Assembly (NCBI GenBank): GCA_018667855.1 | Contig: JABIRL010000222.1 | Location: 1 to 47,216, forward strand | Direction: 5' to 3' | Length of the DNA: 47,216 bases | Origin: Rhodospirillaceae bacterium | Lineage (GTDB): Bacteria; Pseudomonadota; Alphaproteobacteria; GCA-2731375 | Part shown: positions 1-47,216 of the stretch, in pieces | Position numbering within the stretch: position 1 is the stretch's first letter | How the letters are laid out: every line of letters starts with the position of its first letter | Notes under the pieces: generated by a model | The model's database searches: none | Told to the model about the DNA's origin: nothing | What the model saw: only the letters and a program-made list of their open reading frames with translations | Translations under genes and position numbers: made by a program

Positions 1-442
1 GCGCGGCCCGAAGACAATGGCCGGCGTCAGTTGTCACCATGGCGCTGAGGGGTTGTTGGAAATGGCCGCGCAATGCCGTTATCTGGTCTGTGTGCTGCCG
101 CTCACCGATGAAACTCGCGGCATTATCAATGGTGATCTTGTTTCCGCCATGCCCCGGGGCGGCTATGTCATCAACATCGCGCGCGGCGGCCATCAGGTTG
201 ATGAAGATTTGCTGGCGGCCCTGGACAGCGGCCAGCTGGGCGGTGTTTTCCTGGATGTATTTAATGAGGAGCCTCTGCCCTCCATCCATCCCCTGTGGCT
301 GCATGACAAGGTCTGGATGACACCGCATGTGGCGGGCGAGTTGATGCCCCGATCCTGCGCCAAATCCGTCGCCGCCAATATCCGCCGGATCGAAGCCGGC
401 GAGCCCGTGCCGGATTTGTTCGATAAAACCCGCGGCTATTAA
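1..442 (+). CDS. D-2-hydroxyacid dehydrogenase (glyoxylate/hydroxypyruvate reductase A-like), C-terminal part, truncated by window start
   Basis: NAD-binding/catalytic motifs LPLTDETRGIINGDLVSAMPRGGYVINIARGGHQVDEDLLAALDSGQLGGVFLDVFNEEPLP...HPLW...TPHVAG; the first ORF-track Met (17) is probably internal. Confidence 0.85.
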   Translation, partial: RGPKTMAGVSCHHGAEGLLEMAAQCRYLVCVLPLTDETRGIINGDLVSAMPRGGYVINIARGGHQVDEDLLAALDSGQLGGVFLDVFNEEPLPSIHPLWLHDKVWMTPHVAGELMPRSCAKSVAANIRRIEAGEPVPDLFDKTRGY

Positions 443-574
443 GGTCTTTCCGTTTGAAACGGAAACGCCAAGCCAGCCCGCTCCCCCTGCTCGTCCGCCC
501 CTTAATGGTACCCTGTGGGTGGATGGGCAGGGAGAGCGGGCGGGTAGTTCAAATCCGAAAATGGTCTAGTTAAT

Positions 575-997
575 CTAGGAACGCGGAAAAGTCCGAAATA
601 CGCCGGAGGCGCTGAAGACCAATTTGCCATCGGCAAAGGCCTCGGCCTCGGCGAACGCCATATCGCCTTCCTGACCGGCCAGCCAGGCGGTGCCGTCCAG
701 CCAGGCGCCGGCGTCAACCGAACCGATCAGATCGCAGACCATGCGAACCGTTACCCCGCGCCGCGCGGTGCCCCGGCTTACGGCGGTGGCGAGCAAGCCA
801 TCGGCAAAGGCCGACATCATGCCGCCATGCAGGCTGCCATGGACATTGCAATGACGATGCTGGACCCGCAGTCCGTGCCAAAACCGGCCGTCATCATCCA
901 CTTTGTGAAAATAGGGGCCGTTGTGCGTCGTATAGGGCCCCCTGGTTTTGGAATGGATAAATCCAATGGGGGGATCCGGTGGGAATTCAGTTGTCAT
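575..997 (-). CDS. PaaI-family hotdog-fold thioesterase
   Basis: 140 aa with HxxHGGMMSAFADGLLATA motif typical of PaaI/4HBT thioesterases. Confidence 0.8.
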   Translation of the reverse strand: MTTEFPPDPPIGFIHSKTRGPYTTHNGPYFHKVDDDGRFWHGLRVQHRHCNVHGSLHGGMMSAFADGLLATAVSRGTARRGVTVRMVCDLIGSVDAGAWLDGTAWLAGQEGDMAFAEAEAFADGKLVFSASGVFRTFPRS

Positions 998-1044
998 GGC
1001 CCCATTATGGCGGCTTTCCTGGCTGAATTGGAATAGTCACGACG

Positions 1045-1058
1045 GGACAAATTTGTCC
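1045..1058. promoter_or_regulatory. perfect 14-bp palindrome GGACAAATTTGTCC, candidate operator upstream of the CqsS-like gene
   Basis: GGACAAATTTGTCC is its own reverse complement; lies in the gap between the divergent thioesterase and sensor genes. Confidence 0.3.
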
Positions 1059-1127
1059 AAGACCACGGCGCCATAACCCACATCCGAACAGCTTTGCAAA
1101 AGCCGGGGTTTCGTACGAATCGCACCT

Positions 1128-2531
1128 ATGGTTAACGATTTATTGAAATTGTTAGCGTACTTGCGATCGCCGTGGAGTGGAATTTTCATGCTGCCAGACG
1201 GATTGATCGTACGATTGCCGCCTTCGGTGCGCGCCCTGTTCAGGTTGCTGGGCGGCGTGGTCGGGCGGAACTATCATCATGGCGAACGCAACCTAGTGGC
1301 GGTCAGTGTCTGTGGTGTGTTCGGCATGCCGCTGTACTATTTCGTCTGGCATGATCTGTTCCCCCAACCATACGAAAACCTGACACTGCGTCTGATCGGC
1401 GGCGCCCTGTGCATACCGCTCGCGTTCAAGGACCATTGGCCCGAAGGCATGCGCCGCTTCGCGCCGATACTCTGGTACGGCACTGTGTTGTACGTGTTGC
1501 CGTTTTTCTTCACCTATATGACCCTTCAAAACGATTTCGCGCCGGTCTGGCTGGTTTCCTTTATCGCGGCATTACTGCTGCTTGTTTTTCTGGTCGACTG
1601 GCTCAATCTGATCGTCCTTTCGGTATTTGGCATGTTGGTGGCCTGGATTGTGTTTACCCTGGGCAATGGTCAAGTCAGCGATCCCAACGTCTTCATGGAA
1701 TTGACTCCGGTGGTGTTGTTCGCCCTCGTCGTCGGCACTGTTTTCAGTTATCGCAACGAAACCCTGAAGCAGGAGCGCCTGGACGCCATGCTGATGGCCG
1801 GGCGGAACTTGTCCCGTGAACTGCGTGAGCCGCTCTTGGGCATTCGCACCAGCACGGTCAGCTTGAAGCGCTATTTGCCGCAATTGTTGGAGGCCCACGA
1901 ACTCGCAGAAAACAACGGCTTGGCGGTTCGGGAAATTTCAACGGGTCACCGGCGGGCCCTGGGCAATAGTCTTGAACGCCTGCAGCAGGAAACCAGTCAT
2001 GCCAGCACTATCATAGAGATGCTGCTGCGCAATACTGGCGGCGTACCGGTTGACCCATCTGAGTTTCAAGTGGTCTCCATGGCCGAATGCGTTGAAACAG
2101 CCCTGCAACGCTATCCATTCGCCTCGGAAGTGGAACGCAAGATCGTAAAGGTAAAAATGACCCGGGATTTCGGTTTTCTGGGATCGGACAGCGGAATGGT
2201 CCACGTCGTGCTTTCCTTGCTGAAAATTGCGCTTTCTTCCGTGGCCAAGTACGGCAAGGGCGAAGTCCTCATCGAATTGGCCACATCACCTGGCGATTGT
2301 GAATTACGCATTCGTGACAGCAGCGCAGGACCTCCCCCGGGACGCTTGGCCAACCTTTTCGACGAGTTTTCCTTGCTCGAGTCCGACAGCGGCACCGGTC
2401 CGGCCTTGGCCCAGGCGAAAAAATTGGTGGAGGCCTTCGCCGGCGCCATCGCCATTCGGTCGGAACGGGGACAGTTTACCGAATATGTCATTATCCTGCC
2501 GCCAGCGAGCGAAAGCGGCGCCGTTGTCTGA
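1128..2531 (+). CDS. CqsS-like membrane sensor protein with degenerate histidine-kinase core
   Basis: N-terminal multi-TM segment GVFGMPLYYFVWHDLFPQPYENLTLR...LPFFFTYMTLQNDFAPVWLVSFIAALLL resembles Vibrio CqsS as remembered; C-terminal HATPase-like region; H-box reads LSRELREPLLGI. Confidence 0.75.
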   Translation: MVNDLLKLLAYLRSPWSGIFMLPDGLIVRLPPSVRALFRLLGGVVGRNYHHGERNLVAVSVCGVFGMPLYYFVWHDLFPQPYENLTLRLIGGALCIPLAFKDHWPEGMRRFAPILWYGTVLYVLPFFFTYMTLQNDFAPVWLVSFIAALLLLVFLVDWLNLIVLSVFGMLVAWIVFTLGNGQVSDPNVFMELTPVVLFALVVGTVFSYRNETLKQERLDAMLMAGRNLSRELREPLLGIRTSTVSLKRYLPQLLEAHELAENNGLAVREISTGHRRALGNSLERLQQETSHASTIIEMLLRNTGGVPVDPSEFQVVSMAECVETALQRYPFASEVERKIVKVKMTRDFGFLGSDSGMVHVVLSLLKIALSSVAKYGKGEVLIELATSPGDCELRIRDSSAGPPPGRLANLFDEFSLLESDSGTGPALAQAKKLVEAFAGAIAIRSERGQFTEYVIILPPASESGAVV

Positions 2532-2593
2532 AGTTGCCCGCCGCATTCGTCTGTCGCCCTCATTCGCGCATGAGTTTCACGATGGGAAGTGGG

Positions 2594-3838
2594 ATGGCTG
2601 AACAGAAAATTTGGCCGGGCCTCCGCGGGTGGTTGGCCCGCGGCACTGCAATTTGTTTTTTTGGCCTGTCGCTTTTGGCGCCATCGGCGATCGCGTCGGA
2701 ATGGGACCTCGGCGGTTATGTGGCGTCTGAAATCCGTCTCTTTCCCAATTCGCCGGGTGATAAGGCCCAGAATTCGGATATTTATTCGACGGCTCTTACT
2801 TTGCAGCCAGAATTTCGCGCGCGGTCCGCATCCGGCACGGATCAGTTCGTCGCCATTCCCTTTCTGAAAGCGGATCAACACGACGACCACCGTAGCCATG
2901 GCGACCTGCGGGAGCTGTACTGGCAGCGCCAAGGGACAAATTGGTCGTTATTGGTGGGCCTGAACAGGGTCTTTTGGGGTGTCGCCGAGGCAAGGCACGT
3001 GGTCGACATCATCAATCAGACCGATCTGGTGGAAAGTCCGTTCGCCGAGGATAAGCTGGGCCAGGGGATGATAAATCTTCGCTACTTTGCCGATTTTGGG
3101 ACTTTTGATGGCTATTTTCTAACCGGGTTTCGTGACCGCAGCTTCCCTGATGACGAGGCACGGTTGCGCGGCGGTTTACCAATTGACACGGACAATCCGG
3201 TATTTGAATCCTCCGCCCGCCGCCGTCATATGGATTGGGCGCTGCGCTGGTCCAGGGTCATTGGTGATTGGGATATCGGCCTGTCGCAGTTTCGCGGTAC
3301 CGGACGCGAACCTAGATTGCAGCCGGGTCTACAGGCCAATGGCATGGCTCACCTGGTGCCGCACTACGACATCATTAATCAGACCGGACTGGATATACAA
3401 TATACCCATGATGCCTGGATCTGGAAGCTGGAAGGGTTTTCCCGGCATGGCCAGGGAGATCGCTTTTTGGCCCTTGCCGGCGGTTTCGAATACACTTTGT
3501 TTGATCTGGCGGGGCGCGGCATCGACCTGGGACTATTGGCGGAATATCTTTACGACAACCGCACCGCAGATGCTCCCGCAACGCACTTTGATGATGATAT
3601 ATTTGCGGGATTTCGCCTCGCCCTCAACGATGCCGCCGGTACCGAGGTAACGGGCGGCGCCATCATTGATAGGCATAGCCGGGCTGTATTGTTCTCCATT
3701 GAAGCCGCCTGGCGGGTAAACGACCGATGGCGCTTGAATGTTGAAGGCTTGGCATTTCACCGCGTACCAGTGCGCGATCCCCTTTATGGCGTGCGCAGAG
3801 ACGATTTCCTGCGATTACAACTGTCGCGGTTCTTTTGA
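2594..3838 (+). CDS. outer-membrane beta-barrel protein (porin/exporter-like)
   Basis: Signal peptide (GTAICFFGLSLLAPSAIASE), alternating amphipathic strands, terminal aromatic ...LQLSRFF; ORF opens at 2534, start chosen at MAEQ (2594), 2570 or 2582 also possible. Confidence 0.65.
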   Translation: MAEQKIWPGLRGWLARGTAICFFGLSLLAPSAIASEWDLGGYVASEIRLFPNSPGDKAQNSDIYSTALTLQPEFRARSASGTDQFVAIPFLKADQHDDHRSHGDLRELYWQRQGTNWSLLVGLNRVFWGVAEARHVVDIINQTDLVESPFAEDKLGQGMINLRYFADFGTFDGYFLTGFRDRSFPDDEARLRGGLPIDTDNPVFESSARRRHMDWALRWSRVIGDWDIGLSQFRGTGREPRLQPGLQANGMAHLVPHYDIINQTGLDIQYTHDAWIWKLEGFSRHGQGDRFLALAGGFEYTLFDLAGRGIDLGLLAEYLYDNRTADAPATHFDDDIFAGFRLALNDAAGTEVTGGAIIDRHSRAVLFSIEAAWRVNDRWRLNVEGLAFHRVPVRDPLYGVRRDDFLRLQLSRFF

Positions 3839-4692
3839 TGTCGGAGCCGGTTATGAGAAAGGCAAGACGAACCATGCCACAAACAGCATCCACGGGGTTT
3901 TCCTCGGCAAAGTTGTTTGCGACAGCCTTTCTGGTCTTTTCGGCCACCATGGCGAACGCCCAAGTCACGGCCAACCCGGCCAACAAGGGATTGGCCATTG
4001 CGTCGGTGGCGGATCAGCGCGATCACGGCTTCAAGGATTATTCGGCCGATGTGACCATGAAGCTGCGCAGCAAGACTGGTGGCGAAAGCCAGCGGCAGCT
4101 GAATATCAAAGTGCTGGAGGGCCGGGACGATGGTGACAAGAGCCTGATCGTCTTCAGTCGGCCTAGGGACATCAACGGCACGGCTCTGCTCACCTTTTCC
4201 CATAAGACGGGCAACGATGATCAATGGATCTATTTGCCCGCCTTAAAACGCGTCAAGCGGATCAGTTCCACCAATCGCTCGGGCGCGTTTGTCGGCAGCG
4301 AATTCGCTTACGAGGACCTGGTGCGCCCGGACGTGGCACGCTACACCTATCGATGGCTGCGCGACGAAACGATCGAAGCTCAACCCGTACATATTGTCGA
4401 GCGGACCCCAACTTACCGGAATTCCGGCTATAAACGCCAAATCGTCTGGTATGATCAGGCCGAGTTCCGCATCTTGCGGATTGACTTCTATGACCGCAAC
4501 AACGCTTTGTTGAAACGGTTCTCGGCTTCGGGTTACCAAATATATGAGCGCAAATATTGGCGACCGGCTCTTATGCTCATGGTCAATTTGCAAAATGGCA
4601 AGAGCACTAGTCTAGTTTGGAAAAACTATAAATTCGGCAACGGCTATAGCGACAGTTATTTCAACAAAAACAGAATCAAAAACCTTCGTTGA
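3838..4692 (+). CDS. LolA-like outer membrane lipoprotein-sorting protein
   Basis: Signal peptide ending ATMANAQ; DYSADVTMKLRSKTGGESQRQLNIKVLE...DQWIYLPALKRVKRISSTNRSGAFVGSEFAYEDL pattern of the LolA-like family often encoded with MMPL/RND exporters; ATG overlaps previous TGA by 1 nt. Confidence 0.75.
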   Translation: MSEPVMRKARRTMPQTASTGFSSAKLFATAFLVFSATMANAQVTANPANKGLAIASVADQRDHGFKDYSADVTMKLRSKTGGESQRQLNIKVLEGRDDGDKSLIVFSRPRDINGTALLTFSHKTGNDDQWIYLPALKRVKRISSTNRSGAFVGSEFAYEDLVRPDVARYTYRWLRDETIEAQPVHIVERTPTYRNSGYKRQIVWYDQAEFRILRIDFYDRNNALLKRFSASGYQIYERKYWRPALMLMVNLQNGKSTSLVWKNYKFGNGYSDSYFNKNRIKNLR

Positions 4693-4748
4693 TCCGAAAA
4701 CACCATAGTCAATAAATATTAGGGACTTTGAATTTTGGCCCGACGCCG

Positions 4749-4769
4749 GTCAGACAATTTCAGTCTGAT
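4749..4769. promoter_or_regulatory. small inverted repeat TCAGAC-N7-GTCTGA in AT-rich intergenic region
   Basis: 6-bp stem at 4750-4755 / 4763-4768 in a 154-bp AT-rich gap between the LolA-like gene and the second kinase gene. Confidence 0.25.
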
Positions 4770-4846
4770 AAATGGCTTAGCAATATTTTAATCGAATTCC
4801 CTCAATACTGCGCCTTGCTTAATATTTAGGTGAAGGCTGTGGCGTC

Positions 4847-6265
4847 ATGAGTTACGCCAATGGTACGGCGGAAGGGCACGGATTGGAAACGGCGACGAAG
4901 GCCGAAGGCGCCAGCAGCGCCTTGGTCGGGTCGCGCACGCCTTTACGTCATGAGGAAATCAGCCGCTTTCTCGTGGTCAGCCGGACAAATATCGCAATCG
5001 AACCCATTGCTTCGGTGCTTTTTGCCATTGGCCTCTGGCAATATGGCGACATACGGCGGATCGGCATCTGGTTGGCGTTAATATGGGCGCTGGCCGTATT
5101 GCGCCTATTGTTGAACCTGCACATCCAACGCACGGATCTGGCCGAGGAACGCTTGGCGGAATGGGGCTTTGCGGTATCCGCCGTCACCACTTTGGCGGGC
5201 GGCTTATGGGCCAGCGGCCTTCTGTTTCTCTGGCCGGTGGGTACGGAACCGCTGGCCAACGCACTTGGGTTTTTTCTGGTCGTCCCGATCATGGCGGTTG
5301 CCGGTATCGTCGTGGTGACCGTGGCGGTTCATGTACTTGCGGTCCTACCTTATCTGTTGGTCACAGGTATCGTGGCGGCGATCTGTTTGCTGTGGCAGCC
5401 GACGGCAAGTTCCGCCTTGCCTGTCACATTGCCCCTCATGGGGCTTATCGTGGCCATCGTGATGCTGGCAGCACTTGGCTGGTGGGTTAACAGTCTACAT
5501 GCGCGGCAGGCGCAGCTGAGTAAGGAACTGGATGCCGCGCACGAGGCGGCGAAAGCCGCCCATCTAACCAAGTCTGAATTTGTCGCCAACATTTCTCATG
5601 AACTGCGCACGCCCCTGAACGCCATCAACGGTTTCTCGGAAATTATCAAGGATCAGGCCTTCGGTCCGATCGACACCCCGCAATATCTGGAATACGCCAA
5701 CGATATTTACGAAAGCGGCGGCCGTCTGCTCGAGGTTATCAACGACATTCTCGAGCTTTCAAACCTTGAAACCGGCAAAATGTCATTCGCCGAAGAATGG
5801 GTCGATGTGCGGGCGGTCGTTCATTCCGTCATTGATGCCGCGCTGGCGCGGGCCGACGAAGCCGGCGTTACCCTGCAGGAAATTGCATCGGATCGTCCGA
5901 TCTTTTTGCTGGCGGATCGCCAATTGCTCAAACAAATTCTGTCCAATTTGGTTTCCAACGCCGTCAAGTTCACCCCACTCGGCGGCGAGGTCACGGTCGA
6001 GGTGAAGTTCGGGCCCACCGGCGACCTGATGATGATCGTCAACGACAATGGCATCGGTATGTCACCCGAAGACATCGCCACGGCGCAGACGCCATTCGGC
6101 CAGGCCGATGCTTCGCTGGCCCGGCGTTTCGAGGGTACCGGCCTCGGCATCCCGTTGGTGAAATCGTTGGTTGAATTGCACGGCGGGACGTTCCGTCTGC
6201 AAAGTGACTTGAGTGTCGGAACCCGTGCGATTGCAAAATTTCCGGCGAACAGCATACAAAAGTAG
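4847..6265 (+). CDS. membrane sensor histidine kinase (HisKA + HATPase_c)
   Basis: About 6 TM segments followed by FVANISHELRTPLNAINGFSEII H-box, LSNLVSNAVKFTP N-box, DNGIGM, GTGLGIPLVKSLVELHGG. Confidence 0.9.
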   Translation: MSYANGTAEGHGLETATKAEGASSALVGSRTPLRHEEISRFLVVSRTNIAIEPIASVLFAIGLWQYGDIRRIGIWLALIWALAVLRLLLNLHIQRTDLAEERLAEWGFAVSAVTTLAGGLWASGLLFLWPVGTEPLANALGFFLVVPIMAVAGIVVVTVAVHVLAVLPYLLVTGIVAAICLLWQPTASSALPVTLPLMGLIVAIVMLAALGWWVNSLHARQAQLSKELDAAHEAAKAAHLTKSEFVANISHELRTPLNAINGFSEIIKDQAFGPIDTPQYLEYANDIYESGGRLLEVINDILELSNLETGKMSFAEEWVDVRAVVHSVIDAALARADEAGVTLQEIASDRPIFLLADRQLLKQILSNLVSNAVKFTPLGGEVTVEVKFGPTGDLMMIVNDNGIGMSPEDIATAQTPFGQADASLARRFEGTGLGIPLVKSLVELHGGTFRLQSDLSVGTRAIAKFPANSIQK

Positions 6266-6271
6266 GAGTTG

Positions 6272-6289
6272 CGCCCCGGCAGCGGGGCG
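6272..6289 (+). other. GC-rich hairpin CGCCCCG-GCAG-CGGGGCG between kinase stop and CqsA-like start
   Basis: Perfect 7-bp stem with 4-nt loop, 10 nt upstream of ATG 6299, no T-run. Confidence 0.4.
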
Positions 6290-6298
6290 TTGGTAACA

Positions 6299-7630
6299 AT
6301 GCGAGACCGAGAACAAGAAACAACGCCCGCACATGCGCCGGAAAACTGGGGCGAGCTGCCATCGCTGGGTCGCCGAATAGAGCGATACCATCGGCGCATT
6401 GAAAACGGTCATCCCCTGTTGGGCCGGCAACCGGACCGCAATTCTATTGAACTATCCGGCAACGATTATCTTTGCCTCGGTGTGCATTCGGCCATCATTG
6501 AGGCGCAGGTCGCCGTCATGCAGGGTGGCGGGGACGACGTATATATGTCGGCGGCCTTTCTGACCGATGGCACCATGCAACGCGCCGTGGAACGGAAAAC
6601 GGCCGCTTTTCTGGGCACGGAGGATGCCGTGCTGTGCCAATCGGGCTGGTGCGCGAACCTGGGCCTGATGCAGGCAATCACCGATCAGGATAGCCTGGTC
6701 TACCTCGATCCGAGCGTCCATGCGGCATTCTGGGACGGTGCCCGCAGTACCGGTTCGAAGATCCGACCGTTCCGCCACAACAGTCCGGAAAGCCTGGAAA
6801 GCAAAATCAAAAGACACGGCGTTGGCATTGTCGTCGTCTCGGCCGTTTACGGTAGCGACGGTACCGTTTGCCCCTTGTTGGAGATAGCGGATATCGCGGA
6901 ACGATATGGCTGTGAGATTGTCGTCGACGAAACCCATTCGATTGGTGTTTTCGGCCGGCAAGGGCAGGGCCTGGTCTCGGACCTGGGGCTGCGGGAAAAG
7001 GTCACATATCGTACCTTCAGCCTTTCCAAGGCCATGGTGACACGGGCCGGCATGGTTACGGGCCCGGCCCGGATCCTGGACTTTTTCCGTTTTGAATCCC
7101 GCCCCGCGATTTTTAGTTCAGCCGTCCTGCCACATGAGGTGGCCGGTCTCGGCGCGGCCCTGAATGTTATTCAAGAGGAAGATTGGCGCCGCGAACGCCT
7201 GCGCCGCAACACCAGCGCCTTGCGCGGCCGATTGATTGAATTGGGATTTGGCATACCTGCGAATGGTTCGCACATCATCCCGCTCCTGGCCGGCCCTGAA
7301 GAAGCGGCGATCGTACTTCGCGATGCGCTTGAGCGGCATGACCTGTTTGGCACCCTGATATGCGCACCGGCGACCACGCGAAACGGCGCCTTGGTGCGCC
7401 TGTCGATCAATTCCGGATTGATCGAGGACGACCTGCAGCGCATCGCGGGTGCCTGTGCTGCCATCCGCGATGAAATTCCGGTCAGCCGCTGGCCGATTAC
7501 GCTGCGTCTAGGGGTTGCCGCCCTGGCCGGTGATGGCGCCGCCGGTCCGTCGAAGAATTTCAGGGCGTCAGGCGCCGCTGTTGATGAGGCTTCAACCGGG
7601 TCCGACAAACAACAAAGGCGGATTGGGTGA
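6299..7630 (+). CDS. CqsA-like alpha-oxoamine synthase (PLP-dependent acyltransferase), copy 1
   Basis: Full-length: SGNDYLCL, YMSAAFL, LCQSGWCANLGLMQAI, VVDETHSIGVFGRQGQGL, PLP-lysine region RTFSLSKAMVTRAG, FSSAVLPHE; CqsA/LqsA/KBL-like. Confidence 0.85.
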   Translation: MRDREQETTPAHAPENWGELPSLGRRIERYHRRIENGHPLLGRQPDRNSIELSGNDYLCLGVHSAIIEAQVAVMQGGGDDVYMSAAFLTDGTMQRAVERKTAAFLGTEDAVLCQSGWCANLGLMQAITDQDSLVYLDPSVHAAFWDGARSTGSKIRPFRHNSPESLESKIKRHGVGIVVVSAVYGSDGTVCPLLEIADIAERYGCEIVVDETHSIGVFGRQGQGLVSDLGLREKVTYRTFSLSKAMVTRAGMVTGPARILDFFRFESRPAIFSSAVLPHEVAGLGAALNVIQEEDWRRERLRRNTSALRGRLIELGFGIPANGSHIIPLLAGPEEAAIVLRDALERHDLFGTLICAPATTRNGALVRLSINSGLIEDDLQRIAGACAAIRDEIPVSRWPITLRLGVAALAGDGAAGPSKNFRASGAAVDEASTGSDKQQRRIG

Positions 7631-10600
7631 TGGCCTTCAGTCCACTCGTCCAGGCCTATTGCGAGTTTCTGCTTCGCCGCCGCTGGATGGTCGCCGTCCT
7701 GTCCGTATTGATATGTCTGGCGATCAGTTCCGGTGCTCTTCACCTGGCGACCACACCGGACAATCGTGTTTTCTTCGGCACCAGCAATCCGGATCTGAAG
7801 GCATTCGAAACGCTGGAGGCGGCATATCGTGAAGGCAACGATGTGTTGCTTGCGGTCGCGCCGGCAACGGGTGACATTTTCACCCCGGATCGTCTGACAA
7901 TGGTGCGTGAGCTGACGGAAGCCTTATGGTCCGGGCCGTACGTTACGCGGGTGGATTCTATAACTAATTTTCAACACTCACATGTCGTCGGCGATGAACT
8001 GATCATCGATGATTTGGTATCGGACCGTTCGCAGCTGACCGAAAGTTCGATTTCCGAGATCCGCCGCGTGGCCTTGACGGATCCATCCCTGGGCGGATTG
8101 CTGATTTCCCGCGACGGCCGTGTCACGGGCGTGGCGATCAATTTTCGTCTGCCGGAAAAAACACCGGAAGCGATCCGCGAGATCGTTGCGCACCTACATG
8201 ACCTCGAAGCCGATATCGAAGCCCGGCACCCCGACATCAATATCCATATGACCGGAAATATCATGCTGATGGCCGCCTTCGACGAGGCCAGCCTGGATGA
8301 TATGATGACGCTGATACCGGCCATGTTCGTCGCCATCGTGGTGATAATGACGATACTGGTACGTTCTTTCGCCGGCATGGCCGCCGTTGTGTTGTTGGCG
8401 GTCCTGTCGTCCATGACGGCGGTGGGCGTGGCGGGCTGGTCCGGCGTCGTGATCAATGCGGGTTCTTCCTCGGCGCCGCTGATCATTCTGACCATGGCGT
8501 TGGCCTACGGCGTACATTTGGTGACGAAGTTTCTATCCGACTTCGGCTCGGGCTGGTCGAAGCGCGAGGCCATCGTCAATTCGGTTGAATTCAATCTCTC
8601 GCCGGTATCCTTGACCTCGGTGACCTCGGCCATCGGGTTCCTGTCCATGAACGGCAGTGACGCGCCGCCCTTTCACGATTTGGGCACCATCGTGGCGGTC
8701 GGCGTAACCACCGCCTTTTTCCTGTCTTTTACTTTCGTGCCGGCCTTTTTGGCCATCATGCGCATCGAAAAACCGCGCAAACGTATCTTCGGTCAGCGCC
8801 TTTCCATCGCCTTGGGCAGCTTTGTCGTGAGCCATCGGCGCTGGGTATTCTGGACCATGTCGGCGCTGATCGTGGTGCTGGCCACCGGTATTTCGCGCAT
8901 TGAGCTGAACGATGATTGGGTCGGCTATTTTGATGAGCGTTTCGAGTTCCGTCACGACACCGAATTCATCCTTGAAAATCTGACCGGCATCGATCTTCTG
9001 GAATACTCAATTCCGGCGATGGGTGAGCAGGGTATTTTCGAGCCGTCCTATTTGAAAATGCTTGATAAATTCACCACCTGGCTCCGCAAACAGCCCGAAG
9101 TCGTGAATGTGCAATCCTTGAGCGATATCATGCGGCGTCTGAACCGGGATCTGAACGGCGGCGGCGAGGATGCCTATACACTGCCGCAGGAACGGGACTT
9201 GGCGGCGCAGTATTTGCTGTTGTACGAAATGTCGCTGCCCCGTGGCCTTGATCTCAATGACCGCATCAAGGTCGACCGCTCGGGAACCCGCGTCAGCGTG
9301 ATGTTGCGCCGGGATGGGGCCAACCTGCCTTCCAAGGATCTGCGGCCGCTGGCCCTGCGGATCGATGCCTGGCTGGCCCGAAATGGCGACACGGCGCGGG
9401 ACGCCAAGGGCAGTGGTATTTCGCTGATGTTCGCCTACCTTTCGGAACGAAACATCTCGGCCATGCTGGTCAGCACCGCGTTCGCCCTGTTGCTGATTTC
9501 CGGCATCCTGGTGCTGGCATTGCGCAGCATCAAGATCGGCATCGCCTCCCTGGTGCCGAATTTCGTGCCGGCTATCATGGGTTTTGGCCTGTGGGGCTAT
9601 CTGCAGGGCGAGGTCGGGGTCGCCGTCTCGGTCGTGGCGGCCATGACGTTCGGTATCGTCGTGGATGACACCATCCATTTTCTCTCGAAGTATCTGCAGG
9701 GCCGCCGAGAGCTGGGCAAGGCTCCGGAAGAAGCGATTTTGTATTCCTTCCGCTCGGTCGGCACGGCACTGATGGTGACGACACTTGTGCTCGTGGCTGG
9801 ATTTCTTGTTCTGGCTACCTCCGGCTTTAAGGTGTCGAGCAGCCTGGGCCTGTTGACGGCAATCGTATTGGCGCTGGCCTTGATCGCGGATTTTCTGTTT
9901 CTTCCCAGCCTGTTGTTGCAGTTCGACCGGGTGGCCAAGGATGTCGCCGGCGATCTGACGGTACTGGCCGATGACACGCGATCCCTGGAACTGCCGGGAT
10001 TAACCCAGCGGGTGCGGAAATACCTTGAACGGATTCGCGACGGACTTCCCCTGCGCGGCAAGCCGCCCGGGGACAACGCGATCGAATTGTGGAGCAACGA
10101 CTACCTGTCGATTGCCGGGCATCCGAAAATCGTGCGGGCGCAGTCCGACCTGCTGCGCGGCAACCGCGAACGGCCGTTCATGTCGGCCGCGCTGCTTGCC
10201 AAGAATGCCCCGCAACGCAGTGTCGAGGGACAGTTGGCGGCCTTCCTGGGGGTCGAGGATACGGTGCTGTGCCAATCGGGCTGGTGCGCCAATGTGGATT
10301 TGTTGCAGACAATCGCCGACCAGGATACGCCGATCTATCTTGATATCTATGTGCATGCCTCCCTATGGGAAGGGGCGCGAATGTCCAAGGCGCCGATCCA
10401 TCCCTTTCGCCACAATCAGCCCGGCAGCCTGGCGAAAAAGGCCCAGCGCCACGGACCCGGCATCGTCGTCGTGGATGCCATTTACAGCTCCAATGGTGAT
10501 GTTTGCCCCATGGTGGAAATCGTCGAAGTGGCCGAACAACACGGCTGCCTGCTGGTGGTCGATGAAAGCCATTCAGTCGGCACATATGGCGCCAATGGCG

Positions 10601-11190
10601 AGGGCCTGGTGGCCAGCCTGGGATTGTCGGATCGGGTGCATTACCGCACTCTCAGCCTCTCCAAGGCGTTCGCGACACGGGCCGGTTTGGTGGCGGGTCC
10701 CGCCCGCGTCATGGAGTTCTTTCGCCATGAGGCCCGCTCCATGCTGTTCAGTTCGGCAATCATGCCCCATGAAATTGCTGGATTGCGGGCCACCTTGGAA
10801 GTCATTCAGAGCGAGGGCTGGCGGCGCGAAAAGCTATGGGAGAGGGCAACCTATCTGCGCCGGCGGCTAAGCGAACTGGGCTACAACGTCGATGAAAGCG
10901 ACTCCCAGGTTGTCGCCCTGGAGGCGGGCCCGGAACGGCGCAGCATGCAGCTTCGCGATGCCCTGGAAAATGCCGGAATTTTCGGCGCGGTCTTTTGTGC
11001 GCCCGCGACCCCGCAAAACCGCTCCCTCATCCGCCTGTCCATAAACAGCGCCCTTACCGACGCCCAGGTCGAGCGTATCATCCGCGTCTGCGCCGACGTT
11101 CGCGACGCGGTGGATCTGGACACCTGGCCCTCCACCCTGCGCCGCCGCAATCGACGCAATGCCGTTCACAAAGTGGCGCCGGCCACGTAG
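7627..11190 (+). CDS. fusion protein: MMPL/HAE3-family RND exporter (N-terminal, ~780 aa) + CqsA-like alpha-oxoamine synthase copy 2 (C-terminal, ~400 aa)
   Basis: One open 1187-aa frame; two large loops and 12-TM RND pattern incl. MTFGIVVDDTIHFLSKYLQGRR; then LWSNDYLSIAGHPKIVRAQ, FMSAALLAK, LCQSGWCANVDLLQTI, VHASLWEGARMSKAPIHPFRHNQ, VVDESHSVGTYGANGEGL, RTLSLSKAFATRAG. GTG 7627 or ATG 7630 start. Confidence 0.9.
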   Translation: MMAFSPLVQAYCEFLLRRRWMVAVLSVLICLAISSGALHLATTPDNRVFFGTSNPDLKAFETLEAAYREGNDVLLAVAPATGDIFTPDRLTMVRELTEALWSGPYVTRVDSITNFQHSHVVGDELIIDDLVSDRSQLTESSISEIRRVALTDPSLGGLLISRDGRVTGVAINFRLPEKTPEAIREIVAHLHDLEADIEARHPDINIHMTGNIMLMAAFDEASLDDMMTLIPAMFVAIVVIMTILVRSFAGMAAVVLLAVLSSMTAVGVAGWSGVVINAGSSSAPLIILTMALAYGVHLVTKFLSDFGSGWSKREAIVNSVEFNLSPVSLTSVTSAIGFLSMNGSDAPPFHDLGTIVAVGVTTAFFLSFTFVPAFLAIMRIEKPRKRIFGQRLSIALGSFVVSHRRWVFWTMSALIVVLATGISRIELNDDWVGYFDERFEFRHDTEFILENLTGIDLLEYSIPAMGEQGIFEPSYLKMLDKFTTWLRKQPEVVNVQSLSDIMRRLNRDLNGGGEDAYTLPQERDLAAQYLLLYEMSLPRGLDLNDRIKVDRSGTRVSVMLRRDGANLPSKDLRPLALRIDAWLARNGDTARDAKGSGISLMFAYLSERNISAMLVSTAFALLLISGILVLALRSIKIGIASLVPNFVPAIMGFGLWGYLQGEVGVAVSVVAAMTFGIVVDDTIHFLSKYLQGRRELGKAPEEAILYSFRSVGTALMVTTLVLVAGFLVLATSGFKVSSSLGLLTAIVLALALIADFLFLPSLLLQFDRVAKDVAGDLTVLADDTRSLELPGLTQRVRKYLERIRDGLPLRGKPPGDNAIELWSNDYLSIAGHPKIVRAQSDLLRGNRERPFMSAALLAKNAPQRSVEGQLAAFLGVEDTVLCQSGWCANVDLLQTIADQDTPIYLDIYVHASLWEGARMSKAPIHPFRHNQPGSLAKKAQRHGPGIVVVDAIYSSNGDVCPMVEIVEVAEQHGCLLVVDESHSVGTYGANGEGLVASLGLSDRVHYRTLSLSKAFATRAGLVAGPARVMEFFRHEARSMLFSSAIMPHEIAGLRATLEVIQSEGWRREKLWERATYLRRRLSELGYNVDESDSQVVALEAGPERRSMQLRDALENAGIFGAVFCAPATPQNRSLIRLSINSALTDAQVERIIRVCADVRDAVDLDTWPSTLRRRNRRNAVHKVAPAT

Positions 11191-11247
11191 ACCGCGCCGG
11201 CAAGCAATCTGTCGCCATCAAATGGGTCACAATTGCGCGGAAGTGCT

Positions 11248-12222
11248 CTAGGCGAACAGCCTCGCCGCTGTCCCGCCCAGGATGGCCTGTTTCTGCCCCT
11301 CATCCAGGTCGGCAGCTTCCACCACCTTCAAGGGTTCGCCGTCGCCGATGGGGAAGGGGTAGTCGGAACCCAGCATGATGCGGTCATGGCCGCAGCACGA
11401 ACACAGGTAGTTCAGGGCGTTGGGCGCGAACAGCACGCTGTCGAAATAGAGCTGTTTGAAGCCCGCGACCGGATCGGCATACTTGCCGGGGTGAATCTCG
11501 ACATTACGGGCCAGGCGGCCCAGCATGTAGGGAATGGCCCCGCCGCCGTGGGACAGGATAAAGTTCATCTTCGGATATTTCAGAAAATGCCCGGCGAACA
11601 GCATGCGGGCCACGGCGGTCGTTGTATCCGTGCCCCGGCCCACGGCATTGATCATGTCATAGTCCAGAAGACGCGGATCGCCGCAGCCGAACATGGGGTG
11701 GAGATAGATGGTCGCGCCCAGGCCGTCCGCTGCCTCCCAGAACGGGTCCAGGTCGGGGTCATCCAGATTGCCCGAACTGCCATGGGGCTGGGTGCCGATC
11801 ATGGCGCCCTTGAAACCGGCGGCCAATGCCTCCTCCAGAACCTTGGCGGCCCGCTTGCCGTCCTGCAAGGGTACGCTGGCCAGGGGCGTCAGGCGATCCT
11901 GGCCATCCGTGCCGCTCATCTGGAATTCATTCAGAAAGCGGCTCCACGCCTCGCCTTCGTCGCCCGGCAGCTCGTAGCCGAAGCTGTCCAGCCAGCCGCC
12001 CACGATCTGGGCATCGATACGCTGTTCATCCATCCAGGCCAGGCGCTGCTCGGTCTCTCTCAATTTTGGCGACAGGGGGCGGGTCGGTGACAGACCGGCG
12101 AAGACAAGCTGATAACTGTCGTCTTGGTGCAGCAATTCAACATTTGGAAATCGGTCGGTCTTACTCTTTAGCGCCGCCAGCATGGTTTGCGGCGTGTAAT
12201 GGGCGTGGGTATCGATAATCAT
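11248..12222 (-). CDS. amidohydrolase family protein (ACMSD-like)
   Basis: MIIDTHAHYTP start; LHPMFGCG; ILSHGGGAIPYMLGR; MLGSDYPFPIGD. Confidence 0.85.
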   Translation of the reverse strand: MIIDTHAHYTPQTMLAALKSKTDRFPNVELLHQDDSYQLVFAGLSPTRPLSPKLRETEQRLAWMDEQRIDAQIVGGWLDSFGYELPGDEGEAWSRFLNEFQMSGTDGQDRLTPLASVPLQDGKRAAKVLEEALAAGFKGAMIGTQPHGSSGNLDDPDLDPFWEAADGLGATIYLHPMFGCGDPRLLDYDMINAVGRGTDTTTAVARMLFAGHFLKYPKMNFILSHGGGAIPYMLGRLARNVEIHPGKYADPVAGFKQLYFDSVLFAPNALNYLCSCCGHDRIMLGSDYPFPIGDGEPLKVVEAADLDEGQKQAILGGTAARLFA

Positions 12223-14618
12223 TTCGTATTTGCCTCGTTAATCAGGGCTTCCAGTTTGTGCATGCGCATGGGCAGTTCATGTACGGTCACGCCCAAAGGC
12301 GACAGGGCATCGTTGACGGCGGAGGCGATGGCCGCCGGCGCGCCCAGATAGCCGCCTTCGCCGGAACCCTTTTGGCCATGGGATGTCAGAGGCGAGGGCG
12401 TGCAGTGTTCCACGTCCTTGACGTCGGGAATTTCATGCACCGACGGCATCAGATAATCGGCAAAGGTGGCGGAGAGGAACTGGCCTTCGTCGTCATAAGC
12501 GAATTTTTCGTACAACGCCGCGCCGATCCCATGGGCCAGACCGCCGATCACCATGCCGCGCACGATGTCCGGGTTGATCACCGTGCCGCAATCATGGGCG
12601 ATGGCATAGTCGACCACGGTGACACGCCCGGTGCCGGGATCAATCTCCACATAAGGGATATGGGCCTGAAAGGAGAAGCAGGGGTAGATGCCGACCCGGT
12701 TGTTCTCGTCCGGCAGCTTGCCGCCGCCCGGTACCTGAAAGACGAATTGCGCCTGAAAGCCCGGCTCCATCCCCTCGGGCAGCTTGTGATAGGCGCGGTA
12801 AGCGATGAAGCAGATCTCCGCCCAGGTTAGTTTGCGGGAGGGGTCGTTGCGATCACTGACGGTGCCGGCGGAATATTCCAACTGCGCCACCGGCAGATCC
12901 AGATTGAAGGCGGCGATGGCCATGGCGCGGTCCTTGATCCGGCCCGCCGCGCCCGCCGCGGCGCTGCCCAGCATAATGGCCATGCGCGAGGCGATGGGAC
13001 TGCGCGTGGGCAGGCTGGACAGCGAATCCCCGTGTACGATGCGGATATCGTCGGGGTCGAATTCCAGCTCCTCGCCCAGAATGGTGGCGAACATGGTTTC
13101 GTGGCCCTGACCGGAGGTGGTCGTGCCCATGATGCCGGTGATATTGCCCTGGGAATCCACGCGAACTTCGCAGCCCTCCATGAAGGTCGTGATTTCCGCC
13201 GTGGGGTCCATCAGATATTCAAAGATATTGTTGCCGCCGCCCGGCTCCAGATTGGTAACGATGCCGATGCCGGCCAGGCGGCCTTCGGCCCGGGCCCTGT
13301 CGCGCCGTTGCAGCAGGTCTTTATAGCGGGCCAGATCCAGGCATTTTTGCAACACCGTCTGATAGTCACCGCTGTCGTATTCGCTGCCGGGGGGGATCTT
13401 GTAAGGAAACTCATGCGCCTCGATCAGATTGCGCCGGCGGATTTCCAGGCGGTCCAACCCAAGGTGCCGGGCCACGGCGTCAACCACCATTTCGATCATG
13501 TAGTTGGTCGGCGCCTGGCCGAAACCACGCACGGGGACCTGCCCCGTTTTGTTGGTGGCGACGGAAATCGCCTCGTACTGCACGGAATTGATCCGATAGG
13601 GTCCGACCAGGGCGCTGATTGGCTTGGCCAGCTGGAACGGCGCCCGTCCCGGATAGGCGCCCGCGTCATCCAGGGCGCGGATTTTCAGGGAACGGATCAC
13701 ACCGTCCTTGTTAAAAGCTACCTGGGTGTCGAAGATCCGGTCCGGGCCGTGGGCATCACCCCCCGCCATGTTCCATAACCGATCCTCGATCAGACGCACG
13801 GGACGGCGCAGCTTGCGGCTGAGATAGGCCGCCAGCACGCTTTGCTTGATACCCCGCTTCACGCCATAGCTGCCGCCCACGTCCACATCCTGGTGCAGGC
13901 GGATGCTGTTGAGGGGATAGCCAAGGGTGCTGGCCATCAATTCGACAAAGTTCGGCATCTGGATCGAGGCCCAGATGTCCAGGATCTCAGTGCCTTCGTT
14001 CCATTGCGCCAGCACGCCGAAGGTTTCGATGGGCACAGTGGCGCTGCGCCCCCAGCGGACGCGAAGATCAAGGCGCTCATCAGCGGCGGCGAAATCCTCA
14101 TCCACCCCGCCCCAGACAAAATTGCCGTGGTAGAGCACGTTGGATCCGTGGTCGGGATGAACAAAGCGTTCGGTCTCGGCAAAGGCAACCTCCGGGTCGA
14201 CCACGGCGTCGAGCGGTTCGTAGTCCACCTCGATCAGATCCAGGGCGTCCTCGGCAATGTAAGCATCGTCGGCGACCACGATAGCGACCCATTCGCCCGC
14301 ATAGCGGGTCATGTCCACGGCCAGGGGATACCACTTTATGCCCGGCAGTTTCAGGCCCAGGCGGATGGGGTTACAGTCCGCCGCCAGTTGCGCGCCGGTC
14401 AGCACCATGTGGACGCCGTCCAGCGCCTCCGCCGCTGCCGTGTCGATGGACAGAATGCGGGCACGGGGATAGGGCGAGGGCAGGACGGCGGCATGCCTGG
14501 TGTCGGGCAGGACAATGTCCTGGACATATTTGCCGTTGCCGGTGACGAAGCGCTTGTCTTCCCGCACCCGGCGCTTTTTTGCCACGTAATGTAGGTTACG
14601 GCCCGGATCGGAGGTCAT
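12219..14618 (-). CDS. xanthine dehydrogenase family protein, molybdopterin-binding subunit
   Basis: CoxL/XdhB-like: GNGKYVQDIVLPDTRHAAVLPSPYPRARILSID, VPVRGFGQAPTNYMIE, HGQKGSGEGGYLGAPAAIASAVNDAL; start at MTSDPG (14618) with ATGA overlap to upstream gene. Confidence 0.9.
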   Translation of the reverse strand: MTSDPGRNLHYVAKKRRVREDKRFVTGNGKYVQDIVLPDTRHAAVLPSPYPRARILSIDTAAAEALDGVHMVLTGAQLAADCNPIRLGLKLPGIKWYPLAVDMTRYAGEWVAIVVADDAYIAEDALDLIEVDYEPLDAVVDPEVAFAETERFVHPDHGSNVLYHGNFVWGGVDEDFAAADERLDLRVRWGRSATVPIETFGVLAQWNEGTEILDIWASIQMPNFVELMASTLGYPLNSIRLHQDVDVGGSYGVKRGIKQSVLAAYLSRKLRRPVRLIEDRLWNMAGGDAHGPDRIFDTQVAFNKDGVIRSLKIRALDDAGAYPGRAPFQLAKPISALVGPYRINSVQYEAISVATNKTGQVPVRGFGQAPTNYMIEMVVDAVARHLGLDRLEIRRRNLIEAHEFPYKIPPGSEYDSGDYQTVLQKCLDLARYKDLLQRRDRARAEGRLAGIGIVTNLEPGGGNNIFEYLMDPTAEITTFMEGCEVRVDSQGNITGIMGTTTSGQGHETMFATILGEELEFDPDDIRIVHGDSLSSLPTRSPIASRMAIMLGSAAAGAAGRIKDRAMAIAAFNLDLPVAQLEYSAGTVSDRNDPSRKLTWAEICFIAYRAYHKLPEGMEPGFQAQFVFQVPGGGKLPDENNRVGIYPCFSFQAHIPYVEIDPGTGRVTVVDYAIAHDCGTVINPDIVRGMVIGGLAHGIGAALYEKFAYDDEGQFLSATFADYLMPSVHEIPDVKDVEHCTPSPLTSHGQKGSGEGGYLGAPAAIASAVNDALSPLGVTVHELPMRMHKLEALINEANTK

Positions 14619-15100
14619 GACCGCGCCTCCCGCAGGCGCGCGGCGGCCAACTGAATAGACTCGATAATCTGCACATAGCCAGTGCAGCGGCACAGATTGC
14701 CGCCGATGGCGTCCTTGATCTGCTCAAGGGTGGGATCGTCATTCTCTGCCAGCAGGGCCTGGGCGGAAATCAGCATGCCCGGCGTGCAATAGCCGCATTG
14801 CATGCCGTGCGCCTCGACAAATGCATCCTGCAAAACGCCCGGCCCGCCATCGTCATTGCACAGGCCTTCCACGGTGGTGACATGGCAGCCGTCCGCCTGT
14901 ACCGCCAGCATCAAACAGGCGCGGATCGGCACGCCATCCAGCAGGATGGAACAGGCCCCGCATACCCCATGTTCGCACCCCGTATGGGTGCCGCTCAGGG
15001 CCATGTCCTCGCGCAGGAAATCCAGCAGAGAGACGCGGGGTTCCACGGCGGCGCTACGTTCGTGGCCGTTGATGGTAAGATTTATTTCAGGCTTACTCAT
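14615..15100 (-). CDS. (2Fe-2S)-binding protein, small subunit of XDH/CO dehydrogenase family
   Basis: GCEHGVCGACSILLDG, MQCGYCTPGMLISAQALL, IGGNLCRCTGYVQI. Confidence 0.95.
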   Translation of the reverse strand: MSKPEINLTINGHERSAAVEPRVSLLDFLREDMALSGTHTGCEHGVCGACSILLDGVPIRACLMLAVQADGCHVTTVEGLCNDDGGPGVLQDAFVEAHGMQCGYCTPGMLISAQALLAENDDPTLEQIKDAIGGNLCRCTGYVQIIESIQLAAARLREARS

Positions 15101-15966
15101 GCTCTGGCCCCGTCAAATGCTTCCAGCAATGCCCGCTCGGCCAAATTAGTCGCGACCCGTAGGCGATAGGCCGCGCCAGCGTGTTGATCGTCCCCCGGCG
15201 CTACCGCCAAGGCGATTTCAGGCAAGACCGAGCGGATCAGGGCACCGTCGAGCTTGGCCCCTTGCAGTTTGTCCTCCAACGCGGCAATCCGGCGTGGTGT
15301 TGCATCAGCGCCGCCAATTGCCAGGGCGGCGGCGGTACAGATGCCCGCGCCGTCCACTTCGATGATCGCGGCGGCCGCGACCACCGCGAAATCGCCGCGC
15401 CGTTCGCTGACTTCGTGAAAGGCGCTGCCGGCGCCGCCCGACATAATGGGAAAATGCACGCTCACCAAGACTTCGTTGTCGGCCCGCGCGGTCATCATGG
15501 GCCCCAAAAAATAATCCGCCAGCTGCACCCGCCTGGTGCCCGCGACGCTGCGCAGGCTGACGGATGCGTCCAGAGCCAGGGCGGCCAGGGGAATTTCCGA
15601 TGCCGGGTCCGCATGGGACAGGCTGCCGCCGACGGTGCCCCGGTTGCGGGTTTGTTGATGACCGACCAAGGCGATCGCCTCCGCCAACAGGGGCGCGTGT
15701 TCCCGGACCAGGGGCGAGGCCAGCGCCTCGGCCTGGCGGGTGCAGGCCATGATGACCAGTTCATCGCCGACAATCCCGATGCCGGATAAATCAGTCACAT
15801 TATTGATGTCAATGACTGTTGCCGGTCTGGCCAGGCGCATGGCCAGCATGGGCATCAGGGTCTGGCCGCCGGCTAGCACGATGGCCTCGCCATCACCCTT
15901 ATCCAGGGCATCGACGATCTGATCGATACTTTCCGCCCGGACGTAATCGAACTTCGCCGGTTTCAC
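15097..15966 (-). CDS. FAD-binding subunit, XDH/CO dehydrogenase family (CoxM-like)
   Basis: IVLAGGQTLMPMLAMRLARPATVIDIN, RGTVGGSLSHADPASEIP; GTG start at 15966 preceded by GGGGAG; ORF extends to 16065. Confidence 0.88.
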   Translation of the reverse strand: MKPAKFDYVRAESIDQIVDALDKGDGEAIVLAGGQTLMPMLAMRLARPATVIDINNVTDLSGIGIVGDELVIMACTRQAEALASPLVREHAPLLAEAIALVGHQQTRNRGTVGGSLSHADPASEIPLAALALDASVSLRSVAGTRRVQLADYFLGPMMTARADNEVLVSVHFPIMSGGAGSAFHEVSERRGDFAVVAAAAIIEVDGAGICTAAALAIGGADATPRRIAALEDKLQGAKLDGALIRSVLPEIALAVAPGDDQHAGAAYRLRVATNLAERALLEAFDGARA

Positions 15967-16077
15967 TGAAACACTCCCCGAAACACACGCTGTACCCAAT
16001 TGGGCTTTGTTTCCTATACAGTAACCATCGGGGGCGGCCTGCCAAGACATGATTGCCGCCGTCAATGGAGCAAGGAA

Positions 16078-17367
16078 ATGCTGTCAGAAGACATTGCCAC
16101 GGATATCCGCAACGCCGTGGACCGCCGGTTCGAATCCCAGGTGGATTTTACCGCTCAGTTGGTGGGTTTTCCGTCCACCCGGGGCAACGAGGCCACGGCC
16201 CAGGATTTCATGGCGGCGGCCATGGGCGAAAAAGATCTGACCGTCGATCGTTGGAAACTGAATGTTGACGATATCAAACATTTGCCGGGCTTTTCGCCGG
16301 GCATCATCGACTATGACAACAGCTACAACGTGGTCGGCGCCTGGCGGCCGGAAAGTCCCAAGGGCAAAAGTCTGATCTTGAACGGCCATATCGACGTGGT
16401 GCCGGAGGGCCCGCTCGATATGTGGGACAGCCCGCCCTACGAGGCCCGGTGGGAGGGCGACCGCCTGTACGGCCGGGGCGCGGGCGATATGAAGGCGGGG
16501 CTGGTCAGTTGCCTCTTTGCCTACGATGCCCTGGTGGAGGCCGGCTACCGGCCGGCGGGTAATGTCTTTATCCAATCGGTGATCGAAGAGGAATGCACCG
16601 GCAACGGCGCCCTGGCCTGTCTGGCCCGCGGCTATCGGGGCGATGCCGCGATCATCCCGGAGCCGTCCGGCGATACATTGTTCATGGCCCAGACTGGCAC
16701 CATCTGGCAGCAGATCACGGTCAAGGGCCATCCCGTACACGCCTCCCGCGCCACGGAGGGCTTCAACGCCATCAAGGCCGCCTATGTGCTGATCCAGGCC
16801 CTTGAAGAGCTGGAAGCGAAATGGAACGCCGAGAAAGACCAGCACAAACATCATTGCAACCATCACCATCCCATCAACTTCAATATTGGAAAAATAGCGG
16901 GCGGCGACTGGCCGGCTTCGGTCCCCGCCTGGTGCACGTTCGATCTGCGCGCCGCCATCTTCGCCGATGACGATATTCAGCAGCGGGCCCGCGAGTTGGA
17001 GGATTGTATCCAGGCCGCCGCCGCCAAGGACCGCCATATGAGCAACCGGCCGCCGGAAATCGTCTATCAGGGTTTCATGGCGGAAGGCTTCGCCCTGGAA
17101 GACATGGCGAACGCCGCCGCGCCCATATCCCTGTTGGAGAACTGCCACCAACAGGTTTATGGCGAGGCATTGGGGCGCAGCGTTATCACGGGCACCACGG
17201 ATGCGCGGTTCTTCGGTCTGTATGCCGACACGCCGGGCCTGGTCTACGGTCCCCGGTCCGTGGATGTGCACGGCTTCAATGAATGGGTGGATCTGGAAAG
17301 CGTGCGCAAATCAACCCAGGCCATTGCCCTGTTCATGGCCAACTGGTGCGGATTGGAGAAAAGTTAG
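16078..17367 (+). CDS. M20/ArgE-family deacylase (acetylornithine deacetylase-like)
   Basis: LILNGHIDVVPEG, LYGRGAGDMKAGLVSCLFAYDAL, VIEEECTGNGAL; AAGGA upstream of ATG 16078. Confidence 0.88.
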   Translation: MLSEDIATDIRNAVDRRFESQVDFTAQLVGFPSTRGNEATAQDFMAAAMGEKDLTVDRWKLNVDDIKHLPGFSPGIIDYDNSYNVVGAWRPESPKGKSLILNGHIDVVPEGPLDMWDSPPYEARWEGDRLYGRGAGDMKAGLVSCLFAYDALVEAGYRPAGNVFIQSVIEEECTGNGALACLARGYRGDAAIIPEPSGDTLFMAQTGTIWQQITVKGHPVHASRATEGFNAIKAAYVLIQALEELEAKWNAEKDQHKHHCNHHHPINFNIGKIAGGDWPASVPAWCTFDLRAAIFADDDIQQRARELEDCIQAAAAKDRHMSNRPPEIVYQGFMAEGFALEDMANAAAPISLLENCHQQVYGEALGRSVITGTTDARFFGLYADTPGLVYGPRSVDVHGFNEWVDLESVRKSTQAIALFMANWCGLEKS

Positions 17368-17371
17368 TCTT

Positions 17372-18763
17372 ATGACGGAACAGCCGAATTATTTTAACCG
17401 GGTCGATATGGCTCGCCTGACGGATGAATTTCCCATCGGCCCGGCTTTCCTGAAGCGTTTCGAGGCGATCAGCAGCGATGAATTGCGCGCCCTGCAGGAG
17501 GGGCGTTTCGCCACCCTGATGCAACGGGCCTGGCAGGTGCCCTTCTATCAACGTCTTTGGGGCGCCCAGAGTTTGCAGGCAGGTGACATCCGGGGCCTGG
17601 ATGACATCGGGAAACTGCCCCTTTTCGATAAGACGGACATCATGGCCTCCATCGCCGCGCATCCCCCGTTCGGCGATTTCCATGGCATGGAGATCTATCC
17701 AGACGGCGAACGTCCCCCCGTTATCGTGCACACCACCTCCGGCACAACGGGCCGGCCGCAGGTTTTGATGTATGGCCCGCGCAGCCGGGAGGTCCAGAAC
17801 CTGCTGGTGGCCCGCACTTATTTGCTGCAGGGCCTGGCGCCTGACGATGTGGTGCAATCGGTCTACGGCCATGGCATGGTCAACGGCGGTCATTACATTC
17901 GCGAGGCGGTGGTGCATTGGACCAATTCGATCTTTCTACCGGCCGGCACCGGGGTGGAGACGCCTTCGGTGCAGCAAGTGGCCCTGATGAAGGATTTCGG
18001 CGTCACGGTGCTGGTGGGTTTCGCCGATTACATCAAACGCCTGGCGGATGTGGCCAAGGAACAAGGTTTGGAGCCGGGCCGGGATCTCAAGATCCGCATG
18101 ATTTCCGGCCATATGGGGCGGGAAGACATCATGGTGCTTTCCGAGGCCTGGGGAGGCGCCGGGATATATGATTGGTACGGCGTTGGCGATACCGGCACCA
18201 TCGCCGGCCAGGGCCCGGACAAGGCCGGGCTATACATCATGGAAGATGCACAATATCTGGAAATCTGCGATATCGACAGCGGCGCCCCGGTGGCCGATGG
18301 CGCGACCGGGGATATGGTCAACACCTGCCTGTTCAAGGACGATATATATCCCATCATCCGCTTCAATACCCACGATGTTTCCGCCCTGCGCACGGACGCC
18401 CCGCCCTCGGCCCTGAACCTGCGCCGCATCGAAGGGTTTCTGGGCCGCAGCGACAATATGGTCAAACTGCGCGGCATCAACGTCTTCCCCCAGGCCATCG
18501 GCGCCATGCTGGCGGAGCGCTCGGAATTCAACGGCGAGTTCATCTGCCGGGTGGAGCGCGATCAGGCCGGCCGGGACGAGATGACCGTATCGGTGGAGGT
18601 TGCCGAACCCGATGACGCCCTGGTCGAGATTTACGGCGAGATCCTGCGCCGCAAGATCGGCGTCGCCGTCAACGTCGCCCTCGCCGCACCCGGCGCCCTT
18701 TCGCAGCTAACCGGCATCGAAAGCCGCCAGAAACCCCTGCGCCTGATCGACAATCGCTTCTAG
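17372..18763 (+). CDS. phenylacetate-CoA ligase-family AMP-binding enzyme
   Basis: PVIVHTTSGTTGRPQVLMYGPRS, YGVGDTGTIAG, FLGRSDNMVKLRGINVFPQAI. Confidence 0.88.
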   Translation: MTEQPNYFNRVDMARLTDEFPIGPAFLKRFEAISSDELRALQEGRFATLMQRAWQVPFYQRLWGAQSLQAGDIRGLDDIGKLPLFDKTDIMASIAAHPPFGDFHGMEIYPDGERPPVIVHTTSGTTGRPQVLMYGPRSREVQNLLVARTYLLQGLAPDDVVQSVYGHGMVNGGHYIREAVVHWTNSIFLPAGTGVETPSVQQVALMKDFGVTVLVGFADYIKRLADVAKEQGLEPGRDLKIRMISGHMGREDIMVLSEAWGGAGIYDWYGVGDTGTIAGQGPDKAGLYIMEDAQYLEICDIDSGAPVADGATGDMVNTCLFKDDIYPIIRFNTHDVSALRTDAPPSALNLRRIEGFLGRSDNMVKLRGINVFPQAIGAMLAERSEFNGEFICRVERDQAGRDEMTVSVEVAEPDDALVEIYGEILRRKIGVAVNVALAAPGALSQLTGIESRQKPLRLIDNRF

Positions 18764-18775
18764 TTCAGCGACGAA

Positions 18776-20026
18776 ATGCCATTGAAATCCCCGACTACTG
18801 GCGACGAAGGCATGTTCTACGGCTATCGTATCGTGGCGGCTTGCGGCGTCATCCAAGCCGTCAATCTCGGCGGCGTTTTTGCCTTCGGTGTGCTCTTTCC
18901 CGAACTTGTGCGTGAATTTGGTTGGTCCCGCACGGCCATCTCCGGCGCTACATCGTTTGCCTTTCTCATCATGGGGGGCTGCGCGGTATTCATGGGTCGC
19001 GCCGGCGATAGGATCGGCCCGCGCGCCGTCCTCACCGTCGCCGGCATTACGTTCGGTCTCGGCTATGCGCTGCTGTTTCGTATGGAGGCGGCGTGGGAAC
19101 TTTATCTCTACTTTGGCCTTCTGGCCGGTACGGGACTGGCCGCCCACGATGTGTGCACCCTCTCGACCGTGGCGCGGTGGTTCGCACGCCGGCGCGGCTT
19201 GATGACCGGCCTCGTCAAGGCCGGCGCCGGCGTCGGCCAGGTGGTCGTGCCAATCGCCGCGGCGGCCCTGATCGCGGGCCCCGGATGGCGGGTTGCCTGT
19301 CTCGTGTTCGGCGTCGGGGCCATGGTCGTACTTGTCAGCGGGGCGCAGGTGTTGCGCCGCAATCCGGCTTCCCTCGGGCTGAAACCGGATGGGGAGGCGC
19401 CGGAGGTATCCGTCGGTCAGGTTCAAGGGGAGGGTGGCGCCACCTTGAAGGAGGCGTTTCGTTCAAGGACACTATGGGTCCTCTGCATCGCCAAGTTCTG
19501 CGACCTCTTCTGCTTGTTCACCATCATTGTCCACATCGTGCCATTCGCCGTGGATCACGGCATGGAACCCACAATGGCTGCCGGGATATTATCGACCATT
19601 GGCGCGTTGAGCATTGTCGGCCGTATAGTTCTGGGTGGCGCCTACGACCGTTTCGGCGCGCGCCGGTCATTGCTCATATGCTTTGCCATTCTGACGGCGA
19701 GCTTGGTGCTATTGCAATTCGCGGGATCAGCGTGGTCGCTATTTCTTTTCGCCGCGATCTACGGGCCGGCGCATGGCGGCTTCTTCACCATCACTTCGCC
19801 ATCGGTGGCGGAGTATTTCGGGACACGCGCCCATGGCACCCTATTCGGTCTCGTGGTCTCCTGCGGCACTTTCGGCGCCACCCTCGGCCCCGTCGTCGCC
19901 GGCGGTTTATTTGACACGTTGGGTCACTACGGCGGCGCCTTCGCGCTGCTGCTGGGCTTCAGTATTGTGGGTCTGGTCGTGGCCAATATGCTGCCCCGGC
20001 CCGTTCAAGCGCCCGCCGCCGATTGA
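18776..20026 (+). CDS. MFS transporter
   Basis: 12-TM pattern; FGWSRTAISGA, MGRAGDRIGPRAVL, GAYDRFGARR. Confidence 0.88.
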   Translation: MPLKSPTTGDEGMFYGYRIVAACGVIQAVNLGGVFAFGVLFPELVREFGWSRTAISGATSFAFLIMGGCAVFMGRAGDRIGPRAVLTVAGITFGLGYALLFRMEAAWELYLYFGLLAGTGLAAHDVCTLSTVARWFARRRGLMTGLVKAGAGVGQVVVPIAAAALIAGPGWRVACLVFGVGAMVVLVSGAQVLRRNPASLGLKPDGEAPEVSVGQVQGEGGATLKEAFRSRTLWVLCIAKFCDLFCLFTIIVHIVPFAVDHGMEPTMAAGILSTIGALSIVGRIVLGGAYDRFGARRSLLICFAILTASLVLLQFAGSAWSLFLFAAIYGPAHGGFFTITSPSVAEYFGTRAHGTLFGLVVSCGTFGATLGPVVAGGLFDTLGHYGGAFALLLGFSIVGLVVANMLPRPVQAPAAD

Positions 20027-20032
20027 ATTTAC

Positions 20033-20998
20033 TCATTTACCGGTCAACATCGCCTCGACCAGTTCCTGCACCATGAGGGCATCGCGGGCCGACGGCAGGA
20101 TGTTTTCCCGCCCTTCGACCCAAGCGGCCACATTATCCAGCTGAAAGCCAAAAGCCTGGGCGCGGGGGTCTTCGACCTCGGGGAATTCCTGTTGCCATTC
20201 GCCGCCGTCACTGGATTGGAGCAAGAACCAATCATGCAGGCGATGGCTGCGATGGCTGCCCCAAATGATCATCTCCACCCGGTCCGGTCCCGCGCCGCCG
20301 CTCGAGCCGAGTACCGAGACCGGAACGCCATTGCAGTCCAGGGTCGCCGAGATATGGGTCTCGCACAACGCCGGATCGGCGGGATAAACCGGCGTGGCCG
20401 ATACCAGGGTGGCGGGCCCCAACAGGCGTTGGATTACGTACAGAAAATGGGACAGCACCTCGCGGCTGTAGCCGCCCTGGTCGCGAAAGCGTAGCCAATC
20501 CGCATCCGCCTGCCAGTCCCGTGGCCAGCGCGCAAAATGTACGATGATATCGGCTCCCGTTATGTCGCCAAGGGATCCGTCAACAATCCGCTCTTCGGTA
20601 AGCGTCACGGCGCGGGAGGCAGCTTGGATGAAATTGACGACGTTGGGGGTGCCGCTTTCTTCCAGCGCGGTGACCAGGGCACGGCTTTCCGCTACATTGA
20701 TCCCTAGCGGTTTCTCGGAATAAACCGGCTTGCCCGCCGCCATGGCGCGTTCGGCATAGTTGCGATGCCACAGTGGCGGTGTGGCGATATAGACCAGATC
20801 GGCCGCCGCGATAACCGCATCGGCGCCGTCCATGATCGTCAGACCGGGCGTTTCGACTGCGGCATCGGCGCAGGCCCGCGGTTCAGGGTCCCAGGCGCAA
20901 GGATCGCTGAAACCGCCATGCTGGACCAGGTTGGTGATCATACGCCGACCCATGATGCCCAGGCCGATGACCCCGACCCTATGCATTGCTGCCGCCAT
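20033..20998 (-). CDS. Gfo/Idh/MocA-family oxidoreductase
   Basis: RVGVIGLGIMGRRM, DLVYIATPPLWHRNYAERAMAAGKPVYSEKPLGINVAESRALV. Confidence 0.88.
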   Translation of the reverse strand: MAAAMHRVGVIGLGIMGRRMITNLVQHGGFSDPCAWDPEPRACADAAVETPGLTIMDGADAVIAAADLVYIATPPLWHRNYAERAMAAGKPVYSEKPLGINVAESRALVTALEESGTPNVVNFIQAASRAVTLTEERIVDGSLGDITGADIIVHFARWPRDWQADADWLRFRDQGGYSREVLSHFLYVIQRLLGPATLVSATPVYPADPALCETHISATLDCNGVPVSVLGSSGGAGPDRVEMIIWGSHRSHRLHDWFLLQSSDGGEWQQEFPEVEDPRAQAFGFQLDNVAAWVEGRENILPSARDALMVQELVEAMLTGK

Positions 20999-21137
20999 TT
21001 TTTGACTTCCCTTTTTTCCCCAGACCCGGCGCTATAGCAACGAACAGCATAGCGAAATCATTAGGTATCGCGAATAGCCGTTGCCTGGGTCAACGGCATG
21101 CGTATCTCACCATATGGCGGCTTCCGAAACCGGGCAA

Positions 21138-21180
21138 AGAAAAAGGCGGCGGGCCCCGTAGGTGGGGGCGCCGCCGCCTG
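21138..21180 (-). terminator. Rho-independent terminator downstream of ABC substrate-binding protein gene
   Basis: GGCGGCGG (21145-21152 complement) pairing with CCGCCGCC (21171-21178) plus inner GCCCC/GGGGC; T-run on minus strand. Confidence 0.75.
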
Positions 21181-21203
21181 AAACGTAAGATGCCCGGTCT
21201 GGG

Positions 21204-22691
21204 TTACTTCCAGTACACCGCCATCATATCGTTGACGAACATGGGCGAAGAGGTCCACACGCCCATCAGGTTTTTCTTCCGCACGGTGGTCTTGGCCAGC
21301 TGGAACAGGAAGCCGTTGACCGCGTCATTGGCCAGTTTCTTCTGGGCCATTTTCAGGTATTTCGAACGCATGGCGGGATCGCGGGCGCCATCGGCCTTTT
21401 CCATGATGCCGTTGAATTCGGCGTTATCATACTGAAAGTAATAGCCTTTCCGGGCATAGATGCCGATATCCATGGGCTCCACATGGGAGACGATGGACAG
21501 ATCATAGGTCTTTTGCTTGTAGACCTGTTTCAGCCAGACCGGCCATTCCACATTTTCGATGGTGATCTTGAAACCGGCCTTGTTCAACTGCTGGGCCACG
21601 ATCTGGCCGCCGTCGCGGGCATAGCCGGTGGGCGGCAGTTTCAGGGACAAGGCCAAACCATCGCCATAGCCGGCTTCCGCCAGCAGTGCCTTGGACTTGG
21701 CCCGATCCAGGGGATAGGTCCCGGTCAGGTCCAGATAGTCCGGGTTGTGGGGGGCGAAATGGCTGCCGATGGGTGTGCCCGCGCCGAACATGGCGCCTTC
21801 AATAATCTCCTTGCGATCAAGGGCGTGGGCGATGGCCTGGCGCACCTTGAGTTTGGAGAGAGCCGGATGCTTGTTGTTGGTGGACAGGATGGTCTCGCCT
21901 TCCGTGGTGCCGAAGGTCACGGCAAACTCCGGATTGGCCTTCAGGGGCCCGAGGCTTTGCGCCGCACGGGAGAAGGGGATCAGATCCAGATCACCGGACA
22001 TCATGGCCGCGATCTGGGCAGCCTGGTCGTTGATGAAGCGGAACTTCACCTTTGACAGCTTGATCGAGCCGGCATCGCGGTAATCGCGGTTCTTTTCCAT
22101 CACCACGCTGTCGCCCTTGACCCAGCTGACGAACTTGAAAGGACCGGTGCCAACCGGCTTGGTGGCATTGGTGGCGGCTGATTCCGAACCAACAATGACG
22201 GCCGTGCTTTCGCCCATCTGGAACAGGAACATGGGCCGGGCCGCTTTCAATGTGATGCGCACGGTATGGGCGTCCGGCGTCTCAATCTTGGCCATGTTGA
22301 CGAAGCGTTTTTTGCGCTTGTTTTTGCTGTCCTTGGCCGCATTGCCCTCGAACGTGTATTTCACGTCGGCGGAGGTAAAGGCCGTGCCGTCGTGGAATTT
22401 CACACCCTGGACCAGTTTGAAAGTATACACCAAGCCATCATCCGAGACCGTCCAGCTTTTCGCCAGCATGGGGCTGAACGTGGCGTCCTCGTTAATGTGG
22501 GTCAGGTTCTCGTAAATATTATAAAGCGCGATCTGGCCGATTGCGGCAGCGGCATTGGCGCGGGGATCCAGGCCCGGCGGCTCCAGCGTCATGGCGATAT
22601 TCACGGAATTCTTTGCCGCCTGGGCGCCGAATGGCAAGGCCGCGACGGCGGCCACGGCAAGCGCGTAGCCAAATTTTCGAGCTATGGTCAT
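21204..22691 (-). CDS. ABC transporter substrate-binding protein, family 5 (dipeptide/nickel type)
   Basis: Signal peptide; LEPPGLDPRANAAAAIGQIALYNIYENLT, YTFKLVQGVKFHDGTAFTSADVKYTFE, KLKVRQAIAHALDRKEII; GGGAGG upstream of ATG 22691. Confidence 0.9.
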   Translation of the reverse strand: MTIARKFGYALAVAAVAALPFGAQAAKNSVNIAMTLEPPGLDPRANAAAAIGQIALYNIYENLTHINEDATFSPMLAKSWTVSDDGLVYTFKLVQGVKFHDGTAFTSADVKYTFEGNAAKDSKNKRKKRFVNMAKIETPDAHTVRITLKAARPMFLFQMGESTAVIVGSESAATNATKPVGTGPFKFVSWVKGDSVVMEKNRDYRDAGSIKLSKVKFRFINDQAAQIAAMMSGDLDLIPFSRAAQSLGPLKANPEFAVTFGTTEGETILSTNNKHPALSKLKVRQAIAHALDRKEIIEGAMFGAGTPIGSHFAPHNPDYLDLTGTYPLDRAKSKALLAEAGYGDGLALSLKLPPTGYARDGGQIVAQQLNKAGFKITIENVEWPVWLKQVYKQKTYDLSIVSHVEPMDIGIYARKGYYFQYDNAEFNGIMEKADGARDPAMRSKYLKMAQKKLANDAVNGFLFQLAKTTVRKKNLMGVWTSSPMFVNDMMAVYWK

Positions 22692-22745
22692 TGTCTTCCT
22701 CCCTGTGGGGACGTTGGTCAAATTCTTCAACTTTGGAACTTCTAT

Positions 22746-23771
22746 TTAACGCCTATTATCGTCATCGGCAAAGGCCTCTGGGTAGCTTTGTCGATAGCTG
22801 GGCATGGCGCCCAGCGGCTCGGCCGCGAAAACAGCGCGCCCGATGGCCCGGCTTAAACAGTCGGCGGCCAGGGCGCCAATGCGTGCAATGGCGAATTCCG
22901 CCGGCTCGGGCAGGGTCATGCGCGCGGTCGAAAGCGCAAAGATCGTATCGCCGTCGAACGGGGTGTGCACCGGGCGGATGGCCCGGGCCAGGCCATCGTG
23001 GGCCATCATCGCCACCCGCTTGGCATCGGCCTTGCCCATGGCCGCATTGGTGGCGACCACGGCAAGGGTGGTATTGCCGCCGATCCGGGATTCCACCGGC
23101 AGGTCGGGTTCGAAATCCCCTACCGGGCCGGGCGGGTGTTGACGGCCCATTTCGCCATTCATTTCATGGGCCCATGGCCACAAGGTGCCATTGCCCGGCA
23201 TGACCACGGCGCCCACTGGATTGGCCACCACCAGGGCCGCGACCTGCACGCCGTCATCGCTGACGACAGAGGCGCTGCCCAAGCCGCCTTTCAGACGGCC
23301 GGCGCAGGCGCCAAGGCCGGCGCCAATGTTGCCCAGGGCGAAGTCCGTGGAGGCATCCTCGCAGGCGGCCCGGGCCAATTGCATGTAATCGGGACAGCGG
23401 CCCCAGTCGGTTTCGCCGCCGATGCCGAGGTCATAAATGATGGCCCCCGGCACAATGGGCAGAACTTGGGTCCCCATGGAGAAACCGCGCCCCTGACCAT
23501 GCAGCCAGCGCACCACGCCATCGCCGGCGCCAATACCGTGTACCGAGCCACCCGACAGGCAAATTCCATCAACCCTGTCGATCCGGCAGGTCGGGTCCAG
23601 CAAATCGATCTCGCGCGTGCCCGGCCCGCCGCCCCGCACATCGGCCGAGGCGAGCGCGCCGCCTTCGGGCAGGACAACCGTGACGCCGGTGATCGCCGTC
23701 TCGTCAACGGCATTGCCGACGGTCAGGCCGTCAACATCGGTGAGTAGATTTCGGGGGCCGGGTTGGATCAT
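22746..23771 (-). CDS. P1 family peptidase (DmpA/L-aminopeptidase-D-esterase-like)
   Basis: NLLTDVDGLTVGNA, LSGGSVHGIGAGDGVVRWLH, GGLGSASVV, VATNAAMGKADAKRVAMMAHDGLARAIRPVHTPFDGDTIFAL. Confidence 0.88.
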   Translation of the reverse strand: MIQPGPRNLLTDVDGLTVGNAVDETAITGVTVVLPEGGALASADVRGGGPGTREIDLLDPTCRIDRVDGICLSGGSVHGIGAGDGVVRWLHGQGRGFSMGTQVLPIVPGAIIYDLGIGGETDWGRCPDYMQLARAACEDASTDFALGNIGAGLGACAGRLKGGLGSASVVSDDGVQVAALVVANPVGAVVMPGNGTLWPWAHEMNGEMGRQHPPGPVGDFEPDLPVESRIGGNTTLAVVATNAAMGKADAKRVAMMAHDGLARAIRPVHTPFDGDTIFALSTARMTLPEPAEFAIARIGALAADCLSRAIGRAVFAAEPLGAMPSYRQSYPEAFADDDNRR

Positions 23772-23839
23772 GGCTCCACAAAATCAAAGTTCTCGGAATT
23801 GGTCAATTGACAATCTGCTTCGTGGCGCAATATAACTAA

Positions 23840-23852
23840 GACTAATAAAGTC
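23840..23852. promoter_or_regulatory. inverted repeat GACT-N5-AGTC (GACTAATAAAGTC), candidate Rrf2/IscR-like operator
   Basis: Lies immediately upstream of RBS and start codon of the Rrf2 gene. Confidence 0.35.
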
Positions 23853-23862
23853 GGAGTTTAAT

Positions 23863-24393
23863 ATGAGCCAATATGGCAGCGCGGTCGAATATGCTCTGCA
23901 TTGTCTGTTGTTTCTGACCGACGGCGGCGGCGATGGGGCCCCGGTCAGGAGCACGCGCGATATCGCCGAATTTCAGAAACTGTCGGCGGACTATGTGGCG
24001 AAACTGTTCACCCGCCTGGAAAAGGCAGGATTGGTGATTTCCAGCGAGGGCCTGCGCGGCGGTTTCACCCTGGCCCGGCCGGCCGACGACATCACCGTTC
24101 TGAATGTCATTGATGCGGTCGAAGGACGAAAACCGCTGTTTGAATGCCGGGAGGTGCGGGCCAACTGCGTGTTGTTTGGCGAAACACCGCCCACGTGGTC
24201 CGGACGGGGCGTGTGCGGCATCCACGCCGTGATGCTGCGTGCGGAAGAGGCGATGCGAACCAGTTTGGCGCAATCCACTTTGGCCCAGCTTGCGACCCAT
24301 GTGGCAGGCGTTGTGCCGCCCGCGCAAAAAAAGGCCGCGCAACATTGGTTTCAGGATCGCAGTGCCAATCGTGGCCGAAGGGTAAAAGGATAG
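23863..24393 (+). CDS. Rrf2 family transcriptional regulator, probably Fe-S cluster-binding
   Basis: SAVEYALHCLLFL, LSADYVAKLFTRLEKAGLV, GLRGGFTLARPADDITVLNVIDAVEG; three Cys in FECREVRANC...GVCGIH. Confidence 0.88.
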   Translation: MSQYGSAVEYALHCLLFLTDGGGDGAPVRSTRDIAEFQKLSADYVAKLFTRLEKAGLVISSEGLRGGFTLARPADDITVLNVIDAVEGRKPLFECREVRANCVLFGETPPTWSGRGVCGIHAVMLRAEEAMRTSLAQSTLAQLATHVAGVVPPAQKKAAQHWFQDRSANRGRRVKG

Positions 24394-24403
24394 AGGTGGA
24401 GAC

Positions 24404-25588
24404 ATGCCGGACTTATTGATCATCGGTGGCGGTTATGCCGGCGTCTGGGCCGCGATGGCGGCGGCGCGACGGGCCGAGGACAGCGCGCGGGATCTAAACA
24501 TCCGGCTGCTGTCGAAAGACGCCTATCTGACCCATCGTCCACGCCTGTACGAATGCAATCCCCAGGATATGCGCTCGGCCCTGGAGCCTGTTTTGGCGCC
24601 CATCGGCGTGGAACTGATCATCACGGAAGTCAGGGACATCGATGCCAAGCAAAAGCGGGTCCTGACATCCGGTGCCGACGAGACGGCCTATGCCTACGAT
24701 GGCCTGATCCTGGCGGCCGGTAGTGTTTTGCGTCCCCAGCCATGGGGAGAGGACCAGGGTGGTACCTGGTCCATCGATACCCATGAAGATGCGGTCGCAC
24801 TGGATGATCATTTCGCCACGCTGAAGGATCAACAGCATGATCAAACGGGTGATCATACGGTGGCGATTATCGGTGCCGGCTTCACCGGGATAGAGCTGGC
24901 GACGGAAATGCGGGTCCGTCTGGCCGAACATATTGGCCGCGAACAGTCCGAGCGGGCACGGGTCATCCTATTGGATGCGGCCGGCACGATCAGCGAGGAA
25001 CTTGGCCCCGGGCCGCGCCCCCATGTGCTGGCGGCGCTGGAGGCAGCAAAGGTGGAGCTGGCCCTGAACGCTACGATCAATCGGATCGATGGCGATCAAA
25101 TCATCCTGGACAATGGCGAACGGATCACGGCCGCCACGATTGTTGTCACCACGGGCTTGCAGGCCAATGATCTGGCGGCCGGCTTCGGTCTGGCAACGGA
25201 TGCCACCGGCCGGTTGCCGGTGGACGGCAATTTGGCCGTCAAGGGACTGGAGGATATCTTCGGCGCCGGCGATATCGCCCACGCCATGACCGACGACAGC
25301 CATGTCGCCCTGATGTCCTGCCAGCATGCCATGCCCATGGGCAAGTATGCCGGCCACAACGCCGCCTCGTCCCTGCTGGGCCTGCCGATGCTGACCTACG
25401 AACAGGCGCGCTATGTGACCTGTCTGGACCTGGGCCCTTGGGGTGCGGTGTTTACCAGCGGCTGGGAGCGCGAGGTCCAGGCTGTCGAGCAGGAAGCCAA
25501 GGCGCGCAAGCAATTCATCATGACCGAGGCGATCTATCCGCCCACCAATGATCGCGCTGCCATCCTCGAGGCAGGCGCCATCGGTTAA
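24404..25588 (+). CDS. NAD(P)/FAD-dependent oxidoreductase (NDH-2-like)
   Basis: LLIIGGGYAGVWAAMAA, VAIIGAGFTGIELATEM, LEDIFGAGDIAHAM. Confidence 0.88.
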   Translation: MPDLLIIGGGYAGVWAAMAAARRAEDSARDLNIRLLSKDAYLTHRPRLYECNPQDMRSALEPVLAPIGVELIITEVRDIDAKQKRVLTSGADETAYAYDGLILAAGSVLRPQPWGEDQGGTWSIDTHEDAVALDDHFATLKDQQHDQTGDHTVAIIGAGFTGIELATEMRVRLAEHIGREQSERARVILLDAAGTISEELGPGPRPHVLAALEAAKVELALNATINRIDGDQIILDNGERITAATIVVTTGLQANDLAAGFGLATDATGRLPVDGNLAVKGLEDIFGAGDIAHAMTDDSHVALMSCQHAMPMGKYAGHNAASSLLGLPMLTYEQARYVTCLDLGPWGAVFTSGWEREVQAVEQEAKARKQFIMTEAIYPPTNDRAAILEAGAIG

Positions 25589-26337
25589 GGCACGGTGACC
25601 TCGTCGCCCAGTTCCAGGTCCAGCTGTCTGGCTGCGCTGCCTTGATTGACGGCGATTTCAACCAGGCCGTTGGCGTTCTCGTACCAAAAGGCCTGGCCCA
25701 TGGCGACATCACTGAATGTGCGTGCCCGAAGCAGGGTTTCCTCGCCGGCCATGACCGTCTGATCAGGCGACAGATCAGCGGCGCGCAGCCCGGTGATGAC
25801 GTTGCCGAACGGGTCCAGATAAATCACCCGGGCCAAGTCATCGGGCCAATCCGATTGTCGCCAGGCGTCATCGTCGATGGGGCCCGTTGCCACTTCGGCG
25901 CCACGTGCAAGCGTTGCCGCTACCGGGGCAAACAGATCCCGGCCGTGGAACGACGCCGACAGGTTGCCGGGGCGCCAGATAATGCTTTGAGCATCGAAAT
26001 TTCCGGCCCGGCGGGCCATGATCTCGAACAAGCCGTTGCCGGGCCCGACAAATGTCCGCTCCCCGGCCCGAAAGATCATGGGCGGGCGTTCACTGCCCAC
26101 GCCGGGATCAATCACGCAGACCAAGATCGAATGCGCCGGCATGTCCGGGGCATAGGCGGCCAGCAAATAACTGGCCGCGCGAACATCATAGCGCGGTGCA
26201 TCGGCGAACAGATCGACGATGGGCAGTCCCGGCGCACATTGGTGCAATACCGCCCGCATCTGGCCCATATAGGGCCCCTGAACGCCGAAATCCGTAAACA
26301 GCGCCAGCAGAGGCGCCGGTTCCGGCAGCTGCGTCAT
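25585..26337 (-). CDS. SAM hydroxide adenosyltransferase (DUF62 family)
   Basis: LFTDFGVQGPYMGQMRAVL, VCVIDPGVGSERPPMIFRAGERTFVGPGNGLF, VIYLDPFGNVITGL. Confidence 0.9.
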   Translation of the reverse strand: MTQLPEPAPLLALFTDFGVQGPYMGQMRAVLHQCAPGLPIVDLFADAPRYDVRAASYLLAAYAPDMPAHSILVCVIDPGVGSERPPMIFRAGERTFVGPGNGLFEIMARRAGNFDAQSIIWRPGNLSASFHGRDLFAPVAATLARGAEVATGPIDDDAWRQSDWPDDLARVIYLDPFGNVITGLRAADLSPDQTVMAGEETLLRARTFSDVAMGQAFWYENANGLVEIAVNQGSAARQLDLELGDEVTVP

Positions 26338-27755
26338 CCGGGCTGGCCGGGCAGGACAATGCGGAAAACCGTGCCCGCGTCATCGCTGCGGGCAAGGGAT
26401 AATTCGCCGCCATGGGCGACCACCAGTTCCTTGGCGATGGCCAGTCCAAGCCCGGTACCCCCTGCCCGCGCCGAGCCCGTGAAAGCCTCGAACAGATGCT
26501 CGCGGGCCTTGTCGGGCAGGCCGGGGCCATTGTCGCCGAATTCCATGATGATGGCGGCATCGCCGTTCTTGGCGGTCAAGGTGATCTCGCCAGCCCCTTC
26601 GCCATGGCCGCTTCCAACACTCATGGCCTGAATGGCGTTGCGGGCCAGGTTCATCAGGACACGGAATATCTGTTCGCGGTCTGCCTTCAGGGTCAACCCG
26701 TCCGGCACGTCATTACGCCAGACGATGCTGCCGTCGGCGGGAAGACCGGCATAAGCGACGGCATCATCGGCCAGTTCATGCAGGCTAACGATAACGGGGT
26801 TGGGGGGAGCTTCATCGGCGCGACCAAAACTCAGCGATTGGCTGCACAGGTTTATGGCCCGGTCGATGGACTGCATCAGGCGCGGGGCGACCTGGCGTAC
26901 GGTTGGGTCCTGCACGTCGCCCAGGCGGTCCGAGACCAATTGCGCCGTGGCCAGGATGTTGCGCAGATCATGATTAACCTTGCTGACCGCTTCGCCCAGC
27001 GCCGCCAGACGAACGCGCTGGGTCAGGGCAACACGCAGATCATCCTGCATTTGCCGTAACTCCCGTTGCGCGGTGCCGATTTCGTCGCCACGACTGCTCT
27101 CGGCGATCATGGCATTGGCATCCTCCGGCGCCTTGCGGAAGGCCACCATGGAGGCGGTGATGCGGCGCATGGGCGCGACCATCAACAGCTGCAGGGAGAG
27201 GAATACCAAGCCGGCCGTGATCAGCGAGATGACCAGGGACAACTTCATGATATTGGTCGAATAGTCGATCATCGCGGCATGCAGTTGCGCCTCGTCCACG
27301 ATGACTTCGATGCTGCCTTCCGACTTGTCGGGAAAATCGCCCCAAACCCGTAATGTCCGCTGGCCCTGGCGCAGGGTAATAAAAGCATCCATGATCAGCC
27401 GCCAGGCGGAGGCGCCGCGCAGATCATAGATCGCGTCCACTGTTGGCGGCATCTCTTCCATCAGCATCATGATGCGGGCTTCCCGCCGTTTCAGAACGAT
27501 GCCGCGGACCATGGCGTTGGCCAGCAGTTCCATCTCCAGCGGTCTGGCGACGACATTGTCCGGCGTCGCCTTCAGTGCGAGGGAGGCTAAATGGGCATCC
27601 GCGATGCGGTCTTTAAGAAAGGTCAGACGAAACAGTGAAATCGAAGGTACATAGATCAGAACCTCCGACAGCATGACGAACACGGCGGTCAGAACCAGCA
27701 ATCGGGCTGACAGGCCGCGCAGCCAAGGGGCCGGATTTTTTATGCCTTCCTGCAT
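26334..27755 (-). CDS. sensor histidine kinase
   Basis: TM + HAMP-like region, KVNHDLRNILATAQLVSDRL, LMNLARNAIQAM, FGDNGPGLP, GGTGLGLAIAKELVVAHGG. Confidence 0.9.
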   Translation of the reverse strand: MQEGIKNPAPWLRGLSARLLVLTAVFVMLSEVLIYVPSISLFRLTFLKDRIADAHLASLALKATPDNVVARPLEMELLANAMVRGIVLKRREARIMMLMEEMPPTVDAIYDLRGASAWRLIMDAFITLRQGQRTLRVWGDFPDKSEGSIEVIVDEAQLHAAMIDYSTNIMKLSLVISLITAGLVFLSLQLLMVAPMRRITASMVAFRKAPEDANAMIAESSRGDEIGTAQRELRQMQDDLRVALTQRVRLAALGEAVSKVNHDLRNILATAQLVSDRLGDVQDPTVRQVAPRLMQSIDRAINLCSQSLSFGRADEAPPNPVIVSLHELADDAVAYAGLPADGSIVWRNDVPDGLTLKADREQIFRVLMNLARNAIQAMSVGSGHGEGAGEITLTAKNGDAAIIMEFGDNGPGLPDKAREHLFEAFTGSARAGGTGLGLAIAKELVVAHGGELSLARSDDAGTVFRIVLPGQPG

Positions 27756-27787
27756 CGCCCCAAAGTAACGTATTCGTTAAGATCGCT

Positions 27788-29476
27788 CTAGCCCTGCATT
27801 GTCTTGCCACCCTGGACGACAACTTCCAGCAACACGGGGCCGTCGCTGTCATTGGCGCTACGGAAGGCGGTTTCGAAGGCGGCGCCGGTCTCGATCCGTT
27901 CCGACCGCATACCCAATGAAGCGGCAAGATCGGCGAATTCGATGGCCGGGTCCTTGAAGTCCATGGCGATGAACTGATCATTGCCGTGAAATGCCAGCAG
28001 GCGTTCCTTGATGATGCGGTAGCCACCGTTGTTGGCGATGACGAAAGTGATGGGTAGCTTCAAATGTGCCGCTGTCCACAGGGCCTGAATGGAATACATG
28101 GCGCTGCCATCACCCAGCACGGCCACGACGCGGCGATCAGGGTGGGCGATCTGTACGCCCAGGGCGGCGGCGATACCCCAGCCGATACCGCCCGATGCGT
28201 TGCCGAAATAGCCATATCGATCGCGAATAGGCAAAAACTTCAACAGGCTGCGTGTGCTGATGATGCCTTCGTCAACGACAATGGCGTTGTCGGGCAGCAG
28301 ATCCACCAGGGACATCATCAGCCAGTCCGGCTCAATCGGGCTGGCATCGGCCAAATCACCGAACTTGGCCGTCAGGTCCTGTCGCTGGGCCGACCAGTTA
28401 CGGGAGGAAAGATCAGCCAGGGAGGCCTTGGCCCGGTCCTCCAAGGCGCCGCCGCCCGTCGCGGCCAGAACCGGCAGCAGGGCCTTGACGGTCTCTTTCA
28501 CGTCCGCGCGCAGAGCCAGGTCCACGGCGTGATTCTTGCCCATCTCCCAATCGCGCTGGCCGATCTGTATGACCGTCATGTCGCCTGGCAGGGGGTCAAC
28601 CTCGCTATAGACCGACATGCGCAAAAGATCGGCGCCCAGGCAGATCAAGGTATCATGGCCGCTCAAGACGCCGCGCACGTAACCCTGGTCACGGTTCAGA
28701 CTGCCCATGAAGGCGGGGTGTTCGGTGGGGAAATGCGCCCCGTCGTTAACCGTTTGCTGATAAACCGGCGCGCCCAGCATCTCGGCCAATTGAGCAGCCT
28801 CTGCGAACGCGTCCGAGGCGACGATTTCGTGCCCCGCGACAATCACCGGCCGTTCGGCCGCCGCCAGCCGGGCGGCCAATTGTTCCAGTGCCCCATCCGA
28901 TGGCCGGGTTGCGGCATCAACCCGGGTGCATTCGCCCAGATCAATTGCCGCTTCCATATTCAGGATGTCACCGGGCAGAGAAATGAACACCGGCCCCGTG
29001 GGCGGCGTCAACGCGACCTTGGCGGCGCGGCGCATGATGCGGGGCAGATCCTCGATCCGGTTGACCTCGACCGCCCATTTGACCAGCGGTTGAGCGATGG
29101 GTACCAGCGGGGCATACAGCAACGGCTCGGTCAGGCCGTGACCCTGTTCCTGCTGCCCGGCGGTGATGATGACCGGAGAGCCGGAGAAATTCGCGGTGTA
29201 CAGCGCACCCATGGCATTACCCAGACCGGGCGCCACATGCACATTGACGGCGGCGATTTCGCCGGTGGCCCGGGCATAGCCATCCGCCATGGCGACGACA
29301 ATGGCTTCCTGCAGGCCGAGGACATAGCTGATATCGGACTGTTCCGTCATGGCATGCATGATGGGCAATTCGGTGGTGCCGGGATTGCCGAACAGCTTGG
29401 TAACGCCCTCGTCCTTCAACAGGGCAAGAAAGGCACTGCGGCCGGTGATTGAATTTCGTTTTGCTTCACTGCTCAT
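27788..29476 (-). CDS. thiamine pyrophosphate-dependent decarboxylase/synthase (benzoylformate decarboxylase/acetolactate synthase-like)
   Basis: LFGNPGTTELPIMHAM, LQEAIVVAMADGYARATG, GDGSAMYSIQALWTAAHLKLPITFVIANNGGYRII; start chosen at MSSEAK (29476). Confidence 0.85.
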   Translation of the reverse strand: MSSEAKRNSITGRSAFLALLKDEGVTKLFGNPGTTELPIMHAMTEQSDISYVLGLQEAIVVAMADGYARATGEIAAVNVHVAPGLGNAMGALYTANFSGSPVIITAGQQEQGHGLTEPLLYAPLVPIAQPLVKWAVEVNRIEDLPRIMRRAAKVALTPPTGPVFISLPGDILNMEAAIDLGECTRVDAATRPSDGALEQLAARLAAAERPVIVAGHEIVASDAFAEAAQLAEMLGAPVYQQTVNDGAHFPTEHPAFMGSLNRDQGYVRGVLSGHDTLICLGADLLRMSVYSEVDPLPGDMTVIQIGQRDWEMGKNHAVDLALRADVKETVKALLPVLAATGGGALEDRAKASLADLSSRNWSAQRQDLTAKFGDLADASPIEPDWLMMSLVDLLPDNAIVVDEGIISTRSLLKFLPIRDRYGYFGNASGGIGWGIAAALGVQIAHPDRRVVAVLGDGSAMYSIQALWTAAHLKLPITFVIANNGGYRIIKERLLAFHGNDQFIAMDFKDPAIEFADLAASLGMRSERIETGAAFETAFRSANDSDGPVLLEVVVQGGKTMQG

Positions 29477-29492
29477 GTCTCGTCCCATCGCC

Positions 29493-30419
29493 TTAATCGT
29501 TGTCGCCTTCACCATTATTGCTCCCACCATCGCGGGGCGCGACCTGACAGGCCGCCAATTCTTCCAAAATCGTAACCACGGCGCTGTGGTCGGCCTTGGC
29601 CTTGCCGCGGGCGTTGAGGGCGTTGTAAAGGCTCTCGGCCGTGGCCGCCAAAGGCAGGACAACACCAAGGTCCCGGGCGGCGGACAGCACCACGTTTAGA
29701 TCTTTTTGCTGTAATTCGGCGCGGAAGCCCGGTTCGAAATTCCCCTCCAGCATGCGCGCGCCGTGGTTCTCCAGGATCATCGAGGATGCCGCCCCGCCCA
29801 TCAGGGCCTGGCGGACTTTGGCGGGATCCGCGCCGGCCTTGGCAGCCAGCACCAGGGCCTCGGCCACCGCCTGCACGGTGACGCCGACAATGATCTGATT
29901 GGCGGCCTTGCAGACCTGGCCATCGCCGTTGCGGGTACCGATCAGGGTCACCGTGCCGCCCATCAACTCGAACAGCGGCATGGCGCTATCGAAGGCTGCC
30001 TGGGGTCCGCCCACCATGATGGTCAGCGTGGCGTTTACCGCCCCGATACTGCCGCCCGAAACCGGCGCATCAAGATATTCGGAACCCAGGGCATTGATGC
30101 GGGCGGCAAAATTCGTGGTCGCCGTGGGCGAGATCGAACTCATATCGACCACCAGCTGTCCGGCGCCCAGACCTTGCGCCACGCCATCGGGGGCGAACAG
30201 CGCGGCCTGTACGTCAGGGGTGTCGGGGACCATCAAGATCACGATCTCGGAGGCTTCGGCAACCGCGCGGCCGCTATCGCAGGCAACCGCGCCGGCTTTC
30301 AACAAATCCGGCGGCAGGACCGGCGCCAGATCATGGAGGAAAAGTTCATGTCCGCCATTTTGCAGATGTCCGGCCATGGGCGCACCCATGATCCCCAACC
30401 CAACAAAGCCCACCTTCAT
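29493..30419 (-). CDS. NAD(P)-dependent beta-hydroxyacid dehydrogenase (3-hydroxyisobutyrate dehydrogenase/tartronate semialdehyde reductase family)
   Basis: MKVGFVGLGIMGAPMAGHL, YLDAPVSGGSIGAVNATLTIMVGG, GDGQVCKAANQIIVGVTVQAVAEALVLAAKAG. Confidence 0.9.
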   Translation of the reverse strand: MKVGFVGLGIMGAPMAGHLQNGGHELFLHDLAPVLPPDLLKAGAVACDSGRAVAEASEIVILMVPDTPDVQAALFAPDGVAQGLGAGQLVVDMSSISPTATTNFAARINALGSEYLDAPVSGGSIGAVNATLTIMVGGPQAAFDSAMPLFELMGGTVTLIGTRNGDGQVCKAANQIIVGVTVQAVAEALVLAAKAGADPAKVRQALMGGAASSMILENHGARMLEGNFEPGFRAELQQKDLNVVLSAARDLGVVLPLAATAESLYNALNARGKAKADHSAVVTILEELAACQVAPRDGGSNNGEGDND

Positions 30420-30533
30420 GCACGTCTCCTTATCCGAATAGCCCCGTATTCCGGCGTGACCGGAATGCCATATGCGGCCATATGCAATGGAATAGCCTGA
30501 ACCAGACAATTTAGGCCGGAAAGTTTTGGGCCG

Positions 30534-30569
30534 GAAAAAAATAGGGGATCGCCTTTTTTGGCGATCCCC
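30534..30569 (-). terminator. strong Rho-independent terminator (potentially bidirectional)
   Basis: GGGGATCGCC-TTTTTT-GGCGATCCCC perfect 10-bp stem; minus-strand T-run TATTTTTTT; plus strand also followed by TTTTTTTATTTTT. Confidence 0.85.
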
Positions 30570-30732
30570 CGACACTTTTTTTATTTTTGCCTCAACCTGT
30601 CAGACTCGCGTCCGTAGGGGCAGGACTCTATGTTCGGGCACTCTATCAGGTCAAGCGGAAAACAACCGATCCTCGACAAAATAATGCCCCTGGCGCCGTC
30701 GGCCCCCAGTGTTAGCTCAAGCGCCCTGAAAA
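30540..30732 (-). ncRNA. candidate ~190-nt structured small RNA
   Basis: Minus-strand promoter-like TTGTCA (30762-30767)-N17-CATATT (30739-30744), strong minus-strand terminator at 30534-30569, no convincing ORF, internal complementary segments (AGGGGCA/TGCCCCT; TTGACCTG/CAGGTTGA). Confidence 0.4.
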
Positions 30733-30736
30733 CCGC

Positions 30737-30764
30737 CAAATATGGTGTGACAAATATGGTGTGA
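30737..30764. repeat. tandem direct repeat (CAAATATGGTGTGA)x2
   Basis: Two exact adjacent 14-bp copies, 30737-30750 and 30751-30764. Confidence 0.9.
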
Positions 30765-30765
30765 C

Positions 30766-30798
30766 AAAAAAAAGAGCCGCCCGTTTTGGGGGCGGCTC
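30766..30798 (-). terminator. Rho-independent terminator
   Basis: GAGCCGCCC (30774-30782) and GGGCGGCTC (30790-30798), 9-bp perfect stem, 8 T on minus strand. Confidence 0.8.
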
Positions 30799-31150
30799 CG
30801 AGTCAACAGGGAGGCGTCAACAGATCGGAAGAACCAATCTGGAGGATGACAGGGTGTGTGTGTCATCACGGTTCAACATAGTGAAAAAGTGTTAACAAAG
30901 TACTAACGACAACCCTTTATGGATAATTTTTTTCAAATGCGTAAATGTCTGGTCAATAGCTGGGGATTGGGGATAATACCGCGATGCCAATTCGCCCGAC
31001 TTTTGTTCCATACCTACTTTGCGCGGCTGCCGATTCCGCTTTGTCGGAACCAAGTAGCTTCGCGAAAACTATTGCTGGCGACAGTCTAGAGCATTTCCGG
31101 GTAATTCTGATTGTTTCTTTGCCGCCTGTTGATAAGGCGTCGGCCAAACC

Positions 31151-32623
31151 ATGAAATTGGTGTCGCGAACCTTTGCCGTCCTGATGTTATTTGGCTTATG
31201 GGGGTGTCTTGGCGTTGATCTTAAGATGCCCCTGCCGGATGTGAAAAGCCTGTCGAAACTGGCCGACATGGCCAACCCCGTGGAACGAAAAATCGAATGG
31301 CAGTCGCCTCTGTTGCAACAACATCATTTGGTTGGGCGAATTTGGCGACCGATCGATGGCCGTTTCGTGGATGAGGATACTTTGGTCGAGGATCTGGTCC
31401 GCTCGGCCTTTATCCTGCTGGGCGAAAAACATGACAATCCCGATCACCACCTGTTGCAGGCCGAACTGATCGAAGAGTTGACGGACGAAGGCCGCCGACC
31501 GGCGGTGGTCTGGGAAATGATCTCGGAAACCCGGCAACCAATTCTTGATCGTTTCCACGCGGAATTGTCCGATGATACTGCCGCCCTGGGTGCGGCCCTG
31601 GGCTGGGATGTTTCCGGCTGGCCGGCCTGGGCGCTGTATGAACCGATCGCGGAGGCGGCAATGGAGGACAAACTGCCCATGTATGGCGGCGGTTTGCCCA
31701 AGCTCGTCGTGCGCGCCCTGGCCCGCGGCAGGCCGTCTTTTGAATTCGCCAGGCGCCGGCGTATTCTGGGCCTGCATGTTCCCATGGCCAAGGAACTTCG
31801 GGCCCGCAGCATGGAACAATTATTCCAGGGTCATTGTGAATTGATGGCCCGGAAATCACTGGTCCCTTTGTTTAACGTGCAACGGGCCCGGGATGCCGTA
31901 TTCGCCGAGCATATGTTGAGCAATGGCGCCCGCGACGGCGCCATCCTGATCGCGGGAAATGGACATGTACGAAAGGACTTGGGCGTATCGCTGTTCCTGC
32001 GTGGCCATCAACCGGGCGTCCGAATTACCACGGTGGCCTTTGTCGAGGTCCAGGACGAGATGCTGGATCCGCTTGACTATGGCGAAATATTTTCGGCTCC
32101 CGTGCTGCCCTTTGACTATGTCTGGTTTACGCCCCGGTTCGACGACAAGGACCCCTGCATTGCATTACGTAAGAAATGGGGTAAATCGAAGAAGCCGGCA
32201 TCGGAAAAAACGGCACCTGAAAAAACGTTGAAATCCAAAACAGATGCGGAAGCGGAACCAAAAGCCGAACCAAGACCGGAACAAAAATCGGAACCAAACG
32301 CGGATGGGCCCCTCGAAACGTCGACGCCCATCACCGTCAAGCCCGAAGAACCGGCGCAAAAGGACGAAAAACCAATTGAATCAGTGACGGAACCGAACGA
32401 ATTCGATCACACAAATCCGGAAGAGATGAATTTCGACGAAATGAAATTCGACCAGCCGGATCCCGAGAAGGCGGGCGCGGAGATCATGGACCCTGAAAAA
32501 GCCGCCGTTGAAAAGGCGGGGGCCGATGAAACCGATTCCGACGAAACCGATTCCGACGAAAGTGCGGATCAGACAAATACACCGCTGCCGCCCGTACCCC
32601 GATCAAAACCGCCCCGGCCATAG
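31151..32623 (+). CDS. ChaN family lipoprotein (heme-binding-like) with long acidic C-terminal tail
   Basis: Lipobox LFGLWGC; FILLGEKHDNPDHHLLQAELIEEL, PAVVWEMIS, ILIAGNGHVRKDLGVSLFL; charged P/E/K/D-rich tail. Confidence 0.8.
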   Translation: MKLVSRTFAVLMLFGLWGCLGVDLKMPLPDVKSLSKLADMANPVERKIEWQSPLLQQHHLVGRIWRPIDGRFVDEDTLVEDLVRSAFILLGEKHDNPDHHLLQAELIEELTDEGRRPAVVWEMISETRQPILDRFHAELSDDTAALGAALGWDVSGWPAWALYEPIAEAAMEDKLPMYGGGLPKLVVRALARGRPSFEFARRRRILGLHVPMAKELRARSMEQLFQGHCELMARKSLVPLFNVQRARDAVFAEHMLSNGARDGAILIAGNGHVRKDLGVSLFLRGHQPGVRITTVAFVEVQDEMLDPLDYGEIFSAPVLPFDYVWFTPRFDDKDPCIALRKKWGKSKKPASEKTAPEKTLKSKTDAEAEPKAEPRPEQKSEPNADGPLETSTPITVKPEEPAQKDEKPIESVTEPNEFDHTNPEEMNFDEMKFDQPDPEKAGAEIMDPEKAAVEKAGADETDSDETDSDESADQTNTPLPPVPRSKPPRP

Positions 32624-32662
32624 GAACCAATACCTAGGTCGAATCTTGGATCGAATTTTGCG

Positions 32663-32845
32663 TCAAACCTTGAAGACCGCGTCCGCCGCGCCGCGCGCAT
32701 CCTGTTTCGTGGCGATCACCTCCCGAACGCGGGCAATTTCCGCCTCCATCTCGGCAATGTAATCGCCCAATTGTTCAAGGGACATCATTTGCAGATCGGG
32801 TTTTCCCGGCGGCGTTTGTGGTGGTTCCAAATCATCGGTATCCAT
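32663..32845 (-). CDS. DUF1192 domain-containing protein
   Basis: MDTDDLEPP...LQMMSLEQLGDYIAEMEAEIARVREVIATKQ. Confidence 0.8.
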   Translation of the reverse strand: MDTDDLEPPQTPPGKPDLQMMSLEQLGDYIAEMEAEIARVREVIATKQDARGAADAVFKV

Positions 32846-32926
32846 GGATCCCTCATGCCATTGCCAAGCGACGGATATCATATTAGATCAGGGTCCCGCT
32901 CTTCCGCAAATAATTGAGAATTTTTC

Positions 32927-33928
32927 ATGACCACGTTCCCGGAAAACATGACCGCCATCGAAATCGCCGAATTTGGTCCTCCCGACGGTTTGCGGCCGAC
33001 CCAGCGCCCCACGCCCCAGGCACAACATGGTGAAGTCCTGATCAAGGTCGCCGCCGCCGGCATCAACCGCCCCGATGTCATGCAGCGCACCGGCAACTAT
33101 CCCCCGCCGCCCGGTGCATCGGACATTCCGGGTCTGGAAGTCGCGGGCGAAGTGGTGCAGGTCGGTCCCGGCGTGGACAATCTGGCGTTGGGCGACACTG
33201 TATGCGCCCTGGTGGCGGGCGGCGGATATGCCGAGTATTGCCCGGCCCCCGCCGTATTGTGCCTGCCCGTGCCGACGAAGTTGAGCTTCACCGAGGCGGC
33301 CGCCTTGCCGGAGACATTCTTTACCGTTTGGACGAACCTGTTCCAGCGGGGCGGATTGCAGGGCGGTGAAAGTATTTTGATCCACGGCGGGTCCTCGGGC
33401 ATCGGTACCACGGCGATACAACTGGCCAAGGCTTTTGGCGCCCGGGTCTTCGCCACGGCGGGCAACGATGAAAAGTGCCGGGCCTGTGAAAAACTGGGCG
33501 CCGAACGGGCCATCAACTACCGGAACGAAGATTTCGCCGCCGTCATCGCGGATGCGACCTCGGGCCAGGGGGTGGATCTGATCCTCGACATGGTGGGGGG
33601 CGACTATGTCAAACCCAATATCAATTCCCTGGCCGTGGAAGGGCGTTTGGTGCAGATCGCCACATTGCATGGGCCGAAGGTCCCGGATTTCAACATTCTG
33701 CCGATCATGATGAAACGGTTGACCTTGACCGGTTCCACCCTGCGGCCGCGCACCGTGGCACAAAAGGCTGTCATAGCCGACGAACTGCGTGCCAAGGTCT
33801 GGCCGCTTCTCGAAACCGGTGCCGTAGGCCCGGTGATGGATCAAAGTTTTGCCCTGGCCGAGGCGGCGGCCGCGCACAGCCGCATGGAAGGCAGCGAACA
33901 TATTGGCAAAATCGTCCTGACCGTTTAG
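32927..33928 (+). CDS. NAD(P)H-quinone oxidoreductase, zinc-type MDR family (PIG3-like)
   Basis: VAAAGINRPDVMQRTGNYPPPPGASDIPGLEVAGEVV, ILIHGGSSGIGTTAIQLAKAFGARVFATAG. Confidence 0.92.
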   Translation: MTTFPENMTAIEIAEFGPPDGLRPTQRPTPQAQHGEVLIKVAAAGINRPDVMQRTGNYPPPPGASDIPGLEVAGEVVQVGPGVDNLALGDTVCALVAGGGYAEYCPAPAVLCLPVPTKLSFTEAAALPETFFTVWTNLFQRGGLQGGESILIHGGSSGIGTTAIQLAKAFGARVFATAGNDEKCRACEKLGAERAINYRNEDFAAVIADATSGQGVDLILDMVGGDYVKPNINSLAVEGRLVQIATLHGPKVPDFNILPIMMKRLTLTGSTLRPRTVAQKAVIADELRAKVWPLLETGAVGPVMDQSFALAEAAAAHSRMEGSEHIGKIVLTV

Positions 33929-34080
33929 TTCGCGTTAGCCGTTTGCGTCTTGGCGTAAGCACGTTATATAGGGGCTATTGGAACAATTTTGATTAGCGCG
34001 GTCCTTGGCGAAGCATGGTTTGAGTGCCCACCCCTTGGTCAAGGCGGCTGCTATCTAGTGTCATTGCCAGGAGTCAAAAA

Positions 34081-34878
34081 ATGACTGATGTATTGATGCC
34101 GAAGGCGACGGCTGTTTGGTTGGTTGATAACACCACCCTGACATTTGATCAGATCGCCTCGTTCTGTAATCTGCATGCCCTGGAGGTTCAGGGCATAGCC
34201 GATGGCGAGGTGGCGGCTGGCATAAAGGGCCTGGACCCCATTGCAACCGGGCAGCTATCGCAGGACGAGATCGACCGTTGCACCCGTGATGCCGCGCAAC
34301 GGCTGCGCCGCTCGGATGCCCGTTTGCGCGAAACCCAACGGCGCAGCAAGGGGCCGCGTTACACGCCCCTCTCGCGGCGCCAGGACCGTCCCAACGCCAT
34401 TGCCTGGCTGGTGCGCTACCATCCGGAACTGACCGATGCCCAGGTCTCCAAACTGGTTGGCACCACCAAGCAGACGATTAACGCGGTGCGTGACCGAACC
34501 CACTGGAATATTTCGAATATTACGCCCCAGGACCCGGTCACGCTGGGGCTGAGCAGCCAGGTGGACCTGGACAGCGCGGTGCAAAAGGCCCAGGACAAGT
34601 TGGAGAAGCAACAGGCCAAGGCCGAAAAGGAACTGGCCAAGAAACGCGCGGCAAATCTTTCGGCGGCCGAAGAATCCGGCCAACCATCGGCCCAGCCGTC
34701 GGACGAGCCGTCGGACGAACCTGAAACCGCCGCCGATCCCGTTCCCGAGACCGGAGCGGAACCTTCGCCCGAACCTGAAGTTGAGCCATCACTGGAAAAC
34801 ACTTTCGGCGACAGCGGAGAGGTTGAGGCACCGGCCGAGGATGAGGCCCCCAAGGTCGAGGACGTCTTCGGCAACTAA
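34081..34878 (+). CDS. trcR: DUF1013 protein, cell cycle transcriptional regulator TrcR
   Basis: MPKATAVWLVDNTTLTFDQIASFCNLHALEVQGIADGEVAAGIKGLDPIATGQLSQDEI...NAIAWLVRYHPELTDAQVSKLVGTTKQTINAVRDRTHWN; acidic tail. Confidence 0.9.
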   Translation: MTDVLMPKATAVWLVDNTTLTFDQIASFCNLHALEVQGIADGEVAAGIKGLDPIATGQLSQDEIDRCTRDAAQRLRRSDARLRETQRRSKGPRYTPLSRRQDRPNAIAWLVRYHPELTDAQVSKLVGTTKQTINAVRDRTHWNISNITPQDPVTLGLSSQVDLDSAVQKAQDKLEKQQAKAEKELAKKRAANLSAAEESGQPSAQPSDEPSDEPETAADPVPETGAEPSPEPEVEPSLENTFGDSGEVEAPAEDEAPKVEDVFGN

Positions 34879-34986
34879 TCAATTTCCGCGAATGTCGGCC
34901 CAGGAATGTTTTCGGCGGCGCATCGCAACCTTAATTCGCACGTTAAAGGCCTTGCGCCCTGCGGCAACATAAATGGAGATCGGGCC

Positions 34987-35217
34987 ATGGCTCGCAAGAA
35001 ACCCAAGGGCAAAAGCGCCGCGTTCATGACATTCAATGTCACCTATAAAGATGGCTCGGTCACGTCCAACCGGCGGATTGCGAGTGAACTTTTGGATCAG
35101 TCTTTTGGCGATTCCATACAGGATCTGGCCCGTACCGCGATTGAGAATCAGGACAGCGAAATTGCCCGCCGGTCCGGCCAGCGGCGGGCCAAGATCGAAT
35201 CCATCGACCGGGTTTGA
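34987..35217 (+). CDS. conserved hypothetical protein (76 aa)
   Basis: MARKKPKGKSAAFMTFNVTYKDGSVTSNRRIASELLDQSFGDSIQDLARTAIENQDSEIARRSGQ; good coding potential downstream of trcR. Confidence 0.6.
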   Translation: MARKKPKGKSAAFMTFNVTYKDGSVTSNRRIASELLDQSFGDSIQDLARTAIENQDSEIARRSGQRRAKIESIDRV

Positions 35218-35289
35218 ACCGCGCCGACCTTGGCATTGGCTGAAAGAGACCATATATCTATTCATAGGTAGGTAAATGGAAAGCCGTCT

Positions 35290-35901
35290 ATGACCGCTCC
35301 AATCGCCCCAATCTCAATGCGGGAACGTATTTTGGCCGCCGCCGAACGGCGGGTTCGGGCAACGGGATACAATGCCGTCAGCTTCCGGGATATTGCCACG
35401 GATGTCGGTGTAAAAAGCGCCAGCGTGCATTACCATTTCCCCCAAAAGCAGGATCTGGGCGCTGCCCTGGTGCGCCGCTACAAAGACAATTTCGTGGCGG
35501 AGCTGGAGCGAATAGCCGATCTGCCCGTGGCCGATGCGCCCGCGGCCGATGCGCCCGGGGCCAATGTGCCGGGGCATCGGTGGGAAATCATGGCAGCCTA
35601 TCTCGGCCTTTATGATGATGCTTTCGAAATCGACCAATCGGTTTGCCTGTGCGCTATTCTCGGCGCCGAGTCCATCGGCCTGCCGGCAATCATCAATGAC
35701 GAAATTCGGCTGTTTTTCGAAGCGAACATTGCCTGGCTCATGGCTACATTCAGGCCGTGGCCCACGGAATCCGGGCAGATGTCACCGGTCGAGATTATCG
35801 CCGCGATGGAAGGCGCCATGATCATTGCCGCGGCGCTTAAGGACGGCGCCGTCTTGCGGCGGACCGCCGAACGCATACTCCGAGACTTTCGCGGGGAATA
35901 A
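35290..35901 (+). CDS. TetR/AcrR family transcriptional regulator
   Basis: RERILAAAERRVRATGYNAVSFRDIATDVGVKSASVHYHFPQKQDLGAALVRRY. Confidence 0.92.
   Translation: MTAPIAPISMRERILAAAERRVRATGYNAVSFRDIATDVGVKSASVHYHFPQKQDLGAALVRRYKDNFVAELERIADLPVADAPAADAPGANVPGHRWEIMAAYLGLYDDAFEIDQSVCLCAILGAESIGLPAIINDEIRLFFEANIAWLMATFRPWPTESGQMSPVEIIAAMEGAMIIAAALKDGAVLRRTAERILRDFRGE
35524..35568 (+). repeat. imperfect 15-bp coding tandem repeat x3 in TetR linker
   Basis: cccgtggccgatgcg / cccgcggccgatgcg / cccggggccaatgtg encoding PVADA-PAADA-PGANV. Confidence 0.8.
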
Positions 35902-36023
35902 TCTTGAGTCGGGTCGCGACCGTAGGGGCCGGTGCATATCCCATTAACGTCGCGTTTACCAAGGAAACGTATCCTTAGACCATGGCGTTCCATACGTAAT
36001 GGATGAGAGTAGCGAGACCGTTT

Positions 36024-36533
36024 ATGGCCAAAAACAGCACCAAGAAAGCGGCGGGAACGCCCGCGGCGCCTAGCCGTAGCGAGATCATTGAGGTGCCGAA
36101 CAAGCTGCAGGTCAAGGTGGGCGCCAATCAAGGTGCCGATCAGGCCGCCCTGGATCTGGCCAAAGATGTCGTTCAGAATATTAAACCGACCTATGAAAGC
36201 CGCTTCGAGGCGGATATGCGGGCCCTAAAATCCCTGTTCGTGCAAATGCAGGACACGGCGGAATTTGATCTGCCGCTGCTGGTCGACAAGGTGCACGATA
36301 TTCGCGGTGAGGCAGGCACCTTCGGCTACAATCTGGTCACCGAAATTGGACGCCTTCTATGTGAGTTCATCGCCAGCATCGATAAAGTCGGCGAGACGGA
36401 AAAATTGGCCATCGCGGCCCATTTGCAGGCCATGCAGACGGTCGTCGTCGATAAGGTCAAGGGCGATGGCCCGGAAGTGGCAAAACAGATCATTGCCGGC
36501 CTGAACGCCATTATCGCGAAATCAAAGGCGTAA
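36024..36533 (+). CDS. Hpt-domain-like phosphotransfer protein
   Basis: LLVDKVHDIRGEAGTFGYNLVTEIGRLLCEFI resembles the Hpt H-x-(L/I)-(K/R)-G-x-A/S motif; helical throughout. Confidence 0.6.
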   Translation: MAKNSTKKAAGTPAAPSRSEIIEVPNKLQVKVGANQGADQAALDLAKDVVQNIKPTYESRFEADMRALKSLFVQMQDTAEFDLPLLVDKVHDIRGEAGTFGYNLVTEIGRLLCEFIASIDKVGETEKLAIAAHLQAMQTVVVDKVKGDGPEVAKQIIAGLNAIIAKSKA

Positions 36534-36538
36534 ATCTC

Positions 36539-37762
36539 TTAATCCGATGCGCCGGCAGGCAGGGTCAGCCTTGCCGTCATGCCTCTACCCGGTGCGCTAT
36601 CAAGGGTCAGGCGACCACCAAGTTTCTCGGTCAACTCCGCACAAAGGGGTAGGCCCAGTCCCGTGCCGGTTTCTCCAGCAGTACCTGTCGAAGTGGTTTT
36701 CTGGTCAATACGCAGCAGATCCGCCAACTGACTTCGGGGTACGCCCAAACCCGTATCGACCACATTGATGTGGCATTCGCTGTCCGTTTGTTCCGTTGAG
36801 ACGATAATCTTGCCACCGGTCGGAGTGAATTTGATGGCGTTGCTGATCAGGTTGCGCAGAATTGTGTCCATCATGTCCCGATCCGCCGCCGCCATGACCA
36901 CTTGTATCGTACCGTCAACCAGTTCGACGCCCTTTTTGGCGGCCACCGGCGTCAGCAGATCGATATTCGTGCGGGCGGTTTGGGAGAGATCCAGGTTTGT
37001 AATCTCCATACTCACCTGATCCATTTGCAATCGCGACCATTGCAGCAAGTTCTCCATCAGTTTAAAGGCCTGTTGCGCTGCCTCGTGGACGGAAGCGCTG
37101 TAATCGGCCATGACTTCGCGTTTCATGGTCCGAGCCCCTGCCGTCAATAATTCCGTATAGCCCATGAGTGCATTGAAAGGGCTGCGCAGATCATGGGCGA
37201 TGATAGAGAAGAACTTATCCTTGTTTTGGTTCAGCCGTTGCAGCTCCATACGCAATTCCGCCTGATCCTCGGCTAAATTGACCAATGTCTTGGCCTGTTC
37301 CTCCAGTCGCTCTTCGCGGTCGCGCAGTTCAGCGATCTGGTAGTTCAATTCTTCCCGACTGGCCACCACGGCGGCCTCCGCTTCCTTCCGGTCGGTTATA
37401 TCCACATGCCAAACCAATTTCGCCGCTTTGCCAAGAAATTCCAGGTCCTGGGTGTTCATCAACAGCCAGATCGGCCGGCCGGTCAATGTCAGCCTTTCGG
37501 TTTCCAGGTTGGCGAAGTGCTGGCCATCATTTAGTTGCTTGATCAGGCGTGCATATTCCGCCTGATCGACCCAGGTGTCCCGGAGCTCCCCGGCCAGCAT
37601 TCCCGCCACTGACCCAGCTTCGAAAATATCGGCCAGGGCCTGGTTGGCAAATAGTCGTTCCTGGTTGGCGGTGTCCAGTATGGCCACGCCAATTGGGCAC
37701 TGTTCAAGCGCCGCCCGGGCCGGCGTTTTTTTGATCGGCGAAACCACGTTTTGCAGCATCAA
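36539..37762 (-). CDS. PAS domain-containing sensor histidine kinase
   Basis: N-terminal PAS-like domain; FFSIIAHDLRSPFNALMGYTELL, LRNLISNAIKFTP, DTGLGVP, GTGLGLPLCAELTEKLGG. Confidence 0.92.
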   Translation of the reverse strand: MMLQNVVSPIKKTPARAALEQCPIGVAILDTANQERLFANQALADIFEAGSVAGMLAGELRDTWVDQAEYARLIKQLNDGQHFANLETERLTLTGRPIWLLMNTQDLEFLGKAAKLVWHVDITDRKEAEAAVVASREELNYQIAELRDREERLEEQAKTLVNLAEDQAELRMELQRLNQNKDKFFSIIAHDLRSPFNALMGYTELLTAGARTMKREVMADYSASVHEAAQQAFKLMENLLQWSRLQMDQVSMEITNLDLSQTARTNIDLLTPVAAKKGVELVDGTIQVVMAAADRDMMDTILRNLISNAIKFTPTGGKIIVSTEQTDSECHINVVDTGLGVPRSQLADLLRIDQKTTSTGTAGETGTGLGLPLCAELTEKLGGRLTLDSAPGRGMTARLTLPAGASD

Positions 37763-37810
37763 GACACCGCCAGTTCATCAATTCCAACACAAGGATTGGG
37801 TCAATTATAT

Positions 37811-37822
37811 TTTCAATTGAAA
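37811..37822. promoter_or_regulatory. perfect 12-bp palindrome TTTCAATTGAAA, candidate operator in divergent intergenic region
   Basis: Self-complementary; between PAS kinase (-) and IOR (+) genes. Confidence 0.3.
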
Positions 37823-37939
37823 CATAACCTGATTAACGAATGGAAAAGAGCCTCTGCAGCCGGGCTTGCCAGTCTGGCCGTTTCGATGGATCATTATAAA
37901 TTCCGGCATATGGATCTTTATTGGAAGTGAGGATGAGCC

Positions 37940-40900
37940 ATGCCCCTGACCGCGCTGTCTCTCGACGATAAATATCAAAGCGAACAAGGCCGGATCTATC
38001 TGACCGGCAGTCAAGCCCTGGTTCGGGTCGCCATGCTGCAATACTTGCGGGATCAGACGGCCGGGCTGAATACGGCAAGCTTCATTTCCGGTTATCGTGG
38101 CTCGCCCATGCATAATATCGACAAGGAGCTATGGCGCGCCAACCGGTTCCTGGCCGAGCGGGCCATTCATTTTGTTCCGGGTATAAATGAGGATCTTGCG
38201 GCGACGGCATGTCTTGGCACCCAGCAATCGTCCATGTTCGGTGATAGCACCCATGATGGCGTTTTTGCCATGTGGTACGGCAAGGGACCGGGGCTGGACC
38301 GCTCCATCGATGCCGTGCGCCATGGCAACATGATTGGCTCCTCGCAACATGGTGGCGTATTGGCCGTGGTCGGCGACGACCACGCCATGAAATCCACCGA
38401 TGTGCCGGCTGCCAGCGAAACCATGTTCGCCGATCTGCAGATGCCCATGCTGTATCCGGCGTCCGTGCAGGAGATCATTGACTTCGGTCTGTATGGCTGG
38501 GCGATGTCGCGTTTCAGCGGTGCCTGGACGGGCTTCAAGATCGTGGCGGATACCGTGGATGCCGCTGCCCCCGTCGACGGTGACCCGCACCGGTTGAAGA
38601 TTATCCTGCCCGAATTTGAATTTCCCGAGGACGGGGTCCATATCCGCGCCGGGGACCGGTGGAATTTTCAGGAAACCCGCTTGCGGCAGTTCAAACTGCC
38701 CGCTGCCATGGCCTTTGCCCGGGCCAATAACCTGAACCGTGTCGTCATGCAAAGCCCTTCGCCCCGTATCGGCGTTATCTCCAGCGGCAAGGCGGCGGTC
38801 GATGTGCAACAGGCCCTGATGGAATTGGGTATTGATGGGGACCAGGCGGCGGACCTTGGCATTGTCATGCTGCAGATGGGTATGCCGTTCCCCTTTGACG
38901 GCGATGCCGTGCGCGATTTCGGCGCCGGGCTGGAAGAGGTCGTGGTGGTGGAGGAAAAACGCCGCTTCATGGAAAGCCGGGTGCGGGATGCGTTGTATGA
39001 TCTGCCCGACGGGCGCCGGCCCCGGGTGGTTGGCCGCCAAGATGACGAGGGCCGCGAGATGCTGCCCGGCTGCGGCGAATTCGGGGCCGAGGAAATTGCC
39101 CGCGCCCTGGCCCGCCGTATCGCTCATTTCCATACCTCCGAGCGGATCACGGCGCGGATCGATTTTCTGGAGGCCAAGGCGGGTCGCGCCGCGCAACGCC
39201 AGGAAATGTCGGTCAACCGCATTCCCTATTTCTGTTCCGGCTGCCCCCATAACAGCTCCACCAAGGTGCCGGCGGGAAGCCGGGGCCAGGGCGGTGTCGG
39301 CTGCCATTTTATGGCGACCTATATGAACCGCGATACAGATGCCCATACCCACATGGGGGGCGAGGGCGCCAACTGGATCGGCCATTTCCCCTACTCCAAG
39401 GCCGGCCATGTCTTTCAGAATATCGGCGACGGCACCTATTTCCATTCCGGCCTGCTGGCCATTCGCGCCTGCATCGCGGCCAAGGTCAATATTACGTACA
39501 AGATCCTGTTCAACGATGCCGTCGCCATGACCGGCGGCCAGCCCATTGATGGCGAATTGACGCCCATGGCGATCTCGCGCCAGGTCCATGCCGAGGGTGC
39601 GAAGAAAATCGTCGTGGTCAGCGATCAACCCGACAAATACCCCTCAGATGCGGATTTTGCCCCCGGCACGACGTTTGAACATCGACGTTCGCTCGCCCGC
39701 GTGCAACGGCAACTACGGGAGATCGAGGGCGTCACAATCTTGCTCTATGACCAGACCTGTGCGGCTGAAAAACGCCGCCGGCGCAAACGCGGGGAGATGG
39801 AGGATCCGGCCCGGCGGCTATTCGTGAACGATCTGGTCTGTGAAGGTTGTGGCGATTGTTCCGTCACATCGAACTGTATGTCCGTGCTGCCTCTACATAC
39901 CGATCATGGCCTGAAGCGGAAAATTGATCAATCTTCCTGCAACAAGGATTATTCCTGCGTCGAAGGGTTCTGTCCCAGTTTCGTTTCGGTCGTTGGCGGC
40001 GTTCCGCGCAAGGCGGGCATGGTTTCCGAGGTGCCTGATAAATTGCGCCTGCTGCCCGAACCAACCATACCAGCCTTGGCCGGGGGCGAAAATTTCGGCA
40101 TCCTGATCACCGGCATCGGCGGCACCGGCGTCGTGACCATCTCGGCGCTGCTGACGATCGCCGCCCATATGGAAGGCAAGGCCTATTCCACCATCGACCA
40201 GTTCGGCATGGCCCAAAAGGGCGGCGCCGTGACTTCGCATGTGCGCATCGCCGCCAAACAGGACGATATTCAAGCGGCCCGGCTGTCCAGCGGCACCGCC
40301 GATTTGATCCTGGGCTGCGATAGCCTGGTTTCGGCCAGTGAAATATCCCTAAACACCATTGATGCCGAACGCAGCCATGTGCTGGTCAACAGCCACCAGG
40401 CGATCACCGGGCAGTTCGCCCTGGATCCCGATTTGGCTTTCCCCAGCGACGATGTGGAAATGCGCATTCGGGCCGAGGCCGGGCCCGGCAAGGTCACCTT
40501 CTTGAACGCCACCAGAATGGCGACGGCCTTGTTGGGCGATGCCATCGGGGCCAATCTGTTCATGCTGGGCCATGCCTACCAACAAGGTTTGATCCCGGTC
40601 GGGGCGGAGGCGATCGAACGGGCCATCGAAATGAATGGCGTCGCGATCGAAATGAACAAGGCCGCCTTCCTGTGGGGCCGCCGCGCCGCAGTTGATCTGG
40701 AAGCGGTCGAGGCACAGGCTGATCCGGCGCATTTGGCTGACATGCCCGATGATGACCTGGCGGCACTGATGGAACGGCGTAAAGCCGATCTGACCGCCTA
40801 TCAGGGCCGGCGTCTGGCCCGCCGTTATGAGGCGCTGTTGGGCCAGGTGCAAACACGGGAAAGTGAGGTCATGGCGGACAGCGAAAATTTGAGCAAGGCC

Positions 40901-41416
40901 GTGGCACGCAACCTCTTTAAACTGATGGCCTACAAGGACGAGTACGAGGTTGCCCGCCTGTACAGCGACGGCCGCTTCAAAGCGGCGCTGGAAAGCCAGT
41001 TCGAAGGTGACTACACCCTGGCCTTCCATTTGGCGCCGCCCCTGTGGAGCAAGACGAACCCGGAGACGGGCCTGCCCGTCAAGCGGGACTTTGGTCCCTG
41101 GATGGGCGGTGCCATGGCCTGGCTGGCGCGTCTGCGATTCCTGCGCGGCACGCCGTTGGATATTTTTGGCCGGACCGAGGAGCGGCGGATAGAGCGGCGC
41201 CTCATCACCGAATATTCGACCATGATCGAGGAAATTCTGTCGGGTTTGAAGGCGGAAAATCTGTCCTTGGCGATCCGCCTGGCCCAGATCCCGGAATTGA
41301 TCAATGGCTATGGTCATATCAAAGTCCGGCATTTGGAAGACGCCATGGCCCTGCGGGACAGCCTGCTGGCGGAATGGCGTAACCCCGGCCGCAGCCTGCC
41401 GGAAGCAGCGGAATAA
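37940..41416 (+). CDS. indolepyruvate ferredoxin oxidoreductase family protein (fused alpha-beta, TPP-dependent 2-oxoacid oxidoreductase)
   Basis: 1158 aa: ASFISGYRGSPMHNIDKELWRA, FCSGCPHNSSTKVPAGSR, GGEGANWIGH, CEGCGDCSVTSNCMSV, TGIGGTGVVTISALLTIAAHMEGKAYSTIDQFGMAQKGGAVTSHVRIA. Confidence 0.95.
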   Translation: MPLTALSLDDKYQSEQGRIYLTGSQALVRVAMLQYLRDQTAGLNTASFISGYRGSPMHNIDKELWRANRFLAERAIHFVPGINEDLAATACLGTQQSSMFGDSTHDGVFAMWYGKGPGLDRSIDAVRHGNMIGSSQHGGVLAVVGDDHAMKSTDVPAASETMFADLQMPMLYPASVQEIIDFGLYGWAMSRFSGAWTGFKIVADTVDAAAPVDGDPHRLKIILPEFEFPEDGVHIRAGDRWNFQETRLRQFKLPAAMAFARANNLNRVVMQSPSPRIGVISSGKAAVDVQQALMELGIDGDQAADLGIVMLQMGMPFPFDGDAVRDFGAGLEEVVVVEEKRRFMESRVRDALYDLPDGRRPRVVGRQDDEGREMLPGCGEFGAEEIARALARRIAHFHTSERITARIDFLEAKAGRAAQRQEMSVNRIPYFCSGCPHNSSTKVPAGSRGQGGVGCHFMATYMNRDTDAHTHMGGEGANWIGHFPYSKAGHVFQNIGDGTYFHSGLLAIRACIAAKVNITYKILFNDAVAMTGGQPIDGELTPMAISRQVHAEGAKKIVVVSDQPDKYPSDADFAPGTTFEHRRSLARVQRQLREIEGVTILLYDQTCAAEKRRRRKRGEMEDPARRLFVNDLVCEGCGDCSVTSNCMSVLPLHTDHGLKRKIDQSSCNKDYSCVEGFCPSFVSVVGGVPRKAGMVSEVPDKLRLLPEPTIPALAGGENFGILITGIGGTGVVTISALLTIAAHMEGKAYSTIDQFGMAQKGGAVTSHVRIAAKQDDIQAARLSSGTADLILGCDSLVSASEISLNTIDAERSHVLVNSHQAITGQFALDPDLAFPSDDVEMRIRAEAGPGKVTFLNATRMATALLGDAIGANLFMLGHAYQQGLIPVGAEAIERAIEMNGVAIEMNKAAFLWGRRAAVDLEAVEAQADPAHLADMPDDDLAALMERRKADLTAYQGRRLARRYEALLGQVQTRESEVMADSENLSKAVARNLFKLMAYKDEYEVARLYSDGRFKAALESQFEGDYTLAFHLAPPLWSKTNPETGLPVKRDFGPWMGGAMAWLARLRFLRGTPLDIFGRTEERRIERRLITEYSTMIEEILSGLKAENLSLAIRLAQIPELINGYGHIKVRHLEDAMALRDSLLAEWRNPGRSLPEAAE

Positions 41417-41447
41417 TTTGGTGGAGTAAATTCTTGGAGTTGTATGG

Positions 41448-42881
41448 ATGAGTGATGGTTTTGAGTTTCCCACCGTGGCGGGATTGCTGCGGGCCTATGG
41501 CCGCGGCCAATTGACGCCGGAAGACGCCACCGATGCCGCCCTAGCCCGGATCAAAGCCACCGAACCCACCTTGAATGCCTTTCAAATCATTGATGAGGCC
41601 GGTGCCCGTGAAGCCGCCGCCGCGTCCGCACGGCGCTGGGCCGAAGGCCGGCCCTTGGGGCCCATGGACGGCATTCCGCTGAGCATCAAGGACATCGTGG
41701 CGACCAAGGGCTGGCCCACGTTGAGCGGCTCCCGCACGGTGGATTCGAACGGCCCCTGGGATACGGATTCACCTGCCGTGGCCCGCCTGCGTGAAGGCGG
41801 CGCGATCATTCTGGGCAAGACCACGACGCCGGAATTCGGCTGGAAAGGCATGACCGACAGCCCCCTGGCGGGTATCACCCGCAATCCCTGGAACCCGGCC
41901 CATACACCGGGCGGCTCCTCTGGCGGTGCGGCGGCTTCGCTGGCGGCGGGGATCGGCGCCATCGCCCATGGCACCGACGGCGGCGGTTCGATCCGCATTC
42001 CGTCCAATTACTGCGGCCTGTTCGGTATCAAGCCGACCTATGGCCGCGTGCCCCATGCACCGAACGAGCGACCATTTTCGACCCTGGCGTCCGCCGGGCC
42101 CATCGCGCGGACTGTCACGGATGCGGCGCTGTTTCTGAATATCGTGACCCAGCCCGATGATCGCGATTGGCGGGCCCTGCCTCCCGATGGCCGCGACTAC
42201 CGAATAGGTCTGGAAGACGGGGTACAGGGCTTGCGCCTGGCCTACGCGCCGGCCATGGGCGGCGCGGAGGTGGCGCCGGAAATACTGGCCGCGACCGACC
42301 GGGCGGTGGAGATTTTCAAGGATCTGGGCGCGGTGGTGGAAAACGTCGGAGAGGTTATCGAGCCCCTGCGACCGCGATTCGAGAGCTATTGGCTGGCCGG
42401 TTTCGCCACCTATGTGCGGGGTATGAGCGAGGAAAAACGCGCCTTGCTGGAGCCGGCCTTTCGCGAACTGGCGGAGGCCGGCCTGGATGTGGATATCGGC
42501 GAATATCTGCGCGGCGAGGGCGAGCGGACCCGCCTCGGTGTTGAGTTCGCCACCCTGCACCGGGACTATGACCTGTTGTTGACCCCAACACAGCCGACTT
42601 TGCCGCCAACGGTGGAGACGCAATATCATTCCCCTGAATTCGACCGCTGGCGCCATGCCGTGCCCTTTACGGTGCCGTTCAATCTGACCGGTCAGCCGGC
42701 GGCTTCCATGTTATGCGGGGTTTCCGACAGCGGCCTGCCCATCGGGCTACAGATCGTCGGCCCGCGTTTTGCCGATGCCCTGGTGCTGCGGGCCTCCCGC
42801 GCGTTCGAGGCGGCGCGTGGGATGCCGCTGCCCCATCCGGCGTTGCGCGACAGTCTGGCGAACATAACTGGGAATAATTGA
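41448..42881 (+). CDS. amidase signature family enzyme
   Basis: GPMDGIPLSIKDIVATKGWPTLSGS, NPAHTPGGSSGGAAASLAAGIGAIAHGTDGGGSIRIPSNYCGLFGIKPTYGRVP. Confidence 0.95.
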   Translation: MSDGFEFPTVAGLLRAYGRGQLTPEDATDAALARIKATEPTLNAFQIIDEAGAREAAAASARRWAEGRPLGPMDGIPLSIKDIVATKGWPTLSGSRTVDSNGPWDTDSPAVARLREGGAIILGKTTTPEFGWKGMTDSPLAGITRNPWNPAHTPGGSSGGAAASLAAGIGAIAHGTDGGGSIRIPSNYCGLFGIKPTYGRVPHAPNERPFSTLASAGPIARTVTDAALFLNIVTQPDDRDWRALPPDGRDYRIGLEDGVQGLRLAYAPAMGGAEVAPEILAATDRAVEIFKDLGAVVENVGEVIEPLRPRFESYWLAGFATYVRGMSEEKRALLEPAFRELAEAGLDVDIGEYLRGEGERTRLGVEFATLHRDYDLLLTPTQPTLPPTVETQYHSPEFDRWRHAVPFTVPFNLTGQPAASMLCGVSDSGLPIGLQIVGPRFADALVLRASRAFEAARGMPLPHPALRDSLANITGNN

Positions 42882-42960
42882 TTTACGCGCTTCCCTCTTG
42901 CGCGAATCCTGGTATGAGTCTCCATCACCCCTCCCGCCCCGGCGCCTAAATTCGGTCATA

Positions 42961-43887
42961 ATGCGAAAATTCCTGAAGATCTTTCTGGCGGTCGTCATTC
43001 TGCTGGCTGCTTTCGCCGGCTGGCTGTTCGGCTATGACGAACCAAGAGTACGCGCGGTAAAAGCTGACAACGGCTGCCCGGGCTGTGAATTGCCGCAGGC
43101 CAGCCTGTGGTGGGTCGAAATGATCGGCGCCAACTTCAAGGGTGCCGATCTGAGCGGCGCCAATTTGTGGTGGTCGGATTTGCAAAAGGCCGATTTACGG
43201 GACGCCAATCTGGCAGGCGCCAGTCTTTGGTGGGCCGACTTGCGCGAAGCGGCCCTGGATGGCGCCAACCTGGAAAGTACATCTCTTGGCCGCGCCGATC
43301 TGCGCGGCGCCTTGGGAGCGGGCGTGAAGTTCAATCTCGCCGATATGAGCGGCACGAATTTGAGCGGCGGCAGCTTCCCCGGCGCCGGCTTCCGGCGCGC
43401 CCATATGCTGCAGGCCGTCATCCTGAAAACTAATTTGCAAGGCGCCGACTTCACGCAGGCCAACCTGCATGCGGTCAATATGACCGGCACGGATTTGAGC
43501 GGCGCTACGTTGATTGAGGCTAGCCTGACCGGAACTAACATGACGGGCGTTAACCTGGCGGGCGCGAATTTGCAGGGCGCTCACCTTTCCGACGCCAAGT
43601 TAATCGGCGTCAATCTGCGCGGTGCGAACCTGAAAGAGGCCAGCCTTCCCGTGGCCGACCTGACCGACGCCGACCTCTCGGGCGCCAACCTTCAAGGCGC
43701 CAATATGACCTGGTCCAATCTAACATCCGCCAACCTGCAAGACGCCGACCTCACGGGCGCCAACCTGGGTACGGCCGATCTGACCGGCGCCGACCTTACG
43801 AACGCCAAAATGTCCGGCGTGGTCCTGGATGGCGCCAAACTATGCAAAACCAAGCTGCCCACGGGCACCGACAATTCAGGCTGTTAG
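42961..43887 (+). CDS. pentapeptide repeat-containing protein with N-terminal membrane anchor
   Basis: [21 protein letters not shown] followed by about 250 aa of A(D/N)LxGA repeats. Confidence 0.92.
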
Positions 43888-45578
43888 GCGGTTTTAGCTT
43901 CCACCAGGTTCAGCTCCTCGATCATTTGTTCCCGCATGACGAATTTTTGTACCTTGCCGGTGACGGTCATGGGGAATTCGGTGACGAATTTGATGTAGCG
44001 GGGGATTTTGTAGTGGGCGATCTGGCCCTGGCAGAAGGCCTTGATCTCGTCTTCGTCCGCGGTCTGGCCGTCGTGCAGGACGATCCAAGCGCAGAGCTCC
44101 TCGCCGAACCGCTGGTCGGGCACGCCGACGACCTGGACATCCTGGATCTTTTCGTGGCGGTAGAGGTATTCCTCGATCTCGCGCGGGTAGACGTTTTCGC
44201 CGCCGCGAATGACCATGTCCTTGATGCGGCCGACCACATTGCCGTAGCCATGTTCGTCCATGGTGCCCAGATCGCCGGTGTGCATCCAGCCGGCGGCATC
44301 AATGGACTCCGCCGTGCGCTCGGCATCGTCCCAATAGCCCAGCATGACGTTATAGCCCCGGGTCAGGATCTCGCCGGTCTCGCCTGGTGGGACGATGCGG
44401 CCGTCGCCATCGATGATCTTGCTTTCCACATGAGGGATGGAGCGGCCGACGGTGCCCACCTTGCGCTCCAATTCGTCATCCACTGCCGTGTGGAAGCTGA
44501 CGGGGGAGGTTTCCGTCATGCCATAGGCGATGGTGACCTCCGCCATGTTCATCTTTTCGATCACCTGCTTCATCACCTCAATGGGGCAGGGGGAGCCGGC
44601 CATGATGCCCGTGCGCAGGGCGGCCAGATCGAAGCTGTCGAAATCCGCGTGATCCAGGGCAGCGATGAACATAGTCGGCACGCCGTACAGAGCGGTGCAG
44701 GCCTCGTCCTGAACCGCCTGCAGGACTTCGGTGGGGTCGAAGCCCTCGCCCGGATAGACCATGGTCGCGCCGTGGGTCAGACAGGCCAGATTACCCATGA
44801 CCATGCCGAAACAGTGATACAGCGGCACCGGAATGCACAACCGGTCGGCCTCCGTCATGCGGATGCCCTCGCCCACAAAAAAGCCGTTGTTGAGAATATT
44901 GTGGTGAGTCAGGGTGGCGCCCTTGGGGAAGCCGGTGGTGCCGGAGGTGAATTGAATGTTGATGGCGTCGTCGAACTGCAATTCGCCGGCCAGGCGTTCC
45001 ATGTGCTCCCGGTCGCCATCGCCGGCCAGACCGGGGATATCGCCGAAATTATACATCCCGGCCGTTTTCCCTTCGCCCATGCGGATGACAACACGCAGAT
45101 CGGGCAGTTTTTCCGCCCGCAATTGCCCCGGTTCCGCATTGTCGATTTCCGGCGCCAGGGTGCGAACCATCTCCACATAGTCGGAGGTCTTGAAATTGGG
45201 GGAGATCACCAGGGCCGTGCACCGTACCTTGTTCAGGGCATATTCCAGCTCCGAGAGGCGATAGGCCGGGTTGATGTTGACCAGGATCAGGCCGGCCTTG
45301 GCGGTGGCGAACTGGGTCACGGCCCATTCGGAATTGTTTTGCGACCAGATGCCGATGCGCTGGCCCGGTTCCAGCCCCAGGGCCAGCAGACCGGCGGCGA
45401 AGGCGTCCACCTCGGCCTTTAGTTCATTGTAGTTCCAGCGCACATTCTGATGCCGCACGATCAAGGCATCCCGATCACCCCAGCGGGCGGCGGCGCCATC
45501 GAAATAGGCGCCAATGGTCTCGCCGATCAGCGGTAGGGCGCTGGCCCCGTGATTATAGCTTTGCGTCAGCTTGCCCAT
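43884..45578 (-). CDS. AMP-binding protein, acyl-CoA synthetase (FadD-like)
   Basis: [96 protein letters not shown]. Confidence 0.92.
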
Positions 45579-45598
45579 GTCGTGCCTCCTAGTTCAGG

Positions 45599-45700
45599 GT
45601 CATTCCCGCGAACGCGGGAATCCACGCATACTTCAAACCGCCTCATCTGCTGCATATCGAGCCGGCTGCAAAGATGGATTCCCGCGTTCGCGGGAATGAC
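45599..45700. repeat. REP/REPIN-like element: two 26-bp inverted copies of GTCATTCCCGCGAACGCGGGAATCCA
   Basis: Left arm 45599-45624 and right arm 45675-45700 are exact reverse complements; each contains a 9-bp hairpin ATTCCCGCG-AA-CGCGGGAAT. Confidence 0.9.
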
Positions 45701-45769
45701 AGCGGTTTCAAGTCGTTAACCTTGCCACGTCGAGGCGTTATTGTCAGCCCGCGGCCTTATTCGGCGGCC

Positions 45770-47216
45770 CTATCCGGCGGCCTTTGCCATGACGGTGGCC
45801 ATGCGGCGGGAAAAAGCGGCCGGATCGGGCAGATTTTCTCCCTCGATAATACGGGCCTGGTCCAGCAACAGATGCGCCAGATCGGCCAGGTCGTCCGCCG
45901 CCCCGCCCTTGGTGGCGGCGCCGGCCATGTTCTTGATCAGGTCGTGCTTAGGGTTGATTTCCAGAATTCGGACTGAATCCGTGTTCAACTGCTTGTGCGC
46001 CTTCAGCATCCGTTCAAGGCGCATATCCATATCGCCATCATCGGCGACCAGACAGACGGCGCTGTCGGTCAGACGGTCCGTGGTGCGCACATCCTTCACG
46101 GCCTCGCCCAGGGTCTGCTTGACCAGGGCGATCAGGGTGGCGATTTCGGTTTCACCGGCCGGTTCCACCTTTGCGTCGTCGTCTTCTTCAGGCGCCTCGC
46201 CCAGGTTGGACAGGTCCGTCGCGCCCCGGGTGGCGGAAATCAGATCATGGCCATCATATTCGAACACGGCGGAAAGCCAGAAATCATCCACCGGATCGGA
46301 CAGCAGCAGAACCTCCACCCCGCGGGCGCGGAAACCTTCCAGTTGCGGGCTGGTTTCCAGGGTCTGCAGGTCATCGCCGGTGATGTAATAGATCGCCTCC
46401 TGGCCCTCTTTCATGCGTTCCACATAGTCCTTCAGGCCCACCAGATCTGTCCCGGCGGTGGAGCGGAAACGCACCAGTTCCAGCAATTCATCCCGGCGTT
46501 CCTGGTCTTCATACAGGCCTTCTTTTAGTACGGATCCGAAATTACCCCAGAATTCCGCGTATTCTTCGGGCTTCTTGTCCGCCTTCTTTTTCAGTTCGGT
46601 CAAGACCCGCCGGGTCACCGCCTGGTTCATATGACGCATCAGGGGGCTGTTCTGCAGCATCTCGCGGCTGATGTTCAGGGGCAGGTCCTCGCTGTCGACA
46701 ACGCCGCGCAGGAACCGCAGATAGGAGGGGATCAACCCTTCCGCCTCGTCCGTGATGAAGATCCGGCGGACATAGAGTTTCACCGCGTGGCGGCGGGCGG
46801 GATCAAACAGATCGAACGGCTGCCGCGTGGGCACGAACAGCAGACCAGTATATTCGATCTTGCCCTCGGCCTTGTAATGCAGGGTCAGCCAGGGATCGTC
46901 CATGGCGTGGCCCACATGGTGATAGAATTCGGCGTATTGCTCGTCGGTGATTTCGCTCTTGGGTCGGCTCCAGATGGCGGAGGCTTCGTTGGCCGCCACT
47001 TCCTCGCCGTCATCAATGGTCAGCAGGATGGGCAGGGCGATGTGGTCGGAATATTTTTTCACGACACCTTGCAGGCGCTGTTCCTCCAGCCATTCATCCT
47101 CGCCTTCCTTGAGGTGGATCAGTACAGTCGTGCCCCGGCCCTCCCGTTCGGCCGCATCAATGGTGAATTCCCCCAGCCCGTCGGAGGTCCAGATCCAGGC
47201 TTCCTCCTCGCCGGCC
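45770..47216 (-). CDS. htpG: molecular chaperone HtpG (Hsp90), 5' end beyond window
   Basis: Minus-strand frame continues to the window edge (GRGTTVLIHLKEGEDEWLEEQRLQGVVKKYSDHIALPI); YTGLLFVP, LYVRRIFITDEAEGLIPSYLRFLRGVVDSEDLPLNISREMLQ. Confidence 0.97.
   Translation of the reverse strand, partial: AGEEEAWIWTSDGLGEFTIDAAEREGRGTTVLIHLKEGEDEWLEEQRLQGVVKKYSDHIALPILLTIDDGEEVAANEASAIWSRPKSEITDEQYAEFYHHVGHAMDDPWLTLHYKAEGKIEYTGLLFVPTRQPFDLFDPARRHAVKLYVRRIFITDEAEGLIPSYLRFLRGVVDSEDLPLNISREMLQNSPLMRHMNQAVTRRVLTELKKKADKKPEEYAEFWGNFGSVLKEGLYEDQERRDELLELVRFRSTAGTDLVGLKDYVERMKEGQEAIYYITGDDLQTLETSPQLEGFRARGVEVLLLSDPVDDFWLSAVFEYDGHDLISATRGATDLSNLGEAPEEDDDAKVEPAGETEIATLIALVKQTLGEAVKDVRTTDRLTDSAVCLVADDGDMDMRLERMLKAHKQLNTDSVRILEINPKHDLIKNMAGAATKGGAADDLADLAHLLLDQARIIEGENLPDPAAFSRRMATVMAKAAG

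Follow-up and report, generated by a model that had tools for sequence, protein, structure and literature searches.

The question raised by this locus is whether a CqsS-like receptor that has lost its phospho-acceptor histidine can still act as a kinase and, if it cannot, how it might signal. The receptor, here called psCqsS, lies in the window, by which we mean the whole 47,216-nucleotide stretch of Rhodospirillaceae bacterium DNA that was analyzed. An earlier note, made from the sequence alone, had proposed that the protein is a pseudo-histidine kinase that may sense ligand without autophosphorylating, and that it acts as an allosteric partner of the kinase encoded at 4847-6265. The psCqsS product is made up of a leader, a six-TM sensor (~aa 41-207), a DHp-like hairpin (~208-302), and an eroded HATPase domain (~314-460), with the following features:

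1128-2531, + strand: psCqsS, putative CqsS-like pseudo-histidine kinase (467 aa)
1248-1748, + strand: six-TM alpha-hydroxyketone sensor domain
1812-1835, + strand: degenerate H-box S-R-E-L-R-E-P-L (aa 229-236)
2214-2231, + strand: degenerate N-box S-L-L-K-I-A (aa 363-368; canonical N-L-x-K-N-A)
2313-2342, + strand: degenerate G1 box R-D-S-S-A-G-P-P-P-G (aa 396-405), with Asp397 kept and the first Gly lost
2391-2423, + strand: degenerate G2 box G-T-G-P-A-L-A-Q-A-K-K (aa 422-432)

All of the motifs that the earlier note had listed were present at their positions in this product, including the sensor-half signature (GMPLYYFVWHDLFPQPYENLTLR at aa 66-88 and LPFFFTYMTLQND at aa 124-136). The H-box is encoded by TCC CGT GAA CTG CGT GAG CCG CTC (nt 1812-1835), in which Arg230 (CGT, 1815-1817) occupies the phospho-acceptor position, sharing a column with H194 of Vibrio cholerae in alignments of 27 to 29 rows, and E234 stands in place of the phosphatase-motif Thr/Asn. 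Both Asn residues of the N-box are gone. The criteria for an active HisKA-type kinase (H-box His, N-box Asn, and G1/G2 glycines) were therefore not met, and those for a pseudo-histidine kinase at the sequence level (fold kept, catalytic residues lost, and selection on the gene) were. Pfam HATPase_c matched psCqsS at 41.5 bits (cut-off, 26.4), indicating that the HATPase fold is retained. An AlphaFold2 model built from 27 sequences, with rows from plasmid records left out (pLDDT, 83.8), showed TM helices, an unbroken helix into the DHp-like hairpin, and a histidine kinase (HK)-type ATPase fold, with the ATP-lid region (G2) modelled poorly and at low confidence; a fold search with this model returned many histidine kinase cores, DivL (4q20) among them. 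Pfam HisKA matched only below its cut-off (26.9), which we rejected as evidence of a pseudokinase, since the canonical sensors Vibrio CqsS (24.4) and L045 (26.7) miss it too. Domain searches of the 467-aa product found no receiver domain and no PAS domain, the six-TM sensor standing instead of the latter. The missing receiver had been set against Vibrio CqsS in the earlier note; the absence was confirmed, but it is not a distinctive trait, as the nearest His-intact relatives (L073 and L074) and Legionella pneumophila LqsS (PMC3376566) also lack one.

To see how far the loss extends, CqsS-like sensors were sought in relatives, 385 class (alphaproteobacterial) genomes, 399 phylum genomes, GTDB contigs, and plasmids, and the H-, N-, and G-boxes were read in 51 of them. 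These samples are partial, and several members of the clade described here come from metagenome assemblies; a repeat draw of class genomes gave identical members. The H-box His was present in 44 of 44 canonical sensors (AHEMRNPL, AHELRTPL, and similar) and absent in every member of one alphaproteobacterial clade that includes the window protein. The earlier note had asked whether orthologues share the change to Arg; they have all lost the His, and the position is held by Arg in the window, Asn in SI072_bin90, Arg in B38T1L10, Lys in G015, and Arg in Tistrella. The corresponding strings are LSRELREPL in the window, LSNELREPL in L009 and L011 (one gene present in two collections), VAREIRAPL in L010, LSKELRPPL in L012 (genome G015), and AGRMVQTPL in Tistrella (L013, L040, and L052). 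The N-box Asn is lost in the window, L009, and L010; L012 retains the N-box and G1 box despite its His loss, and the Tistrella receptors, from three genomes of which one matches plasmid pTM3, keep the DHp-like hairpin but have lost the entire HATPase domain. In a maximum-likelihood tree, the His-less receptors formed one clade with moderate support (84/61), and a single origin is probable; its sister is the G424/G605 pair, which keeps the His and in G424 is encoded beside a receiver-domain gene. No alternative H-box His, which would have refuted the earlier claim, emerged in the orthologues: His274 is invariant in the clade but lies ~44 residues downstream of the H-box position, past the hairpin turn. 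Arg230 and the clade-wide loss indicate that psCqsS descends from the CqsS/LqsS family and is not a functional CqsS-type kinase. Its designation as a pseudo-histidine kinase is thus supported by the clade-wide His loss, the erosion of the N- and G-boxes, the Tistrella ATPase loss, and purifying selection, in the absence of any activity data.

The gene is evidently maintained. Against the L009 orthologue, the whole gene gave a dN of 0.106 and a dS of 0.93 (dN/dS, ~0.11), and dN/dS values were low by region as well (sensor, 0.07/0.73; DHp-like, 0.10/0.96), even in the eroded ATPase-like domain (0.089/1.4). Identity to the L009 locus was 83% for the receptor versus 70% for the neighboring kinase. 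In the sensor, W104, S107, and F162 of V. cholerae CqsS are kept as W141, S144, and F198, and F206 matches C170, the chain-length position, with Phe as in V. harveyi-type CqsS; the roles of these residues in autoinducer contact and chain length are taken from PMC3376566. Two of the family criteria, a sensor matching Vibrio and other CqsS-like sensors and a CqsA-type synthase near the receptor, were met; two synthase domains are encoded in the window, and in G015 a CqsA-type synthase adjoins the receptor. The genes downstream of psCqsS are as follows:

2534-3838, + strand: 434-aa protein with no Pfam/NCBIfam family, conserved in the L009 and L010 loci, presumably outer-membrane or periplasmic
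3835-4692, + strand: LolA_like outer-membrane lipoprotein-sorting protein (PF17131)
4847-6265, + strand: proposed partner histidine kinase (six-TM sensor, HisKA, and HATPase_c)
6269-7630, + strand: CqsA-type alpha-hydroxyketone autoinducer synthase (NF005526, 450 bits; cut-off, 428)
7627-11190, + strand: MMPL/RND exporter fused to a second CqsA-type synthase domain (aa 809-1170, NF005526, 503.6 bits)

The kept ligand residues, and a gene run that also includes two synthase domains, lend weight to the earlier suggestion that ligand sensing is retained. By sequence, psCqsS should still bind an alpha-hydroxyketone autoinducer, with both binding and ligand identity inferred.

The exporter-synthase fusion, a single open frame, was also found in L009, L010, and contig C86 of G009. 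It is noteworthy because LAI-1, a related signal, had been said to leave the cell by an unknown route until an outer-membrane-vesicle study appeared (PMC10692735). In Tistrella (G047:C6, G175:C4, and G272:C4), the replicon that carries the pseudokinase and its kinase also encodes a CqsA-type synthase, ~36 kb from the pair. CqsA loci of a second kind (L147, L150, L151, L152, and L153) occur in the window genus and G015; in these, the synthase stands beside a complete HK with a different N-terminal membrane sensor and without a CqsS-like protein. Remnants were seen in three genomes. In G009 (L146, 11524-12939), CqsA carries an in-frame fusion to a transposase N-terminus (DUF772), and none of the genes for the receptor, the presumed outer-membrane protein, the LolA-like protein, or the kinase is present, consistent with insertion-sequence-mediated loss. 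In G003 (L099, 9791-10165), about the first 70 receptor codons are left and the remainder of the cluster is gone; the aldo/keto reductase gene next to this remnant is found at the border of the intact L009/L011 locus as well. At the end of G007 contig C97 (L100, 1-1420), the receptor leader, the outer-membrane gene, and RND exporter fragments are joined in one frame, either as a deletion chimera or as an assembly artefact.

psCqsS resembles Vibrio CqsS and Legionella LqsS in that its six-TM sensor is homologous and shares their ligand positions, in its DHp-like hairpin and HATPase fold, and in a nearby CqsA-type synthase, and LqsS also in having no receiver domain. It differs from them in having lost the phospho-acceptor His and the residues of the ATP site and in the separate, complete kinase alongside. 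This kinase has an intact H-box (His251, nt 5597-5599), N-box, and G-boxes, and is PdhS/DivJ-like, its top NCBIfam model being DivJ, under the curated cut-off. A generic HK profile detected exactly one additional HK gene in each of the seven His-less loci versus none of the 10 His-intact loci. The seven represent four lineages and several gene arrangements: receptor and HK lie on the same strand with two genes between them in the window and L009, on opposite strands in L010 and G015, and directly adjacent in Tistrella, with the HK stop and psCqsS start ~5 nt apart. Since order and strand differ between lineages, the linkage appears to have been kept through rearrangement, although with a probable single origin the 7/7 association is not a count of independent events.

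The six-TM sensor of the partner kinase could be aligned across the pseudokinase loci. Among the 385 alphaproteobacterial genomes, matches to the partner profile above 250 bits were confined to five pseudokinase genomes, the next reaching 80 bits, a gap that is partly built in because the profile was made from these same kinases. In 13 His-intact genomes the profile never scored higher than 64 bits, and G003, G007, and G009, which belong to the window genus and lack the receptor, gave no match. With leave-one-out HK-sensor profiles, the G015 kinase scored 98 to 111 bits versus 62 to 65 for its rival; Tistrella scored 80 to 82 bits versus 82 for the best unrelated HK, so the partnership there rests mainly on adjacency. 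We dropped the HK-core tree as proof of co-inheritance, since it left the partners unresolved as one clade. The proposed allosteric partnership is thus supported by a conserved neighborhood (7/7 versus 0/10) and by the absence of the partner from sampled genomes without the pseudokinase. This support comes from comparative genomics, not biochemistry; interaction and activity are inferred. The two proteins also differ in the linker that joins the last TM core and the H-box position: it is ~24 residues long in psCqsS (estimated in this way at 17 in G015) versus 33 to 40 in the partner, which fits poorly with a simple in-register DHp heterodimer. The partner-kinase model (pLDDT, 64.7) was of low confidence and was used for helix layout only.

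On balance, we favor the explanation that psCqsS is a CqsS/LqsS-family pseudokinase sensing for the neighboring complete kinase, and we hold it as probable without being secure. A receptor kept beside a second, complete kinase suggests that the two probably divide sensing and catalysis between them. In this scheme, psCqsS would bind an alpha-hydroxyketone autoinducer made by the CqsA-type synthases encoded alongside it; psCqsS, presumed incapable of autophosphorylation or H-box phosphatase action, would pass the ligand signal to the 4847-6265 kinase by direct contact through the TM bundle, the DHp-like hairpin, or both; and that kinase would phosphorylate a response regulator encoded elsewhere. 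The lack of activity is inferred, as are the sense of the control, whether activating or inhibitory, and the regulator downstream. It could be argued against this explanation that the HK association is one ancestral event plus linkage, and that the cytosolic constraint equally reflects binding to something else.

There are precedents for such an arrangement. In Pseudomonas aeruginosa, control of the kinase GacS by the kinase-like receptor RetS works through direct contact, as is proposed here for psCqsS; RetS is a hybrid kinase with a sensor that differs from that of psCqsS. In group A Streptococcus, the kinase-like proteins FasB and FasC likewise each have six TM helices and are encoded together; one of them can do without its ATPase domain, and the two have been proposed to be sensing and catalytic halves; the Fas-like criterion of a co-encoded complete kinase is met by the locus counts given above. 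Unlike psCqsS, FasC retains an essential His, and the Fas proteins belong to other sensor and HK families, with no link to such an autoinducer synthase. Influence on partner kinases has been described for DivL (PMC4211667), FasC (PMC12675982), and an evolved ChrS variant, which acts through HrrS (PMC9491836).

DivL of Caulobacter, which controls the kinase CckA, is likewise an alphaproteobacterial pseudo-histidine kinase with a retained fold, and it also suggests a reversed role in which psCqsS, not acting on the neighboring kinase, uses its DHp/ATPase fold to bind a response regulator, for which it would be a scaffold or sink gated by ligand. DivL binds DivK~P without kinase or phosphatase activity (PMC4211667) and was among the cores returned by the fold search, and the ATPase-like domain of psCqsS is eroded yet strongly conserved. 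We nevertheless consider this reversal unlikely, since no response regulator was found beside the pseudokinase loci except an NtrC-type gene ~6 kb away in Tistrella, where the ATPase domain is entirely lost, and since it leaves the conserved kinase neighbor unexplained. DivL moreover senses DivK~P through PAS and DHp/CA, whereas psCqsS has a membrane autoinducer sensor, and the two are related through the HK core only.

psCqsS could also remain in a phosphorelay by way of an unconventional acceptor such as His274, with the partner kinase as its phosphate donor in trans; this would suit the invariance of that residue and has a precedent in FasC H246, proposed to be phosphorylated by FasB (PMC12675982). 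We give it little credence, as His274 lies where the second DHp helix begins, outside any H-box, and also occurs in some canonical relatives that retain the H-box His. Equally doubtful is a decoy that sequesters autoinducer or tunes export without signalling; the fact that synthases and an RND exporter share a gene run with psCqsS is compatible with this, but the constraint on the cytosolic half and the kinase neighbor would go unexplained, and Tistrella retains the DHp-like hairpin though its ATPase domain is gone. Finally, a decaying pseudogene can be rejected with near confidence despite the locus remnants in G003 and G007 and the transposase remnant at the G009 locus, given the open frame and dN/dS of ~0.11, as can an active kinase misread through sequence error, given that the His is absent in independent assemblies and species.

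The open-access literature that we searched held no description of a CqsS-family pseudokinase; subscription papers were outside its scope. A more specific form of the favored explanation, in which control of a PdhS/DivJ-type kinase is the only output of the pseudokinase and an alpha-hydroxyketone signal possibly enters the DivK/CtrA cell-cycle network, is speculative and rather improbable on present evidence, and with no adjacent response regulator and a DivJ match below cut-off, the DivK/CtrA link is only a lead. The known receptors of the CqsS family perform their own phosphotransfer; in the His-less clade, sensing and catalysis appear to be split between two co-encoded proteins. The clade thereby offers a natural series for signalling without catalysis, from His loss through ATP-site erosion to deletion of the ATPase domain in Tistrella, and the partner hypothesis may be reduced to two proteins and a known class of ligand.

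Follow-up and report, generated by a model that had tools for sequence, protein, structure and literature searches.

An RND transporter fused to a CqsA-type autoinducer synthase in marine Alphaproteobacteria, clustered with a CqsS-type receptor and candidate export genes

A single gene of an uncultured marine alphaproteobacterium encodes an RND/MMPL transporter joined in frame to a complete CqsA-type alpha-oxoamine synthase (AOS). The gene lies in a 47,216-nucleotide stretch of DNA (the window), which is one entire contig (JABIRL010000222.1) of a Rhodospirillaceae bacterium assembly. The closest named relatives of the source genome are the 'Rhodospirillaceae bacterium' MAGs SI072_bin90 and SI074_bin97. 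The fusion gene is the last gene of a cluster that runs on one strand in the order HKA, barrel, LolA-like, HKB, AOS1, and fusion. The features are as follows.

1128..2531, + strand: HKA, a CqsS/LqsS-type receptor with a 6-TM sensor and a degenerate histidine-kinase domain, without a receiver domain (sensor homology; Pfam HATPase_c only)
2534..3838, + strand: OMB, a predicted outer-membrane beta-barrel, porin-like channel (AlphaFold2 fold and Foldseek porin matches)
3835..4692, + strand: LolA-like periplasmic lipid carrier, PF17131 (Pfam LolA_like 198.4 bits, cutoff 30)
4847..6265, + strand: HKB, an intact membrane histidine kinase (Pfam HisKA and HATPase_c; the His in SHELRTPLN present)
6269..7630, + strand: AOS1, a second, unfused CqsA-like alpha-oxoamine synthase (NF005526, 450.2 bits)
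7627..11190, + strand: RND::AOS2 fusion (open frame, domain matches, AlphaFold2 model, kept in six genomes)
7630..9939, + strand: RND/MMPL (HAE3-type) transporter domain of the fusion, 12 TM helices as in the RND fold
9940..9996, + strand: linker from the last TM helix to the synthase domain (pLDDT below 50 at 771-776; equal length in six fusions)
9997..11187, + strand: AOS2, the complete CqsA-type synthase domain of the fusion (PLP lysine K1013, K236 in CqsA)

Translation of 7627-11190 is free of stops and yields 1187 aa, or 1186 aa if the ATG at 7630 is the start, which is likelier. This ATG overlaps the AOS1 stop codon as TGATG, and a stop/start overlap of this type is the usual layout of translationally coupled genes. 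In the encoded protein, Pfam detects MMPL in two stretches (112.3 bits) and Aminotran_1_2 at residues 819-1153, while NCBIfam detects HAE3 2A067 and, at residues 809-1170, NF005526/PRK07179 ('alpha-hydroxyketone-type quorum-sensing autoinducer synthase'). The RND part covers residues ~1-770 and the synthase residues ~790-1187, with a short linker in between. The stop-free translation and the domain matches agree with the original prediction of an uninterrupted frame encoding an RND exporter followed by a complete synthase. The predicted order of the two domains stands, but the RND part ends near residue 770 instead of ~780 and the start has likely moved to 7630. An AlphaFold2 model of the fusion (mean pLDDT 89.3) consists of a helical RND domain and a well-predicted AOS domain. 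The junction, to which the same prediction had drawn attention, was modeled as a weakly predicted linker, with pLDDT below 50 at residues 771-776, between these two domains. For the AOS domain, Foldseek returned CqsA (TMt 0.91, 44% identity); for the RND domain it returned MmpL4 and MmpL5 (TMt 0.76-0.80).

The fusion is real and is neither a frameshift nor an assembly artefact. Five further MAGs carry it at 87-59% identity to the window. Two of them, G004 (JABIWH010000038) and G009 (JABJKS010000063), belong to the window's own genus (87% identity), two are 'Marinicaulis' MAGs (69-70%), and one is the 'Proteobacteria' MAG B38T1L10 (about 60%). Counted from LFLP, where the last TM helix ends, to ELWSND, the junction has a length of 63 residues in all six fusions, without a single indel. 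Between the window and G004, which differ by 0.77-0.96 synonymous substitutions per site, dN/dS is 0.105 for the RND domain and 0.078 for AOS2, the lowest values among the cluster genes measured, and 0.31 for the linker, a value based on 23 codons only. Judged by these ratios, both fused domains are under strong purifying selection. A reading in which two adjacent genes were merged by a sequencing or assembly error could draw on the fact that every source of the fusion is a metagenome assembly. However, one length-constant junction recurs in six assemblies that come from different species and samples, and the synonymous divergence between the window and G004 is large. Recurrence, junction length, and selection thus led us to discard this reading, whose chance of being correct we regard as negligible; the frameshift that would have undone the original prediction did not materialize.

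No open frame longer than 505 aa with a CqsA-type domain was found outside the window's genus among 387 genomes of the class and 399 of the phylum (partly overlapping samples). The contig scan for the fusion used six exact 8-residue patterns, and a fusion carrying none of the six escapes it. All other full NF005526 matches that turned up beyond the genus, in ~780 genomes, are unfused proteins about 400-500 aa long. Among plasmid records, none had one place covering 80% of the fusion. Searches of the open-access literature, in which absence is not proof, turned up no description of a CqsA-RND fusion or of an exporter for the CqsA signal class; the already characterized fusion that would have undone the original prediction did not come to light there.

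Which family of alpha-oxoamine synthases do the two enzymes belong to? Both AOS2 (503.6 bits) and AOS1 (450.2 bits) score above the NF005526 cutoff of 428 bits, and they are 53% identical to each other. Profiles of other AOS families score lower, with 219 bits for NF047599, 246.1 for bioF, 168.7 for KBL, and 174.6 for ALAS, each below its own cutoff. In a comparison with solved structures, V. cholerae CqsA comes first at 336.6 bits, 175 bits ahead of the next family (161.7 bits). In a synthase tree of 55 rows, with SPT (3a2b), ALAS (7x98), and 14 genomic homologues representing other AOS families, the CqsA family is set apart by a branch with 100/100 support. Profiles, structure scores, and tree converge on the synthase being a member of the CqsA/LqsA family, as had been predicted, and not of KBL, SPT, or ALAS. 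Membership in SPT, KBL, BioF, or ALAS was discarded on the same three grounds.

Residue conservation is of the CqsA type as well. The catalytic residues H133, D202, H205, K236, and R358 (CqsA numbering) are retained by both AOS1 and AOS2. Nearly all family-specific residues are retained in the fused copies, and the CqsA-specific S76, W137, G166, G168, S204, R241, R332, F345, and T350 are present in every one of them. Like CqsA of V. cholerae, LqsA of Legionella, and the Janthinobacterium homologue, the two enzymes pass the family cutoff, retain the catalytic residues and most of the CqsA-specific ones, group with CqsA, and have a CqsS-type receptor gene nearby. Unlike CqsA, AOS2 is covalently joined to an RND protein, the synthase is present in two diverged copies, and acyl-pocket residues differ. 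The CqsA acyl pocket consists of H30, V32, F79, F257, I263, F264, C346, P348, and A349 (PMC3285556). The equivalent positions in the window are L, L, L, H, L, F, C, P, and A in AOS2 and H, L, F, F, I, F, C, P, and A in AOS1; several of them vary among unfused family members too. Because the fused domain departs from the CqsA pocket at F79L and F257H, its acyl chain may be other than that of CqsA. The amino substrate of CqsA is S-adenosylmethionine (SAM). An incidental feature of the same contig is a SAM hydroxide adenosyltransferase gene (PF01887/PF20257) at 25585-26337.

In the synthase tree, the six fused AOS2 domains form one clade (99/85), the six upstream AOS1 proteins form another (99/95), and the two clades are sisters (100/99). 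The fused RND domains, including one copy cut by a contig end, likewise form a single clade in the RND tree. The simplest history suggested by these trees is a tandem duplication of the synthase in a common ancestor followed by a single fusion. In the deepest lineage (B38T), AOS1 and AOS2 are both canonical. In the other lineages, AOS2 varies around positions 261-266 and AOS1 at 135, 177, 204, and 332-350. In AOS enzymes, both subunits of the dimer build the active site (PMC6148460), so AOS1 could pair with AOS2 in a heterodimer of the kind known from SPT. The changes in AOS1 and AOS2 at near-invariant sites hardly overlap, although the sites are few and little overlap is expected by chance. 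This complementary decay is thus only a hint of a heterodimer. A G+C-rich inverted repeat (CGCCCCGGCAGCGGGGCG) at 6272-6292, between HKB and the likely AOS1 start, might control AOS1 translation.

The RND half carries MMPL domains and an RND fold with 12 TM helices, as judged by Pfam, the model, and Foldseek. It resembles MmpL4 and MmpL5 in fold, whereas at the sequence level it is only weakly similar to MmpL proteins of solved structure (E about 1e-5). Its TIGR00921 (HAE3) score of 177.4 bits is below the cutoff of 351.9, so the HAE3 subfamily label is not secured. Residues that are invariant or nearly so in 107 unfused RND relatives, among them H297 in TM4 and D680 and H684 in TM10, are kept in 6/6 fusions. 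The barrel protein has no significant Pfam match, and its fold was predicted instead. The AlphaFold2 model (pLDDT 84.3) has ~20 strands and an N-terminal helix, and its Foldseek matches are porins (E down to 5e-10).

The RND, LolA-like, and barrel genes also occur together elsewhere. At unfused RND loci from several phyla, a LolA-like gene is present in 66 of 75 and a barrel gene in 55 of 75, mostly directly downstream; several of the loci without them are cut by contig ends. None of the 75 has a CqsA-type gene. Conversely, some unfused alphaproteobacterial relatives of the synthase sit next to HKA- and HKB-type kinases. Because the RND-LolA-barrel set and the synthase-HKA-HKB set each occur apart, gene content indicates that the window cluster combines a cassette for export across the envelope with a quorum-sensing module of the alpha-hydroxyketone type. 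All three genes homologous to the RND, LolA-like, and porin-like cassette of Proteobacteria, Nitrospirota, and Desulfobacterota are present in the cluster. They differ from it in order, because the barrel homologues of unfused cassettes come after RND-LolA, whereas here the barrel and LolA-like genes precede the RND gene with a kinase and a synthase gene in between, and in the extension of the RND protein by AOS2. On a Sulfitobacter plasmid (L194:4950-8038), a related RND gene lies directly 3' of a type I PKS gene and 5' of a LolA-like gene, which makes the PKS a candidate cargo link for the unfused cassette.

The N-terminal 170 aa of HKA align with Vibrio CqsS at 31-32% identity in alignments of 172-176 aa (E about 1e-26). 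Like CqsS and LqsS, HKA has a homologous 6-TM sensor with the same conserved motif (MPLYYFVWHDLFPQPYENLTLRL). It retains equivalents of CqsS W104 and S107, as placed by that motif against CqsS of V. campbellii and Vibrio sp. THAF190c, and these two residues read the CAI-1 head group (PMC3376566). Unlike Vibrio CqsS, HKA has no receiver domain. In the window its phospho-acceptor His is replaced (SRELREPL vs AHEMRNPL) and its N and G boxes are altered. The His is also lost in G004 and at locus L071, but is kept in the two Marinicaulis copies (L069 and L070, SHELRSPL). We therefore call HKA a CqsS-type receptor and not a working CqsS kinase, and it probably signals via a partner such as HKB. The N-terminal domain of HKB recurs in kinases next to unfused CqsA-like genes at two loci, L155 and L160, that also have HKA-type receptors. 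Among all loci compared, HKA-type sensor domains were found only beside CqsA-type genes. No response regulator gene is adjacent to the HKA and HKB kinase genes in the cluster. At four loci of the window's genus and of G015 (L152, L153, L154, and L157), unfused CqsA-like genes adjoin a different multi-TM kinase with an LDWFIP N-terminus, a possible alternative receptor. G004 has a further CqsA-like gene, also unfused (L158:8761-9892), beside a DWFIP-type histidine kinase; it is split into frames of 148 and 285 aa and is probably a pseudogene or an assembly error.

The composition of the cluster varies among fusion loci. A LolA-like gene is present at all five loci besides that of G009, and no barrel gene was found at the two Marinicaulis loci. 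A LolA homologue, an HKA homologue, and a close relative of HKB were all looked for in the G009 genome and not found, yet the fusion is intact. This means either that the cassette is not indispensable or that the G009 locus is decaying. In the G009 AOS1 (L068:7884-9296), a DUF772 (IS5-type) transposase fragment takes the place of the N-terminus; the in-frame join corresponds to window position 6448. In one frame at L129:6934-8391 (the contig of L150, G007:C97), the N-terminus of HKA is followed by a piece of the barrel and by the RND protein from ~aa 89 to the contig end; this frame is either a collapsed cluster or a chimeric assembly.

How might the parts work together? Both termini of RND proteins are cytoplasmic. 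AOS2 would thus be held at the cytoplasmic face by the last RND helix, where it, and probably AOS1 too, would make a hydrophobic aminoketone or alpha-hydroxyketone by condensation of an acyl-CoA and an amino substrate. This product would reach the RND domain from the inner leaflet or directly from the enzyme, with the proton gradient paying for export. The LolA-like protein would ferry it through the periplasm and the porin-like barrel would pass it through the outer membrane. HKA would sense the product and, without a phospho-histidine here, would need a partner such as HKB. We infer the product, the direction of transport, and the coupling. On balance we favor, with some reserve, the view that the cluster is a self-contained CqsA/CqsS-type quorum-sensing unit whose signal has its own RND/LolA/barrel export route. 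A more ambitious version, in which an AOS1-AOS2 synthase, pump-fused through AOS2, passes an alpha-hydroxyketone autoinducer straight to a conduit across both membranes in one synthesis, export, and sensing machine, is a tentative proposal that we would expect to fail somewhat sooner than to hold. The synthesise-and-export machine of the original prediction gains support from the CqsS-type receptor, the LolA-like carrier, and the porin-like barrel but stays at the level of proposal. That prediction overlooked AOS1 and the cluster context; with an unfused CqsA-like synthase directly upstream, two synthase subunits may be required for the machine. Synthesis coupled to export has its nearest precedent, by analogy, in MmpL7, which binds PpsE, the synthase of its lipid cargo (PMC1238737). 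In both systems a synthase is tied to a transporter, but in the MmpL7 system it is bound and not fused. A known alternative route is release in vesicles, by which LAI-1, a signal of the class, leaves the cell (PMC10692735); in principle, then, such signals can do without a pump.

The product may be a lipid instead of a signal. In that case the synthase would make a long-chain aminoketone base, as a structural lipid or a secondary one, that RND, LolA, and barrel deliver to the outer membrane, and HKA would sense an envelope lipid. Such a role fits the wide occurrence of RND-LolA-barrel cassettes without a CqsA-type gene, the RND-LolA pair that adjoins a PKS, the AOS2 acyl pocket that is unlike that of CqsA, and the transport of lipids by MmpL relatives (PMC1238737). 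The retained CqsA-specific residues argue against it, as does a receptor of a type that accompanies CqsA-type genes at every locus where it was found, and we think it unlikely, if worth keeping in view.

It is also conceivable that the RND domain does not pump the product but places or regulates the synthase, either as a membrane anchor or as a lipid sensor akin to Patched and other sterol-sensing proteins. A related RND protein does score against sterol-sensing and Patched SSD models, and the fusion is kept in G009 where no LolA-like partner was found. This is hard to square with the retention of H297 and D680/H684 and with the low dN/dS of the RND half, and we rate it as distinctly improbable. 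The cassette might even run inwards, recapturing a hydrophobic signal or carrying a fatty precursor to the synthase. Characterized MMPL/HAE3-type RND proteins mostly work outward, which counts against import, and CqsA-type enzymes use cytoplasmic substrates. The observation that lends import some color comes from Thalassolituus, in which a related MMPL/LolA-domain protein beside a porin is strongly induced by long-chain alkanes (PMC6304351). We give import very little credence.

The more ambitious version, if true, would give signals of the CqsA class a first exporter dedicated to them, and the AOS1-AOS2 pair would be a split, heterodimeric CqsA. The conserved, selected fusion and its neighbors (LolA-like carrier, barrel, and CqsS-type receptor) supply candidate parts of a dedicated route. 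For one branch of the widespread RND-LolA-barrel cassette, the fusion points to a class of substrate, and it would carry the notion of coupled lipid synthesis and export, known from mycobacteria, over to a covalent fusion. CqsA/CqsS-type modules are thus present in uncultured marine Alphaproteobacteria, and in a small group of marine bacteria the locus suggests a built-in route to make and ship an oily CqsA-type cell-to-cell signal.
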